Below, piece by piece: positions 1 to 55,904 of a stretch of 55,904 nt of DNA. Under the pieces are notes generated by a model, which saw only the letters and a program-made list of their open reading frames with translations, did no database searches and was not told where the DNA came from. Origin of the DNA: Acidimicrobiia bacterium (lineage in GTDB: Bacteria > Actinomycetota > Acidimicrobiia > ATN3 > PSLF01); contig PSLF01000013.1 of assembly GCA_040289475.1 (NCBI GenBank), forward strand, positions 1 to 55,904, given 5' to 3'. The position numbers and the translations under genes were made by a program. How positions within the stretch are numbered: position 1 is the first letter of the stretch; the number at the start of each line of letters is the position of its first letter.

Positions 1-297
1 AACGTATCGAAGCCTTGCGTCCAGGGAAGCTACTGGTTCCAAGCTGAGGTTGACTGCCTTGTAACCTCCTGCGTCGTCCGTAACAGCAATGAAGTGCACC
101 TGGATGCCCGGCCTTAGAATGTCGCCTGGAAGCCCAGGAGAATCAGCGAGCTTGAAGGGAAGTATACGGCCTTCTCTAAGGCTGTAAAGAATACCCTGAG
201 CCCTGTCGGGCTCATAGACGAGGATCTCGCCGAGCCTTGGCTTAGGCTCTTTGGTTTTGGGGACGGGGGATGAAATAGCGCACTCCTTTCCTTCCAC
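1..297 (-). CDS. Cold-shock-like domain protein, 5' part only (runs off the left edge)
   Basis: Reading the minus strand from a GTG at 297 gives about 99 codons with no stop before the window edge. After a short Lys/Pro-rich start comes GEILVYEPDRAQGILYSLREG, then RILPFKLAD, GIQVHFIAV and KAVNL. This follows the spacing of a cold-shock/OB-fold domain (G-x-I-x-x-Y ... G-x-I ... G-x-x-V-x-F ... A-x-N), usually a single-stranded nucleic-acid-binding fold. The start is uncertain: the frame stays open upstream of 297 (past about 370), and no clear Shine-Dalgarno precedes the GTG. The gene is divergent from the sensor kinase at 511. The family assignment rests on pattern resemblance only; the canonical RNP1 aromatic residues are not obvious. 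Confidence 0.5.
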   Translation of the reverse strand, partial: MEGKECAISSPVPKTKEPKPRLGEILVYEPDRAQGILYSLREGRILPFKLADSPGLPGDILRPGIQVHFIAVTDDAGGYKAVNLSLEPVASLDARLRYV

Positions 298-449
298 AGA
301 ATCAAGCGAGAGACAAAGCACTCTGGCCGGGTTGCACTGTCTGGGCAATGCTGATTGCGAGTAGCAAACTTTACTTGTCTCAACAGCCCATGGCAAAGGT
401 CTTTACTAGACACCCTCACGCGCCACGACCTCTTTGGCTACCTGGTACC

Positions 450-455
450 TATAAT
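450..455 (+). promoter_or_regulatory. Possible -10 box for the hybrid sensor kinase
   Basis: A perfect TATAAT lies at 450-455, about 55 bases upstream of the ATG at 511, in the divergent intergenic region. No convincing -35 hexamer sits 16-18 bases upstream, so this is weak support for a promoter. Confidence 0.3.
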
Positions 456-510
456 TCAAAGTAAAATCCGAACAAGTGATCAAAAAGCTTGCCGACCCGA
501 GGGATCGGTT

Positions 511-2475
511 ATGAGCGAGCCTCAAGTTTCAGTCGACGACATCGGTGCTGCGCTGGCGCAGATGATACACGGGGTCAGCGAGCCTGTTCTCGACTGGCTG
601 GTGTGCAATGCCCCGGTTATCTTCGCTCTGGTAGATCCTGATGGAATCTTCCGAATGGTTAGGGGCAGGGCGTTGAACGACATCAATGTCCGGCCTGAAG
701 CGATCGTCGGCACCCACGTATCAGATTTCTTTTCCGCAAAAACAGATGTCGCTCAGCACCTCAGTAAATGTATGGCAGGAGAACGGTCTTGCTTTCAGAC
801 CGGAATCTGTGGCCGGGTATTCGAGTTCTGCTGTGAACCGATCAAAGACGATTCAGGTGCGGTCGTAGCAGTAGCGGCTGTCGGCACGGACATCACCGAC
901 CGGGTCAAAGCTACAGAGGCATTAGCTGCTGAAGAAGAACTTTTGAAAGCGACTATCGAGGCTGTCGGTGACGCAGTTATAGCAACAGATTCCTCGATGA
1001 AAATCGTGCTCTTCAACGAAGCCGCCCAACGGCTTACTGGATGGGACAAGCAATCCGCGATCGGACGGCAGCTGGGCGAGGTCGTGGTGTTCGAGACAAA
1101 TGAAGGATCTTCAGGTGAAATCGACGTAACCACGCTAGCATCCAGTTCGATCGAGCGCGAGATATCTATAGATGTAGGGACCTGTCTACGTCTGCGTCGC
1201 AAGGACGGCTCGACTACCGAAGTAGCTGCCCATTACGCACCTATCAAAGCGGGAGAGGGACGCGTCTTCGGTGCTGTCTTGAGTATGCGAGACACTACAG
1301 AGGAAAGGCGTCGTGACGAAGAGCGGATCCGCCTCGAAAAACTCGAGTCTTTGGCCCTCATGGCTAGCGGGATCTCTCACGATTTCAACAACATGCTGGC
1401 CGCAATTCTTGCAAACCTCGGTCTGGCAAAGGAAAAGGCTGCCTATGGATCTGTGCTGGAGTTTCTAGAAGAGGCCGAAACCGCGGCGCTACAAGCCAGA
1501 GAGCTAACTAACCGTTTGGCTTCTTTCGCTAGACCCGCTCCACACGAGCCAAAAGCCGTGGATCTAAAGTCGGTGATAAGCCAGGCCGTTGCATTCGCGC
1601 TCGCTGGTAAGAACATCGAGCATGTCGTTCACATCTCGGACGATCTTTGGCCTGTTCTCGGAGACGAGAACCAACTGGTACAGGCCTTCAATAACCTGCT
1701 CTTGAACGCAGAACAGGCGATGCCCGGAGGCGGATGCATTACGGTGCGGGCAGAAAACTTAGTCGTAACCGAGGGGGATCCGACAGCGGGTCCTTACCTA
1801 GGAGGCGGCCGCTTTGTCAAGGTAATCGTAGAGGATCAGGGTGTAGGAATTCCCCCGGAGAATCTCGAGAAGGTATTCGATCCGTACTTCACGACAAAGC
1901 CAGCCGGAACAGGCCTAGGGCTATCCACGACGTTTTCAATCGTCCGGCGTCACGGCGGGCATATGAGCATATCTTCGACGTTGGGACAAGGTACGGTTGC
2001 ATTGGTATACCTGCCCGCGGCGGACATAGAGGTTGTGCGAGTAGGCAAGGGCGAGCAAAAGGTAGCAGCATCGATCGCCGACGCTTCCGAGAGGAGCCTG
2101 CGAGTGTTGGTTATGGACGACGAGGCTGGCGTACGAAAGGTTGCAAAGCTCGCGCTGGAAGAGGCGGGGTGGGACGTCGAGGTTGCAGAAGATGCAATCC
2201 ATGCGATAGAGAAGTTCAGGGAAGCTTTGGAGCAAAGGAAGCCATACGACGTTGTAGTGCTTGACTCGGTTATGCGTACAGGACTCGACGGATCGGCGAC
2301 CTTAGCGGAGCTAAGAAAGCTCGACAGAGAGGTAAAGGCAATTGCCTTTTCGGGATACGTCGACGACACGATCGCCGAAGACTTCAAGAAAAAGGGATTC
2401 TCGGATGTCGTGGCCAAGCCGTTCAATCTCGCACAGCTGAGATTGGCTGTGGCGAGAGCGGCTGGCGGGAAGTGA
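511..2475 (+). CDS. Hybrid sensor histidine kinase (PAS-PAS-HisKA-HATPase-REC)
   Basis: A soluble 654-aa hybrid kinase with no membrane segments, so it probably senses a cytoplasmic signal. Order: PAS (about 20-130, NAPVIFALVDPDG), a second PAS (about 145-265, VGDAVIATD...NEAAQRLTGW), a HisKA dimerisation helix with phospho-acceptor His290 in SGISHDFNN, a HATPase with N box (NNLLLNAEQA), G1 (DQGVGIP), F box (FDPYFTTK) and G2 (GTGLGL), and a C-terminal receiver with acidic MDDE and phospho-acceptor Asp585 (VVVLDSVM). All key residues are present. I chose ATG 511, where similarity begins and a GAGGGATC precedes it; the frame is open upstream to about 355. No response regulator or output-domain gene is adjacent, so the downstream partner is unknown. 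Confidence 0.9.
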   Translation: MSEPQVSVDDIGAALAQMIHGVSEPVLDWLVCNAPVIFALVDPDGIFRMVRGRALNDINVRPEAIVGTHVSDFFSAKTDVAQHLSKCMAGERSCFQTGICGRVFEFCCEPIKDDSGAVVAVAAVGTDITDRVKATEALAAEEELLKATIEAVGDAVIATDSSMKIVLFNEAAQRLTGWDKQSAIGRQLGEVVVFETNEGSSGEIDVTTLASSSIEREISIDVGTCLRLRRKDGSTTEVAAHYAPIKAGEGRVFGAVLSMRDTTEERRRDEERIRLEKLESLALMASGISHDFNNMLAAILANLGLAKEKAAYGSVLEFLEEAETAALQARELTNRLASFARPAPHEPKAVDLKSVISQAVAFALAGKNIEHVVHISDDLWPVLGDENQLVQAFNNLLLNAEQAMPGGGCITVRAENLVVTEGDPTAGPYLGGGRFVKVIVEDQGVGIPPENLEKVFDPYFTTKPAGTGLGLSTTFSIVRRHGGHMSISSTLGQGTVALVYLPAADIEVVRVGKGEQKVAASIADASERSLRVLVMDDEAGVRKVAKLALEEAGWDVEVAEDAIHAIEKFREALEQRKPYDVVVLDSVMRTGLDGSATLAELRKLDREVKAIAFSGYVDDTIAEDFKKKGFSDVVAKPFNLAQLRLAVARAAGGK

Positions 2476-2625
2476 AGTTAACGTTCTGCTCGGCGCGTTG
2501 TTGCAGAATGGCTCGCCGGTGATTGCATCTTTTTGCTTTATTCCCACAGCTCAATGGGTAGTGAAAATCGCATGCCTACGAAACGTCCGCTCCTAATCTT
2601 TCACGGTTAGCTATCTTCAGAAGCC

Positions 2626-5600
2626 ATGAGTGATTTTCTGGAGTTGTGTCAAGAAAAAGTGGTCGTCTTCGACGGCGCTATGGGGACTCAAATCCAGGCT
2701 CGAGACCTAACCGCTGACGACTACTGGGGGCAAGAGGGCTTCAACGAAATTCTCAACCTGTCTCGCCCCGACATCATCGCTGAGATTCACGCTTCTTACT
2801 ACGACGCTGGGGCAGACGCGGTTGAGACCAATACATTTGGGGCTTTTTCGGTGGTGCTAGCCGAATATGACGCCCAGGACAAGGTTTACGAAATTAACTA
2901 CAACGCAGCCCGGCTCGCAAAAGATGTCGCGGCGTCCTACAGCGACAGACCCCGTTTCGTTACCGGATCTGTTGGACCCGGAACGAAGCTTCCTAGCCTG
3001 GGGCAGACAACATTCAAATTTCTAGAGAGTGCTTATGCGGATCAGATGTCAGCTCTTATCGAAGGAGGAGTTGATGCTCTCCATATAGAGACATGCCAGG
3101 ACATCCTCCAGACCAAGGCCGCTATTGCCGGGGCAGAAGAGGCATTCCGCAGAACTGGTCGGCGGGTGCCGGTGATAGTACAAGTAACGATCGAGACCTC
3201 GGGGACGATGCTCTTGGGTACCGAGATGGCAGCGGCCATCGTTGCGCTCGAGCCCTACGACATTGATTGTTTGGGTCTAAACTGCGCGACCGGCCCGCAA
3301 GAGATGGTTGAGCATGTGCGTACCCTGTCCCGCATGAGCCCGAAGATGATAAGCGTTCTACCCAACGCGGGATTGCCCGAGCTCTCGGAGGACGGTCCTC
3401 GCTACCCGCTTTCGCCAGAAGAATTTGTCTCTTATCACGTTATGTTCGTGGAGGAGCTCGGTGTGAATGCAGTAGGTGGCTGCTGTGGAACGACTCCCGA
3501 GTTCATAAGGCTTTTATCCGAGGCTGTGGGAGACAAAACTCCATCGAGTCGCCATCCAGTCTTAGAGCCGTCGCTGTCGAGCTTGTATTCGGCTACTCCG
3601 ATTCGTCAAGAAACCTCATTTTTGATTGTCGGGGAGCGGGCAAATGCCAACGGATCCAAGAAATTTCGAGAGGCCATGCTCGCGGAAGATTGGGACAGCT
3701 GTGTATCTATAGCAGTAGATCAGGTAAAAGAAGGGGCCCATGTAATCGATGTGTGCGTGGATTACGTAGGGCGTGACGGCGCATCCGACATGAGCGAGCT
3801 AGCCTCGAGGTTGGCCACCCAATCCACTATTCCGATCGTATTAGACTCGACAGAACCAGCTGTCATAGAGGCAGGACTTGAAAAGCTAGGCGGAAGGTCA
3901 GTTATAAACTCCATAAATCTTGAAGATGGCGAGAATAAGCTTGCCAAGCTATGTCCTCTAGCCAAGAAATTCGGAGCTGCCTGTATTGCGCTGCTCATTG
4001 ACGAGGAAGGCCAGGCCCGAACGATCGAGTGGAAGCTTCGGGTGGCACATCGAATATTCGAGTTGGCGACAGAAAAGTATGGTCTTCGACCCCAAGACCT
4101 CATCTTTGATGCGCTTACATTTCCTCTCACTTCTGGGCAGGAAGACCTCAGAAAGGATGGTCTTTACACCATCGAAGCAATTCGTCGAATCAAGGATGAG
4201 CTGCCTGGGGTATATACCATTCTCGGGATTTCCAACTGCTCGTTTGGATTGGATCCGGTGGCTCGTCCAGTTCTCAACTCGGTCTTTTTGCACGAGGCTG
4301 TCCAGGCGGGATTAGATGCGGCTATTGTTCACGCCGGAAAAATCCTTCCCTTGAGTCAAATTTCCGAGGAGCAGATTGAGGTTGCCAAGGACCTGATCTA
4401 CGATCGTAGAAGAGATGGATACGACCCACTTCAAAAGTTCATGGCCTTGTTCGAGGGGCAACAAGAGGTAATTGAAAAGAAAGAGGACCTCAAATCTCTT
4501 CCCATTGAAGAAAGGCTAAAGCGTCGAATTATCGATGGAAATCGCCAGGGACTGGAGTCAGATTTAGACGAAGCTCTTCAGCGCTATGATCCGTTGCGAA
4601 TTATCAACGAATTTCTTCTCGAGGGCATGAAAGTAGTGGGGGATCTATTCGGGGAAGGAAAGATGCAACTTCCTTTCGTTCTGCAGTCAGCCGAGTGTAT
4701 GAAGCGCGCTGTGGCCTATCTAGAGCCTCATATGGAAAGGGTTGATGGACAAAGCAAAGGCAAGGTGGTATTGGCCACGGTAAAAGGCGATGTTCACGAC
4801 ATAGGCAAAAATTTGGTGGACATCATTCTTTCCAACAACGGTTACGAGACTGTCAACTTAGGAATCAAAGTTCCAGTCTCGGAGATGGTCAAGGCTATGA
4901 AGGAACATAATGCCGACGTTTTGGGAATGTCGGGGCTACTCGTAAAGTCTACTCAGGTCATGAAAGAGAATCTCGAAGAGTTGAATCGCCTGGGACTTAC
5001 CGAGTGGCCTGTGATTCTGGGAGGCGCAGCCCTAACTCGCAGTTATGTAGAGGCGGACTTGCGAAAAGTTTATAAAGGTCGCCTCTTTTATGGAAAGGAT
5101 GCTTTTGAGGGATTGCACACCGTCGAAAAGCTTATCGAAGGTAAACGCTCGGGCAATTTGCCGGAAGATTTTGGGAGGGTGCCCACGACCCGAGTCTCGA
5201 CCCTTCGGGAGACTGTGCTAAAAGGAGAAGGAGGCCCCGAGACTAAAGAGCGCACAAGATCCGATGTCTCGACAACTGTGGACATTCCCACCCCACCACA
5301 CTTGGGCTCCAGGATTGTGAAAGGACTTAGTCTTGACGAGATTGCTAATTATTTAAACCGCACGGCACTATTCAGGAACCAGTGGCAGTTCAGAAGGGGA
5401 TCTAGGTCGGAGGAAGAGTACAAAAAACTCATCGAAGAAGTCGCAGAACCTGCTCTTCGATCCTGGCTCGATAGGGCCAAGAAAGAGAAGCTTCTCGTGC
5501 CACAGGTCGTATACGGCTACTGGCCTGCCAACTCAGAAGGGAACGAGCTAATCGTGTACGATCCGACCGCTCCAGGCAAGGAGCTGGTGCGGTTCGAGTT

Positions 5601-6081
5601 TCCTCGCCAGCCCTCCGAGCGGCGACTTTGTCTCGCCGATTTTTTCAGACCTGTAGTCTCCGGCGACCTCGACTATGTCGGGTTTTTTATAGCCACGATG
5701 GGGCCAAGGGCCACCGAAAAAGCCCACGAACTTTTCGAGTCGGGAGAGTTTCGCGACTACCTTTTCTTGCACGGTCTCTCGGTAGAAATGACGGAGGCTC
5801 TCGCGGAGTACTGGCACAAGCGTATGCGGGAGGAATGGGGGATAGCTGGAGAAGATTCTAGCGATTTAGCCGGTATCTTCAAGCAAGGATACAGGGGATC
5901 GAGGTACTCGTTTGGCTATCCAGCGTGTCCAAACCTGGAGGATCAGCATAAGCTATTCCAGCTGCTCGAGCCGGGGCGGATAGGCGTGGAGCTGTCGGAG
6001 GAGTACCAACTCCAGCCCGAGCAGTCGGTCTCCGCTGTAGTGGTGCACCATCCGGAGGCAAAGTACTTCATTATTAGATAG
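2626..6081 (+). CDS. metH: Cobalamin-dependent methionine synthase
   Basis: Transfers a methyl group from 5-methyltetrahydrofolate via methylcobalamin to homocysteine, giving methionine. The 1151 aa hold all four modules. The homocysteine domain (1-310) has zinc ligands Cys220 (NCATG) and Cys286-Cys287 (GGCCGT). The pterin-binding domain (about 325-590) contains GERANANGSKKF. The B12 cap and Rossmann domain (about 620-860) has the cobalt-ligand His724 in DVHDIGKN and GMSGLLVKST. The reactivation domain (about 880-1151) has RGSRYSFGYPACPNLED. Slightly short of the usual 1200 aa but complete. I see no cobalamin or SAM riboswitch in the 150 bases upstream. It converges on mnmA with only 61 bases between and no clear terminator. 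Confidence 0.97.
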   Translation: MSDFLELCQEKVVVFDGAMGTQIQARDLTADDYWGQEGFNEILNLSRPDIIAEIHASYYDAGADAVETNTFGAFSVVLAEYDAQDKVYEINYNAARLAKDVAASYSDRPRFVTGSVGPGTKLPSLGQTTFKFLESAYADQMSALIEGGVDALHIETCQDILQTKAAIAGAEEAFRRTGRRVPVIVQVTIETSGTMLLGTEMAAAIVALEPYDIDCLGLNCATGPQEMVEHVRTLSRMSPKMISVLPNAGLPELSEDGPRYPLSPEEFVSYHVMFVEELGVNAVGGCCGTTPEFIRLLSEAVGDKTPSSRHPVLEPSLSSLYSATPIRQETSFLIVGERANANGSKKFREAMLAEDWDSCVSIAVDQVKEGAHVIDVCVDYVGRDGASDMSELASRLATQSTIPIVLDSTEPAVIEAGLEKLGGRSVINSINLEDGENKLAKLCPLAKKFGAACIALLIDEEGQARTIEWKLRVAHRIFELATEKYGLRPQDLIFDALTFPLTSGQEDLRKDGLYTIEAIRRIKDELPGVYTILGISNCSFGLDPVARPVLNSVFLHEAVQAGLDAAIVHAGKILPLSQISEEQIEVAKDLIYDRRRDGYDPLQKFMALFEGQQEVIEKKEDLKSLPIEERLKRRIIDGNRQGLESDLDEALQRYDPLRIINEFLLEGMKVVGDLFGEGKMQLPFVLQSAECMKRAVAYLEPHMERVDGQSKGKVVLATVKGDVHDIGKNLVDIILSNNGYETVNLGIKVPVSEMVKAMKEHNADVLGMSGLLVKSTQVMKENLEELNRLGLTEWPVILGGAALTRSYVEADLRKVYKGRLFYGKDAFEGLHTVEKLIEGKRSGNLPEDFGRVPTTRVSTLRETVLKGEGGPETKERTRSDVSTTVDIPTPPHLGSRIVKGLSLDEIANYLNRTALFRNQWQFRRGSRSEEEYKKLIEEVAEPALRSWLDRAKKEKLLVPQVVYGYWPANSEGNELIVYDPTAPGKELVRFEFPRQPSERRLCLADFFRPVVSGDLDYVGFFIATMGPRATEKAHELFESGEFRDYLFLHGLSVEMTEALAEYWHKRMREEWGIAGEDSSDLAGIFKQGYRGSRYSFGYPACPNLEDQHKLFQLLEPGRIGVELSEEYQLQPEQSVSAVVVHHPEAKYFIIR

Positions 6082-6142
6082 TGATTAGATAGTGCAGCCA
6101 GTTCCTAGGAGTAAACGAGATCCGTCGCCGGCTTGCCAATAG

Positions 6143-7300
6143 CTACGACTGTAGGTAGATATCACTTTCTTGGTGCTCTTCGGTAATCACTCCTCCGCCC
6201 AATACCTCGTCCCCGTCGTATGCGACTGCAATTTGGCCAGGGGCTGGTGCCCATACGGGCTGCTGGAATTCGACACGCACCTCGCTTTCGCCAGTAACGA
6301 CGATCGACGCCTTGACGGCGGGAGCGTTGTACCTGATTTGGACTTCGGCCGAAATTCGAGATTTAGGCGGGCTGGCCGATATCCAGTTGAAATCGGTTAC
6401 GGTGATCGTCTTCTCGTAAACGTCTTCTTTGGGCGCGACGACGGCTATTCTTTTATCTGGCAGAATCTTCTTTACGTACATACGCGATCCCCGCGAGACC
6501 CCCAAGCCTCTCCGTTGGCCAACTGTAAGGGTGGCCAGAACCGTTTGCCCTAGATCGTTTCCATGCTGGTCGACCAAGGTTAAGTACTTGGACTTTCCTG
6601 CTCTCTCCGATACGAACTCGCTAACGCTTCTGGATCCAACGAAGCAGATGTCCTGGCTCTCTGGCTTCGAGGCAGTCCTTAGCCCTAAACTAGCGGCTAT
6701 AGAGCGAACCTCTGCCTTGGTCAGTTCGCCGATAGGCAATAGCAGCTTCGAGAGCGATTCCTGGTCGAGCATGTATAGGACATAGCTCTGATCTTTGAAC
6801 TTGTCTTTTCCTCTTAGCAGCTGGTACCGATCTGCATTTGTGCCTGTGTCGTAGTCGGACTCTGCCCTTTGTTGGGAACACTTACCCTCAATACTTCGTC
6901 GGCTAGTGTGTCGCACCCGAGCATGGTGGCCGGTTGCCAGCAGGTCACATCCCAGGTGGGTAGCTTTTTCCAATAGCATTGAAAACTTGATGGCGCGATT
7001 GCACTCCACACAAGGATTGGGCGTAAGTCCCTTCGAATACGCTTCCACGAAGGGATCTACGACTGCGCGCGTGAAGGGATCAACAAAGTCGAACACGTAG
7101 TAGTCGATCCCGAGCTGTGAAGCTACCCGCCGGGCGTCGGCGGCATCAGCGGCCGTGCAGCATCCCGTTTCCGCAAACTCTCCAGCCCCTCCCCATAGCT
7201 TGAGAGTAACGCCAACTACTTCGTAGCCGGCTTGACTCAGCAGTGCTGCTGCGACAGACGAGTCGACACCACCGCTCATTGCGACCATCACACGCCTCAT
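6143..7300 (-). CDS. mnmA: tRNA-specific 2-thiouridylase
   Basis: MnmA makes 2-thiouridine at U34 of the Lys, Glu and Gln tRNAs, using sulfur relayed from a cysteine desulfurase. The 385 aa start with the PP-loop ATP pyrophosphatase motif SGGVDSS (9-15). Then come NPCVECN (catalytic Cys100), TGHHAR (124-129) and the second catalytic Cys219 in SQDICFVG. A Lys/Arg/Ser-rich insertion of about 20 residues (131-155) sits between TGHHAR and the conserved YQLLRG. The C-terminus is a beta-barrel ending in a short acidic tail. It is the last gene of a minus-strand operon, 35 bases behind a cysteine desulfurase, which is probably its sulfur donor. Confidence 0.95.
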   Translation of the reverse strand: MRRVMVAMSGGVDSSVAAALLSQAGYEVVGVTLKLWGGAGEFAETGCCTAADAADARRVASQLGIDYYVFDFVDPFTRAVVDPFVEAYSKGLTPNPCVECNRAIKFSMLLEKATHLGCDLLATGHHARVRHTSRRSIEGKCSQQRAESDYDTGTNADRYQLLRGKDKFKDQSYVLYMLDQESLSKLLLPIGELTKAEVRSIAASLGLRTASKPESQDICFVGSRSVSEFVSERAGKSKYLTLVDQHGNDLGQTVLATLTVGQRRGLGVSRGSRMYVKKILPDKRIAVVAPKEDVYEKTITVTDFNWISASPPKSRISAEVQIRYNAPAVKASIVVTGESEVRVEFQQPVWAPAPGQIAVAYDGDEVLGGGVITEEHQESDIYLQS

Positions 7301-7335
7301 GTCGAGGTTGATTGCCTCCTCTTGTCCTGTTGCAG

Positions 7336-8541
7336 CTATCGGGCTACCTTAGCTCTGGGTATGGGAGCCTTTTGCATGGCAGGGGGCTCTTTACCGCTCA
7401 ACAAGCTCGCAGCCTCCGCCAGGGCATCGGCGGCTGCCTTGACGTCCTCTAAAGTGCTAGTGTGTCCGAACGAAATGCGCAGGGTGCATCGTGCTAGTTC
7501 GGGAGCGAGGCCCATTGCCAAGAGAACGTGAGACGGCTGGGCTGTACCCGAGGTACAAGCAGATCCGGTTGAGGCGTACACACCTTTGCGGTCTAGCAAA
7601 ACTAGGATGTCCTCGGCCAACACTCCCGGAAGCGTTACGTTCAAGATGTTGGGCAAGCGTTCTACTGTGGAGGCGTTTATCAATGCTTCAGGGTAGATGT
7701 CTAAGATTTGCGACTCTAAAAGATCCCTGAGGAAGGCAGCTTGGCGAAGGAAATCGGCGCGCCGAGCTGCTGCCAGCTGCGCAGCAACTCCGAATGCGGC
7801 TATCGCTGCTACATTTTGAGTGCCACCCCGCCTCCCTAGCTCTTGGCCACCGCCATGAGCGATTTTCTCGATTCGCACGCCATCCCTTAGCACGACAGCT
7901 CCCGCGCCCTGAGTCCCGCCGATCTTGTGGGCACTCAGACTCAAAGCATCGACTCCAAGATCTCCGAGGGCGATCTGCCGACTGCTGAAGGCTTGGCAGG
8001 CGTCAGAGTGAATTACGGCTCTGGGGGCTCGCTCACGGACGACCTCGGCTATGAGCGGGATGGGCTGTATTGCACCGGTTTCATTATTGGCCGTCATAAT
8101 CGAGACCAATCCAGTGGACTCAGTTAGGCTGTTCGCCAGCTTTGCTACGTCGACTACGCCGTCTGGCCCGACAGGCGCGAGTTCTACTCGGAACCCCTGA
8201 GTACTGAGCCACTTGGCTGAGTCGAGCACAGCGTGGTGTTCGATCGAGGAAACGATGATGTGATCGAGTCCTTCGTCTCGCTTCGCAAAAGCGATCCCTT
8301 TGATTGCGAGATTGTCCGCTTCGGTCCCCCCGGAGGTAAAAATCACTCCGGATGGTGACGCTTTACACTCCGCAGATATGCGTTCTCTTGCCTCCTCAAG
8401 GAGTGAGGCGGCCGCCCTGGCTCGTCTATGCAAGCCCGATGGGTTGCCGGGAAAAGCCATTGTAAGTTCGGCTGCGACTGCTGCTGCTTGTTCGAAGGGA
8501 GGCGTTCCGGCGGCGTGATCCAGGTAGTGTTCTGATGCCAT
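7336..8541 (-). CDS. iscS: Cysteine desulfurase (NifS/IscS family)
   Basis: A PLP enzyme converting cysteine to alanine and an enzyme-bound persulfide for thiolation or Fe-S assembly. Starting at ATG 8541 it is 401 aa, the family's normal size; the frame is open further upstream (to 8712), but there it overlaps the small gene at 8541-8765. Visible motifs: SGGTEADNLAIKG (70-82), the PLP stacking region SIEHHAV (99-105), HSDACQAF (178-185), PLP Lys206 in SAHKIGG, and catalytic Cys329 in GSACTSG. The ATG overlaps the stop of the preceding small membrane gene (TGATG), suggesting translational coupling. It is followed by mnmA, so tRNA thiolation is its likely main role. It may also serve the SUF operon, which has no sufS here. 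Confidence 0.93.
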   Translation of the reverse strand: MASEHYLDHAAGTPPFEQAAAVAAELTMAFPGNPSGLHRRARAAASLLEEARERISAECKASPSGVIFTSGGTEADNLAIKGIAFAKRDEGLDHIIVSSIEHHAVLDSAKWLSTQGFRVELAPVGPDGVVDVAKLANSLTESTGLVSIMTANNETGAIQPIPLIAEVVRERAPRAVIHSDACQAFSSRQIALGDLGVDALSLSAHKIGGTQGAGAVVLRDGVRIEKIAHGGGQELGRRGGTQNVAAIAAFGVAAQLAAARRADFLRQAAFLRDLLESQILDIYPEALINASTVERLPNILNVTLPGVLAEDILVLLDRKGVYASTGSACTSGTAQPSHVLLAMGLAPELARCTLRISFGHTSTLEDVKAAADALAEAASLLSGKEPPAMQKAPIPRAKVAR

Positions 8542-8765
8542 CACCCGCTGGGTCTCCCCGGAGCAAAAAAATTCCTCCCAACCACCAGATAGATCATGCC
8601 TCCAAGAACGGGCAGCGCGGTCGTAAGCGTTACCCACACTGCTTTGTTTGCAGATGCAAATCTGGAACTGTCTGCCAACGCCGTATCCACTATCGACCAG
8701 ATCCAGAACCACACGCCGATCAAGGCCACGACTGCGCTGTATACGGTCTTGACCTCGGGGCTCAT
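8541..8765 (-). CDS. Small membrane protein, PLDc_N type
   Basis: A 74-aa protein with two predicted transmembrane helices (about 9-30 and 43-63). The second ends in LPVLGGMIYLVVGR, the signature of the phospholipase D N-terminal (PLDc_N) family: a Trp/Leu-rich helix, then Pro-x-x-Gly and Tyr-x-x-x-Gly-Arg. These occur as free-standing small proteins of unknown function in Actinobacteria. Its ATG directly follows the stop of the alpha/beta hydrolase (8766), and its TGA overlaps the ATG of the cysteine desulfurase. A real gene given this packing; its function is not known. Confidence 0.8.
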   Translation of the reverse strand: MSPEVKTVYSAVVALIGVWFWIWSIVDTALADSSRFASANKAVWVTLTTALPVLGGMIYLVVGRNFFAPGRPSG

Positions 8766-9704
8766 TTATCCTTTCGCACCTGGTCTAAAACTCCCTTCGT
8801 TTGGAATCGTTCCCCAAACACTTGCTTCGAACCGTTCGGGAGCTTCGATCATTGGGTACCATCCGGTCCCTTCGATTTCTACTATCTCCGACCTGTGCAC
8901 TTCGTTTTTTATGATTCGGAGTGAGAACGCGCACTTGGAGCGAACGCGCTGCCCGACCACGACCCGGACTGGAACCGATACGTCGCTCAAGCGGGATGTC
9001 CACTCGCTCCAATTTGCCACATGGGTTCGCATTCTTATCCCAATGGTTTTCGTACCTGGTAAGGCGAGGTAATTTCGAAGGGACGAGTAACGCAGCGCCT
9101 CGTTCCGTCCGCGTGCCGCTCGGGCTATCCGCCAAAACCGCAATCTAGCGTCGAGGCTGATTCGCAGTCCTGAAAGATACTGCCCAATTCGAGTGTTGTT
9201 GGAGGCCAGTCTGGCCTGCTCGACGGTGCGAAAACTCGATGCGATGCCCCCCGCGGGGGATCTCCCTAAAAGTTCTGGATTCACCAGCACCAGGGTCGTT
9301 ACCTTTTCGGGTCTGAGGAGTGCTAAGGCAACTGCGAGGCCAGAAGCATCTCGGTGCGCACAAATCCTGGCAGGCTCTTGTACAAGCTTGTCCAAGAACC
9401 TGACTCCGTATCTTACGTAGTCCACCGGGCGGTACTGTATCGAAGGCCTGTCCGACTCGCCAGAGCCCACGTGGTCGAACGCAACAACACGGCCGAGTTT
9501 TTCGGAATTCCTGAGCTGGAACGCGAACACGAGCGAGTTTTCTTGCAGGGCCGGTACCAGTACTGTAAGGGGTCCTGAACCGGCGGCTCGGTAAGCGATG
9601 TAAGTTCCCCCCAGAACTAAATGGCTTGCATCGCCGAAAGTAATTCGGGAGTGACTGGCTCGGTTAGGATTCATTGTGTCGATTCGAGACGGGCAATCAT
9701 GCAA
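8766..9704 (-). CDS. Alpha/beta-hydrolase fold protein with replaced catalytic residues
   Basis: 312 aa with alpha/beta-hydrolase order: strand and oxyanion region (LTVLVPALQENS, 46-57), VVAFDHVGSGESDRP (73-87), nucleophile elbow at HRDASGLA (117-124), TTLVLVNPELL, a cap of about 80 residues, VRVVVGQ, and the C-terminal position GTGWYP (279-284). The usual Ser in G-x-S-x-G is Asp119, as in dehalogenases and epoxide hydrolases. The usual catalytic His (G-x-G-H-x-P) is Trp282, so normal hydrolase chemistry is doubtful. The start could also be Met11. It is the first gene of the operon leading to mnmA, divergent from the Nudix gene. Possible roles: a pseudo-hydrolase with a binding role, or an enzyme with an unusual His position. 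Confidence 0.8.
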   Translation of the reverse strand: MHDCPSRIDTMNPNRASHSRITFGDASHLVLGGTYIAYRAAGSGPLTVLVPALQENSLVFAFQLRNSEKLGRVVAFDHVGSGESDRPSIQYRPVDYVRYGVRFLDKLVQEPARICAHRDASGLAVALALLRPEKVTTLVLVNPELLGRSPAGGIASSFRTVEQARLASNNTRIGQYLSGLRISLDARLRFWRIARAARGRNEALRYSSLRNYLALPGTKTIGIRMRTHVANWSEWTSRLSDVSVPVRVVVGQRVRSKCAFSLRIIKNEVHRSEIVEIEGTGWYPMIEAPERFEASVWGTIPNEGSFRPGAKG

Positions 9705-9737
9705 GTAATCCGGTATCAGGCCGGACGGAGGTAAGCG

Positions 9738-10256
9738 TTGTCATCGTATCAGAACCGATACTGGCGCCATCTCATGGTCTCCGCTGCGCTTCTCGAATCC
9801 GATAATCGGGTGCTTCTCGTTGAGAACCTGAGGCCGTGGAGAGGGAAGAGCGAGTGGACGGTACCAGCAGGCATCCTTGACCCAGACGAGACTCTCGTTG
9901 ACACGGCCCAAAGAGAGGTGGAAGAAGAAACAGGTTTGAAGGTGACCGAGTGGGAAGGTCTGGCTTATGTGGTACACCGGATTTTCGTCCCAATCAAGCT
10001 TCAATTGGCCGTATATGTGTTCTCAGCTGCATCTTTCGAGGGAGAGTTGAGATTGGCGGATCCCGATGGCGTGGTTGTTGATGCGGTGTGGGCTAGTCGA
10101 GAGCAAATCCTGGAGTTGATGGACTCCAACGTGTTGTCCGATCCTCTGCTCGAGTGGCTTGAGGGGCCTAGAATTACCAGGTTCTACGAGTATAGAGAGA
10201 CTACACCAGACGCCGGTGACCTCCTTCGGGCTCTCAGCTCGCGTTCTATGGATTGA
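9738..10256 (+). CDS. Nudix hydrolase
   Basis: 172 aa. Nudix enzymes cleave nucleoside-diphosphate-X compounds. The Nudix box is complete: Gly in AGILDPDE, then REVEEETGL (REUxEExGU), so metal binding and catalysis should be intact. The strong SD GGAGGT (9727-9732) sits five bases before a TTG at 9738, which I take as the start; no better ATG exists until inside the fold. The substrate cannot be read from sequence. Extra N-terminal aromatic residues (YQNRYWRHL) resemble those in ADP-ribose or NAD-related members, but this is a guess. It is transcribed alone, divergent from the hydrolase operon and 122 bases before the MgtE-type transporter. Confidence 0.9.
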   Translation: MSSYQNRYWRHLMVSAALLESDNRVLLVENLRPWRGKSEWTVPAGILDPDETLVDTAQREVEEETGLKVTEWEGLAYVVHRIFVPIKLQLAVYVFSAASFEGELRLADPDGVVVDAVWASREQILELMDSNVLSDPLLEWLEGPRITRFYEYRETTPDAGDLLRALSSRSMD

Positions 10257-10378
10257 TTACGACATTACTCAGATTGGGTCCGGTGGGTTTCTGACCGGAC
10301 GAGGAGTGCTGGCTCTGATACTCTTCGCCCGGCGATTATCGCCCAAATCCGGGCTCCCGAATCTTTTGGAGCAGGGTA

Positions 10379-11677
10379 GTGCGGCGCGGATGGACGAAGA
10401 ATCTACCCCTAATACCTGCTTCGGCGCGGTCGTTTCTGCGGCCGCTAAGGGCGCTCGCGTCCTTAGCTGGATCGATCACAGCTCTTGTACAACGCGAGTC
10501 TCGCTCTCTCGCACAGGGATTTGCGGCTAACCTAGCATCCTCGCTCGGTGATCTCTTTGCCGGTGCCGTCCTTGGATCGATTACTGGCAGACTAGAGGCT
10601 CTACCGGGGCTGTTGATCCTCATCCCTCCTGCTATCGGAATGCGAGGAAACATCTTTGCCGCTATGGGATCTCGCCTCGGGACAGCACTTCACTTAGGAG
10701 CCTTCGAACCCGCATTGAGACGCGGGGCAGTTCTGGGTGACAACGTATCAGCTGCCACAGTGAATACTCTTGTCCTGAGCGTCGCAATGGCTCCTATGGC
10801 CAGGATTGCATGTGTGGCGTTTGGGGTAACCGCCATCTCCACTGTGGACTTTATGGTGATCAGCGTCGTGGGTGGAGTATTAGCATCAGCTGTACTCCTC
10901 GTTATAACCGTGTTTATAGCGATCGTGTCCGCCCGGAAAGGCTGGGATCTCGATTACGTATCCCCCCCGCTTGTAACGTTCATTGGCGACGTAGTCACGC
11001 TTCCGTCGCTAGTAGTAGCCTCGTACTTGGCTCGAATTCCCTATGTCACTCCGTTGGTGGCGACAGCTGTGCTTTTCAGTGCATGCGCAGTCGTGGCATG
11101 GGAGCTGTCGCATGGTAATGCTAGAGCGCGTCGAATAGTTAAAGAATCCATTCCTGTTTTGGTTTTGGCTGCCATCGTGGACATCGTTGCTGGCGTAACA
11201 CTCGACAAAAGAGTCGAGACTTTCTTGGTTTTCCCGGCGTTTTTAGTTATGCTCCCAGCTTTTCTGGAAGATTCGGGATCCTTGGGCTCGATGCTGGCGG
11301 CGAGGCTGTCATCCCGTCTCCACGCCGGAATCATTTCACCGAGTCCATATCCCCTCGAAGCTCTCCCTGAATTCGCATTGCTTTTCATCTTGTCTATTCC
11401 TGTATACCTGATTCTCGGAGTCTCCTCATCCGTCGTATCGGCGGTCATCGGCGCAGAGAGCCCTGGAGTACTGGCAATGCTCGGGATCACCTTGGGCGCA
11501 GGATTATTGGCGACTATCTTTGCAGCGGTGGTCGCCTACTACGGAGCGATAGCCTCGTATCGCATAGGTCTGGACCCTGATAACCACGGCACCCCTTTGG
11601 TCACATCTAGCATGGATGTGGCGGCATCGGTTGCTCTCATTGTCGTCCTGGCCCTAGCGGGCTATGCACGGCTTTGA
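10379..11677 (+). CDS. Duplicated MgtE/SLC41-type divalent cation transporter
   Basis: 432 aa with about 10 predicted membrane helices forming two tandem MgtE integral-membrane domains. Each half has the same landmarks. Half 1: ILIPPAIGMRGNIFAAMGSR near residues 81-100, and DLDYVSPPLVT. Half 2: LVMLPAFLEDSGSLGSMLAA, and GLDPDNHGTPLVTSSMD. The N-terminal cytoplasmic and CBS domains of bacterial MgtE are absent, as in eukaryotic SLC41 and some actinobacterial and archaeal members. Likely Mg2+ or another divalent cation; not provable here. Start GTG 10379 has GGAG at 10368-10371. It converges on the CDF gene with 11 bases between. Confidence 0.85.
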   Translation: MRRGWTKNLPLIPASARSFLRPLRALASLAGSITALVQRESRSLAQGFAANLASSLGDLFAGAVLGSITGRLEALPGLLILIPPAIGMRGNIFAAMGSRLGTALHLGAFEPALRRGAVLGDNVSAATVNTLVLSVAMAPMARIACVAFGVTAISTVDFMVISVVGGVLASAVLLVITVFIAIVSARKGWDLDYVSPPLVTFIGDVVTLPSLVVASYLARIPYVTPLVATAVLFSACAVVAWELSHGNARARRIVKESIPVLVLAAIVDIVAGVTLDKRVETFLVFPAFLVMLPAFLEDSGSLGSMLAARLSSRLHAGIISPSPYPLEALPEFALLFILSIPVYLILGVSSSVVSAVIGAESPGVLAMLGITLGAGLLATIFAAVVAYYGAIASYRIGLDPDNHGTPLVTSSMDVAASVALIVVLALAGYARL

Positions 11678-11688
11678 TGACATACCGC

Positions 11689-12609
11689 CTATTCGGCCGC
11701 TTTCGACGCCGGGCTAGGCTGTTCTTCGCAAGGGTGGCACTCTACCTCCAGGGTGGAGTGGCGGATTCCAAACCGCTCGGCAAGCAGACTACTCAACCGG
11801 TTTCTTTCGTTTTGAGCTTCGTGAAGGCTCACATCTCCGGATAAAACCACATGTCCAGAGAGGGCGGGATTGTCACTCGAGAGGTTCCAGATGTGAACGT
11901 GGTGGACAGAGGTGACAGCCGGTTGACTGCGGATGAAATCTTCGACCTCCGTGACGTCGATATGCCGTGGTGCTCCCTCCAAGAGCACGTGTGTAACCTC
12001 CCATAGGATGCGGCCTGCTGCCAGACACATAACTAACGCAATGAGTAATGCGAGTGCCGCATCGAGCCTATAGATTCGCCATAGAGAGATTGCGACACCG
12101 GAGATGACAGTCACCGTTGAAAAGGCTACGTCAGCCAAGAGGTTTAGCGCGGCTGCCTTCATATTCAAATCAATCCGCCGACCACTCACTACTACCACGG
12201 CACTGCTGGCATTTACTACCACCCCGATAGCCGCGGTTACAGCAACGACTAGACCTGGAACTGGGGGTGGCTCGAAAAGGCGCCGAATCGCTTCTGCACC
12301 TATGAGTGCTGCAGCGCCAACCAAGAGAAGGGAATTGACCTGCGCACCGAGCACCTCTGTGCGCTGAAAGCCGTAGGTCAGCTTACGCGTAGGTGGTTTT
12401 GCTGAAAATTTTACGGCCAGGAGGGCAATCCCTAATGCGATCACGTCGGAGGTGTTGTGAGCGGCGTCCGAGACCAGGGCCAGTGATCTAGATGCAAAAC
12501 CCACGGTTGCTTCTGCTGCAGCGAAGGCAGCGTTTATGGCGAGTGCGAGGACAAGAGCTCTGAGTTTTGCGTGGTCTAGTTCAGACTCGGAGGAGACGCT
12601 GGGTTTCAT
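11689..12609 (-). CDS. Cation diffusion facilitator (CzcD/ZitB-like efflux)
   Basis: 306 aa from ATG 12609. Six predicted helices are followed by a cytoplasmic ferredoxin-like domain (about 205-300) with HHVHIWNLSS. Exports Zn2+ or similar ions by proton antiport. The transport site in helix 2 is intact (His51 and Asp55 in SDAAHNTSD). In helix 5 the usual His-x-x-x-Asp is Asn156-x-x-x-Asp160 (NLLAD), which could change metal preference. The C-terminus carries ECHPCEEQ, a possible extra metal site. The ATG overlaps the stop of the upstream small membrane gene (ATGA), so the two are coupled. It sits opposite a Mg2+-type transporter; no metalloregulator gene is nearby. Confidence 0.9.
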   Translation of the reverse strand: MKPSVSSESELDHAKLRALVLALAINAAFAAAEATVGFASRSLALVSDAAHNTSDVIALGIALLAVKFSAKPPTRKLTYGFQRTEVLGAQVNSLLLVGAAALIGAEAIRRLFEPPPVPGLVVAVTAAIGVVVNASSAVVVVSGRRIDLNMKAAALNLLADVAFSTVTVISGVAISLWRIYRLDAALALLIALVMCLAAGRILWEVTHVLLEGAPRHIDVTEVEDFIRSQPAVTSVHHVHIWNLSSDNPALSGHVVLSGDVSLHEAQNERNRLSSLLAERFGIRHSTLEVECHPCEEQPSPASKAAE

Positions 12610-12887
12610 CCATCTCTCGACCGCCGTTCCACGAGCTTGGTGTCCACTCTCAAGACAGCAACAAGAAGGCCCCACAACCCTGCAGCGCTTACGCTTAGGA
12701 GACCGGCCAGGGAGAGAGCCCGGCCGGAAGCTACCCCAACCGCCTGCAGGGTCGCGTAAGCCACTACCATTAAGACGAGTGGCACAAAAAATAAGAGAGC
12801 CACTGTCCCTGCGATTACGGGAATGCGCACTGACCAGTCCCCTCCATCGGCTGTCGGAGATGCATGTGTTAGGTTACGATCTTGCAT
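12606..12887 (-). CDS. Small two-helix membrane protein coupled to the CDF transporter
   Basis: 93 aa. A hydrophilic N-terminus is followed by two predicted helices (about 22-48 and 57-78) and an Arg-rich C-terminus (ERRSRDG). Not recognised as any named family. Its TGA overlaps the ATG of the CDF gene by four bases (ATGA), and a GAGG lies about 8 bases before its own ATG at 12887, so I accept it as real. A role with the transporter is inferred from coupling alone. Confidence 0.65.
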   Translation of the reverse strand: MQDRNLTHASPTADGGDWSVRIPVIAGTVALLFFVPLVLMVVAYATLQAVGVASGRALSLAGLLSVSAAGLWGLLVAVLRVDTKLVERRSRDG

Positions 12888-12928
12888 GCTCAGAGCCTCA
12901 AAGTAGAACGTCTCGATGAGGTCAGAAT

Positions 12929-14104
12929 ATGAAATCGCCGCGTGTTTTGCGGTGGCAAAAACAGAGTCAGCACCGGCATGCGCAGCTTAGGGAGGGAACA
13001 AACTTGAGAATTACGCATCCTGTAACCCTCCTCAACACAGCGCGCGCCTCGGCGACCTCCAATGACCATCGCTCGTCCCGGTTGAGCGATGTTTGCGAAT
13101 GCTCGGCCAGAAGTGATCTAAGCGTAATAGTTCCAGCGTTCAATGAAGAAAAAACGTTACAGAAAACGCTTCCGAGCGCGATAGAGGTTGCTTCGTCTCA
13201 CGGCAGCTGCGAGCTGATTGTAGTAGACGATGGCTCAACCGACGACACGCTGAGGGTGGCTGGCCGGATTTTAGAGAATTTTCCCCGAAGTGAGCTGATA
13301 TGGCATCCCCACAACCGTGGAAAAGGAGCTGCGGTCAAAAGCGGGGTGACACGGGCCCGAGGCAAAACAATCGTATTCGTCGATGCAGATTTAGCCCCCG
13401 ACCTTCGCACGGGCTTGGATCGGGCCATAAAAGAGCTAGAGTCGGCGGATGTGGCTATAGCATCAAGAGCTCTACCGGATTCGGAAGTCGTGGGCGCTAC
13501 CGTGTCGAGACGAGCGCTGGGCCTTGGTTTCAGAACGCTCAGGAGAATGTTGTTTGATTTGGAGGTAGCGGACACGCAATGCGGACTAAAGGCCTTCAGA
13601 GCAGGTCCGGCCAAAGTACTGTTCCATTCGCTGAGATCTACAGGATTTGTTTTCGATGTAGAACTGTTGCTTACAGCCCGCTGGTTAGGTTTGGATGTCG
13701 CAGAGTTCCCTGTTAGGTGGGTTGCGTATGGAGCTTCTGCTGTCAATCCCATAGTTGACAGCGCAATGATGGCGGCTGGACTCTTAAGATTGCGTTTCCG
13801 GTCCCAAGTTCCTCCGCCGGTTCCTTGCGTGGAGTTCTTTGGACGTCAACTTGATTTCTCCCATAGATCGCGCTTAGTGAAGGTCCTACGCCACGGGGAT
13901 CTTGTGGTTCATAGGGAAGACCGCATCGCAATTTTGCTCTTTTGTTCCCCTCTGGAGGCGGCAAGGGCTGTGGCAGGCAGGATCCCACACTTGTTCGACC
14001 TTGAGGATGCGTTAGTTTCATCCATTCCGGGTGACGAGGCTCTCCGCCTCGCCCGAGAGGCATTCAATTCGGTGCGGGACGACGTCCAGTTTGTTTTCGC
14101 ATGA
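12929..14104 (+). CDS. GT2 glycosyltransferase, DPM1/Alg5-like, with an extra C-terminal domain
   Basis: 391 aa. The catalytic GT-A domain covers about 65-290: LSVIVPAFNEEKTL, IVVDDGSTDDT, the metal-binding DAD in VFVDADLAPD, and ADTQCGLKAFR. This matches dolichyl/polyprenyl-phosphate glucose or mannose synthases that load sugars onto a lipid carrier at the inner face of the membrane. The last 90 residues are unusual: LRHGDLVV...AILLFCSPLEAARAVAGRI resembles a GGDEF/cyclase-type fold in spacing but lacks GGDEF. Start ATG 12929 follows GAGG at 12918-12921. Its stop overlaps the methyltransferase start (ATGA), so it is the first gene of the envelope glycan operon. Confidence 0.85.
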   Translation: MKSPRVLRWQKQSQHRHAQLREGTNLRITHPVTLLNTARASATSNDHRSSRLSDVCECSARSDLSVIVPAFNEEKTLQKTLPSAIEVASSHGSCELIVVDDGSTDDTLRVAGRILENFPRSELIWHPHNRGKGAAVKSGVTRARGKTIVFVDADLAPDLRTGLDRAIKELESADVAIASRALPDSEVVGATVSRRALGLGFRTLRRMLFDLEVADTQCGLKAFRAGPAKVLFHSLRSTGFVFDVELLLTARWLGLDVAEFPVRWVAYGASAVNPIVDSAMMAAGLLRLRFRSQVPPPVPCVEFFGRQLDFSHRSRLVKVLRHGDLVVHREDRIAILLFCSPLEAARAVAGRIPHLFDLEDALVSSIPGDEALRLAREAFNSVRDDVQFVFA

Positions 14105-14844
14105 TCGGAAAATCGAGGTCTTTACCACGACGGAGCCTTCGGCGGTCGCTCCGGCTTTTTTGCGGCTTTTTGGCCGAGCGGAGCGACCCCGAAACCTTCT
14201 ATACAGCTTTGGCAGAGGACACTTGCGAAATTCTCTCAGCCTTCGTGGACTTTTCAAGGAGTTCGGTCCTGGACATCGGAGGCGGGCCCGGCTACTTCGC
14301 AGAAGCCGCATCGAAACGGGGGGCGAGGACGATTACAGTTGACTGCTCGGTCCAAGAGCTCTCGCTCCATGGTCGACAGCCTAATTTGGCGGTGTTGGGA
14401 GACGGCATTGCGCTTCCTATAAAGGATGATAGTTTCGACCTGGTCCACACTTCGAACGTATTGGAGCATGTGCCGTCAGTCTCTGACTTCTTGGACGAGA
14501 CGATCCGTGTGACCAAAAGCTCTGGAATCATCTTCGTTTCTTTTACAGTGTGGCTTTCTCTTTGGGGTGGGCACGAAACATCGCCGTGGCATCTTCTGGG
14601 AGGTGAGAGAGCAGCCAGACGTTATCACCGAAAACACGGGAAACCTCCCAAGAACCGTTTTCAAGAGAGTTTGTTTCCTGTGTACATTTCGGATTTCGAG
14701 AGACTCGTAAAGAACCGGCCTAACGTCTCGATACTGGAGTCCTTTCCCCGCTACTACCCGCACTGGGCGTCATTCCTGGCTCGACTACCACTTATGCGAG
14801 AGTTCGCCACTTGGAACTACGCAGCGATTCTCTCGAAGGCATAA
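14101..14844 (+). CDS. Class I SAM-dependent methyltransferase
   Basis: 247 aa. SAM-binding motif I is VLDIGGGPGYFAEAA (about 56-70). The acidic residue ending strand 2 is in TVDCS, motif II is ALPIKDDSFDLVHTSNVLEHV, and a later motif is SGIIFVSF. This is the Methyltransf_11 type. The C-terminal third (WHLLGGERAARRYHRKHG, YYPHWASFLARLP) is typical of actinobacterial methyltransferases beside AftD-type arabinosyltransferase genes, so a sugar or lipid-linked intermediate is a plausible substrate. ATGA overlap with the glycosyltransferase, and a 34-base overlap with the next gene. Confidence 0.85.
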   Translation: MIGKSRSLPRRSLRRSLRLFCGFLAERSDPETFYTALAEDTCEILSAFVDFSRSSVLDIGGGPGYFAEAASKRGARTITVDCSVQELSLHGRQPNLAVLGDGIALPIKDDSFDLVHTSNVLEHVPSVSDFLDETIRVTKSSGIIFVSFTVWLSLWGGHETSPWHLLGGERAARRYHRKHGKPPKNRFQESLFPVYISDFERLVKNRPNVSILESFPRYYPHWASFLARLPLMREFATWNYAAILSKA

Positions 14845-17800
14845 AGGGCAAGGTCGCCTTTTGGCTTGGCGCTGTTGCCTTCTCGGCATCGTCTTTTGTT
14901 GCGCTATCGATCACTTCCAGATTCGTGCCTGAGGGGACGGTTGCGGGAATCTCGGCCATCTTGGCCCTGTCTCTGGTTGTTGCAGTGGTGCCTGGCTATG
15001 TACAGATTGACCGAGCGGCAAGAGCCTCTGATGTCCGCTCGGCAACAGCGAGCTTGTCGGTGGAGCCGTCTTCTTTTGAGATCGGATACGCGGCACTGGC
15101 ATTGTTCATCGCTGCGCTTGCCTCTGTGGTAACAGCTCGGATCCTCAACCTCGACTATGTGGGCACTTTTGCGGTGGCACTTCAGTTTTTCCCGGCCCTA
15201 AAGCTCTCCTCATATAGGGGATTGCTCATGGGATCGGAGAGTTTCGGAGCGCTTGGCATGTCCTACGCCACGGAAGCAACGGTCAGGTTAGCTGTGTCGC
15301 CAGCGCTTGGCATCCCGTTGAAAGAGGGCGGTTTTGGGGCAGGACTCCTGTTAGGCACCTTGGTATCTCTCGTTGTCACGAAGCATCTTTGTACCCGAAG
15401 CGGAAATTTTGAGACAGCGGCAAGCGAACCTGACTCGAGAGGAAACAGCCGCCGTTCGGGGGCGATTCCGTCTCTCGCCGCTGGCTCAGTTGCCATTGCT
15501 AGCGCACTTGTTCTTGCTAATGCCGATCTGCTGACCATTTCGGCCAGGCTCTCGCCACACGAGGCTGACAGGTTTGCCGCAGCTTCCATTCCCGCCAAGG
15601 GAGTTTTTTTGGCTCTGTTCGTAGGAGGATGGATGTTCTTTGGAAGAGTGCGGCGAAGCGGCGATGCATCAGAAGCTGTGCGACTGGGTGTTATAACGGC
15701 TGGTTGCGGGGTTGTTCTGAGCGCATGCGCTGTAGCAGCCTCTCCGCTTGCCTTTTTCGCTCTTTCCAAGCCCCGCGAATCTATCTGGCTCGTCGCTGTG
15801 GTGTGTATGGCTATGGCATTGGCATCTGGGACGTGGACCCTTACCAACCTTTCGCTTTCGCTAAATGGCGCTTATACATGGGCCCCTCCACTTTTTGGGA
15901 TCGGGATCTGGGCATTGGCCAGTTCGTCAGCGCACACGTCGGTTGATCTCGCAGTCTCGCTGTTGGCAGCTAACTACGTAGCGTTCGTTTTGGCGAGTAT
16001 ATATACCTCCCGTCTCCGAACAACATCGCGGCCGCACTTTGAGCATTGTTCAAAGAAAAAGCGGATGGGAGTTGCAAAAAAAATCCGCTCTGTAGCGAGC
16101 CAATTTGCCAAAAGAGTTGGCATGGATCCTCTCTTGGGGTATGTCTCGCTCGTTGCCATCGCTGGTGTGTGTTTCGCTCAGCAGCCGGGCAAGATCGTCT
16201 CTGACACGAAAATCGATATGGCCATCGACCCACTCTTTTTCCTCCGAAGGGCTTATGACATGTGGGAGCCCCTCGGTTACTTCGGGCACGTTCAGAACCA
16301 GTCGTATGGCTACTTGTTCCCAATGGGTCCTTACTTTGTGGCCGCTAAGTACTTTTCGCTTCCAATGTGGATTGCACAGCGCGTTTGGATCTTCGGGGTG
16401 GCGGCCACGGCGTTCACCGGTGTTTGCTTTCTAGCAGCTCGTCTCGGAATCGGGACACCTCGCACCCGCATTGCAGCAGCGGGTTTTTATGTAACAGCCC
16501 CAATTTATGCCTCCCTCGTGGCCTTTACATCTGCTGCCGTCCTTCCCGGCTCATTACTCCCATGGATGATTGGAGCTTTGGTGCCGAGAGATCGCCGTTG
16601 GACACCCCTGGTCGGAGCTTTGCGCTCATCCGCTGCTTACGCTTTGGCAGGGGCTGTTAACGCCGCGGCGACTCTTGCCGTTTTACCGGCTGTAGCGGTG
16701 TATTTGATCACGACCAAGCTCTCGGCATATCGCGCAGGGCACAACCGCTCCCGCCCACTCTCTAGCCCCAAGCTGCAATTGATAGCTGCCACAGCGGTCT
16801 TATATGCCCTCGCTTCGGTCTGGTGGTCGATTCCTTTGATCCTTTTGAGGACGTATGGATTCAATTTTCTCCAGTACACGGAGTCCGCCGTGGCGGCTGC
16901 TTCGACTCAGTCTCTATTCGAGTCAATGCGTGGGAGTGGGTACTGGCTAGCGTACTTGAATCTTCGCCGACCGTGGCTTCCAGGTGGATGGGAGTACGTC
17001 TCCTCCCCTGTTCTGGTAGTCGCCAGCGGTACTGCGGTAGCCGTTGGCCTCGCAGGTTTGGCTTTTCTAGGAGCGAGGAAGCGGTTGTTTCCCGCTGTTT
17101 TGTTTTTGCTAGGCGTGGCTGCGAGTGCCGGACCCTACTGGTTCTCCGGCGCAGGCATTTTTCACAAGGCGATTCTCGCGATGTTGGGAGGACCTCTGGG
17201 GGCATTACGAAACGTCTCAAAGTTCGAGTTCCTGGTTACTCTCCCGCTCTCGCTAGGGTTGGCGCACTTTGCCCCTGCTCTCAGGGTGTTGTCCATTGGA
17301 CACTCATCCGGCCAAAAGCGGGTTCTTGCAGCCTTATCGATGGTGGCCGTGGGGGTCAGCATTTTGATGATGACTATCCCTGCGATACGGGGACAGCTGG
17401 CGACCCGGGGCGGGTTCGAGGCAGTGCCTCAGTACTGGCTAGACGCCGCCAGATGGCTAAACGATCACTCGGGGCATGATCGGGTGGCGGTGATTCCGGG
17501 TGCTCCGTTTGGGGAGTACCAGTGGGGGAGACCGTTAGATGAAGTACTACAGCCGCTCTCTCATGTGCCTTGGGCGGTCCGTAGTTTGATTCCTCTCGGA
17601 GGAACTGGAAGTACGAGGCTGTTGGACGCAGTGGAAAACCATCTCCTAGGCCAGGTACCCTCGCCGGGACTGGCTCCTGCTCTTACTTCTGCTGGGATAA
17701 GGTATTTGGTCGTCAGGAACGATCTCGACTGGCGTGCCTCGGGAGCACCGAGGCCATTGCAGGTCAAGAAAACCTTGGAGGCTTCTGGCGGATTCGTAGA

Positions 17801-20558
17801 GGTTGCAGCGTTTGGAATTCCCGAGAAGAAAGATCCCTCTTCCGCCCCGCAGAGCGAGTCTACAGCTGTCGATGTCGTCGAAGACCTCGGCGTCAGCCAA
17901 GAGGAGGCGAACCTTCCCAAGGTCGTTGTCTACGAGGTTTCAGGAAGTGAGCGGCCGGTCTCGCCTGTCGGCACGGTAGAAATTAGCGACATAGCGATTG
18001 TCTCGGGCGGACCGGAGAGCCGCATAACTCTGGACGAAACCAAACAGCTTCAAGGCACCCCCTTTGTGCTTGCATCCGACGAAAAGACGCTGTTGGCTCT
18101 CGAAGACGTCGCAGGCCACATCTCGCACGCGGTGCGCACCGACGATTTGCGGAGACGGGACCACGATTATGGTTTGGTTCACTACAACTACTCCTACACC
18201 CTGGGGCCTAGCGAGAGACCCACGGGGATGGGAGCTCAGTCGGGCCTGAATGAAGTCGCCGAGGGGGTATCGCGGGGAGGCGAGACCCCCCGCGAGATTT
18301 TGCCGCCTACGTCCGACACACATAAGACCACCCGTCATTTCGAAGGAGCGGCCTCGATTACGGCGTCTTCCTACAGTTCGTGGCTCGTTCAATTGCCGGA
18401 GCTGCGTCCTTATGCTGCGTTTGACGGGGACCCTAGAACTGCGTGGGTCACCGGTGCTCCGGGTCGCTCCAAAGGCGAGTGGATACAAATCGAATTTGAT
18501 GAGCCTAAATCATTGCAAGGCATCACAATAACGCCACTTCTCGATGGCCCCTTCAGGCCAGCGATCAGGGCTGTCAAGGTAGAGACCGACTCGGGCTCAT
18601 CCGTATCCCGTCTAGAACCTTCCGAAGTTGCCCAGCCTGTACAGGTACCGCCGGGTTCGACGCGCCGGCTCCGAATTCTGCTATGGGATGTGGAGGGAGA
18701 GGAAAATGTGGGCTTGTCGGGCGCAGGGATACGAGAGATTCACATTCCAGGAGTGTCGGTGCAGGAGGTTCTAGATGTCCCTTCGGATTCTGCTGCGGGG
18801 CTCGAATACGTCGTGCTCTCTCGATCTCGTCTGCACCCGTCTTTGATCGGTCGATCTGATGAAGAGCCCATCTTGAGGCGCTCGTTCTCTATGAGCTCAG
18901 AGGGCACCTACACTATCGAAGGATTGGTTGTTCCCCTTCCCGGTGACGAGCTCGACAAACTGATTGCGGTAAGAGGACCGGTGAACATCTCCGCTAGTTC
19001 TACCATGAACGGACTTCCCGAGTTCAGGGCCTCCAACCTTCTAGATGGAGACACCGCTACTATTTGGGCGGCCTCACTACCTACAGTTTTGCCCAATCCG
19101 CTCGGTTTGTGGGAGGGTCCTAAGGCTTACACTGGTGCTCAAACTAAGCCACCAACCTACGAGGGGATTCAGGGAAGGCGCGATCCCTCGCCTAGTCTGG
19201 TTCTAGATTTCGGTCACCCTATCACCCTCGGAGAGCTTCGAGTTGTGACTACTACTGCAGGTCCCGTGTCGCCGCCTCGTAGCCTCCGCATTGTCGGCGA
19301 GCACGACGTAGTAGAGGGCGATCTTGTATCGGACGGGTGGGTAAGGTTCCCTCCTCTAACCACTCGAATTCTGCGGATCGAGTTTCCCTCTATACGGGTA
19401 AGGATGTCGGTCGACTCCATGACTGGAATCGCGACTCCACTTCCTGTGGGGTTTTCAGATCTCCAAATTCCGGCTCTCGGAGACGTCAAGTACTCAGTGC
19501 CGCTTCCTTCGGAGGAGTTTGTGCTCCCATGCGGATTGGGGCCGCCGGTGGTTGTCGATGGAGAGCTCTTCGACACCGAAGTTCACGGAAAGATCTCAGA
19601 TCTCATCTTTATGCGCCCCTTTTCCTTTCGTGCCTGCCGCTCCTGGGTCGTACAGGATAATGGTCGCTCACACCGTATCGAGGAGACCGAAGGCTCAAGA
19701 CCGTTCGCTCTCTCTCAGGTTAGAGTTGTTCGCATCGACCGAGAACCCCCCGATCAATGGAGCAAAAGGCGAGATTTCCATGAGGTCTCGGCCAAGGCCG
19801 AGCTTCTTTCGCGGCGCGAGGTATCTGTCGAGGAGTGGGGGCCCCGGAAACGGCGATTGTGGATCGAACCGGGGCCAGAGAGAATCTTGTATATCAACGA
19901 GAACGCAAACATCGGATGGAAAGCCAATCTGGGCAGTTTTGAGCTGAAGCAGGTGACGCTGGACGGATGGAAGCAGGGGTTTTTGCTTCCGGAAGGGGTT
20001 GGGGGAGAGGTGCAGCTCATATATAAACCAGGACGACTCCACAGCCTTTCACTAATCATTGGCCTTTCGCTAGTGGCGCTTGTGATAACTGCAGCGATCT
20101 TGATCGGCGCGTTCTTGTACACTAATCGCTGGCAGGTCGAGGGGTCTCGACTGTATGCCTATGGACAGATGAGAGCTAGCGCCAGCAATCTGTGGATGAT
20201 GGTCGGAGTGGGTGGCGTGTGTCTCGTTGCCGCGGCAGTTAGCGCTCCTCTCGTTCCTATTGCGCTCGTTATAGCCGCAGGAGTTTGGGCACGACGCCGT
20301 CTGCTTTCGTACTTGAGATTGGGTATAAGTTGTGCTGTCATTTCCGCCATTGCCTTCGCCGCAGCGACCACTTGTGCTGCACTGGGGGTTCCAGCCACTC
20401 CCGCCCAAACCAAAGGACCATTTGGGATTTGGGCACAGCTAGCGGCAGGGGTGGCGATGATCTTTGCGCTGCTTCCGGCTGCATGTTTGGCTTTGCCCTG
20501 GCGGACACCGAGGTTACTTCTCGACGGTGTCCCTGATCGATTGCGTCAAACAAAATGA
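14811..20558 (+). CDS. aftD: Flippase-like domain fused to AftD-type alpha-(1->3)-arabinofuranosyltransferase
   Basis: 1915 aa in one unbroken frame, about 500 longer than typical AftD. Residues 1-405 are membrane helices with Wzx/MurJ (PST) features: KLSSYRGLLMGSESFGAL, EATVRLAVSPALG, NADLLTI...AASIPAKGVF. A charged linker (406-445) leads to the AftD GT-C domain: the catalytic-loop acidic residues Asp465 and Asp469 in PGKIVSDTKID, then FGHVQNQSYGYLFPMGPYF (about 487-505) and more helices to about 880. Extracytoplasmic beta modules follow, two of them discoidin/F5_8-like (AAFDGDPRTAWV near 1205; ASNLLDGDTATIWAA near 1407), then three or four C-terminal helices. AftD adds arabinofuranose to arabinan from a lipid donor outside the membrane. 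Start TTG 14811 is uncertain; an internal ATG at 16065 (residue 419) could make AftD alone. Confidence 0.88.
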   Translation: MELRSDSLEGIKGKVAFWLGAVAFSASSFVALSITSRFVPEGTVAGISAILALSLVVAVVPGYVQIDRAARASDVRSATASLSVEPSSFEIGYAALALFIAALASVVTARILNLDYVGTFAVALQFFPALKLSSYRGLLMGSESFGALGMSYATEATVRLAVSPALGIPLKEGGFGAGLLLGTLVSLVVTKHLCTRSGNFETAASEPDSRGNSRRSGAIPSLAAGSVAIASALVLANADLLTISARLSPHEADRFAAASIPAKGVFLALFVGGWMFFGRVRRSGDASEAVRLGVITAGCGVVLSACAVAASPLAFFALSKPRESIWLVAVVCMAMALASGTWTLTNLSLSLNGAYTWAPPLFGIGIWALASSSAHTSVDLAVSLLAANYVAFVLASIYTSRLRTTSRPHFEHCSKKKRMGVAKKIRSVASQFAKRVGMDPLLGYVSLVAIAGVCFAQQPGKIVSDTKIDMAIDPLFFLRRAYDMWEPLGYFGHVQNQSYGYLFPMGPYFVAAKYFSLPMWIAQRVWIFGVAATAFTGVCFLAARLGIGTPRTRIAAAGFYVTAPIYASLVAFTSAAVLPGSLLPWMIGALVPRDRRWTPLVGALRSSAAYALAGAVNAAATLAVLPAVAVYLITTKLSAYRAGHNRSRPLSSPKLQLIAATAVLYALASVWWSIPLILLRTYGFNFLQYTESAVAAASTQSLFESMRGSGYWLAYLNLRRPWLPGGWEYVSSPVLVVASGTAVAVGLAGLAFLGARKRLFPAVLFLLGVAASAGPYWFSGAGIFHKAILAMLGGPLGALRNVSKFEFLVTLPLSLGLAHFAPALRVLSIGHSSGQKRVLAALSMVAVGVSILMMTIPAIRGQLATRGGFEAVPQYWLDAARWLNDHSGHDRVAVIPGAPFGEYQWGRPLDEVLQPLSHVPWAVRSLIPLGGTGSTRLLDAVENHLLGQVPSPGLAPALTSAGIRYLVVRNDLDWRASGAPRPLQVKKTLEASGGFVEVAAFGIPEKKDPSSAPQSESTAVDVVEDLGVSQEEANLPKVVVYEVSGSERPVSPVGTVEISDIAIVSGGPESRITLDETKQLQGTPFVLASDEKTLLALEDVAGHISHAVRTDDLRRRDHDYGLVHYNYSYTLGPSERPTGMGAQSGLNEVAEGVSRGGETPREILPPTSDTHKTTRHFEGAASITASSYSSWLVQLPELRPYAAFDGDPRTAWVTGAPGRSKGEWIQIEFDEPKSLQGITITPLLDGPFRPAIRAVKVETDSGSSVSRLEPSEVAQPVQVPPGSTRRLRILLWDVEGEENVGLSGAGIREIHIPGVSVQEVLDVPSDSAAGLEYVVLSRSRLHPSLIGRSDEEPILRRSFSMSSEGTYTIEGLVVPLPGDELDKLIAVRGPVNISASSTMNGLPEFRASNLLDGDTATIWAASLPTVLPNPLGLWEGPKAYTGAQTKPPTYEGIQGRRDPSPSLVLDFGHPITLGELRVVTTTAGPVSPPRSLRIVGEHDVVEGDLVSDGWVRFPPLTTRILRIEFPSIRVRMSVDSMTGIATPLPVGFSDLQIPALGDVKYSVPLPSEEFVLPCGLGPPVVVDGELFDTEVHGKISDLIFMRPFSFRACRSWVVQDNGRSHRIEETEGSRPFALSQVRVVRIDREPPDQWSKRRDFHEVSAKAELLSRREVSVEEWGPRKRRLWIEPGPERILYINENANIGWKANLGSFELKQVTLDGWKQGFLLPEGVGGEVQLIYKPGRLHSLSLIIGLSLVALVITAAILIGAFLYTNRWQVEGSRLYAYGQMRASASNLWMMVGVGGVCLVAAAVSAPLVPIALVIAAGVWARRRLLSYLRLGISCAVISAIAFAAATTCAALGVPATPAQTKGPFGIWAQLAAGVAMIFALLPAACLALPWRTPRLLLDGVPDRLRQTK
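16076..16083 (+). other. A8 run in the linker of the flippase-AftD gene; possible slippage site
   Basis: Eight consecutive A residues, in phase as GCA AAA AAA ATC, giving the A-AAA-AAA heptamer used in -1 slippage. It lies exactly between the flippase and AftD modules. After a -1 shift the next stop is TGA at 16202-16204; after a +1 shift it is TAG at 16093-16095. Either shift would give a flippase-only product of about 425-465 aa. I see the motif; slippage itself is inference. Confidence 0.3.
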
Positions 20559-21157
20559 ACCCGTTACGAATCGAGAGAGCTGCTGCGCGGACGATTGTCA
20601 TCTTTCTTGCAATAGAGGCTACTGCATCCCCTGCAGCGGCTCACGCCTTTGGCTCATCGAGGACACCCGCTTGGGGGATTGCAGTGGTTTTGGGAGGCCT
20701 CGTTTCATCACTAGCCGGCATTGGTCTATCGGCGAGAGGGCGCAGAAAGCTGGGCTTGGGAGCATTCGCGGCAGGCGCCGCACTTCTTAGCGTCGCTATG
20801 ACCGGTTTCTCGCTCGACACCGGCTCTTGGACGTCTCCGGCTCAGGTAAAGATCGTAGAGCCGATGTGGGGATCCAAAGTCAATAGCCCGGTGAAACTTC
20901 GCGTAAATCTGGTCAACGGGACACTCGTTCCTCTCGACAGAAGCTCGGGCCCGCCCACAGAAGGCCACCTCCATGTCTACGCAAACGGGAGGGCAGTAGG
21001 AATGTTCGTTGACTTGGAAGAGGATCTTCAGCTCCCGCCTGGGCGTTACGTGCTGCAAGTAGAGTTCGTGGGTGCCGATCATCACTCATTCTCGCCCCCT
21101 GTAGCAGACACCGTCGAAATCGAAGTGCTTCCTAACAAGGCTCAGGACGAGAGATAG
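20555..21157 (+). CDS. Membrane-anchored extracytoplasmic protein, DUF4399-like
   Basis: 200 aa. The N-terminal hydrophobic stretch (about 11-30, ending AAAHA) looks like a signal peptide or first helix, followed by two more helices (37-56 and 66-84). From 95 on is an extracytoplasmic beta domain: KIVEPMWGSKVNSPVKLRV, EGHLHVYANGRAVG, LPPGRYVLQVEFVGADHHSF. The pattern of Pro-x-x-Gly, Gly-His-x-His and ADHH resembles small secreted domains (DUF4399-type) often found beside copper or CopC-like proteins. The His residues could bind metal; unproven. The ATG overlaps the aftD stop (ATGA), and a CopD-like gene follows 57 bases on. Confidence 0.7.
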   Translation: MNPLRIERAAARTIVIFLAIEATASPAAAHAFGSSRTPAWGIAVVLGGLVSSLAGIGLSARGRRKLGLGAFAAGAALLSVAMTGFSLDTGSWTSPAQVKIVEPMWGSKVNSPVKLRVNLVNGTLVPLDRSSGPPTEGHLHVYANGRAVGMFVDLEEDLQLPPGRYVLQVEFVGADHHSFSPPVADTVEIEVLPNKAQDER

Positions 21158-21214
21158 CATGTGTGGGATCGACCGACGTTCTTTGTTTCCACTTAGGTAA
21201 GGGAGTATCTTTGC

Positions 21215-22282
21215 ATGTGCCGAGGCCCATCCGAGAGTCATCGAAAGTACCTTAGACTGTGCGTGGGGATCTGGGGATTTGCGACAGGCTTTTTGTTTCT
21301 AGCAGCACTGCTATTTTTCAACACGCCGGACGCGTTGGCTCACAGGGGTGGGAAAGCTATCCCCAAGATTCAAATTCAGTCGGTTCCAGTCGATCCCCAA
21401 GGTGGGCTAACCCACGAGATCACGGTGACGATTGTCGATGCAGACAGCGGCGCGCCGGTTTCGGGAGCCAACGTCACAGTTGAGGCCGAAATGACGGTGC
21501 CGCACGAGATGAAGACGCTTCCTTTGTTGCTATCGGAGCGCGACTCTTTGGGGGTTTACATTGGTACTCTGAGATACCCGATGCCTGCTGAGTGGACATT
21601 GCGGGCTATCGTCGAAGGCGAGAAAGTTCAGCAAGCCACTGCCGAGACACTAGTCTCTGTTAAGCTGACCTCAAAAGCAACGCCATCCTCTTCTACAGAA
21701 CAACGGGAGACATCTCCTGGTTCTGGAAGAGCATCTGTCGTAGTTAGAGGAAGCTTATCCACCTCCGACGCACGTCCTGTGTCGCTGCTGGTACTTCACT
21801 CGATCTTCGCCATAGCGTGGGCAGCATCTACTCTATTGCTTGCTTTAGGGGCCGGCCGTGCGACCTCACAGTGGTTCTCCCCACAGGCTCGCCGCAGAAT
21901 ACTAGAAAGAGGTAGTGCTGTTCGCAAAACAGCGTTCGCAGCCGGGGTTCTTTTGGTGATGACGGGTGTCGCCAATGGGTTTTACGCCGCGCCGTTTAGG
22001 CTCTCACCCACCCCGTCTAGCATCCGGGAAGGTATGGGGTATCCGTTCGGCTCCCTCTATCTACTCATCCTGGCCGGGAAAATAATTGTGCTGGCGGCAT
22101 TGGTTCGCTTGAATTGGATTCCGGCGCTTCCCAAAGGCGAATCCTCCGAATTTTCCAGGCTACACTCCGCGGCCAGAGTAGCCCTCGCGGCCGATTTAGT
22201 GCTGTTTCCGCTCCTACTGGTGTTAATAACTCTGCTAAGGTACGTACACGTACTTGTGCACGTATCCCTGGCGGTGCAGTGA
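21215..22282 (+). CDS. YtkA/CopC-like domain fused to a CopD-like membrane domain
   Basis: 355 aa. A hydrophobic N-terminal segment (about 18-38) leads to an extracytoplasmic immunoglobulin-like domain (about 55-145: LTHEITVTIVDADSGAPV, YIGTLRYPMPAEWTLRA) of the YtkA/DUF4198 type. After a Ser/Thr-rich linker come about four helices (190-355) with CopD character: LLVLHSIFAIAWAA and FAAGVLLVMTGVANGFYAA. CopC/CopD systems move copper across the membrane, but I do not see a clear Met/His copper motif, so copper is only a possibility. AAGGGAG precedes ATG 21215. The stop (TGA 22280-22282) is four bases before the sensor kinase start, so they may be co-expressed. Confidence 0.7.
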   Translation: MCRGPSESHRKYLRLCVGIWGFATGFLFLAALLFFNTPDALAHRGGKAIPKIQIQSVPVDPQGGLTHEITVTIVDADSGAPVSGANVTVEAEMTVPHEMKTLPLLLSERDSLGVYIGTLRYPMPAEWTLRAIVEGEKVQQATAETLVSVKLTSKATPSSSTEQRETSPGSGRASVVVRGSLSTSDARPVSLLVLHSIFAIAWAASTLLLALGAGRATSQWFSPQARRRILERGSAVRKTAFAAGVLLVMTGVANGFYAAPFRLSPTPSSIREGMGYPFGSLYLLILAGKIIVLAALVRLNWIPALPKGESSEFSRLHSAARVALAADLVLFPLLLVLITLLRYVHVLVHVSLAVQ

Positions 22283-22286
22283 TGGA

Positions 22287-24395
22287 ATGGCCGACACCGT
22301 GTTGTCCTCGGCTGACGAGGGTAATTCTGACCCCTACGTATCGACTCATTCGCAGCGTCGCAAGCTCGCTCTACTCGGCGCGCTGGTTGCGGCGGGATAT
22401 CTAGTACCCACGGTAATCGCTGGCCCTTCTTTGGCCGGAAGGGTCGTCGACTCATCGATAATGGCTGCTACCGCGGCGCTCTCTTTCGTTCTCGCCACCA
22501 AGGCATCGTTTCGCGCTCACCAGGCAGTTCGGATGCTTTGGATGTCGTTTGCTGTGGGGGTAGGGTTCTATGCGGTGGTGTTCGGACTCCAAGCAGCTAG
22601 GTTTGGCGGCTGCGAGTGGTGTACGACGGCAGCTGCTGGGATTGGGGTGGCTGCGTGGATGTCGTTAAGCCTAGTTCTGTGGGGAGCGCTGCGCCTCGCG
22701 TACAGGGAAGCCGATTGTAGGCTGTGGACAATCGAGGTGCTCGACGCAGCTGTAGTGTTCATCAGTGCCGCGGCGTTGCTGGGTCTTCTCGTCGAGTTCG
22801 GAAAGGTATTGGTTCCTCGTCCCGTGGCCAGTGTGGAGTTTGTCGAGTTCGTGGGCATTCTTCTTTTAATCGTGGGAGCAATGTTCAATCTCAGATCAGT
22901 TTCGGTAGATCTGAAGGGCTACAAGACTCTGCAAGGACTTTTTCTTTTAGGGGTAGTGTGCTGGGTCTTGGCGCGAAGCTGGAATGCTTTAGCAGCGGAA
23001 GGGGTTCGTTGGCTCGTCTTTGCAGCGTCAAGGGCCACAGTGGTTTTTTGTGCCATTCTTATCCCTTCTTATGCTGTAGCGCCGGGAGCGAAGCTCGAGA
23101 TTCTGAACGTTCGCCGCCCCGAAGATCGGCCCATTACCGATGTTAGCCTAGCTGTTGGCTCCCTAGCCCTAGCCGCGGTGGTTATTCATTTTTCTGCTGG
23201 TTCCGAAAGCTTGCTTTTCAATGCTTTCTTACCTGTTTTGGCCTTCGTGTCTCTTTTGCTAGTTGTGCGCTTGGCTCTGAGCTCGGAGCACCACCGCCGC
23301 CTTGAAGATCTGATAAGAGAGTCGAGTACGCGTTTTGAGGAGCTAGTAGAAGGCGCACAGCAGGGAATTCTCGAGGTGGCAGCCGACGGCACCGTCGGCT
23401 ACTGCAACGAAGCGACCGCTCGAATTCTCGGGGTTTCTCGCTCGGAGTTGATGGGCCGCAGCCTCTCGGGGATCGTCAAGGTGATTGACACTTACCCTAG
23501 GTCGGAAGAGGATGTTCTCGTTTCCCCTTTGGCAAAAGAATCGAAGGTAGCTCTAGGTTCCCGTTTAGCGAGAGGCGGCAGGGCTGTTGGGCAAGTGATG
23601 CGCTCGGACGGGCTTCGGCGCTATGTAGAACTAGCTCCCTCTAGCGGGATGGTGTGGCCCCTTAGGGTCCTGTTGCGAGACATAACATTCGAAGTCGAAC
23701 AGCGTTTGCGCGTCCAACGACTTATAAGAGACTTGCGTAATAAGGATATGGAGCGATCCGCTCTCATGCGAGACATGCTCGAGACAGCTGAGTCCGAGCG
23801 GTATTTGTTAGGATCCCAGCTCCACGACGGTCCAGTCCAGCACCTGACTCTGCTGGCCCTAAAGACTGACCTTCTCCGCAAGAAGGCGGCGCGCGGAGCT
23901 TACGACGAAGTTGTCTCGGAGATCTGTCGGATAGGGCCCGAAATAAAGTCACAAGCCAAATATCTCGTCGACCTTTCGAATGCCTTAAGCCCGGTTGTAC
24001 GGCCAGATGTCCATCTCGAGCTCGCTCTCGAAGGAATGATGCACAGTATTTTCGAGTCTCCCCCTGGATACGAGCCCACGCGCTGGAAGCTCTCCACTGT
24101 AGAAGGGGTGTCTTCCAGTCTCACTCCTTCAGTCAAGATTGCGTTGTACCGCTGTATTCAAGCGATCGCTCTCGATGGAAGAATCGCTGGGGCCCGCCGT
24201 GCCCATTTCGAGCTTGGAATTGAAGGCGGTGCAGTAAAAGCAAAGGTTGTGACGGATGCGCCGCTCGACTCTGCGCGTCCTCGGGGAGTAGCCAGGGCTA
24301 AGGTCTGGGTGTCCCGAATGGGTGGTACTTTTTCCGAAGGCCGAAATGGCGGGCTGTACGAGGCGGAGATCCGGATCCCCTCGACCAAGGAGTAG
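22287..24395 (+). CDS. Membrane sensor kinase (NarL-partner type) with degenerate ATPase domain
   Basis: 702 aa from ATG 22287. The N-terminus has about nine hydrophobic helices (20-335), then a PAS domain (about 350-470: GILEVAADGTVGYCNEATAR). A HisKA_3-type helix has phospho-acceptor His513 in SQLHDGPVQHLT, as in NreB/DegS kinases. The C-terminal domain (about 605-702) aligns poorly with HATPase_c: where kinases have an Asn-containing N box (ALxNxxxHA) this has YRCIQAIALDGRIAGARRA. A short MGGTFSEGRNGG remains near the end, but a DxGxG motif is not evident. ATP binding is therefore doubtful. No response regulator is adjacent; an ABC exporter pair follows 68 bases on and could be its target or signal source. 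Confidence 0.8.
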   Translation: MADTVLSSADEGNSDPYVSTHSQRRKLALLGALVAAGYLVPTVIAGPSLAGRVVDSSIMAATAALSFVLATKASFRAHQAVRMLWMSFAVGVGFYAVVFGLQAARFGGCEWCTTAAAGIGVAAWMSLSLVLWGALRLAYREADCRLWTIEVLDAAVVFISAAALLGLLVEFGKVLVPRPVASVEFVEFVGILLLIVGAMFNLRSVSVDLKGYKTLQGLFLLGVVCWVLARSWNALAAEGVRWLVFAASRATVVFCAILIPSYAVAPGAKLEILNVRRPEDRPITDVSLAVGSLALAAVVIHFSAGSESLLFNAFLPVLAFVSLLLVVRLALSSEHHRRLEDLIRESSTRFEELVEGAQQGILEVAADGTVGYCNEATARILGVSRSELMGRSLSGIVKVIDTYPRSEEDVLVSPLAKESKVALGSRLARGGRAVGQVMRSDGLRRYVELAPSSGMVWPLRVLLRDITFEVEQRLRVQRLIRDLRNKDMERSALMRDMLETAESERYLLGSQLHDGPVQHLTLLALKTDLLRKKAARGAYDEVVSEICRIGPEIKSQAKYLVDLSNALSPVVRPDVHLELALEGMMHSIFESPPGYEPTRWKLSTVEGVSSSLTPSVKIALYRCIQAIALDGRIAGARRAHFELGIEGGAVKAKVVTDAPLDSARPRGVARAKVWVSRMGGTFSEGRNGGLYEAEIRIPSTKE

Positions 24396-24463
24396 TTGAT
24401 GAGACGTCCAATGTAGAGGCAGACAGAGGGCGCTGTTGGTAAGCACAAGGGAGCGTTTCGAGC

Positions 24464-26293
24464 ATGAGTAGCGTAGATGCCCTATTAGCCGGCGAGGTGG
24501 TCGGCAAGGAGCCCTCATCGTCTGCTGGGGCGCGTCTGATTTGGAGATCAGTAAAAGCAAGGCGAAGGCTGCTAGTTCCAGGCATATTGGTGGCGGGATG
24601 CTACACGGGATTTCGCGTGGCCGTTCCCCTCCTCCTTAGGACTTTGGTGAATGTCGCTTCTTCTGGTGGCTCCCGCCTTCTTGTGCGTACAACCCTGCTT
24701 GCTGGCGCAGTTCTTGCAGCAGGCTTAGCGCAGTCGGTCTTTGCGGGGCTGCGCCGATACAGCGCAATTCGACTCGCGATAAGGATTCAAGCGGACCTCC
24801 GTCAAAGGCTTTTCGAACACTTTCAGCGTCTTTCGTTTGCCTTTCATGACGCAGCTAACACCGGACAGTTGATGGCGAGGGCAAACAGCGATGTCGAGCA
24901 AGTTCAAAACTTAGTTGTATATATCCCGCTGACATTTGCCAATATCTTGACGTTTCTCTTTGCTCTGGGATTCTTGTTATGGATCCATCCGTTCCTGGCA
25001 CTCTCAGCAGCCCTAGTTCTTCCGCTCATTAGTTGGTCCGCTCAGGCCTTGGCAAAGCGCCTGACCCCCGTTGCGACAGATCTCCAGCAAAGGCTAGCTG
25101 ATCTCACCCAGATAGTTGAGGAATCTTTTAGAGGAATTCGCGTCATAAAAGCGTTTGGCAAAGAAGAGTTGTGGCAGCGGCGTTTTACCGAGATTGCTTC
25201 TAGAACTAAACACTCGGCGCTTGAGGCGGCTTCAATCAGAGCCAAGTACTCACCGATGACAGCGGTGTTCTCTTCTCTTGCCATCGTGGTCGTGATGCTA
25301 GTGGGTGGAGTAGGACTGTCGCTTGGCAAGATTTCCATGGGCGACTTGCTCGCGGCGATGTTTTTCGTCCAGTTCCTCTCGTGGCCGCTTCAGCTGATGG
25401 GGGATTTGGCAGCACAGGCACAACGCACGTTTGTGGCAGCCGGGAGAATTGCTCAGATTCTGGAAACGGAGTCTCACATTGTGGTAAAGCCCAATGCCAT
25501 ATCGCCGCCAAGACGAGGCGGTGAAGTCGTGTTCGACTCGGTGTGGTTTGAGTACATAAAAGGCAAACCCGTCCTCAAAAACGTGTCGTTTCGCATCGCT
25601 CCGGGAGAAGCCGTCGCCTTCGTGGGTCCAACTGGATCGGGTAAATCTACCGTGGCGGCTTTGATCCCCCGCTTTTATGACGCCAGTGCAGGAAGAGTGA
25701 TGGTCGATGGAGTAGATGTGAAGGATTACGACCTTAAAGCCCTGCGCTCGAGGATAGCCCTTGTTTTCGAGGACAGTTTCCTTTTCACCGATACGGTTTT
25801 CGAAAACATTGCATATGGAAATTCAGATGCCACCGATGAAGACGTAAAGCGCGCCGCCCGTGTAGCACAGGCAGACGAGTTCATAGAGAAATTGCCTGAA
25901 GGCTATTTGACTGTGGTAGGTGAGCAGGGTCTGACTCTCTCGGGGGGCCAGAGGCAACGCATAGCTGTGGCCCGAGCCTTGCTATCGGATCCCGAAATAA
26001 TGATTTTGGACGCTGCCACAGCCGCCGTGGACGCGAAAGTCGAAGAGGAACTTGTCGGTGCGTTGGAAAGGGCAATTGCGGGTCGCACGGCCATTATTGT
26101 GACGGACCGTCCTGCCACTATCCGTCTGGCGGAAAGGATCTTTTATATGGAATCAGGAGAGATCGTGGCAGAGGGTACGCACGAGTTTCTTCTCGAGAAC
26201 GTGCCTTCGTACCGAGCGATGATAAACGCCGGATCGGAAGCTGAGGCTGGAGCAGGCGAACAAGATTTACGTATAAGAGATAGCTCGACGTAA
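24464..26293 (+). CDS. ABC exporter half-transporter with degenerate nucleotide-binding site
   Basis: 609 aa: a six-helix ABC_membrane domain (about 35-330), then an ATPase domain. Walker A GPTGSGKS (388-395) and signature LSGGQRQR are canonical. The catalytic Glu after Walker B is Ala517 (ILDAATAAVD), and the H-loop His is Asp548 (VTDRPAT). This pattern marks the non-hydrolysing subunit of a heterodimeric exporter such as TM287/288 or BmrCD. The next gene, 20 bases on, is the canonical partner. Together the consensus site would use the partner's Walker motifs with this subunit's intact LSGGQ. Substrate unknown; nearby envelope glycan genes allow a lipid or glycolipid, but drugs are equally possible. 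Confidence 0.93.
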   Translation: MSSVDALLAGEVVGKEPSSSAGARLIWRSVKARRRLLVPGILVAGCYTGFRVAVPLLLRTLVNVASSGGSRLLVRTTLLAGAVLAAGLAQSVFAGLRRYSAIRLAIRIQADLRQRLFEHFQRLSFAFHDAANTGQLMARANSDVEQVQNLVVYIPLTFANILTFLFALGFLLWIHPFLALSAALVLPLISWSAQALAKRLTPVATDLQQRLADLTQIVEESFRGIRVIKAFGKEELWQRRFTEIASRTKHSALEAASIRAKYSPMTAVFSSLAIVVVMLVGGVGLSLGKISMGDLLAAMFFVQFLSWPLQLMGDLAAQAQRTFVAAGRIAQILETESHIVVKPNAISPPRRGGEVVFDSVWFEYIKGKPVLKNVSFRIAPGEAVAFVGPTGSGKSTVAALIPRFYDASAGRVMVDGVDVKDYDLKALRSRIALVFEDSFLFTDTVFENIAYGNSDATDEDVKRAARVAQADEFIEKLPEGYLTVVGEQGLTLSGGQRQRIAVARALLSDPEIMILDAATAAVDAKVEEELVGALERAIAGRTAIIVTDRPATIRLAERIFYMESGEIVAEGTHEFLLENVPSYRAMINAGSEAEAGAGEQDLRIRDSST

Positions 26294-26313
26294 CGAGGAA
26301 CTGCGGGTAGTAG

Positions 26314-28167
26314 GTGATCAAGACGCGGGGCACGAGATCTGGACGCCTGAAGCGCGCAAATTCAGGACCGAATTCGAGGCTTTCTACAGCTCCCGATACC
26401 AAAGAAGGCGCCGAAGAATACCTTGCCTCGCATCCACTAAAGCGGGCATGGGCCGACATCCGCCCAATGTGGAAGCAGATGCTGCTCGCGTCGATTTTCG
26501 TGATCGCCGGAGCATTGGCGCGATTGGCGGTGCCTCAGGCTGTGCGGTTTGGGATCGACAACGGTGCAGCAAAGGGAAAGGCCGGGGTTACGAACTTATT
26601 GGTGGCTTTTGCTGTTGGACTCTTCGCCCTCGCAGCAACATACCTTTTTACTAGGCTGCAAATCCTAAAGGTTTCCCAGTTATCCGAGGCGTACCTGCTT
26701 CATCTGAGAAGAAAGGTATTTGCTCACATCCACAGCCTCGATGTGGACTTCTTCGACAAGGAGCTGACGGGCCGTTTGGTGGCACGGATGACGTCAGATG
26801 TCGAGTCTCTCCAGAACTTTGCGATTCAGGGGCTAATAGTCCTCATCTCATCGGCCCTCGGCTTTCTACTTTCTCTTGCTGTCCTGGTGCAGATGTCGTG
26901 GCGACTCACCGTCGCTGCCCTCTCGGTTCTACCGGCTTTAGTGCTGGCCACGATTGTTTTCAGGCGGAGAGCCAACCCTGCTTACTTGCAAGTTAGAGAA
27001 CGAGTGTCGCAGGTGATGGCACGCCTTCAGGAGAATCTTACCGGAGTGCGAGTGGTGCAAGCCTATGCTCGGGAAGCTAAAGATGCCGAAAAATTCGAGG
27101 GCCTGAACGAAGCTCAGTTCGAAGCCCAGCTCGACACAGCACGCCTTCAATCTCTCTACTTTCCAGCTGTGGAATTTTTGGGTATGGCCTCGGTGGCTAT
27201 TGTGCTGGGCTACGGTAGTTACCTAGCTGCCTCAGGAGCGATTGGATTCGGGGTTGTCGCTGCCTTCCTCTTGTACCTTTCCAACGTATTCGAACCCATT
27301 CAGCAGGTATCGATGCTGTACAACGAGTTCCAAGCGGCTTCGGCGGCCTTGAGAAAGCTCTACGGAGTACTAGACGTAGAGCCCAACCTAATGGATCACC
27401 CTGAGGCCCGTCCTCTTGTGGTACGGGAGGGAAGGATTTGTTTTGAGAACGTAAGTTTCTATTACGAACCTCCCAAGCCAGCGCTGGATCACGTGACTGT
27501 AGAGATTCCAGCAGGCGCCAGGGTCGCGGTGGTCGGCAAGACTGGAGCTGGCAAATCGACTCTCGTAAAACTAGCCGCTCGCTTCTACGACCCAGATTCC
27601 GGCAAGGTATCCATCGATGATCAGGATCTAGCTTGCGTAACACTGCGTTCTGTACGCGAGCAGATCGTATTCGTTCCTCAGGAGGGATTCATTTTTTCAG
27701 GGACCGTGTGGCAGAACATTGCGATGGATTGGGACCCTAATCTCAGGCAAGATGCAATAGATTCTGCGCGAGATCTCGGTTTGGACCCTATCTTCGAAGC
27801 TCTTCCGGAAGGATTCGACACCAAATTGACAGGGCAGGGACAGATTCTCTCTGCAGGTCAGCGCCAGCTCATTTCCTTGGCTCGGGCGTACTTTGCTCAG
27901 CCGATAGTGCTGCTATTGGATGAGGCAGCCTCTTCTGTCGATCCGTTAACCGCAACGGCTATCGAAGCTGCGCTTGCAGCATTACTCGATGGGCGTACGT
28001 CTGTGACAATAGCTCACCGCCTAACCACGGCATCCAGAGCCGATCTCATAGTAGTGATGTCGGAGGGGAAGATAGCAGAGGTGGGGACCCACCAGGATTT
28101 ACTCAAAAGAGAGGGTCACTACGCCGCTCTTTGGGCCAGCTGGTCACGGTCGGCTTCAGTTGACTAG
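26314..28167 (+). CDS. ABC exporter half-transporter, catalytic subunit
   Basis: 617 aa: a variable N-terminus of about 50 residues, six helices (about 55-340), and an ATPase domain with Walker A GKTGAGKS (408-415), Walker B LLLDEAASSVD with catalytic Glu537, and H-loop His568 (IAHRLTTA). The signature is LSAGQRQ, slightly off the LSGGQ consensus. That fits the rule that the off-consensus signature faces the degenerate site of the other subunit. Start GTG 26314 is the first in frame; RBS weak. It forms a heterodimer with the preceding gene by adjacency and motif complementarity. Sits in the inner membrane as an exporter. Confidence 0.93.
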   Translation: MIKTRGTRSGRLKRANSGPNSRLSTAPDTKEGAEEYLASHPLKRAWADIRPMWKQMLLASIFVIAGALARLAVPQAVRFGIDNGAAKGKAGVTNLLVAFAVGLFALAATYLFTRLQILKVSQLSEAYLLHLRRKVFAHIHSLDVDFFDKELTGRLVARMTSDVESLQNFAIQGLIVLISSALGFLLSLAVLVQMSWRLTVAALSVLPALVLATIVFRRRANPAYLQVRERVSQVMARLQENLTGVRVVQAYAREAKDAEKFEGLNEAQFEAQLDTARLQSLYFPAVEFLGMASVAIVLGYGSYLAASGAIGFGVVAAFLLYLSNVFEPIQQVSMLYNEFQAASAALRKLYGVLDVEPNLMDHPEARPLVVREGRICFENVSFYYEPPKPALDHVTVEIPAGARVAVVGKTGAGKSTLVKLAARFYDPDSGKVSIDDQDLACVTLRSVREQIVFVPQEGFIFSGTVWQNIAMDWDPNLRQDAIDSARDLGLDPIFEALPEGFDTKLTGQGQILSAGQRQLISLARAYFAQPIVLLLDEAASSVDPLTATAIEAALAALLDGRTSVTIAHRLTTASRADLIVVMSEGKIAEVGTHQDLLKREGHYAALWASWSRSASVD

Positions 28168-28183
28168 CCCAGTGGGGGTGGAC

Positions 28184-28552
28184 ATGGCAGACCCACGTGG
28201 CAACCGCGACCCTTCTTACACGCTAGATCCTAAAGATCTGGCTATTAGAGTCGAGAAAGCGCTTGGTAAGCCGCCCCTTTATGCTCCCGATTTCACATTG
28301 GTAACCGAAGAAAACGAAATTCTTCGGGGAAGGGACGCCACTACGTGCCTCGAAGAGAGGGGGGTCGAGCCTGTGATCAACGCTGCCTTAGGCTCCCGAT
28401 CTGGTGGAGGTTTTCTACTCGTCTACGAGCGCATATCGTCAGCTATCCGCTTTGACGAGCCCTGGCCCGCTCCGGCTGCCTCGGTGATAGAGCTCGACTC
28501 TGATCTTCGAGTCATAGAGCGCCGCGACTACGGCGGCTTTATCCGAGGATAA
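28184..28552 (+). CDS. Hypothetical protein, 122 aa
   Basis: Soluble, mixed alpha/beta, no signal peptide or helix long enough for a membrane. Start ATG 28184 follows a GGGGGTGG stretch; an ATG 24 bases upstream (28160) overlaps the ABC gene and is less likely. Visible stretches: DPKDLAIRVEKALGKP, FTLVTEENEILRG, GGGFLLVYERI, DLRVIERRDYGGF. I recognise no family. It sits 16 bases behind the exporter gene and may end that operon. Its stop codon lies inside an 11-base tandem duplication (28541-28562). Confidence 0.6.
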   Translation: MADPRGNRDPSYTLDPKDLAIRVEKALGKPPLYAPDFTLVTEENEILRGRDATTCLEERGVEPVINAALGSRSGGGFLLVYERISSAIRFDEPWPAPAASVIELDSDLRVIERRDYGGFIRG

Positions 28553-28562
28553 TCCGAGGATA
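28541..28562 (+). repeat. 11-bp perfect tandem duplication at the end of the 122-aa gene
   Basis: ATCCGAGGATA occurs twice, back to back, at 28541-28551 and 28552-28562. The first copy encodes the last residues and most of the stop of the upstream gene. Looks like a recent slip duplication without coding effect. Confidence 0.8.
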
Positions 28563-28751
28563 GCCCCGAGATGGACATCGTTAGCCCCTGTCTCGACAAA
28601 AACAATATCTTCTAAATCGCTTATGCCTCCGAGGGAGCGCATTTTCAAACAAGCTCTGTCTCGCCCATATCGCCAACAATAACCTTCATATCCAGAAGCT
28701 TTTGACATGATGAACGCCGAATTTTTCTGAGTCAGGAGTATTTTCCTGGGG

Positions 28752-28780
28752 TTGACCGTTGAAACTATGTGCATTACTAT
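28752..28780 (+). promoter_or_regulatory. Promoter of the SUF operon
   Basis: TTGACC (28752-28757), exactly 17 bases, then TACTAT (28775-28780): five of six -35 matches and four or five of six -10 matches to the primary sigma consensus. It points at sufB, whose ATG is 150 bases downstream. Confidence 0.6.
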
Positions 28781-28801
28781 TCCGATTGAAACACTCGGAA
28801 T
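28779..28801. promoter_or_regulatory. Candidate operator, perfect inverted repeat at the SUF promoter
   Basis: ATTCCGA, nine bases, TCGGAAT: a perfect 7-bp dyad that starts inside the -10 box. A dimeric repressor here would block transcription. In Actinobacteria SUF operons are often controlled by an Fe-S-sensing SufR/IscR-type repressor usually encoded next to sufB; none is encoded here, so the regulator is elsewhere or different. Confidence 0.45.
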
Positions 28802-28930
28802 TGGGAGTATCGCGCTGCATAAGTTTGATAAGGTTCATTGGTCAGTCTTAGGGGCCCTTTTACTGCTCTATAAGAGCAGGAGAGCGGAGAGAGCAAGAGT
28901 TCTATCGATAAGAGAGGTAGTCGAGGAGAA

Positions 28931-30328
28931 ATGGCAACGGCGGAAGTAGACATCGGCGCGTACAAGCTCGGGTGGCGAGACCCAGAGGTCTACGAGTTCA
29001 AACCCGAGAAGGGGCTATCAGAAGAGATTGTTCGCCGTATCAGCGAGATGAAGGGCGAGCCGGAGTGGATGAGGAGGTTTCGCTTGCGCGCCCTCAAGCT
29101 GTTCTGGAACAAGCCTATGCCGAGGTGGGGCGGCGATCTTTCAGAGATCGACTTTGACGACATCTACTACTACATAAAGCCGAAAGGAGTTGGGGCGCAC
29201 TCGTGGGACGAGGTTCCAGAAGAGATCAGAAAGACCTACGACCGGCTTGGCATACCTGAGGCTGAGCGCAAGTATTTGGCAGGGGTTACGGCACAGTACG
29301 AGTCAGAGGTGGTCTATCACCGCAACATTGAGGAACTGGAGCGGCAGGGCGTGATCTTCTGCGACATGGACACTGCCCTCAAAGAGTACCCAGACTTGGT
29401 CAAACAGTACTTTGGAAGGGTCATTCCTCCAAACGACAACAAGTTCGCTGCGCTTAACTCGGCGGTGTGGTCGGGAGGATCTTTTATTTACTGTCCAGAA
29501 GGCGTGAGCGTCGAAATGCCGCTTCAGGCCTATTTCAGGATCAATGCAGAGAACATGGGACAGTTCGAGAGAACGCTGATCATTGCTGAACCGGGCAGCT
29601 ATGTCCACTACATTGAGGGATGTTCAGCTCCCATCTACTCGACTGACAGCCTTCATGCAGCTGTGGTCGAAATTATTGTGAAGCCCGGCGCCCGGGTTCG
29701 TTACACAACGATCCAGAACTGGTCCAACAACGTCTACAACCTAGTTACCAAGAGGGCTGCGGCTTACCAAGAGGCAACGATGGAGTGGATCGATGGCAAC
29801 CTGGGGTCCAAGCTGACTATGAAGTACCCATCAGTGTACATGTTGGGCCCCAAAGCCCGCGGTGAGGTGCTCTCCATAGCGTTTGCAGGCAAGGGTCAGC
29901 ATCAGGATGCCGGGGCCAAGATGGTCCATGCCGCCCCAGAGACCTCCAGTCAGATCGTGTCTAAATCTATTTCTAAAGATGGCGGTCGAGCTGGGTACAG
30001 GGGTTTGGTAAGAGTTGAGAAGGGGGCGCACAAGGTCAAGAGCAACGTTCGTTGTGATGCGCTCATTCTCGATGAAAAAAGCCGTTCGGATACGTATCCG
30101 TATATTGAGTTCAGAGAGAAGGACGCTCAAATCGGGCACGAGGCAACGGTATCTAAGGTGGGCGAAGATCAGCTGTTCTACCTTATGAACCGAGGTCTCC
30201 CAGAAAACGAGGCGATGTCGATGATCGTGAACGGCTTCATTGAGCCTGTCGCGAAGACCTTGCCCATGGAATACGCAGTCGAACTGTCGCGCCTCATTGA
30301 GCTGCAAATGGAAGGCTCGGTCGGCTGA
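28931..30328 (+). CDS. sufB: Fe-S cluster assembly scaffold SufB
   Basis: 465 aa, normal length. SufB forms the SufBC2D scaffold where Fe-S clusters are built in the cytosol. Recognisable blocks: [19 protein letters not shown] near 57-75, [20 protein letters not shown] (about 167-186), [51 protein letters not shown], and [20 protein letters not shown] with the conserved Cys near the SufD interface, then [28 protein letters not shown] lies just before ATG 28931. First gene of sufB-sufD-Rieske-sufC. Confidence 0.97.
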
Positions 30329-30338
30329 GAACTGGGCG

Positions 30339-31715
30339 GTGAACGTAGACTTTCGACTCTCGGCCGATCATGGCCGAGAATTGCACCGACTTCAACTTGA
30401 TGTTCCAATGCCTAAGGGCCGTCGCGCGGCCTTGGAGAGCTTCGCCTCTTTGGACCTACCGTCTACAGAAGACGAACTTTGGCGGTATACCGATGTGACG
30501 TTTCTGGGCGAGACAGTAAGGAGTCTGCCAGAGGGGATTTTGGATTCTAGAAACTACGCTGAGCCCGAGCCGCTTCACTCTGGATCTAGGTCAGACGCAT
30601 TGGGAGAGATCGCAAGCCGCACTGGCGCCGACGAGGGTGTAATTCTAGATCTTGCCCACCTGTCGGGCATTTTAGCCCTTAGAGACGGCGTGCCTGGCCC
30701 GTTGTTGATTTCAGAGAATCTCCTACGCAACCGAGCAGTTATCAGAGCGATTCCACCGACGGAGGATCCCGATCACCCTCTCTGGTTCGAGCTGGTTTCG
30801 CCTACTCAGGACAAGTTCACTTCTTTGGTCGCTGCCTTTGGGGTCGATCTACTCATAGACATTCCTGACGGTGTAGTAATTGAGGAGCCGTTGGTAGTTT
30901 CAGTTTCTGTGACGCACATGGGGCAGGCTAAGGTTGTGCCGTTGCACATCACTCTCAAGCTGGGTGAGAACTCTAAGATCCCTCTGTTCGTTCACTACTC
31001 GGGAACTGGACCATCGGACGGAGAACCGTCACTACTCCTTCCGGTAACCGAGGTGAGCGTAGGAGAAGGTTCCAAGCTTTCATACGTCGTCTTGCAAGAA
31101 CTGGAGCACTCCGTGTGCAACATAGAGACTTCCCGTGTGAGCCTGGGCCGCGATGCTTGGCTCTCTTCTACGGTGGTGTCCCTTGGCGCACGGCTTTCGC
31201 GGCATCGCGTAGAAACAGCGATGGCGGGAGAAAACTCTCAATCAGAGATGTTGGGTATCTACTTTGGAAATAGCGATCAACACCTCGACCTCCGGACGCT
31301 CCAGGATCACCAAGCGCCTAGGACTGTAAGCGATCTTCTATACAAGGGTGCGGTAGAGGACGACGCTAAGGCCGTCTATGCCGGCTTGGTACGAGTAGAG
31401 AAGGACGCTCAGAAGATCAACGGATTCCAGACCAACAAAAATCTTGTTCTGTCAGAGGGAGCATCTGCAGAGTCAATTCCGAATCTTGAAATTCTCGCTA
31501 ACGACGTCAGGTGCTCCCATGCCTCCTCTATCGGGCCTGTCGACGAAGAGGAGGTCTATTACCTTCAAAGCAGGGGAATCGACCCTGATTTGGCTGAGGA
31601 GCTTATTGTGGAGGGCTTTTTTGAAGAGGTAATTGAAAGAATTCCCTCCGGAATGACTGCAGAGAGGATTAGGAAGGAAGTGTCAGAGAAGTTTGCTTCT
31701 AGGGAGTCGAGATGA
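30339..31715 (+). CDS. sufD: Fe-S cluster assembly protein SufD
   Basis: 458 aa from GTG 30339, 10 bases after sufB; the frame is open upstream into sufB, but similarity starts here. The N-terminal part (1-150) is variable, with EDELWRYTDVTFL. The beta-helix core has VEKDAQKINGFQTNKNLVLS (homologous to the SufB C-terminal block), LEILANDVRCSHASSIG with the conserved Cys and His, and DEEEVYYLQSRGID. It pairs with SufB on the scaffold and is needed for iron delivery in known systems. The stop overlaps the Rieske gene start (ATGA). Confidence 0.95.
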   Translation: MNVDFRLSADHGRELHRLQLDVPMPKGRRAALESFASLDLPSTEDELWRYTDVTFLGETVRSLPEGILDSRNYAEPEPLHSGSRSDALGEIASRTGADEGVILDLAHLSGILALRDGVPGPLLISENLLRNRAVIRAIPPTEDPDHPLWFELVSPTQDKFTSLVAAFGVDLLIDIPDGVVIEEPLVVSVSVTHMGQAKVVPLHITLKLGENSKIPLFVHYSGTGPSDGEPSLLLPVTEVSVGEGSKLSYVVLQELEHSVCNIETSRVSLGRDAWLSSTVVSLGARLSRHRVETAMAGENSQSEMLGIYFGNSDQHLDLRTLQDHQAPRTVSDLLYKGAVEDDAKAVYAGLVRVEKDAQKINGFQTNKNLVLSEGASAESIPNLEILANDVRCSHASSIGPVDEEEVYYLQSRGIDPDLAEELIVEGFFEEVIERIPSGMTAERIRKEVSEKFASRESR

Positions 31716-32053
31716 GTGAGGCTTCTGATTCAGGCAAGATCGTAAGGCTGGCAGCTTCCTCAGAAGTCGAAGAAGGTTCCGGAAAGATGTTCGAAGTTGG
31801 GAACAAAAAGATTGCGGTATTTCGCTTCCAGGGGCGCCTTTACTGTATAGACGACACTTGCACCCACGAAGACGAAAGTCTTTCTCAAGGGGAAATAATT
31901 CCCGAGGAGTGCGCCGTGGAGTGTCCCAAGCATGGTTCCTTGTTCAGCTTAGCCACCGGCGAAGCACTAACTTTGCCAGCGACAATCCCTGTTGCGATCT
32001 ACCCAGTCGAAGAGCGCGGCGGAGAGATTTTTGTGAGGATCGGTGATGAGTAA
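31712..32053 (+). CDS. Rieske-type [2Fe-2S] ferredoxin of the SUF operon
   Basis: 113 aa. The ligands of a Rieske cluster are all present: Cys50 and His52 (CTH) and Cys71 and His74 (CPKH), with GSLFSLATGEAL after. It resembles the NirD/biphenyl-dioxygenase-type small ferredoxins found inside actinobacterial suf operons between sufD and sufC. An electron-transfer role in cluster assembly is assumed from context, not shown. Overlaps sufD by four bases and sufC by eight. Confidence 0.9.
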   Translation: MSEASDSGKIVRLAASSEVEEGSGKMFEVGNKKIAVFRFQGRLYCIDDTCTHEDESLSQGEIIPEECAVECPKHGSLFSLATGEALTLPATIPVAIYPVEERGGEIFVRIGDE

Positions 32054-32777
32054 GCCCCCGGCGCTCCTTTTAGACGGTATTCGCGGTGGTCCTGGAGGTC
32101 GGGAGATTGTCGCCGGGGTGAGCCTTGAGGTAGGGCCTGGCGAGATCCATGCCCTCATGGGTCCCAATGGGTCTGGCAAGACCACACTCGTTCATCTGTT
32201 GATGGGTAAGCCTGGATACGAGCTCTTAGGCGGTGATATTTACGTCGGAGGCGAGAGAATTACAGGTTTAGCTACGTATGAACGAGCTCGAAAGGGACTG
32301 TTCGTTGGCTTTCAGTATCCTACGAGTCTTCCAGGGATTCGTCTAGCACGGGTTGTGGGTGCTGCGAAAGGAAATGGGCAATACCTTGAAGAACTAATAG
32401 AGAAGGAAGCTAAACATCTTCGCCTTGATACTTCGCTTCTACAAAGGGGCCTCAATACTGACTTTAGCGGCGGAGAAAAAAAGCGTGCAGAGATCCTTCA
32501 GCTTCAGCTTCTCGAGCCGAAAGCCGCGGTTTTAGACGAAATAGACTCAGGGTTGGACATAGACGGTCTTAAACTCGTCGCATCTGGGATCGAGGCCGCG
32601 GCAGAAAGAGGTACCGGAATACTTCTTATTACGCATTATCAGAGGATCTTAGAGCATGTCGTTCCAAGCCGTGTGCACGTGATGATTGCGGGAAAGATTG
32701 TCCGTTCTGGCGGTCCTGAGCTGGCCTCCGAGCTTGAAGAGAGCGGCTACGACTTCGAATCAAAGACACAGTCGTAG
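32046..32777 (+). CDS. sufC: Fe-S cluster assembly ATPase SufC
   Basis: 243 aa from ATG 32046 (a GTG one codon earlier is also possible). An ABC-type soluble ATPase: Walker A GPNGSGKT, the SufC Q-loop region GFQYPTSLPGI, signature FSGGEKKRAEILQ, Walker B AVLDEIDSGLDIDGL, H-loop LITHYQRIL. It drives conformational change of the SufBD scaffold. Last SUF gene here: no sufS or sufU follows, which is unusual; a glycosyltransferase comes next. Confidence 0.97.
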   Translation: MSKPPALLLDGIRGGPGGREIVAGVSLEVGPGEIHALMGPNGSGKTTLVHLLMGKPGYELLGGDIYVGGERITGLATYERARKGLFVGFQYPTSLPGIRLARVVGAAKGNGQYLEELIEKEAKHLRLDTSLLQRGLNTDFSGGEKKRAEILQLQLLEPKAAVLDEIDSGLDIDGLKLVASGIEAAAERGTGILLITHYQRILEHVVPSRVHVMIAGKIVRSGGPELASELEESGYDFESKTQS

Positions 32778-32856
32778 CTCATCTCATCTACGCAACACCC
32801 AACATTGTATCTCGTGGAAGATTCAGGTTTTTCTAAGGCGCTCAGGAGTAGAAGGG

Positions 32857-33900
32857 TTGCGCCCGCTTGTTAGCGTGGTGATTCCCACTTATAACAGGGG
32901 ACCATACTGCCTCGCAGCGGTTCGATCGGCACTTGGTCAGAATTACAAGCCAATCGAGATTGTCGTAGTGGACGACGGATCCATCGACGGCACATCATCG
33001 CTTCTGCGGTCGGTCGAGGGCCCCGTCAGGTACATCCGTCAAGAGAACGCAGAGCGGGCTGCCGCCAGAAACCGAGGGGTTCTCGAGGCCAAGGGAGAAC
33101 TCGTCGCCTTTCTCGACTCCGACGATTTATGGAGCCGTGACCACTTGAGCAACTCGGTCGCCATGCTCGTCGCGCACCCTCGCGCGGCACTTTCGTTTGC
33201 CAGAGCCGCCTACATTACAGACAAGGGCCATTTGCTGGGAGAGGCTCCTTCCCCGAGGCTGCCTCCTGGATTGGCAGAAAGTCACGAGGCAGTGCGAGCA
33301 ATTTCTAAAAACTTTGTTCCCTTCCCTCTTTCTTCCGTTGTGGCCCGTCGGGAAGTGCTTCTCAAGTGTCGATTCAACGAAGACCGTTCCCTTTCGCGCT
33401 CGGAAGACTGGGAGCTTTGGGCGAGAATTGCATCTCGGTATCCCGTCGTAGCAACTGGGAAGTTGTCGGTGTTCATTCGGATTCATCGACACAACACATC
33501 TCGAGATGCTGATCTTGCAGCAAAAGCAATGAAGCGCGCCCTAGAGCTGGCTTTTGAGGATCCTATAGCCGGTGCTGCGCTTGCTTCATACCGAGAAGAT
33601 CTTGAGTCTGCTATCGAGCGGGAACTAGCGAGACTTTATGCGATGTGTGGAAGGAAGGCGGAGGCCCGCGCGGAGCTCGAGTCATTGTCGAGGCGTAAAG
33701 GCATTCATGGGCAGAGGCAGGAGGTGTGGCGACTGCGGGCGATGTTATGGCTTCCTATGCCATTGTCGACCGCCTTAAGGGCGACCAAAAGGGCTCTGTG
33801 GGGAGCGAGATCCTTTGTGGTTTGGAGACGAAAAAGACTAGAGCTACAAGCAATGGGAGTCGACTTCACCCGCGTGGCTAATCGCGACGAGATGCAATGA
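32857..33900 (+). CDS. GT2 family glycosyltransferase
   Basis: 347 aa. The GT-A domain starts at once: LVSVVIPTYNRGPYCLAAVRSA, IEIVVVDDGSIDGT, the Asp motif AFLDSDDLWSRDHL, and RSEDWELWARIASRYPV. It transfers a sugar from a nucleotide donor; the acceptor is unknown. The last 80 residues are Arg-rich and helical (RAMLWLPMPLSTALRATKRA), perhaps membrane-associated. Start TTG 32857 is preceded by AGGAG (32844-32848) at 8 bases, and the fold begins there, although the frame is open to 32686 inside sufC. 79 bases behind sufC; no functional link to Fe-S assembly is evident. Confidence 0.88.
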   Translation: MRPLVSVVIPTYNRGPYCLAAVRSALGQNYKPIEIVVVDDGSIDGTSSLLRSVEGPVRYIRQENAERAAARNRGVLEAKGELVAFLDSDDLWSRDHLSNSVAMLVAHPRAALSFARAAYITDKGHLLGEAPSPRLPPGLAESHEAVRAISKNFVPFPLSSVVARREVLLKCRFNEDRSLSRSEDWELWARIASRYPVVATGKLSVFIRIHRHNTSRDADLAAKAMKRALELAFEDPIAGAALASYREDLESAIERELARLYAMCGRKAEARAELESLSRRKGIHGQRQEVWRLRAMLWLPMPLSTALRATKRALWGARSFVVWRRKRLELQAMGVDFTRVANRDEMQ

Positions 33901-34049
33901 TTGTCGCTTGGGACGACGCTCCATTCTCTTCGACCTATCGCTGCTGCTCGGAATAAGCTTGGGCCTGGCCGAAGTGTCCGCTTTTGCCATCCAAGATCTG
34001 AGCGGTGTAGATAAACGTCTCGTATCGAGAACTAAACGAGGAGTCGACT

Positions 34050-35051
34050 ATGGCAACTGTTTACTACGACAATGACGCTGACATTTCGCTCATTGCCTCC
34101 AAAAAAGTGGCCGTTTTGGGTTATGGGAGCCAAGGGCACGCCCATGCCCTCAACTTGAGAGACTCCGGTGTGGACATACGAGTGGGATTGCGACCCGACT
34201 CGCCCTCTGCAAGTGCCGCACAAAAAGAGGGCTTGCGGGTGATGGACGTGCGATCTGCGTGTCAAGAGGCGAACGTAATCATGGTTCTCGTGCCCGATCA
34301 AGTCCAGAAGGCGCTCTACGAGACTGAGATAGCGCCGGCGCTAGACGATGGGGACGCTTTGTTTTTTGCCCACGGCTTCAACATTCACTTTGGGTTGATA
34401 AGGCCGCCTTCTTCTGTCGATGTGGTGATGGTAGCTCCCAAAGGACCCGGCCATTTGGTTAGGCGTACGTATTTAGAGGGAAAAGGAACGCCGTCCCTTC
34501 TCGCAGTTCATCAGGATGCCACGGGCAAAGCAAAGGAGCTCGGGCTAAGTTATGGGAAGGCATTGGGATCTACGCGGGCAGGACTACTAGAGACGACTTT
34601 CAAAGAAGAGACAGAGACCGATCTTTTTGGTGAGCAGGTGGTGCTGTGTGGCGGGCTCACGTCATTAGTTATGGCGGGCTTTGAAACACTTGTAGAAGCT
34701 GGGTACCAGCCCGAGTCTGCCTACTTTGAATGTTTGCACGAACTAAAGCTGATCGTAGACCTTATGTACGAGGGTGGAATTTCATGGATGAGATATTCGA
34801 TCTCCGACACCGCTGAGTACGGGGATGTCACGAGAGGACCTCGCATAATCACGGAGCAGACAAAGGCCGAGATGAAGCGGATCCTCGAAGAAATTACTAC
34901 CGGGAAGTTTGCGACAGAGTGGGTGCTAGAGAACCAGGCCGGCCGTCCTCACTTTGAAGCATTGAGGCGCAAAGGGCTCGAGCATCCCATAGAAAGAATT
35001 GGCAAGGAGCTGCGGAAGATGATGCCGTGGCTAGAGAGTAAGGAAGTATGA
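34050..35051 (+). CDS. ilvC: Ketol-acid reductoisomerase
   Basis: 333 aa, class I (short) form. It isomerises and reduces acetolactate or acetohydroxybutyrate in valine, leucine and isoleucine synthesis. The Rossmann motif is [19 protein letters not shown] (22-40), with Arg and Ser in the cofactor loop GLRPDSPS, suggesting NADPH. Catalytic blocks: [25 protein letters not shown], the metal-binding acidic [16 protein letters not shown], and [14 protein letters not shown] lies 9 bases before ATG 34050. Its TGA is immediately followed by the GTG of the aminotransferase. Confidence 0.97.
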
Positions 35052-36236
35052 GTGATCGATAGGCCTGAAACTCTTCTAACCCCCGGTCCGGTACCGGTCT
35101 CCCCAGATGTCTTGCTAGCGCAGGGCAGTCCAATGCTCTACCACAGAGGCCCGGCTTTTTCGGAGCTTCTCCAAGACATCGCTGACGGAATAAGGATGTT
35201 GTTGCGGACCGAAGCGCCGATCGTTATCCACACCGCCTCGGGAACAGGCGGCATGGAATCGGCTGTTGCTAATAGCTTCTCGCCGGGCGACAAGGTACTG
35301 GTTGTCTCCGTGGGGAACTTCGGTGAGCGTTTCGTCAAGATTTGCCGAGCATACGGTCTAGACGTCGAGGTGCTTGAGTATGCGTGGGGCGAAGAGGCGC
35401 GGGCTGATGACGTAAGGAAGGCCCTAGCGAGGACACCTACTTGCAAAGGGGTGTTAGTGACTCACAGTGAGACTTCCACAGGGGTGGTAAACGACATAGA
35501 GTCGATTGCGGGAGTGGTGAGAGAAACCGAAGCACTTCTTATCGTAGATACAGTCTCGGGTGCAGGAGCATGTCCCTTCGAGATGGACGCCTGGGGAATA
35601 GACGTTGCAATAACGGGATCACAGAAAGCAATGGCTGCCAGCCCTGGGGCCGCGTTTTTGGCAATCTCGGATAGGGCTTTAGAGGCTCACCGCAACGCTT
35701 CGTTGCCGCGCTTTTACTTTGATTGGACGCAGGCATTGGAGGCATTCGAGAGGCCCAATCACGAGTGCCCATGGACCCCGGCAATTTCTGTGCTCATGGG
35801 GGTTCGAGTTGCACTCGACAAGATTTGGAAAGAGGGGCTAGAGCGCATGATAGATCGCCACCGGCTGCTGGGCATGGCCACGAGAGCCGGGCTGACGGCG
35901 ATGGGAATGGAGATTTTTGCTTCTTCGCCCGAACGGTCGAACGTAGTTACATGCGTCAAAGCGCCTGAAGGCCTCGACACCTCCAAGCTTGTTTCTCGTG
36001 TACGCGAAAAGTTTGGACTGGTGATTGCGGGAGGCCAAGGAAAACTGAAAGGCAAAATATTCAGAATCGGCCACCTCGGCTGGGTAGACCGATTCGACAT
36101 ACTTCGTGCATTAGCCGCGGTAGAAGCGGTCCTGCCTGAGCTTGACGTTCCGGTAAAGCACGGCGTTGGAGTACAAGCGGCACTAGAAGTTTTCGAGAAC
36201 GCTGACCGAGAATTTGCCGGCGACTCCCCTGTGTGA
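35052..36236 (+). CDS. Class V aminotransferase (alanine/serine-glyoxylate or phosphoserine type)
   Basis: 394 aa. A PLP enzyme of the AGT/SGAT group: LTPGPVPVSPDVL (9-21), HTASGTGGMESA, GNFGERFVKICRAYG, THSETSTGVVND, IVDTVSGAGA, and PLP Lys192 in TGSQKAMAASPG, ending GKIFRIGHLGWVD. The subgroup cannot be fixed by eye. It abuts ilvC and is followed by serA, so a phosphoserine aminotransferase role (3-phosphohydroxypyruvate plus glutamate) is the most economical reading; such enzymes exist in archaea and some bacteria that lack SerC. GTG start with AAGGAAG upstream, overlapping the ilvC end. Confidence 0.85.
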   Translation: MIDRPETLLTPGPVPVSPDVLLAQGSPMLYHRGPAFSELLQDIADGIRMLLRTEAPIVIHTASGTGGMESAVANSFSPGDKVLVVSVGNFGERFVKICRAYGLDVEVLEYAWGEEARADDVRKALARTPTCKGVLVTHSETSTGVVNDIESIAGVVRETEALLIVDTVSGAGACPFEMDAWGIDVAITGSQKAMAASPGAAFLAISDRALEAHRNASLPRFYFDWTQALEAFERPNHECPWTPAISVLMGVRVALDKIWKEGLERMIDRHRLLGMATRAGLTAMGMEIFASSPERSNVVTCVKAPEGLDTSKLVSRVREKFGLVIAGGQGKLKGKIFRIGHLGWVDRFDILRALAAVEAVLPELDVPVKHGVGVQAALEVFENADREFAGDSPV

Positions 36237-36337
36237 GGACGCAGTATTCCCGAGGTTCCTAAGGCCTAGAAAGATCTGATCTATAAAGAATGTGAAGCGG
36301 ATAGTTTGGAAATGAGACTGGACCCAAAGGTCTGGAA

Positions 36338-37945
36338 ATGGGAACTAAGGTCCTCGTAACCGAAGAGATCGCACCTTCAGGTCTCGACATCTTGCGGCAG
36401 GCTGGGCACAACGTGGACTTTCGCCCCGGTATCGACCACCGGGAATTGATTGAGGCGGTCTGCGATGCAGCGGCACTCATAGTCCGGTCTGGGACCCAAG
36501 TGACAGCGGATGTGATCGAGGCGGCCCCTGCCCTTCGAGTAATTGGAAGGGCTGGCATTGGGGTCGACAACATCGACGTCGAGGCTGCCACTAGAAGAGG
36601 AATAGTGGTGGTCAACGCTCCCCAGTCGAACACTCTGTCGGCTGCCGAACACACGATGGCACTCATGCTCGCCTTGTGCCGGAGGATTCCCGAAGCCGAC
36701 CGCTCGATGCACGCGGGAGAGTGGAAGCGATCCGCTTTTGTTGGGATCGAGCTCGCAGATAAAACACTCGGAATCGTGGGCCTAGGACGCATCGGCACTC
36801 TGGTCGCCCAAAGGGCTCTAGCATTTGGCATGCGACTAATCGCTTACGATCCGTATGTGTCCCAAGAGCGGGCTAGGCAGATGAGCGTAGAGCTCGTGTC
36901 CTTAGAGGAGCTTTGTGAAAGGGCTGATGTCATCACCGTGCACCTTCCAAAGACGAAGGAGACGGTCGGCCTCATCAACAAAGAGCGAATAGCGTCTATG
37001 AAGCCGTCGGTGCGAATTGTCAACACCGCTAGAGGCGAGATTGTGGACGAGGAAGCGTTGGCCAGCGCACTCTATGAGGGGAGGATCGCAGGCGCAGCAG
37101 TAGACGTGTACTCCCGAGAACCCCCCCCACCAGACCACCCTCTATTGGGCGCTCCGAACACTGTTCTAACTCCTCATCTTGGAGCAACCACCGCGGAAGC
37201 GCAGGACAAAGCGGGAAAGGCCGTAGCCGAGCAAGTGGTGGCTGTGCTCCGCGGGGAGCTGGTTCCGTTTGCTGTCAACGTCGAGGTAGGAAGAGAGATC
37301 CCAGAGTTGGTCAGAGCCTTCCTTCCTCTTGCCGAGATACTCGGGAGTTTTTACACCGCTCTTGCGGGCGGCCTGACCGAGCGGGTGGATGTGGCTCTAA
37401 TCGGGCAGCTGGCCGAGGTAGACGACCGGCTGATTTCCGTGGCAGTGCTCAAGGGGATGTTTAGCGCAATTAGCGAGGAGCCCGTTTCCTATGTGAATGC
37501 CCCCCTTATTGCCAAAGATAAAGGGATAGAGGTCCGTCGAAGCTCGTCGGCCGCGTCAGAGGACTTCGTTAGCTTGATTCGGGTCTCGGGCACCGGGTCC
37601 GCAGGTTCGATTTCTGTAGCGGGAACACTGGTCGGGCCACGTCAGGCCCCTCGCATTGTCGAGATCGGCGAGCACTCGATCGATCTTCCACCCAGCCGGT
37701 ATATGCTTATCATTCACAACCAGGACAAGCCAGGAGTTATCGGACGGGTAGGAACAGTACTCGGAAACGCCGGAATCAACATCTCGAACATGGCTGTAGG
37801 ACGCGACCCGGGTGGTGCTCACGCTCTGATGGGACTCAACTTGGACTCGCCGCCCAGCGGGGAGACGTTAGAGGAACTTCGCAGAGCTGATGGGATCGTC
37901 GATGTCACTCTCCTGATTCTGGAGTCGGCTCCCGAGGTAATATAG
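36338..37945 (+). CDS. serA: D-3-phosphoglycerate dehydrogenase
   Basis: 535 aa, the long actinobacterial form. Oxidises 3-phosphoglycerate, the first step of serine synthesis. NAD domain GLGRIG (148-153); catalytic Arg232 (NTARGEIVDE), Glu261 (REPPPP) and His280 (TPHLGATTAEAQ). Next is the allosteric substrate-binding domain (about 310-450), then a C-terminal ACT domain (about 452-530: MLIIHNQDKPGVIGRVG and GINISNMAVGR), which in M. tuberculosis binds serine for feedback inhibition. About 100 bases separate it from the aminotransferase, which probably acts next in the pathway. Confidence 0.96.
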   Translation: MGTKVLVTEEIAPSGLDILRQAGHNVDFRPGIDHRELIEAVCDAAALIVRSGTQVTADVIEAAPALRVIGRAGIGVDNIDVEAATRRGIVVVNAPQSNTLSAAEHTMALMLALCRRIPEADRSMHAGEWKRSAFVGIELADKTLGIVGLGRIGTLVAQRALAFGMRLIAYDPYVSQERARQMSVELVSLEELCERADVITVHLPKTKETVGLINKERIASMKPSVRIVNTARGEIVDEEALASALYEGRIAGAAVDVYSREPPPPDHPLLGAPNTVLTPHLGATTAEAQDKAGKAVAEQVVAVLRGELVPFAVNVEVGREIPELVRAFLPLAEILGSFYTALAGGLTERVDVALIGQLAEVDDRLISVAVLKGMFSAISEEPVSYVNAPLIAKDKGIEVRRSSSAASEDFVSLIRVSGTGSAGSISVAGTLVGPRQAPRIVEIGEHSIDLPPSRYMLIIHNQDKPGVIGRVGTVLGNAGINISNMAVGRDPGGAHALMGLNLDSPPSGETLEELRRADGIVDVTLLILESAPEVI

Positions 37946-38024
37946 GGGAAACTCGGAAAAGTTACTACCGACTAGCTCATTCGCAAGTAGCTTTGTGCTT
38001 GATATCGTCGACGGCAGTAATTCT

Positions 38025-38053
38025 TTGACATCTAGGCTCCCAGGGTGCATGAT
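38025..38053 (+). promoter_or_regulatory. Promoter of the leuA leader
   Basis: TTGACA (38025-38030), a perfect -35, then 17 bases and CATGAT (38048-38053, four of six). Transcription would begin near 38060, only a few bases before the leader ORF ATG at 38064, giving a nearly leaderless message as is common in Actinobacteria. Confidence 0.55.
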
Positions 38054-38063
38054 CGCGACTGTT

Positions 38064-38144
38064 ATGGTATCTGTGAACGCTTCATCTGACTCGGCATACT
38101 CTTTGCAGGCGAGCGGGCACGCCAGCGAGCTTTTGCTTACCTAA
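38064..38144 (+). CDS. Leucine leader peptide (attenuator)
   Basis: A 26-aa frame, ATG to TAA, beginning MVSVNASSD and ending with Glu-Leu-Leu-Leu-Thr-stop: three consecutive leucine codons, CTT TTG CTT (38130-38138). This is the layout of a ribosome-mediated attenuator: scarce Leu-tRNA stalls the ribosome at the Leu run and alters folding of the hairpins just downstream. An in-frame ATG at 38049 would add five residues, but lies in the -10 box. Too short for normal gene finders; supported by promoter, Leu run, two hairpins and position before leuA. Confidence 0.7.
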   Translation: MVSVNASSDSAYSLQASGHASELLLT

Positions 38145-38145
38145 A

Positions 38146-38174
38146 GGCGCGTCCGGGAGTACCCCTGGCGCGCC
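38146..38174 (+). promoter_or_regulatory. Attenuator hairpin between leader peptide and terminator
   Basis: GGCGCG (38146-38151) pairs with CGCGCC (38169-38174), with GGG/CCC pairs inside (38155-38157 and 38162-38164). It starts one base after the leader stop codon, so a ribosome stalled on the Leu codons would cover its 5' arm. It probably takes part in the switch between termination and readthrough; the exact antiterminator pairing I cannot settle by eye. Confidence 0.5.
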
Positions 38175-38178
38175 GAGA

Positions 38179-38206
38179 CCTCGCACTAGAGAGTGCGAGG
38201 TTTTTT
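38179..38206 (+). terminator. leuA: Intrinsic terminator in the leuA leader
   Basis: CCTCGCACT (38179-38187), loop AGAG, AGTGCGAGG (38192-38200): a perfect 9-bp stem followed by TTTTTTATTT. The terminator lies between the leader peptide and leuA, the position expected for attenuation. Confidence 0.85.
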
Positions 38207-38318
38207 ATTTGCGTGGGAAATGCCCAAGGTTGGTTCGAGGTAAAGACTTGCGATACCAACGGTAAGAGGAGTCGAGTACAAAAGTTCAGGACAGATTGAA
38301 CTCAATGTTGGAGGCGAC

Positions 38319-39863
38319 ATGAGCAACAGACTACTGATATTCGATACGACATTGAGGGACGGAGAGCAATCTCCAGGAATAAGTCTGAACGTGGCGGAGA
38401 AGGTAGAAATCGCCGAGCAGTTGGCCCGGCTCGGCGTAGACGTAATAGAGGCGGGGTTCCCCGTTGCCTCTCCGGGCGACTTCGAGTCGGTCAGAGCTAT
38501 CGCTCAGACCGTAAAAGGTGCAACGATCGCGGGGCTTTCTAGGACTCACCTCGAAGACATCGACCGCTGCTGGGAGGCGATAAGAGACGCAGATCAGCCC
38601 CGTATCCACGTCTTCATCGCTACATCTCCCATCCACATGGAACACAAGCTAAGAATGACTCCGGATCAAGTCAAAGAGGCGGCTGTGGCCGGCGTAAAGC
38701 ATGCAAAGAAATACACTTCGGATGTCGAGTTCAGCCCAGAGGATGGAACTCGGTCCGACCCGGATTTTCTCGTCGACGTATTGCGAGCGGTTGTCGAAGC
38801 CGGCGCGACGACCCTGAACATTCCCGACACTGTCGGATACGCCATACCCTCCGAGTTCGCGAGCTTGATCTCGTACCTTATCGAGAAGGTGGATGCTCCC
38901 CAAGGAGTGGTGTTTTCGACCCACTGCCACAACGACCTGGGTCTGGCAACTGCCAACTCGCTGGCGGGTGTGGCGGCTGGCGCACGTCAAGTCGAGTGCA
39001 CGATAAACGGAATTGGCGAACGGGCTGGTAATGCAGCGCTCGAAGAGATCGTAATGGCTGTCAAGGTGAGGTCCGATCAGTTCGGGGTAGAAGTTGGAAT
39101 AGCCACCGAAGAGATCGCACGAACCTCGAGACTGGTGTCTCGGTTGACCGGCTACCCTGTTCAGCCGAACAAGGCTGTCGTGGGACGCAACGCATTCGCG
39201 CACGAATCGGGAATCCACCAGCACGGTGTCCTTATGAACCGCAAGACCTATGAAATTATCGATGCCGAAAAGGTGGGGCGAAAAGCAGCAGAAATCGTTT
39301 TGGGAAAGCACTCCGGTCGCCACGCTTTCCAAGACACCTTGGAAAAGATGGGAATTCATCTCCAGGGGGATTCTCTCAATGCTGCATTTAAAAGGTTCAA
39401 AGAACTGGCCGATAGAAAATCCCAAATCACCCAAGCCGATGTAGAAGCTATCGTCGCCGCCGAGCTGGGACAGCTAGAGGATACCTTTGTTCTAGAGGAG
39501 TTCGAAGTGCGAGGGGGAACGTCTGTCGATCCCGTGGCTCGCGTTGTCCTTCGGCGCAACGGTGACAGGTCGGAGGCCGAGTCTACGGGCGATGGAATGA
39601 TCGATGCGGCCTGCGCCGCGATCTCGAAGGCCGCTGGAGTTTCCGGACAACTCGTAGCATTCAATGTGTCTTCTGTAACCGAGGGTACAGACGCGTTGGG
39701 AGACGTGACGATACAACTGGAGGTGGATGGCCGGACCGTGACTGGACGAGGCGTCTCCACTGATGTTGTCGAAGCATCTGCGAGGGCTTACCTGTCGGCC
39801 GTCAACATTGCTGTAAGGCTGGGGAGCAAGCCAAAGCATCGCAAGGCAGAGGTCGGCCCATAG
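38319..39863 (+). CDS. leuA: 2-isopropylmalate synthase
   Basis: 514 aa, type 1 LeuA. Condenses acetyl-CoA with 2-ketoisovalerate, the committed step of leucine synthesis. The catalytic TIM barrel begins IFDTTLRDGEQSPGISL (6-22). Further motifs are IEAGFPVASPGDF, STHCHNDLGLATANSLAG with the metal-binding His pair, ECTINGIGERAGNAALEE and FAHESGIHQHGVL. The C-terminal LeuA regulatory domain (about 395-505) is present, so leucine feedback inhibition is expected in addition to attenuation. The SD GGAGG sits 5 bases before ATG 38319. leuCD are not in the window; leuB is 5 kb downstream. Confidence 0.95.
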   Translation: MSNRLLIFDTTLRDGEQSPGISLNVAEKVEIAEQLARLGVDVIEAGFPVASPGDFESVRAIAQTVKGATIAGLSRTHLEDIDRCWEAIRDADQPRIHVFIATSPIHMEHKLRMTPDQVKEAAVAGVKHAKKYTSDVEFSPEDGTRSDPDFLVDVLRAVVEAGATTLNIPDTVGYAIPSEFASLISYLIEKVDAPQGVVFSTHCHNDLGLATANSLAGVAAGARQVECTINGIGERAGNAALEEIVMAVKVRSDQFGVEVGIATEEIARTSRLVSRLTGYPVQPNKAVVGRNAFAHESGIHQHGVLMNRKTYEIIDAEKVGRKAAEIVLGKHSGRHAFQDTLEKMGIHLQGDSLNAAFKRFKELADRKSQITQADVEAIVAAELGQLEDTFVLEEFEVRGGTSVDPVARVVLRRNGDRSEAESTGDGMIDAACAAISKAAGVSGQLVAFNVSSVTEGTDALGDVTIQLEVDGRTVTGRGVSTDVVEASARAYLSAVNIAVRLGSKPKHRKAEVGP

Positions 39864-40026
39864 ACACAGTTGACCCTTTGAGGATTGTTTCGCCCCTCGA
39901 TCGCCAATTGGAGTCGTGGGGCGTTGCGATTCTTCGAATGTTTGGTGTGGCGGAACCTAACGTAGCCATCCGTTGGCAACTAGGCAACCCGCTTCATCAA
40001 CGCATCGAAAGGGGTAGGACTCGAAA

Positions 40027-40749
40027 ATGAGTCGAGACAGTAGTCATGCTGGTGACCGAGAGCGAGTGTGGTTGCCGGTGAGGGCGGGCGGTGAGTTCAC
40101 CGCTCCACACTATGACAGCGCCTCTCTGCTTACGATCGACATTCAAGTGGACACGGTGGGTGCCGGTGCTCCATTCGAAGACCCCGACGCCGGAGAGATG
40201 ATAGTAAAGGCCTCGGCACTTACCAGGGCATGGCGAGAAGCAGGGGGGCTGATAGTCCATGTCGTGCGCTTGTACGAGGACGATGGTTCGAATGTGGACA
40301 GGTGTCTTCGAGATTTGTGGTGCAGCGGTTGGCGAGCTCTGATTCCTGACACCGACGGGGCAGAGTTAGTTCCTGAACTGAAACCCCGCTCCAATGCTCG
40401 GTTGTCGTCACAGATGCTGTTATCTGGTGAGGTGCAGCTGTGGAGCTGGAACGAGGCGGTGGTCTACAAGCCTCGCTGGTCGGCGTTTTTCAACACCGCT
40501 TTAGACGGCTTTCTCTCTAGTCGCCGAATCGACACCGTAGTGGTGGTTGGTCACCTTTTCGAAAACTCTGTGCGTGCAACCTTGCAGGATGCCACAGCCC
40601 ACGACCTGCGAGCGGTAGCCGTTTTGGACGCAATCTCGGGAAGGGTCACTGCGGATTCCTTGGACGAAGTAGCAAGGTGGGGTGTCGAGGTGACCACCGC
40701 TTACGACGTAATCGAAGCTCTCGTTCTCCGACACTCCGAGAACCGCTAG
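40027..40749 (+). CDS. Isochorismatase-fold protein with Cys-to-Ser replacement
   Basis: 240 aa. The fold follows the cysteine-hydrolase/isochorismatase family: LLTIDIQVD with Asp38, GGLIVHVVRLYEDDG, KPRWSAFFNTAL with Lys148, and RRIDTVVVVGH. The family's nucleophilic Cys in the G-x-x-T-x-x-C-V motif is replaced: GHLFENSVRATL has Ser181 there, and the cis-peptide Thr is also missing. True isochorismatases lack this Cys too, but their partner residues differ, so function is open: a non-amidase hydrolase or a binding protein. ATG 40027 with GGGGTAGG upstream. It follows leuA by 163 bases and converges on the next gene. Confidence 0.8.
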   Translation: MSRDSSHAGDRERVWLPVRAGGEFTAPHYDSASLLTIDIQVDTVGAGAPFEDPDAGEMIVKASALTRAWREAGGLIVHVVRLYEDDGSNVDRCLRDLWCSGWRALIPDTDGAELVPELKPRSNARLSSQMLLSGEVQLWSWNEAVVYKPRWSAFFNTALDGFLSSRRIDTVVVVGHLFENSVRATLQDATAHDLRAVAVLDAISGRVTADSLDEVARWGVEVTTAYDVIEALVLRHSENR

Positions 40750-40759
40750 AGCTTGTGCG

Positions 40760-41719
40760 CTAGGTTTGTACCAGCCGAATGGAGTGATCTTCGGCTACCT
40801 CAGGGGGCCGCGCCTCGGGCACGAGGCCTGCGAGGTTGAAGCAGGGCGAGTTGGGGTTGGCTCTCCACGAAAAGGTCGCCAAACACCGTCCCTGAAACAC
40901 TGTAACGAGAGGAGCGAGCTGACCCGATTGGGGGGTAGCTTCGACAAGCTCACGGGTTTCTCCAGTAATCGGGTTCTCCTCGAGTATCCTGCGCCCCGAT
41001 AGGAGGTTCCAAGAGCGTGGGCCGGTCAACGTGGCTCTAAACAAGTAGGGAGTTACCCCCACGGGGACTCCTTGGTTACTCATCCGGAACCGGACGGCGA
41101 TTCCGCAGGTGTCCGTGATCGGAAAAATCTGGAGTTTGCAAGGGAGGATATACCTCATCTCGGGAAGGTCGATCCGCGGAGGGAGCGTCATTACGTGGTC
41201 TCCTAGGTTAGGAGGGGGGAACTCTCCCGGGATTATCTGTAGAAGGGGAAGCCCCGACCGTCTGGGGATAGCTCCGATGAGAAGCTCCTGCGCGGTAGTT
41301 TCTTTCACGACCCAGCACTGGGGAAGGTCGGAGTCGACGCCAGGAGGGGCGAGAACCAGCACTGGCTGCGCAACTTTGCCCTTGACATCTAACGGCGGCA
41401 GCTGGACCAATTTTGCCTTCAGCGTACGAGGATCTGTTTGCCAGGCAAACCGCAAGATATGGGCTGTAGCCCACTCTTCCCCTTGCGGTGGCCTCACTAT
41501 GACCTGGTGATGATAGTTGACTTGGTCGCCTTGGGTAACCGGGGGAAGGTAGGGAAATGTAGGAGGACCCTCTGTCGGCAGGGCGAGCACCGGTGCTGGC
41601 CCAGAGGGGGTCTTTTCTGCCTGTTCCGTTAGGCCTAACCCCAATGGTGGGCCCTCTGGGGTTGCAGTAGGACGCATTTGTCCCTCAGGAGAGGGGCGAG
41701 AAGGAGGTTGGTATGTCAT
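40760..41719 (-). CDS. Hypothetical Pro-rich protein, 319 aa
   Basis: No family recognised. Residues 1-60 are a Pro/Gly/Thr-rich, probably disordered region without a signal peptide. The rest looks like beta-rich segments: HHQVIVRPPQGEEWATAHIL, LPQCWVVKETTAQELLIGAI, RYILPCKLQIFPITDTCGIA, VTVFQGRCLATFSWRANP. Four Cys are scattered. It could be a structural or virion-like beta protein, but nothing proves it. Codon use and length support a real gene. It is a lone minus-strand gene between two plus-strand metabolic blocks, ending 10 bases from the isochorismatase-fold gene. Confidence 0.6.
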   Translation of the reverse strand: MTYQPPSRPSPEGQMRPTATPEGPPLGLGLTEQAEKTPSGPAPVLALPTEGPPTFPYLPPVTQGDQVNYHHQVIVRPPQGEEWATAHILRFAWQTDPRTLKAKLVQLPPLDVKGKVAQPVLVLAPPGVDSDLPQCWVVKETTAQELLIGAIPRRSGLPLLQIIPGEFPPPNLGDHVMTLPPRIDLPEMRYILPCKLQIFPITDTCGIAVRFRMSNQGVPVGVTPYLFRATLTGPRSWNLLSGRRILEENPITGETRELVEATPQSGQLAPLVTVFQGRCLATFSWRANPNSPCFNLAGLVPEARPPEVAEDHSIRLVQT

Positions 41720-42074
41720 TTTGTCCGCAGCCTCATCACAAACGACAGCACCCCGAACCGCGGCCTATACCGCCTGTCAGCCGGAGAAATTATCGGCAAT
41801 CCTTCCAGGATTTACTAGCAGTTGGGGAAAGCACACCTAACTGGTTTAGTCTACGAATGAGTGTACATCAGCACAGTGACACATACGAGACGGTATAGGC
41901 GAAGCTGTGAAGAAAAATCCAGACCATTATCGTGTTCAGGAGGGGTGTAGCGTCGAGACTTGAAACAAGAAGACATGTTTCACAAGTTTTTGTGCTTAGG
42001 GCTGCGAGCCGAGGCTGCGATCGTCAGATAGGGAAGAAACCGATACAAGCGACACAGATTTGTGGAGGCAACCG
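41720..42074. other. Intergenic region between the Pro-rich gene and gnd
   Basis: 355 bases without a supported gene; it should carry divergent promoters. I see no strong -35/-10 pair. Two neighbouring dyads stand out: TGAAAC (41961-41966), ten bases, GTTTCA (41977-41982); and CACAA (41981-41985), GTTT, TTGTG (41990-41994). They could be a regulator site for gnd-zwf. The gnd ribosome site GGAGG is at 42064-42068. Confidence 0.4.
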
Positions 42075-42980
42075 ATGAAAATAGGAATCGTAGGGTTAGG
42101 CAGAATGGGATCCGGAATGGCAAAGCGCCTCAGGGCTGGCGGCGTGGAAGTAGTCGGATACACCCGCGATCCCTCGAAGACTGAAGTTCCTACCTTGGAG
42201 GCACTTCTCGAATGCATCGATATTCCTCGAGTCGTGATCACGATGCTTCCAGCTGGCGAAGTTACCGGTTCAACTATTGAGCGGCTTAGCGAATTAATGG
42301 ACTCGGGAGATTATATTGTTGACGGGGGAAATTCCTACTTTGGCGACTCTATCGAGAGGGCCAAACGTCTCGAGCAAAAGGGCATACGTTTCGTCGACGC
42401 AGGTATAAGTGGCGGTATCTGGGGCGCAGAACTAGGCTACTGCATCATGGTAGGCGGGGACCCAAAAGATGTTTCCTCTCTTGAGCCAGTACTTCGCATT
42501 TTGGCAACCGAGGGCGGTTTTGCGCACGTAGGTCCGCATGGGGCAGGACACTTCGTCAAGATGGTCCACAACGGAGTAGAGTACGCAATGATTGAGGCCT
42601 ATGCGGAGGGCTATGAGCTGCTCACCGCCTCGCCTTTGCGTCCAGATCCAAAGACTGTTTTTCAGTTGTGGATGAACGGCAGCGTCATTCGATCGTGGTT
42701 GTTAGAGCTCGCAGTAAGGGCACTCGAGGAAAGTCACGACCTCGCTGATGTTCGTGGTTGGGTTGAAGATTCGGGAGAAGGGCGGTGGACAGTCGAAACT
42801 GCCGTCAGACTCGGAGTTCCGGCGCCTTCAATTTCCGAGGCTCTCTACAGGAGATTTGTTTCTCGCCAAGAGGACTCGCCTGCCATGAGGTTGGCAGCAG
42901 CTCTTCGGAAACAGTTTGGCGGACACGCTATAAAGCCAGCGGCGCCCGGAGGATCTTCCCAAGCCGATAACGCGTCATGA
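42075..42980 (+). CDS. gnd: 6-phosphogluconate dehydrogenase (decarboxylating), short form
   Basis: 301 aa, the short type (GndA/YqeC-like, often NAD-preferring) that lacks the long C-terminal helix domain of E. coli Gnd. Converts 6-phosphogluconate to ribulose 5-phosphate. Rossmann GLGRMGSGMAKRL (8-20), VITMLPAGEVT, DYIVDGGNSYFGDSIERAK, FVDAGISGGIWGAELGYCIM, and the catalytic Lys region GAGHFVKMVHNGVEYAMIEA. I chose ATG 42075, which has GGAGG seven bases upstream; an in-frame start at 42060 is too close to that site. Its stop overlaps zwf (ATGA). Confidence 0.95.
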   Translation: MKIGIVGLGRMGSGMAKRLRAGGVEVVGYTRDPSKTEVPTLEALLECIDIPRVVITMLPAGEVTGSTIERLSELMDSGDYIVDGGNSYFGDSIERAKRLEQKGIRFVDAGISGGIWGAELGYCIMVGGDPKDVSSLEPVLRILATEGGFAHVGPHGAGHFVKMVHNGVEYAMIEAYAEGYELLTASPLRPDPKTVFQLWMNGSVIRSWLLELAVRALEESHDLADVRGWVEDSGEGRWTVETAVRLGVPAPSISEALYRRFVSRQEDSPAMRLAAALRKQFGGHAIKPAAPGGSSQADNAS

Positions 42981-44362
42981 GTGGCGAGCGCTCGGACGCA
43001 ATTTTGCTTTTTGGTGCCAGCGGAGATCTCGCGAAAAGGAAGATTATCCCTGCCCTTTATAACCTTGTCCGAAAGGGGCTTTGGGATGGCCCAATAATTG
43101 GTGTCGGTCGTTCGAAATGGACAGCTGAAGACTTCCGCAACTACGCGCGGGTATCGATTGCCCAGTTTGCGGACAGCGCAGACGAAGCTGCTGTTGAAAA
43201 GCTCACATCTTTGATGAACTTTGTGAGCGGCGAGTACGAAGACCCCGAGACTTTCGAGAAGATGAAATCCTTGTTGGCGGGTGTAAAACGTCCCCTATTT
43301 TATCTAGCGATCCCGCCCAGCTTGTTCGAGACCGTAGCATCGCGGCTTTATGAAATTGGGCTTGCTGCAACGGGAAGAGTCGTTGTCGAGAAGCCCCTTG
43401 GACGAGACCTCCAATCTGCACGACAGATCGGCGAGTGTCTCGAGCGCTGCTTCCCAAAGGACGCAGTATTTAGAATTGACCATTTCCTTGCTAAGGAGGC
43501 CGTTAGAAACCTTTTAGTGTTTCGCTTTGCAAACTCGCTGTTAGAGCCAGTATGGAACAACAGATACGTAGCTGAGGTACAAGTTACCCTTTCAGAAACT
43601 TTGGGTGTGGAGTCAAGGGGCTACTTTTACGAAGAGGTCGGCGCAGTAAGAGACGTGGTTCAGAACCATCTAATGGAGGTCGTAACCCTTCTCGCTATCG
43701 AACCCCCGCTTGGAATGGATGCCGAATCTCTTGCGGTCGAAAAGTTGAAGGTACTGAAGGCGATTCGCACTCTCGATCCATCTGACGTAGTGCGCGGGCA
43801 GTACATTGGTTATCGTACCGAAACAGGCGTGGATCCCGCTTCACAGGTGGAAACTTTTGCCGCTTTGCGGCTGGAAATTGATTCATGGCGCTGGGCAGGC
43901 GTGCCGTTCTATATACGAACCGGTAAAAGACTTCGCTCCGACGCGCTATTTGTAGCAGTCATTTTTCAGCATCCTCCCAGAATGCTTTTTGCAGAGCCTT
44001 ACGTCAGACCAGACCCCAATGAGATAACTTTTAGGCTCGATTCGGAAGAAAAAGTTGCGTTTCGTATGCAGGTAAAGGTTCCCGGTGAGTTAGTAAAAGC
44101 TCAGCCGGTGAGTGTCGAGTTTCAATTTCACTCTGAGTTCGGAGAAGAGCACGAGAGCGAGTACGAGCTCTTGTTAGGAGATGCAATAGAAGGAGAACAC
44201 ACGCTGTTTGCTCAACAGTCGACAATCGAGGAGTCTTGGAGGATTTTCGACAGGGTAGTACACAATCCTCCTCCTCTAGAGTTCTACGAGCCAGGTACGT
44301 GGGGCCCCAGAGAGGCAGACGAGATTATCCGAGCTGGTAGCTACTGGAGGGTGCCTCGTTGA
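42977..44362 (+). CDS. zwf: Glucose-6-phosphate 1-dehydrogenase
   Basis: 461 aa. First step of the oxidative pentose phosphate pathway, making NADPH. NADP-binding FGASGDLAKRKIIPALYNL near 12-30, EKPLGRDLQSA, catalytic RIDHFLAKE with His169, NLLVFRFAN, QNHLMEVVTLLAIEPP, and the C-terminal RTGKRL. Length fits bacterial enzymes (about 460-510). Forms a two-gene operon with gnd; the 6-phosphogluconolactonase gene is not in the window. Confidence 0.96.
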   Translation: MSGERSDAILLFGASGDLAKRKIIPALYNLVRKGLWDGPIIGVGRSKWTAEDFRNYARVSIAQFADSADEAAVEKLTSLMNFVSGEYEDPETFEKMKSLLAGVKRPLFYLAIPPSLFETVASRLYEIGLAATGRVVVEKPLGRDLQSARQIGECLERCFPKDAVFRIDHFLAKEAVRNLLVFRFANSLLEPVWNNRYVAEVQVTLSETLGVESRGYFYEEVGAVRDVVQNHLMEVVTLLAIEPPLGMDAESLAVEKLKVLKAIRTLDPSDVVRGQYIGYRTETGVDPASQVETFAALRLEIDSWRWAGVPFYIRTGKRLRSDALFVAVIFQHPPRMLFAEPYVRPDPNEITFRLDSEEKVAFRMQVKVPGELVKAQPVSVEFQFHSEFGEEHESEYELLLGDAIEGEHTLFAQQSTIEESWRIFDRVVHNPPPLEFYEPGTWGPREADEIIRAGSYWRVPR

Positions 44363-44422
44363 GCTAAAAAGTTTGTCGCTTTATAGCTTTCGCATTGCAC
44401 CTCGACAACAACGGGAGGACCG

Positions 44423-45466
44423 GTGAGCTACCGAATTGGTGTGGTTCGGGGGGACGGAGTCGGGCCAGAAGTCGTGTCCGAGTCGCTAAAGGTTTTAAAG
44501 GCAGCGGGACTCGAGGCTGAGTTCGTCGAGTACGACTTGGGAGGGGAGCGCTACTTGGCGACTGGCGAGGTGCTCCCGGATTCGGTCCTCGAGGAATGGA
44601 AAGGACTTGACGCTATTCTCTTGGGGGCTGTGGGGCACCCTGCGGTACCGCCGGGAGTGTTGGAGAGAGGATTGCTCCTCAAGGCCCGCTTCTCTCTGGA
44701 CTTGTATATCAACTTGCGCCCCGTCCGGCTTCTCCCCGGCGTTCCTAGCGCCTTGGCCAATCGCGGCCCTTCAGACATCGACTTTGTGGTAGTGAGAGAG
44801 AACACCGAAGGTATGTACTCCGGAGCAGGAGGCTTTTTGCGGGAAAACCAATCCGAAGAAGTAGCAGTGGAGAACTCCATAAACACCGCAGCAGGAGTAC
44901 GCAGATGTGTCAAATATGCCTTCAATCTTGCCGAGACACGGAGCCGCAAGCAGTTGTGCGTTGTGCACAAAGCCAACGTTCTGATTCACGCCGGAGTTAT
45001 GTGGAAGAGAGTGTTCGACCAGGTAGCATCGGATCACCCCTCCGTCGAGACATGGTATTGCCACGTCGATGCAGCCGCCCTCCACATGGTCCTGACCCCG
45101 TCCCGCTTCGACGTCATCGTGACCGACAACTTATTCGGAGACATCCTTACAGACCTGGGAGCTGCGATTTCCGGGGGACTCGGCTTTGCTGCCAGCGGCA
45201 ACATCAATCCCGACACCCGCCTGCCATCCATCTTTGAACCGGTTCACGGATCTGCTCCTGACATTGCCGGGACAGGAAAGGCTAACCCCATTGCGGCGAT
45301 CCTATCTGCTGCAATGATGCTTGACCATATTGGCGAAAGAGATATGGCTCGACGTATCCACCTAGCTGTGGAGCAGTTCTGTAAACAACACCCTGTGCGT
45401 CCCGACGGAACCTTCGAGGTGTCCACTTCCGAGGTTGGTGACATAATAGCTGCGGCGCTTGGTTGA
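44423..45466 (+). CDS. leuB: 3-isopropylmalate dehydrogenase
   Basis: 347 aa. Oxidative decarboxylation of 3-isopropylmalate in leucine synthesis. Visible: GDGVGPEVV (10-18), ILLGAVGHPAVPPG, the substrate Arg block LYINLRPVRLLPGV, VVRENTEGMYSG, HKANVLIHAG, metal-binding Asp residues in VTDNLFGDILTDLG, and EPVHGSAPDIAGTGKANP. Close relatives act on tartrate or homoisocitrate; the context (leuA, ilvE, cimA) favours LeuB. Start GTG 44423 with GGGAGG upstream. Confidence 0.92.
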   Translation: MSYRIGVVRGDGVGPEVVSESLKVLKAAGLEAEFVEYDLGGERYLATGEVLPDSVLEEWKGLDAILLGAVGHPAVPPGVLERGLLLKARFSLDLYINLRPVRLLPGVPSALANRGPSDIDFVVVRENTEGMYSGAGGFLRENQSEEVAVENSINTAAGVRRCVKYAFNLAETRSRKQLCVVHKANVLIHAGVMWKRVFDQVASDHPSVETWYCHVDAAALHMVLTPSRFDVIVTDNLFGDILTDLGAAISGGLGFAASGNINPDTRLPSIFEPVHGSAPDIAGTGKANPIAAILSAAMMLDHIGERDMARRIHLAVEQFCKQHPVRPDGTFEVSTSEVGDIIAAALG

Positions 45467-45493
45467 TAGATCACACCTGGGAGCCTGAAAGAC

Positions 45494-46405
45494 ATGATCG
45501 AAACAGTTGACTACATCTGGGTCAATGGCGAATTCATCCGGTGGGAGGAGGCCAGAATCCACCTGCTCACCCACTCGCTTCACTATGGGCTCGGAGTCTT
45601 TGAGGGAATTCGCTGCTATGCGACTAAGGATGGTCCAGCGGTATTTCGGCTTACCGACCACATGCGGCGCCTACTGCGCTCAGCAAAGATTCATCTTTTA
45701 CGACCCAGGTACTCCGTGGAAGAGTTGGTCGCGGTAACAAAGGAGCTCATCCGCCGAAACGGAGTGGACGAGTGCTACATTCGCCCCATTGTCTGGCTAG
45801 GCTATGGGGAGATGGGACTCAATCCTCTTAACTGCAGCGTCGAAACTGCGGTAGCACTCTGGCCATGGGGAACCTACCTTGGTGAGGAGGGATTGAAGCA
45901 CGGTGTCAGAGTGCGCATTTCCAGCTTTAGGCGACTAGACCCGAACATAATTCCGCATGCAGCCAAGGCAACCGGTCAATACATAAATTCGATCCTCGCC
46001 AAAGTCGAGGCGTTGCAGTCGGGTTACGACGAGGCAATCTTGCTTAACAGCCTTGGCTTTGTCACCGATGGGTCCGGAGAAAACATCTTTCACGTTCGCG
46101 ACGGGGTAATATCCACTCCGCCTTGCTCTAGCGGAGCTCTCGAAGGGATCACCAGAGACACGATTCTCACAATCGCCAGTGATTTGGGCTACCAGACCAG
46201 AGAGGCCGACTTAGTGCGGAGCGATCTTTACGTTGCAGATGAACTTTTCTTCACCGGAACCGCAGCCGAGGTCGTTCCTATTAGGGAGGTTGATGGGAGA
46301 GAGATCGGCGAGCCAGGGCCGATCACCCGGAAGTGTCAAGAGTTATTCTTCTCGGTAGTTCATGGTGAGGTGGAGCGGTACCGCCACTGGCTTGAGTTCG
46401 TGTGA
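45494..46405 (+). CDS. ilvE: Branched-chain amino acid aminotransferase
   Basis: 303 aa, fold-type IV PLP enzyme. Last step of valine, leucine and isoleucine synthesis. YIWVNGEFIRWEEARIHLLT near 7-26, LHYGLGVFEGIRCY, DHMRRLLRSAKI, PLP Lys158 in PHAAKATGQY, DEAILLNSLGFVTDGSGENIF, and ELFFTGTAAEVVPI. 27 bases behind leuB with GGGAG upstream, so probably one transcript. Confidence 0.94.
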   Translation: MIETVDYIWVNGEFIRWEEARIHLLTHSLHYGLGVFEGIRCYATKDGPAVFRLTDHMRRLLRSAKIHLLRPRYSVEELVAVTKELIRRNGVDECYIRPIVWLGYGEMGLNPLNCSVETAVALWPWGTYLGEEGLKHGVRVRISSFRRLDPNIIPHAAKATGQYINSILAKVEALQSGYDEAILLNSLGFVTDGSGENIFHVRDGVISTPPCSSGALEGITRDTILTIASDLGYQTREADLVRSDLYVADELFFTGTAAEVVPIREVDGREIGEPGPITRKCQELFFSVVHGEVERYRHWLEFV

Positions 46406-46540
46406 CGAATACCCGCTTTTCCATGGAGGAGCTTCTCATACAATGGTGCCGACGGCACGGAGATGCCCGCACGACTACCGTAGCGTGTGTCCTCGCAGCG
46501 TGGTTCGCCGTTCTATCTAGATACCCGGAAAGGCCCTCTT

Positions 46541-48130
46541 ATGCACGTTGACATTTATGACACCACCCTTAGAGACGGTGCGCAAAGGGAAGGATTGTCG
46601 CTAACTGTAAGCGACAAGTTGAAGATCGCATCGAAGCTTGCCGAGCTTGGGGTCGCATACATAGAGGGAGGATGGCCTGGATCGAATCCCAAGGACGACG
46701 AGTTTTTTGCTAGAGCGCCGAAGGAAATCGATTTTGGGGAGTCTGAGCTAGTCGCATTTGGATCCACTAGAAAGCCCTCTGGATCTGCCGCCGAGGACGA
46801 AAACTTGGCTGCACTCTTGGCGGCGGGTACTCGAACCATATGCATCGTAGGCAAGTCCTGGGACTATCACGTAACCGATGCATTGCAAACCACCCTGGAC
46901 GAGGGAGTCAAGATGGCCGCGGAGTCAGTGGGGTACTTGAGGTCGAAAGGACGCCGAGTTTTCTTTGATGCGGAACATTTCTTCGATGGATACAAGCGAA
47001 ATCCCAAGTACGCGTTGGAAGTGTGCAGCGCCGCGTTGGAGGAGGGCGCTGAGTGCATCATTTTGTGCGACACCAACGGAGGCACTCTTCCACACGAGGT
47101 GTCTCGAATCGTGAGCGAGGTGTTCGATGCTCTCGGTGACGATGTTGCTCTCGGAGTTCATTTCCATAACGATTCAGGGTGTGCAGTTGCCAACTCCCTA
47201 ATTGCTGTCAACAGGGGAGTCAGGCAGGTACAAGGATGTATTAACGGTCTAGGCGAGCGAACTGGAAACGCCAACCTGATCGAGGTCATCGCCAATTTAG
47301 TACTCAAGATGGGGGTAGATTGCATTCCTCTAGATAGGCTCAGAAACCTTACCGAGACAGCACACTTTGTGGCAGAAATATCAAATACGCCTCTGAACCC
47401 CCATGCGCCATATGTAGGAAGCGCGGCCTTCACTCACAAGGCTGGGCTGCACGCTTCTGCCATAGCACGTCGACCCGATGCATACGAGCACATCGATCCG
47501 GATCTGGTGGGTAACAGCTCGCGACTGGTTGTCTCCGAACTGGCTGGTCGCTCAACGGTGATGCTGAAAGCTAAGGAACTAGGAATCGATCTGTCTGCCA
47601 GGCCCGAAGTTGTAACCGAAGTGCTGACCAAGCTGAAAAATCTAGAGCACATCGGGTATCACTTCGAAGCCGCTGACGGGAGCTTCGAGCTGTTGGTAAG
47701 AACTGCGGCGGGATGGAGGCCGGAATACTTCACTCTGGAGTCCTTCCGGGTGATTATGGAAAAGCGGACGGATGGCGGCGTCGCCACTGAGGCAACGATA
47801 AAAATCCATTGTGGAGGCGAGAGAATCATCGCAACGGCAGAGGGTAACGGTCCCGTCAACGCTCTGGATAGGGCTCTTCGAAAAGCCATAGGTCAGATAT
47901 ACAAGGACTTGAAGGACGTCCACCTCACTGACTACAAAGTCAGGGTACTCGATCCAGATAGGGGCACAGCGGCAGTCACGAGAGTGCTCATTGATAGCAC
48001 CGATGGTCACACGTCTTGGAGCACAATAGGCGTGTCCGAAAACATCATTGAGGCGTCTTGGCAAGCGCTACAAGACTCCCTCGTGTTGGGGATCCTCAGG
48101 TCGCAAGAGCGCCGAAATACTGCTGAGTAG
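46541..48130 (+). CDS. cimA: Citramalate synthase
   Basis: 529 aa from ATG 46541; the frame is open 54 bases upstream, but the family starts MHVDIYDTTLRDGAQREG. Condenses pyruvate and acetyl-CoA to (R)-citramalate, a threonine-independent route to 2-ketobutyrate and isoleucine. VAYIEGGWPGSNPKDDEFF is the CimA-type variant of the LeuA motif (EGGWPG rather than EAGFP). Also GVHFHNDSGCAVANSL, GCINGLGERTGNANL, FTHKAGLHASAI. The C-terminal LeuA-type regulatory domain (about 395-520) suggests isoleucine feedback. Some members are annotated as 2-isopropylmalate synthase; a separate leuA here supports CimA. Confidence 0.9.
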   Translation: MHVDIYDTTLRDGAQREGLSLTVSDKLKIASKLAELGVAYIEGGWPGSNPKDDEFFARAPKEIDFGESELVAFGSTRKPSGSAAEDENLAALLAAGTRTICIVGKSWDYHVTDALQTTLDEGVKMAAESVGYLRSKGRRVFFDAEHFFDGYKRNPKYALEVCSAALEEGAECIILCDTNGGTLPHEVSRIVSEVFDALGDDVALGVHFHNDSGCAVANSLIAVNRGVRQVQGCINGLGERTGNANLIEVIANLVLKMGVDCIPLDRLRNLTETAHFVAEISNTPLNPHAPYVGSAAFTHKAGLHASAIARRPDAYEHIDPDLVGNSSRLVVSELAGRSTVMLKAKELGIDLSARPEVVTEVLTKLKNLEHIGYHFEAADGSFELLVRTAAGWRPEYFTLESFRVIMEKRTDGGVATEATIKIHCGGERIIATAEGNGPVNALDRALRKAIGQIYKDLKDVHLTDYKVRVLDPDRGTAAVTRVLIDSTDGHTSWSTIGVSENIIEASWQALQDSLVLGILRSQERRNTAE

Positions 48131-48156
48131 GTTATGCAAGGCCGGCAACCGGGGCG

Positions 48157-49533
48157 GTGATCCATCGCTGTCTCGTCTCGCTGCTCGTGAGCGCAGCATT
48201 ACTTGGAGCTGCATGTTCTCGGTACGGCCCTGTACCCCCTGCAGAGCAGTCCCCTATCCCTCTTAGCTTCTTCACTCTTACAACTCAAGCTGGCAAGACT
48301 TACTTTGCAGTCTCGGTGAGACTTCCAGGAGACATCGCATACTCCAAGGCTCGGTTGACGATGAAGTTCCCGAGGGGCGCCGTGGAAGCGGTCGAGCCTC
48401 CACCGGAGGGTACTAGTGTCTCACGGGTCTGGAACGAGTCAGTGGAATGGGCAATATCCGATGCATCGGGCCCCTCCATCCTCGGACCCTTTGCCGTCTT
48501 AGCGAAAGATTCGACGGTGAAGCCTGAGTGGGTGAAGTTTTCTTGGACTGGAGGGGAGGTCTCCAGCAACTACTTAGTCCAACGTAATGCCGGCGGCGCT
48601 TCCGGCTACGGAGTTCTCCGTCCCACGGCAACCACCTCTAGAATCCTCATTGGACATGAGACCGAGATAACGGCGTATGCCGTAGGTGGTGGAATACAAG
48701 GAGAGATTCACGTTCTTGCTCTCAAAGACCCGGTAGATCCACCACCTCCCGATGCCGCTGTCGAACGCGAGGTTCAAGTGGCACAGTTTAGTGTCACCGT
48801 CGACCCCGATAAGCCGTATCTGGTTGGACTAGAGATGCCCGCGCCAAGGCCGCTCCCTCCCTTAGCGCGCTTGCGGGTCGAAAAAGCTCCTTTAGAGCCG
48901 TTAACTGCCGCTTTCGAGCCGGCAACTTTCGCTGGAAGGGTCTCATCGGAGGGATCTCGAATTCTGGTTCCGATCGCTGGATCCGGCCGTTATAGAGCTT
49001 TTATTGACACGGAGGAATACAGAGCTGCAAGGTCACGCCTACGATTCGAAGTATTGGCATCAGCTCAAGCCATACGCACCAGGCTAGATGGGGCTGCCAA
49101 GGCGTCCGAGCCCAAGCTTGCCCCCGCCTACTACGCTCTAGGCGAGGCTCCCGCTCTTGAGATCCTTGCGCGGGATGCGCCTCACAGTTCCGCATATGCA
49201 AATCCGACGACACTCACCGAAACCGCATGGGTGGGCCCGCTTCTATGTAGCATTCAGGCGTGCTTAGGGACGAGTTCCAAGAGGCCTGTGGTTGTTTGCG
49301 ATGTTACGTATGGCAACACAGGTTGCTTGGATACGGTGCCGGGAGCTCCAGAGGCAGGATTGACGGTTGGCAACAACGCCAAGATGGGAGAGATATGTGC
49401 AAGTAGGTTGTGCTTCATTCCCGGAAAAGCGCTTTCCGACAATAGAGGCGTTGAGCCGGCGAAATTGGATCCTATAGTCTTCGCTCAAGTAAGCGACGAG
49501 CTGCTGGCGTACTCAGGAAACGCGATTGCATAG
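48157..49533 (+). CDS. Putative lipoprotein of unknown function
   Basis: 458 aa from GTG 48157. Residues 1-19 form a signal peptide, and LLGAAC with Cys20 is a near-standard lipobox (Gly rather than Leu at -3), so it is probably anchored outside the membrane. The body is beta-rich with repeated Pro-rich linkers (DPVDPPPPDAAVE, APRPLPPLA). The last 100 residues have five or six Cys (LLCSIQACLG, VVCDVTYGNTGC, CASRLCFIPG), probably disulfides. No family recognised. 26 bases after cimA, but with no functional link visible. Confidence 0.7.
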   Translation: MIHRCLVSLLVSAALLGAACSRYGPVPPAEQSPIPLSFFTLTTQAGKTYFAVSVRLPGDIAYSKARLTMKFPRGAVEAVEPPPEGTSVSRVWNESVEWAISDASGPSILGPFAVLAKDSTVKPEWVKFSWTGGEVSSNYLVQRNAGGASGYGVLRPTATTSRILIGHETEITAYAVGGGIQGEIHVLALKDPVDPPPPDAAVEREVQVAQFSVTVDPDKPYLVGLEMPAPRPLPPLARLRVEKAPLEPLTAAFEPATFAGRVSSEGSRILVPIAGSGRYRAFIDTEEYRAARSRLRFEVLASAQAIRTRLDGAAKASEPKLAPAYYALGEAPALEILARDAPHSSAYANPTTLTETAWVGPLLCSIQACLGTSSKRPVVVCDVTYGNTGCLDTVPGAPEAGLTVGNNAKMGEICASRLCFIPGKALSDNRGVEPAKLDPIVFAQVSDELLAYSGNAIA

Positions 49534-49563
49534 GCCGAGGAAGTAGAAAGACAGGCAAAGACC

Positions 49564-50103
49564 TTGGGAAACGACTACTTGATCAACTCGAATACCCCAC
49601 AGGATCCGGCTCAGCTCGACGGCTCGCGGCTCAAGTTGCGCCTTCCTCCCCCTCCCCGCTGGCGGGCATCCAGGCCGGCGGAAGTAGCGACGCATCCCCA
49701 TGGTAAGGGAGTGCTTCTTGGATCTCCGGTGCCAGATGCAGGATTTGCTCTTCGTCTTTACAGAGCTATAGAGCCTTCTGTGATCGGAACACAGGGAATC
49801 GACCCGCTGGATCTGCGCGCTGCCATTCAGGCGACCGCTCTAGCGCGTGCTTCGCAACTCGGACGCGCACCTGTAAGAGCTGACATCGAATGGGCTGTCG
49901 CGTATTGGGGATTTGGGTTGAAGGGCCAGTTCGATGTATCCGATAGACCTCCTTCAGGCATACACCCTGCCGAGCGAAACGATTTGTTTTCGGGATGCGC
50001 TCACGACGTGCTCAAGCAAAGAAAGATTGCTTCCTTGATTGACCACTCGCTAGTTGCGAGTTCTCCAAGTGAGATTGTCAGTTTGGGTTCAGGTCGTCGG
50101 TGA
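49564..50103 (+). CDS. Conserved-looking hypothetical protein upstream of gltX
   Basis: 179 aa, soluble. N-terminal 50 residues Pro/Arg-rich (LPPPPRWRASRP), then a helical part: GFALRLYRAIEPSVIGTQG, DPLDLRAAIQATALARASQL, ADIEWAVAYWGFGLKG and HPAERNDLFSGCAHD. Not recognised. The TTG at 49564 is the longest start; a later start cannot be excluded. Its TGA overlaps the gltX GTG (GTGA), so the two are coupled, supporting that it is real. Confidence 0.65.
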   Translation: MGNDYLINSNTPQDPAQLDGSRLKLRLPPPPRWRASRPAEVATHPHGKGVLLGSPVPDAGFALRLYRAIEPSVIGTQGIDPLDLRAAIQATALARASQLGRAPVRADIEWAVAYWGFGLKGQFDVSDRPPSGIHPAERNDLFSGCAHDVLKQRKIASLIDHSLVASSPSEIVSLGSGRR

Positions 50104-51632
50104 GCCGGGAGTCAATTACGCGAGTTCGCTTTGCTCCTGCTCCCACTGGCCGTTTGCATGTGGGATCTGCGCGTACAGCTCTTTTTAACTGGCTCTATGC
50201 CCGTCATACCAAAGGCCAATTTGTCCTTCGGATCGACGACACAGATCAGGAGCGCTCTAGCGATGGCGCAGTAGACCACATTTTCGACGTTTTGAGTTGG
50301 CTGGGTTTGGATTGGGACGAAGGCCCGGATATGGGCGGCCCATACGGTCCGTACCGCCAGAGCGAACGGTCCGACCAGTACCGCGAACGTGCAACCGAGC
50401 TCCTCCAGGCAGGTTCGGCCTATCTATGTTTTTGTACTCCGGCAGTTCTTGAGGAGATGCGTTCTCTTGCTAGCAGAGAGGGCCGCCCCGTTAGATATGA
50501 CGGCAGATGCAGAAAGCTCGATCCTCGAGATACAGCTCGGAGGGTAGAAGCTGGGGAGCGGGCGGCTATCCGCTTCGCCGTTCCTTCAAACCGAGAGATC
50601 GTAGTGAGAGACGTAATTAGGGGTGAGTGTCGCTTCGATACTGCATCCATCGAAGACTTCGTGATTCTCCGGGCTGACGGGAGTGCCACGTTCATTTTTG
50701 CAGGAGCTTACGATGATCTAGCAATGCGTATAACCCACGTAATAAGGGGAGAAGATCTTCTCTCTGCGACACCTCGCCAGGTCCTCGTGCACGAAGCTCT
50801 TGGTGGAAGTACCCCCACTTTTGCACATCTGCCACTCATAGTCGGCGAAGACAGAACCCCGCTCTCGAAGCGCCATGGCGACGTCTCTTTGGGGTGGTAC
50901 AGGGATGCGGGTTTCATGCCCGAGTCGATCGTGAACTACTTGGCGTTGTTGGGTTGGGCACCCGATGACGGATCGGAGATATTGACGAAACGCGAGTTAA
51001 TCGAGCAGTTCGATCTCGAGCAGGTTAGCAAGAACCCAGCTGCTTTCGATCTAAAGAAGCTGGAATGGATGAACAACCACTACCTTCAGTCCTTGTCTCC
51101 CGACGTCATAGCCGAGAGAGCTGTCCCGTATCTTGCTGCCGAAGGCCTGATCGAAGATCCTCCAACTGAGGAGCAGTGGAAGCGTCTGCTGGCGGTTGTT
51201 CCTCTGGTTCAAGTAAGGATGGACCGTCTATCCCAGATAGTAGAGCTTGCCGGGTTTCTTTTTGGGCCAGCCTACATCGAGGCGAAAGACTGGAAGAGTG
51301 TGATGTCGGCCGAGTGGGCAGGCGATCTCTTGCGGTCTATGCGGGAAGTTTTAGCTTGCCTAAAGGAATGGACAGCTCAAAATATCGAGGTTGCTCTGAG
51401 GAAAGTCGCTGCTGAAAAGGGAATAAAGCCCCGTTTGGCTTTTGGTCCTTTGCGGATTGCTGTTTCTGGGAGGCGGGTTGGCCCTCCGCTCTTCGAGTCT
51501 CTCGAAATACTGGGGAGAGATACGGTACTGACAAGAGTCGGGACAGCGCTGGACATTTTCGAGGCTCACGGCGCCGATCTTGGCCCTGGTTCCTGGCCGT
51601 TAGAGCCTACCCAGCCCAGCGGCAGTAATTGA
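50100..51632 (+). CDS. gltX: Glutamyl-tRNA synthetase
   Basis: 510 aa. Class I synthetase charging tRNA-Glu, and in most Actinobacteria also tRNA-Gln, which is then amidated by GatCAB. The HIGH-equivalent is APAPTGRLHVGSARTALFNW near 9-28 (HVGS). LRIDDTDQERS, GPYRQSER, and the KMSKS-equivalent PLSKRHGDVS follow; then the anticodon-binding helices (about 330-490). GTG start overlapping the previous stop. Two tRNA genes, Gln and Glu, both substrates of a non-discriminating enzyme, lie directly downstream. Confidence 0.96.
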   Translation: MSRESITRVRFAPAPTGRLHVGSARTALFNWLYARHTKGQFVLRIDDTDQERSSDGAVDHIFDVLSWLGLDWDEGPDMGGPYGPYRQSERSDQYRERATELLQAGSAYLCFCTPAVLEEMRSLASREGRPVRYDGRCRKLDPRDTARRVEAGERAAIRFAVPSNREIVVRDVIRGECRFDTASIEDFVILRADGSATFIFAGAYDDLAMRITHVIRGEDLLSATPRQVLVHEALGGSTPTFAHLPLIVGEDRTPLSKRHGDVSLGWYRDAGFMPESIVNYLALLGWAPDDGSEILTKRELIEQFDLEQVSKNPAAFDLKKLEWMNNHYLQSLSPDVIAERAVPYLAAEGLIEDPPTEEQWKRLLAVVPLVQVRMDRLSQIVELAGFLFGPAYIEAKDWKSVMSAEWAGDLLRSMREVLACLKEWTAQNIEVALRKVAAEKGIKPRLAFGPLRIAVSGRRVGPPLFESLEILGRDTVLTRVGTALDIFEAHGADLGPGSWPLEPTQPSGSN

Positions 51633-51795
51633 TCGCACGATGATTTGGATGGCTCTGTTAGCCTAGCGTTTTTGTAACCCGCTACCGCACCCTGGTCTGT
51701 CGGTGCAGGATTGGGATGGAAGTGTCCTAGTTCGGACAGTAGGCCGACCCCTCGGCCGCCCGGCCTATTCTCGGGGTAGGCGTCCACAAGGAAAT

Positions 51796-51867
51796 TCGGG
51801 GGTGGTGTAACTGGCAACACGGCAGGCTCTGGACCTGCTATTGGGGGTTCGAATCCTCCCCCCCGAG
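51796..51867 (+). tRNA. tRNA-Gln (anticodon CTG)
   Basis: Acceptor TCGGGGG (51796-51802) pairs with CCCCCGA (51860-51866). The anticodon stem GCAGG/CCTGC encloses loop CTCTGGA, giving anticodon CTG. The T arm is GGGGG-TTCGAAT-CCTCC. Discriminator G; CCA is not encoded. Confidence 0.93.
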
Positions 51868-51907
51868 CGCTCATGCAGTGCCTGGCGCGGAGCGCCATGG
51901 TAAAAAT

Positions 51908-51980
51908 GGCCCCATCGTCTAGCGGCCTAGGACACCACCCTCTCAAGGTGGAGACACGGGTTCAAATCCCGTTGGGGCTA
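51908..51980 (+). tRNA. tRNA-Glu (anticodon CTC)
   Basis: Acceptor GGCCCCA (51908-51914) pairs with TGGGGCT (51973-51979) with one G-U. The anticodon stem CCACC/GGTGG encloses loop CTCTCAA, giving anticodon CTC. T arm ACGGG-TTCAAAT-CCCGT. Discriminator A; no encoded CCA. 40 bases after tRNA-Gln. Confidence 0.95.
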
Positions 51981-52035
51981 CTTCCTTGAATGCGTGGGCG
52001 ATAGGAGTGCGTGCGTTATCCGCATTTGCATCCTC

Positions 52036-52467
52036 TCAACGGTACCACTTGAGTTCAATCCGGTAGCCGTCTGGGTCGCTGAGGTAAAGAGAAGGACCCA
52101 CTCCTTTCGCTCCGAGACGCTCAAAGTTCACCGCTGCTTCAACGAGGACGCCTTCTTTTTCCAAAGCCTCTCGTGTAGCCTCGGGATCGCCGTTATCTAC
52201 GGTGATGCAGATATGAGCGACTCCTTTGGGGCCTACAGATCCGGGGTCTTCGGCGGGGACTAAATCGAGCAGCGCATCCCCGATCCGCATAGAAAGAAAT
52301 CCTCGCTCTCCCCGACAAAACTCGTCCTTCATCTCCGGCGTAGCTCCGAGGTACTTTGCATAAAAACGCTCAGAGCGAAAAACGTCGGAAACCTTGAGTA
52401 CGACATGGTCGATCCCGACTGCTCGCGGCCAGTTAAATCCCGTTGTTTCACGCTTGCTATCGGCCAT
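52036..52467 (-). CDS. VOC (glyoxalase/dioxygenase fold) family protein
   Basis: 143 aa. Vicinal-oxygen-chelate fold with two beta-alpha-beta-beta-beta modules. The likely metal ligands are all present: His21 (IDHVVLKV), His85 (VAHICITV) and Glu138 (DPDGYRIELKWY). It could be a glyoxalase-like lyase, epimerase, or resistance protein; the substrate cannot be read. Single gene, divergent from HU. Confidence 0.88.
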   Translation of the reverse strand: MADSKRETTGFNWPRAVGIDHVVLKVSDVFRSERFYAKYLGATPEMKDEFCRGERGFLSMRIGDALLDLVPAEDPGSVGPKGVAHICITVDNGDPEATREALEKEGVLVEAAVNFERLGAKGVGPSLYLSDPDGYRIELKWYR

Positions 52468-52614
52468 CTGAGTCCGTCAATGTCGAAAATAGTCGTAATG
52501 CAACGCAGAGAAATTATATGACCATGCCGCGCGGAATCAGGCTTGCGAAGCCGCATTCAGCGCTGCCTTCCTGACCGGCGTTTCAAAAAACTTCACGACA
52601 ATGCCGCGAAATCG

Positions 52615-52646
52615 TTGACTTCTAGCTGATTTTGGTTTTTCATTAT
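52615..52646 (+). promoter_or_regulatory. Possible promoter of the HU gene
   Basis: TTGACT (52615-52620, five of six). Downstream is TTTCAT (52638-52643) at 17 bases or CATTAT (52641-52646) at 20 bases. The stretch is AT-rich compared with its surroundings and lies 40-70 bases before the HU start. Confidence 0.4.
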
Positions 52647-52683
52647 TTGCGCATAGCGACCCGCGTTCTCGGGGAGGTGAGCG

Positions 52684-53175
52684 GTGAACAAATTGGAACT
52701 AGCAGAAAAAGTCGCTCAGGCGACAGGTCTCTCTAAAGACCAGGCGAACAACGCTGTGACCGCCTTAGTCAACTCGATGATGGCGGCGGTCGCCAAGGGT
52801 GAGACTGTAAGGATACCGGGCTTCGGCACATGGACGTCTAGGACGCGGCCAAAGCGTAAGGGGATTAACCCGCAGACCAAGAAGGTCATGCAGATTCCTG
52901 CGAAGAAGGTTCCCGCTTTCAAGCCGGGAAGCGTCTTCCGGGATGTCGTGGCTAATCCTAGCAAAGCCTCGAAGTTACTATCGCTTCCGAAGCCTCCGGC
53001 AAAGCAGGCTGCAAAGAAAGCGGCAGCCAAGCCCGCGGGTAAGGCTGCGGCCAAAAAGACGGCGTCCAGCAAGCCTGCTGCAAAGAAGACGGCAGCCCGC
53101 AAGCCTGCTGCTACAGGTAGGACGACGGCACGCAAGACCGCTACGGGCAGGGCGACAGCTCGCAAAAAGAAATAG
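52684..53175 (+). CDS. hup: HU DNA-binding protein with Lys/Ala-rich C-terminal tail
   Basis: 163 aa. Residues 1-92 are a complete HU/IHF domain: MNKLELAEKVAQATGLSKDQ (1-20), VRIPGFGTW, and the DNA-intercalating arm with RKGINPQTKKVMQIPAKKVP. The tail (about 95-163) consists of degenerate KPAAKKTA/ARK-type repeats like histone H1, as in mycobacterial HupB and Streptomyces HupS. It compacts the nucleoid; tail lysines are modified in mycobacteria. Start GTG 52684 with GGGGAGGTG upstream. A long strong terminator lies 150 bases after the stop. Confidence 0.97.
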   Translation: MNKLELAEKVAQATGLSKDQANNAVTALVNSMMAAVAKGETVRIPGFGTWTSRTRPKRKGINPQTKKVMQIPAKKVPAFKPGSVFRDVVANPSKASKLLSLPKPPAKQAAKKAAAKPAGKAAAKKTASSKPAAKKTAARKPAATGRTTARKTATGRATARKKK

Positions 53176-53326
53176 CTGGCTCTACGCACGCACGCGAGTA
53201 AGCTGCGGCTGGGTCGCAAGATTCACGCGGGTTTTATCACGTACCTGTGCGTCCGAGGTGATTCGCATATGTTTGCGCGATGATTTCGCTCTGTCGTCGT
53301 AAGTTTGAAGGCTGGAGCAGCTGAGG

Positions 53327-53366
53327 GTTCCCGGCATCTGCGAATTGAGGTGCCGGGAACTTTTTA
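53327..53366 (+). terminator. hup: Intrinsic terminator downstream of HU
   Basis: GTTCCCGGCATCT (53327-53339), an eight-base loop, AGGTGCCGGGAAC (53348-53360): a 13-bp stem with one G-U pair, followed by TTTTTAT. It lies about 150 bases downstream of the HU stop. Confidence 0.9.
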
Positions 53367-53468
53367 TGGTCTCCGGCAACGCGCAAGCGTCATTAGGCCA
53401 GCACTGCTTTTGGCGGTTCCGATCGGCTGTATTATCGGCACTATCGGGTCGAGTGAGGGACGAAGGGT

Positions 53469-54542
53469 ATGCAGTGCTCGGTTTGTTACTCTTCCAACCG
53501 CCACGGTGCCATTTTTTGCGGAACGTGCGGCGCTATGCTCAGGGGCCAGTCCACGCCCTCTGTTTCGGACGGAAACGTGTGCCAGTCCTGCGGTTCGGTA
53601 GTCCCTATAAAGTTTCAATTTTGCGATACGTGTGGACAGCCGTTGGGTGGTCTGGGGCCCTCATCCAAGCGAGAGGGGAGCGCTGAGGTCCCGGTTCCTA
53701 AGAAATTAGCGACGGGTGGTCAACTTCCGGAGTCGTTCGGCGGCGGACGATACAGAGTCATGGGGCTTCTAGGTGAGGGTGCCAAAAAACTCGTCTATCT
53801 CGCGAGAGACACTAGCCTGGGACGAGATGTGGCTCTCGCTGTCGTGAAGTCCACTCTGACCGGAAACGATCTGATCCGTTTGCGGCGTGAGGCAAAGGCC
53901 ATGGCGCAGTTGAGTGATCATCCGAACATCGTCCCCGTCTACGATACGGGAGAGGAGAAAGGGCATCCCTTCATAGTTAGTCAATACATGAAGGGAGGAG
54001 ATGTCGAGACTCTTGCAAAGCGATCGCCTGGCTCTCGCCTACCGGTCAGCCAGGCTGTAGGGGTAGCGATTCAAGTTGCCTCAGCACTCGAAGCGGCACA
54101 CCGCAGAGGAATCATCCACCGAGATGTCAAGCCATCCAACGTATGGCTCTCCGAGCAGGGAGTTGCCAAGCTTGGCGATTTTGGCCTCGCTATCGTCCAA
54201 GACGAGTCTCGCATCACTCGTGTTGGAATCATGATTGGAACTGCTACATACATGTCTCCAGAATGCGCGGCAGGCGGTGCGAGAGTGGCTGATGCAAGAA
54301 GTGACATCTACTCGTTGGGAGCCATGCTTTTCGAGTTGTTGGCTGGACGACCCCCGTTCATCGGCGACATGGTAAAGGTTATATATCAGCAGAGGCATGT
54401 TCCTCCGCCGAAGTTACTGGAAGTTGTTGGAGGAATAGATCCGCGCCTTTCGGATCTTGTTGACGGGATGCTCGCCAAGGATCCCAATTTGCGGCCCCAA
54501 AGCGCTCAGCAAGTTATCGATGCGCTCCGGCTTTTCGTGTAA
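53469..54542 (+). CDS. Ser/Thr protein kinase with N-terminal double zinc ribbon
   Basis: 357 aa, no membrane segment. Residues 1-60 hold two zinc ribbons (CSVC...CGTC and CQSC...CDTC). The kinase domain covers about 92-350. The Gly loop is GEGAKKLVYLARD, the catalytic loop HRDVKPSN is normal, DFG (GDFGLA) and a SPE-type motif (MSPECA) are present, and the Arg of subdomain XI is kept. The strand-3 Lys of the VAIK motif is Ala124 (VALAVVK), and a Lys stands three residues later (Lys127). This displaced-Lys pattern is one I associate with a bacterial subgroup (GEGxKKxVYLA). Regulates unknown targets. Confidence 0.9.
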   Translation: MQCSVCYSSNRHGAIFCGTCGAMLRGQSTPSVSDGNVCQSCGSVVPIKFQFCDTCGQPLGGLGPSSKREGSAEVPVPKKLATGGQLPESFGGGRYRVMGLLGEGAKKLVYLARDTSLGRDVALAVVKSTLTGNDLIRLRREAKAMAQLSDHPNIVPVYDTGEEKGHPFIVSQYMKGGDVETLAKRSPGSRLPVSQAVGVAIQVASALEAAHRRGIIHRDVKPSNVWLSEQGVAKLGDFGLAIVQDESRITRVGIMIGTATYMSPECAAGGARVADARSDIYSLGAMLFELLAGRPPFIGDMVKVIYQQRHVPPPKLLEVVGGIDPRLSDLVDGMLAKDPNLRPQSAQQVIDALRLFV

Positions 54543-54641
54543 CTAGGAATAACCCGAGCGCAGGGACCACTCACAGAAAGCTTACTTCTGATTGGCCCTC
54601 GTAAAAGACTGAGGCTTCTCTGTATTTTTTATTTTCAAGTC

Positions 54642-55379
54642 CTAGCTAGCCGGATCTACGAACCGAAATGCCTCGCCCAGGGCAAAGCCGCCCAGGCTTC
54701 CGTGTTCTCTAGCGGTGCGGCGTATCCGCTCCGCGAAACGCTCCACGTCTGGGCCGTCGGGGTCTTGTATATGCATTGTCGATTGGAACTGGCTTTTATG
54801 TGCAAGCAACGCCTCGATTTTTTTGTCCAAGTGCTCTACGCTGATTTCCTCGATGTGATTCGGGTCGCCAGCGTCCCACAACAAAAGTGCTTTGGGGCGG
54901 TGGTGTAGTACCCCAGCAACGGCCAACTCCTCAAGGAAACGTGGATCACGGGCGGCCACCACGGCGTCACACACACTCCGCCCCACTTCTCTGTGGTCTG
55001 GGTGCAAAACATTGTGCGCCCACGGATCGTGAGTCAGTATGACGTCGGGTCTTAGAGAGCGTATCCAGGTTGCCACTTCCCTCACTAGACCATCGGTTGA
55101 AACTACGTTTCCGTCTCGGTGTCGCGAGAAGTAAACCTTGTCGATGCCCAACACGTCGCAGGCGTGTCTCTGTTCTTCCTCACGTCGCAAAGCTAGGTCG
55201 AAGGGGTGGATGTCTAGTCTCCAAGTGCCTTTGGAGCCGTCGGTTATCACCACGTAGGTGACAGACGCCCCGTTAGCTGTCCATTTAGCAACAGTAGCTG
55301 CGCATCCAAACTCTGCGTCGTCGGGGTGAGCTGGAACGACGAGTACTCGTCTTGGGAGCTCAATGTTGGACGTTCTCAC
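54642..55379 (-). CDS. PIG-L/LmbE family zinc deacetylase
   Basis: 245 aa. Zinc N-deacetylase family (MshB, Mca, LmbE). Zinc-binding AHPDDAEFG gives His18, Asp21 and catalytic-base Asp20. The distal His lies in HPDHREVG (His126 or His129), and THDPWAHN is typical. The family's usual Glu after HPDD is Ala here. In Actinobacteria such enzymes act in mycothiol synthesis or detoxification, or on glycan precursors; the subgroup is not resolved. Its start overlaps the stop of the LLM gene (ATGA), so they are one operon. Confidence 0.88.
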   Translation of the reverse strand: MRTSNIELPRRVLVVPAHPDDAEFGCAATVAKWTANGASVTYVVITDGSKGTWRLDIHPFDLALRREEEQRHACDVLGIDKVYFSRHRDGNVVSTDGLVREVATWIRSLRPDVILTHDPWAHNVLHPDHREVGRSVCDAVVAARDPRFLEELAVAGVLHHRPKALLLWDAGDPNHIEEISVEHLDKKIEALLAHKSQFQSTMHIQDPDGPDVERFAERIRRTAREHGSLGGFALGEAFRFVDPAS

Positions 55380-55904
55380 TCTGGCTCCCTGGCTGTGCTC
55401 AAGAGCTCATCGAGTACGTAAAAGCTACGTCGATTCGTGTCCGCTGCGTCGAAGGGCGCTATGTTCCAGAGAATCAAGTGCTCGAGACCTATTGCCGCGT
55501 ACTCTACGGCTTTGTCGTACAGTTCTTCAGCGGTTCCGTGCCAGACAAACTCGTGTACCACCTCGAAGGGAATCTTGGCCACTAAAGACTCGGCTTCGCT
55601 TCTCGACATACCAGCAGGAACGAAGTCCAAAAGCCCGTAAGACCCCGTTCCCAAAGGATGAGCGTACCCCGCTGCTTGAAACCGCTTATCGCTCAGTGCC
55701 ATACAAAAGCATTTCACCAAGGGGTTTTCCAAGATTTTGTGAGCGGTCTTATGGTCTTGCGCTGGGACGCAATAACAAAACATGGCTGCCACGATTTCGT
55801 CCATCTGCCTTCCGGCTTTGGAGGCGGAATTGCGAAGTTTATTCAGCTTTTCCGAATACTCCTCGATCGGAAGGGCGGTCGGTATCCAACCATCGCCGAG
55901 CCTA
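55376..55904 (-). CDS. LLM-class flavin-dependent oxidoreductase, C-terminal part (runs off the right edge)
   Basis: About 175 codons, stop at 55376-55378. The frame stays open to the window edge and begins GDGWIPTALPIEEYSEKL, then RNSASKAGRQMDEI. This is the C-terminal TIM-barrel part of a luciferase-like monooxygenase, the family of F420-dependent reductases. FVPAGMSRSEAES and GLEHLILWNIAP follow the same pattern. The ATG at 55804 is an internal Met, not the start. Cofactor choice (F420 or FMN) cannot be told without the N-terminus. Confidence 0.8.
   Translation of the reverse strand, partial: RLGDGWIPTALPIEEYSEKLNKLRNSASKAGRQMDEIVAAMFCYCVPAQDHKTAHKILENPLVKCFCMALSDKRFQAAGYAHPLGTGSYGLLDFVPAGMSRSEAESLVAKIPFEVVHEFVWHGTAEELYDKAVEYAAIGLEHLILWNIAPFDAADTNRRSFYVLDELLSTAREPE

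What the first reader, a model, noticed from the sequence alone, without database searches (positions are those of the whole stretch)
14811..20558. Flippase fused in frame to an AftD arabinofuranosyltransferase
The first 405 residues look like a polysaccharide flippase (PST/MurJ-like helices), and the rest is AftD-like with DUF3367 features and two discoidin-like modules. This fuses a lipid-linked sugar transporter to the enzyme that uses lipid-linked donors, possibly coupling flipping to polymerisation. Mycobacterial AftD lacks this part.
Basis: partly seen in the sequence, partly recalled or inferred. Interest (0 to 1): 0.7.

Follow-up and report, generated by a model that had tools for sequence, protein, structure and literature searches.

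The report
Sugar-lipid flippase joined to AftD glycosyltransferase
One very long bacterial gene joins a membrane flippase for lipid-carried sugars to the AftD enzyme that uses such sugars on the outer face of the membrane; in related bacteria the two are separate, overlapping neighbour genes, so the joined form suggests that flipping and sugar transfer work as one machine.

Summary
Window 14811-20558 is one open frame of 1915 aa. Residues 452-1136 are a GT-C_AftD domain (E 8e-179) with CBM modules and C-terminal helices. Residues 1-405 match no Pfam model directly, but profile comparison places them in the Polysacc_synt (MOP) flippase family (hhalign 99.2%, E 2e-19; reversed and GT-C controls negative), with the family's conserved charged residues kept. 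The same fusion exists in a Solirubrobacterales MAG (L034). In three related genomes (L038, L210, L211) the same flippase and AftD are separate genes whose stop and start overlap by 4 bp (GTGA). An orthologous DPMS/PpgS-like GT2 lies upstream in the window, L034, L038 and L210, so synthase, flippase and GT-C resemble a three-component extracytoplasmic glycosylation system with two parts fused. Donor identity is open: no mycobacterial DPA pathway (DprE1, Rv3806c-type UbiA) or Emb was found in the host genome. Main caveat: the only A8 run in the window (16076-16083) lies in the linker, and one base fewer would end the flippase seven codons on. AlphaFold models were too poor to use. I rate this a new domain architecture of known parts: a new variant of a known kind.

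The parts
14811..16025 (+). MOP-superfamily (Polysacc_synt-type) flippase domain, residues 1-405, about 12 predicted helices; TTG start overlaps the upstream methyltransferase gene by 34 bp
   Evidence: hhalign 99.2% / E 2e-19 against flippases, controls negative; A3 v A4 E 1.7e-15; conserved R37, Q65, R136, G137, G141, R159, N237, D239, K263
16026..16163 (+). Basic linker (KKKRMGVAKKIRSVASQFAKRVG), predicted cytoplasmic, leading into AftD helix 1
   Evidence: 12 K/R against 1 D/E in the loop; sequence
16076..16083 (+). A8 run in the linker, the only run of 8 or more A or T in the window; A7 gives a stop at codon 428, A9 at codon 465
16164..18218 (+). GT-C_AftD catalytic domain (PF11847), residues 452-1136
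   Evidence: PDB 6wbx/6w98 aligned
18354..18764 (+). First discoidin-like / CBM_AftD module, residues 1182-1318
   Evidence: PF24607 E 3e-10, PF00754 E 1e-9
18987..19469 (+). Second discoidin/CBM-like module (weak)
   Evidence: PF24607 E 0.006, PF00754 E 0.084; similarity to first module E 3e-4
20052..20495 (+). C-terminal four-helix region of AftD
   Evidence: hydropathy
12929..14104 (+). GT2 glycosyltransferase, DPMS/PpgS-like, candidate polyprenyl-phosphate-sugar synthase; orthologues upstream of flippase-AftD in L034, L038, L210
14101..14844 (+). SAM methyltransferase; homologues adjoin AftD in many genomes; 4-bp overlap with the GT2 gene
20555..21157 (+). Small membrane/secreted protein with DUF4399-like end, 4-bp overlap with the fusion gene

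Best explanation
The gene encodes a flip-and-transfer protein. A MOP flippase domain moves a polyprenyl-linked sugar made in the cytoplasm, most likely the polyprenyl-phosphate-sugar donor produced by the upstream DPMS/PpgS-like GT2, to the outer leaflet. The AftD-type GT-C domain fused to its C-terminus takes it from there and transfers the sugar to a glycan held by the CBM modules. It arose by in-frame joining of two neighbouring genes, flippase then aftD, that in relatives overlap by 4 bp. Shown: the open frame, the domain families, the second fused genome, the overlapping gene pairs, the upstream GT2. Inferred: flippase activity, the nature of the substrate (donor rather than acceptor), physical hand-over, expression as one chain.
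For: Domain assignment. Family-conserved charged residues retained, including D239, invariant in 47 of 47 sequences. Same fusion in L034, GT-C 39% and flippase 28% identical to the window. Separate genes with GTGA 4-bp overlap in L038, L210, L211. Flippase within 6 kb of AftD in 25 of 93 AftD domains surveyed, the label being clustered on the AftD tree. GT2 orthologues upstream in the window, L034, L038 and L210 (43% identity to L038), with hits to DPMS 5mlz and full-length PpgS coverage. The basic linker fits positive-inside topology, with flippase C-terminus and AftD N-terminus both cytoplasmic. Precedent for donor synthase + flippase + GT-C systems for pentofuranoses: PMC11127046.
Against: No experiment. 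MOP flippases such as WzxE are best known for pyrophosphate-linked oligosaccharides (PMC11706664), and a GT4 adjoins flippase or AftD in most relatives, which would fit an acceptor as cargo. Structure models unusable (pLDDT 42.5 and 38.2), fold search uninformative. The A8 run at the join. Fusion rare: 2 of 93 AftD domains.
Confidence: 0.5

Rival explanations
1. Same fused protein, but the flippase domain carries AftD's acceptor: a polyprenyl-pyrophosphate oligosaccharide built by GT4/GT2 enzymes is flipped and handed to AftD's CBMs, while the donor is flipped by another protein.
For: MOP/Wzx flippases are known for PP-linked oligosaccharides (PMC11706664); GT4 genes adjoin AftD or are fused to the flippase in many relatives (L139-L143); AftD has CBMs of the kind that bind acceptors (PMC11127046).
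Against: No homologue of that GT4 in this window, while a DPMS/PpgS-like GT2 is constant in the four flippase-AftD loci of this type that have enough upstream sequence.
Confidence: 0.27
2. The fusion in this genome is an assembly or sequencing indel at the A8 run; the true arrangement is two overlapping or closely spaced genes, as in L038.
For: The only A/T run of 8 or more in 55.9 kb lies exactly in the linker; with 7 A the flippase frame stops seven codons on, and an ATG follows at 16122. Three relatives have two genes.
Against: L034 is fused in an unrelated assembly without this run, and third-position GC keeps one frame across its join. The residues just after the run are basic, as expected for AftD's cytoplasmic N-terminus.
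Confidence: 0.1
3. The A8 run (GC A AAA AAA ATC) is a slippage site, so that cells make both the fused protein and a free flippase.
For: Fits the X XXY YYZ pattern in frame.
Against: No unusual downstream RNA structure (z -1.1); no such run in the L034 linker.
Confidence: 0.05
4. The flippase domain is a membrane anchor or assembly platform without transport activity.
For: A fused helical domain could simply tether AftD in an envelope complex; no transport was measured here.
Against: Charged and glycine positions conserved across free flippases are retained.
Confidence: 0.08

Closest known systems
AftD (PF11847) of mycobacteria and corynebacteria, PDB 6wbx/6w98
   Same: GT-C domain, CBM modules and C-terminal helices; falls in the same clade (100/100) as mycobacterial-type and Nocardioides AftD
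   Different: Extra N-terminal flippase of about 405 residues; in the host genome no Emb, DprE1 or Rv3806c-type UbiA was found
Polysacc_synt / Wzx-type MOP flippases
   Same: Profile homology over most of the length, conserved motif residues
   Different: Fused to a GT-C enzyme; normally free proteins
Three-component extracytoplasmic glycosylation systems (GtrB-GtrA-Gtr; pentofuranose system of PMC11127046)
   Same: Polyprenyl-phosphate-sugar synthase-like GT2, a flippase and a GT-C encoded together
   Different: Flippase is of the MOP family and fused to the GT-C; in PMC11127046 the flippase, called MATE there, is a four-helix EmrE/ArnE-like protein
MprF and AglD
   Same: Precedents for a flippase domain fused to an enzyme of the same pathway (PMC5898192)
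   Different: There the partner is the synthase upstream of flipping, and the flippase is of another family (COG0392)
GT4-flippase fusions next to AftD in Thermoleophilia
   Same: Same type of flippase, fused, near an AftD gene
   Different: Fused to a cytoplasmic GT4 rather than to AftD

Membership tests
AftD (PF11847) | Full-length GT-C_AftD domain above curated cut-off | tested here: met
   596 bits v cut-off 26, profile positions 4-653 of 661
AftD (PF11847) | CBM/discoidin modules after the GT-C domain | tested here: met
   PF24607 and PF00754 above cut-off; second module weak
AftD (PF11847) | Grouping with mycobacterial-type AftD | tested here: met
   14-row clade, support 100/100
AftD (PF11847) | Uses decaprenyl-phosphoryl-arabinose to extend arabinan | not testable with these tools
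   Activity needs an assay; DPA pathway genes and Emb not found in the host genome, 97% complete
Polysacc_synt/MOP flippase | Direct match to a Pfam flippase model | tested here: not met
   No Pfam family at E <= 1 for residues 1-420
Polysacc_synt/MOP flippase | Profile homology to Pfam-recognised members over most of the domain | tested here: met
   hhalign 98.5-99.2%, E 1.7e-15 and 2e-19; controls negative; of 24 aligned members 11 match PF01943 and 6 match PF13440
Polysacc_synt/MOP flippase | 12-14 helices in two lobes (MOP fold) | tested here: inconclusive
   About 12 helices split 6+6 in the model, but pLDDT 42.5 and no significant fold match
Polysacc_synt/MOP flippase | Transports a lipid-linked sugar | not testable with these tools
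   needs an experiment
Three-component glycosylation system | Pol-P-sugar synthase, flippase and GT-C encoded together | tested here: met
   GT2 12929-14104 plus the fusion; conserved in L034, L038, L210; the synthase activity is inferred from similarity only

The most novel reading that the evidence does not exclude
A single polypeptide couples transbilayer flipping of a polyprenyl-phosphate sugar to its immediate use by a GT-C transferase, and the overlapping flippase-aftD gene pairs elsewhere in Actinomycetota mark MOP flippases as the missing donor flippases of AftD-type enzymes.
Probability: 0.35. Interest if true: 0.78.

Novelty: new variant of a known kind. Interest (0 to 1): 0.52.

Why it matters
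[quoted passage not shown] A natural fusion, backed by overlapping separate genes in relatives, names a specific flippase family as AftD's partner and gives one protein in which flipping and transfer can be measured together. The literature searches on AftD and on flippase fusions returned no paper describing this architecture; most subscription papers are not in that library.

Tried and rejected
Direct Pfam, NCBIfam, PHROG and PDB sequence searches with the N-terminus: nothing relevant. A 24-member profile against PDB gave only three insignificant hits, E 1.8-3.4; one of them (6hfb) is described as a MATE transporter of the MOP superfamily. Checked whether other AftDs with long open frames are fusions: the three upstream stretches examined (L041, L044, L139) are arginine-rich non-membrane frames of high-GC DNA. 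Considered that the discoidin modules were imagined: one is solid, one weak. Considered PMC11127046 as a MOP-flippase precedent and rejected that: its 'MATE' ORF14 is a four-helix EmrE-like protein. Programmed frameshifting at A8: no structural support.

Full report
Observation. The window holds one open frame at 14811-20558, 1915 aa from a TTG start that overlaps the preceding methyltransferase gene by 34 bp. Pfam finds GT-C_AftD at residues 452-1136 (E 7.7e-179), CBM_AftD at 1199-1318 and F5_F8_type_C at 1182-1259; the two PDB AftD sequences align from residue 453 on. A second discoidin-like stretch near 1393-1553 is weak. Residues 1-420 hit no Pfam family.

What residues 1-405 are. A homologue was found as the N-terminal part of one ORF in L034, a Solirubrobacterales MAG, and as a free gene in L038. 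A profile of window + L034 + L038 aligns with free flippases, several of which Pfam calls Polysacc_synt, at 98.5%, E 1.7e-15. Against 20 flippases it reaches 99.2%, E 2e-19, and the window sequence alone reaches 98.1%, E 1e-13; the AftD GT-C domain and reversed flippases, used as controls, give 0.2-0.5%. Positions conserved across 47 flippases (R37, Q65, R136, G137, G141, R159, N237, D239, K263) are kept. This alignment was recruited with the window sequence among the seeds, so it is somewhat biased towards it. AlphaFold with the few sequences allowed was poor, and fold search gave nothing, so the MOP fold itself is not shown.

Fusion or artefact. In L034 flippase and AftD are also one frame of 1830 aa, with high third-position GC in the same frame on both sides of the join. 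In L038, L210 and L211 they are two genes overlapping by GTGA, stop TGA and start GTG. The window, L034 and L038 lie together with mycobacterial-type and Nocardioides AftD in a 14-row clade (100/100). Within it L034 groups with the two-gene locus of L038 (same genome as L145 in the tree), so the fused state needs two changes on the tree: two fusions, or one fusion and one split. The host's second AftD (C9:60869-62980) is not fused and groups with the one same-order genome in the tree. The caveat is the A8 run at 16076-16083, the only such run in the window: A7 would end the flippase seven codons later, and an ATG lies at 16122. I give about 10% to the fusion being an indel in this assembly.

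Neighbourhood. Of 93 AftD GT-C domains with flanks, 2 are fused to the flippase and 25 have a flippase within 6 kb, the fused ones included. No chance expectation for that number was computed. The flippase is also found as the C-terminal half of GT4-flippase proteins beside AftD in Thermoleophilia. GT4 and methyltransferase homologues adjoin AftD in many genomes. The window's GT2 (12929-14104) has orthologues upstream in L034, L038 and L210 (E 1e-47 to 1e-55; 43% identity to L038) and resembles dolichol-phosphate-mannose synthase and PpgS, though it also resembles other GT2 enzymes at similar strength. The L034 GT4 has no counterpart in this window. The constant set in these loci is therefore GT2 + flippase + AftD, which is what a three-component system needs. 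L211 is too short to show what lies upstream.

Mechanism. I commit to donor flipping coupled to transfer: GT2 makes a polyprenyl-phosphate sugar, the flippase domain carries it across, the GT-C domain uses it. The linker is strongly basic and should be cytoplasmic, which puts the flippase C-terminus and AftD's N-terminus on the same side, as a working fusion requires. In WzxE an arginine-rich C-terminal tail is essential (PMC11706664); the linker could serve that role, which is inference. The rival is acceptor flipping. The sugar is unknown: UbiA-family proteins found in the host are CtaB and two MenA-like enzymes, the ALO protein is not DprE1 (67.6 bits v cut-off 500), and Emb was not found, so D-arabinose from DPA should not be assumed. 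The genome is 97% complete, so absence is not proof.

Known or new. AftD, MOP flippases and three-component systems are known; flippase-enzyme fusions are known from MprF and AglD (PMC5898192). A MOP flippase fused to AftD or another GT-C enzyme was not found described in the open library. I therefore call it a new variant of a known kind.

Noticed in passing
window 16076-16083: Only run of eight or more A or T in the window; sits exactly at the flippase/AftD join and fits an in-frame slippery heptamer.
   Followed up: partly
L139:15015-17732 (-), and the corresponding ORFs in L140, L141, L142, L143: Polysacc_synt-type flippase domain in one frame with a GT4 glycosyltransferase (Pfam-checked in L139, L140, L141), on the opposite strand beside AftD in Thermoleophilia; an assembly enzyme joined to its likely exporter.
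   Followed up: partly
L053:277-3651 (+): Polysacc_synt flippase followed in the same frame by a GT2 domain (Pfam), another possible flippase-glycosyltransferase fusion, in a genome of the same class as the window.
   Followed up: no
host genome G000, C13 and C9: Two AftD homologues in a genome where no Emb, DprE1 or Rv3806c-like UbiA was found, so the donor of AftD here is not explained.
   Followed up: partly
window 12929-14104: The GT2 has a C-terminal extension of about 95 residues with no Pfam match, absent from the L038 orthologue.
   Followed up: no
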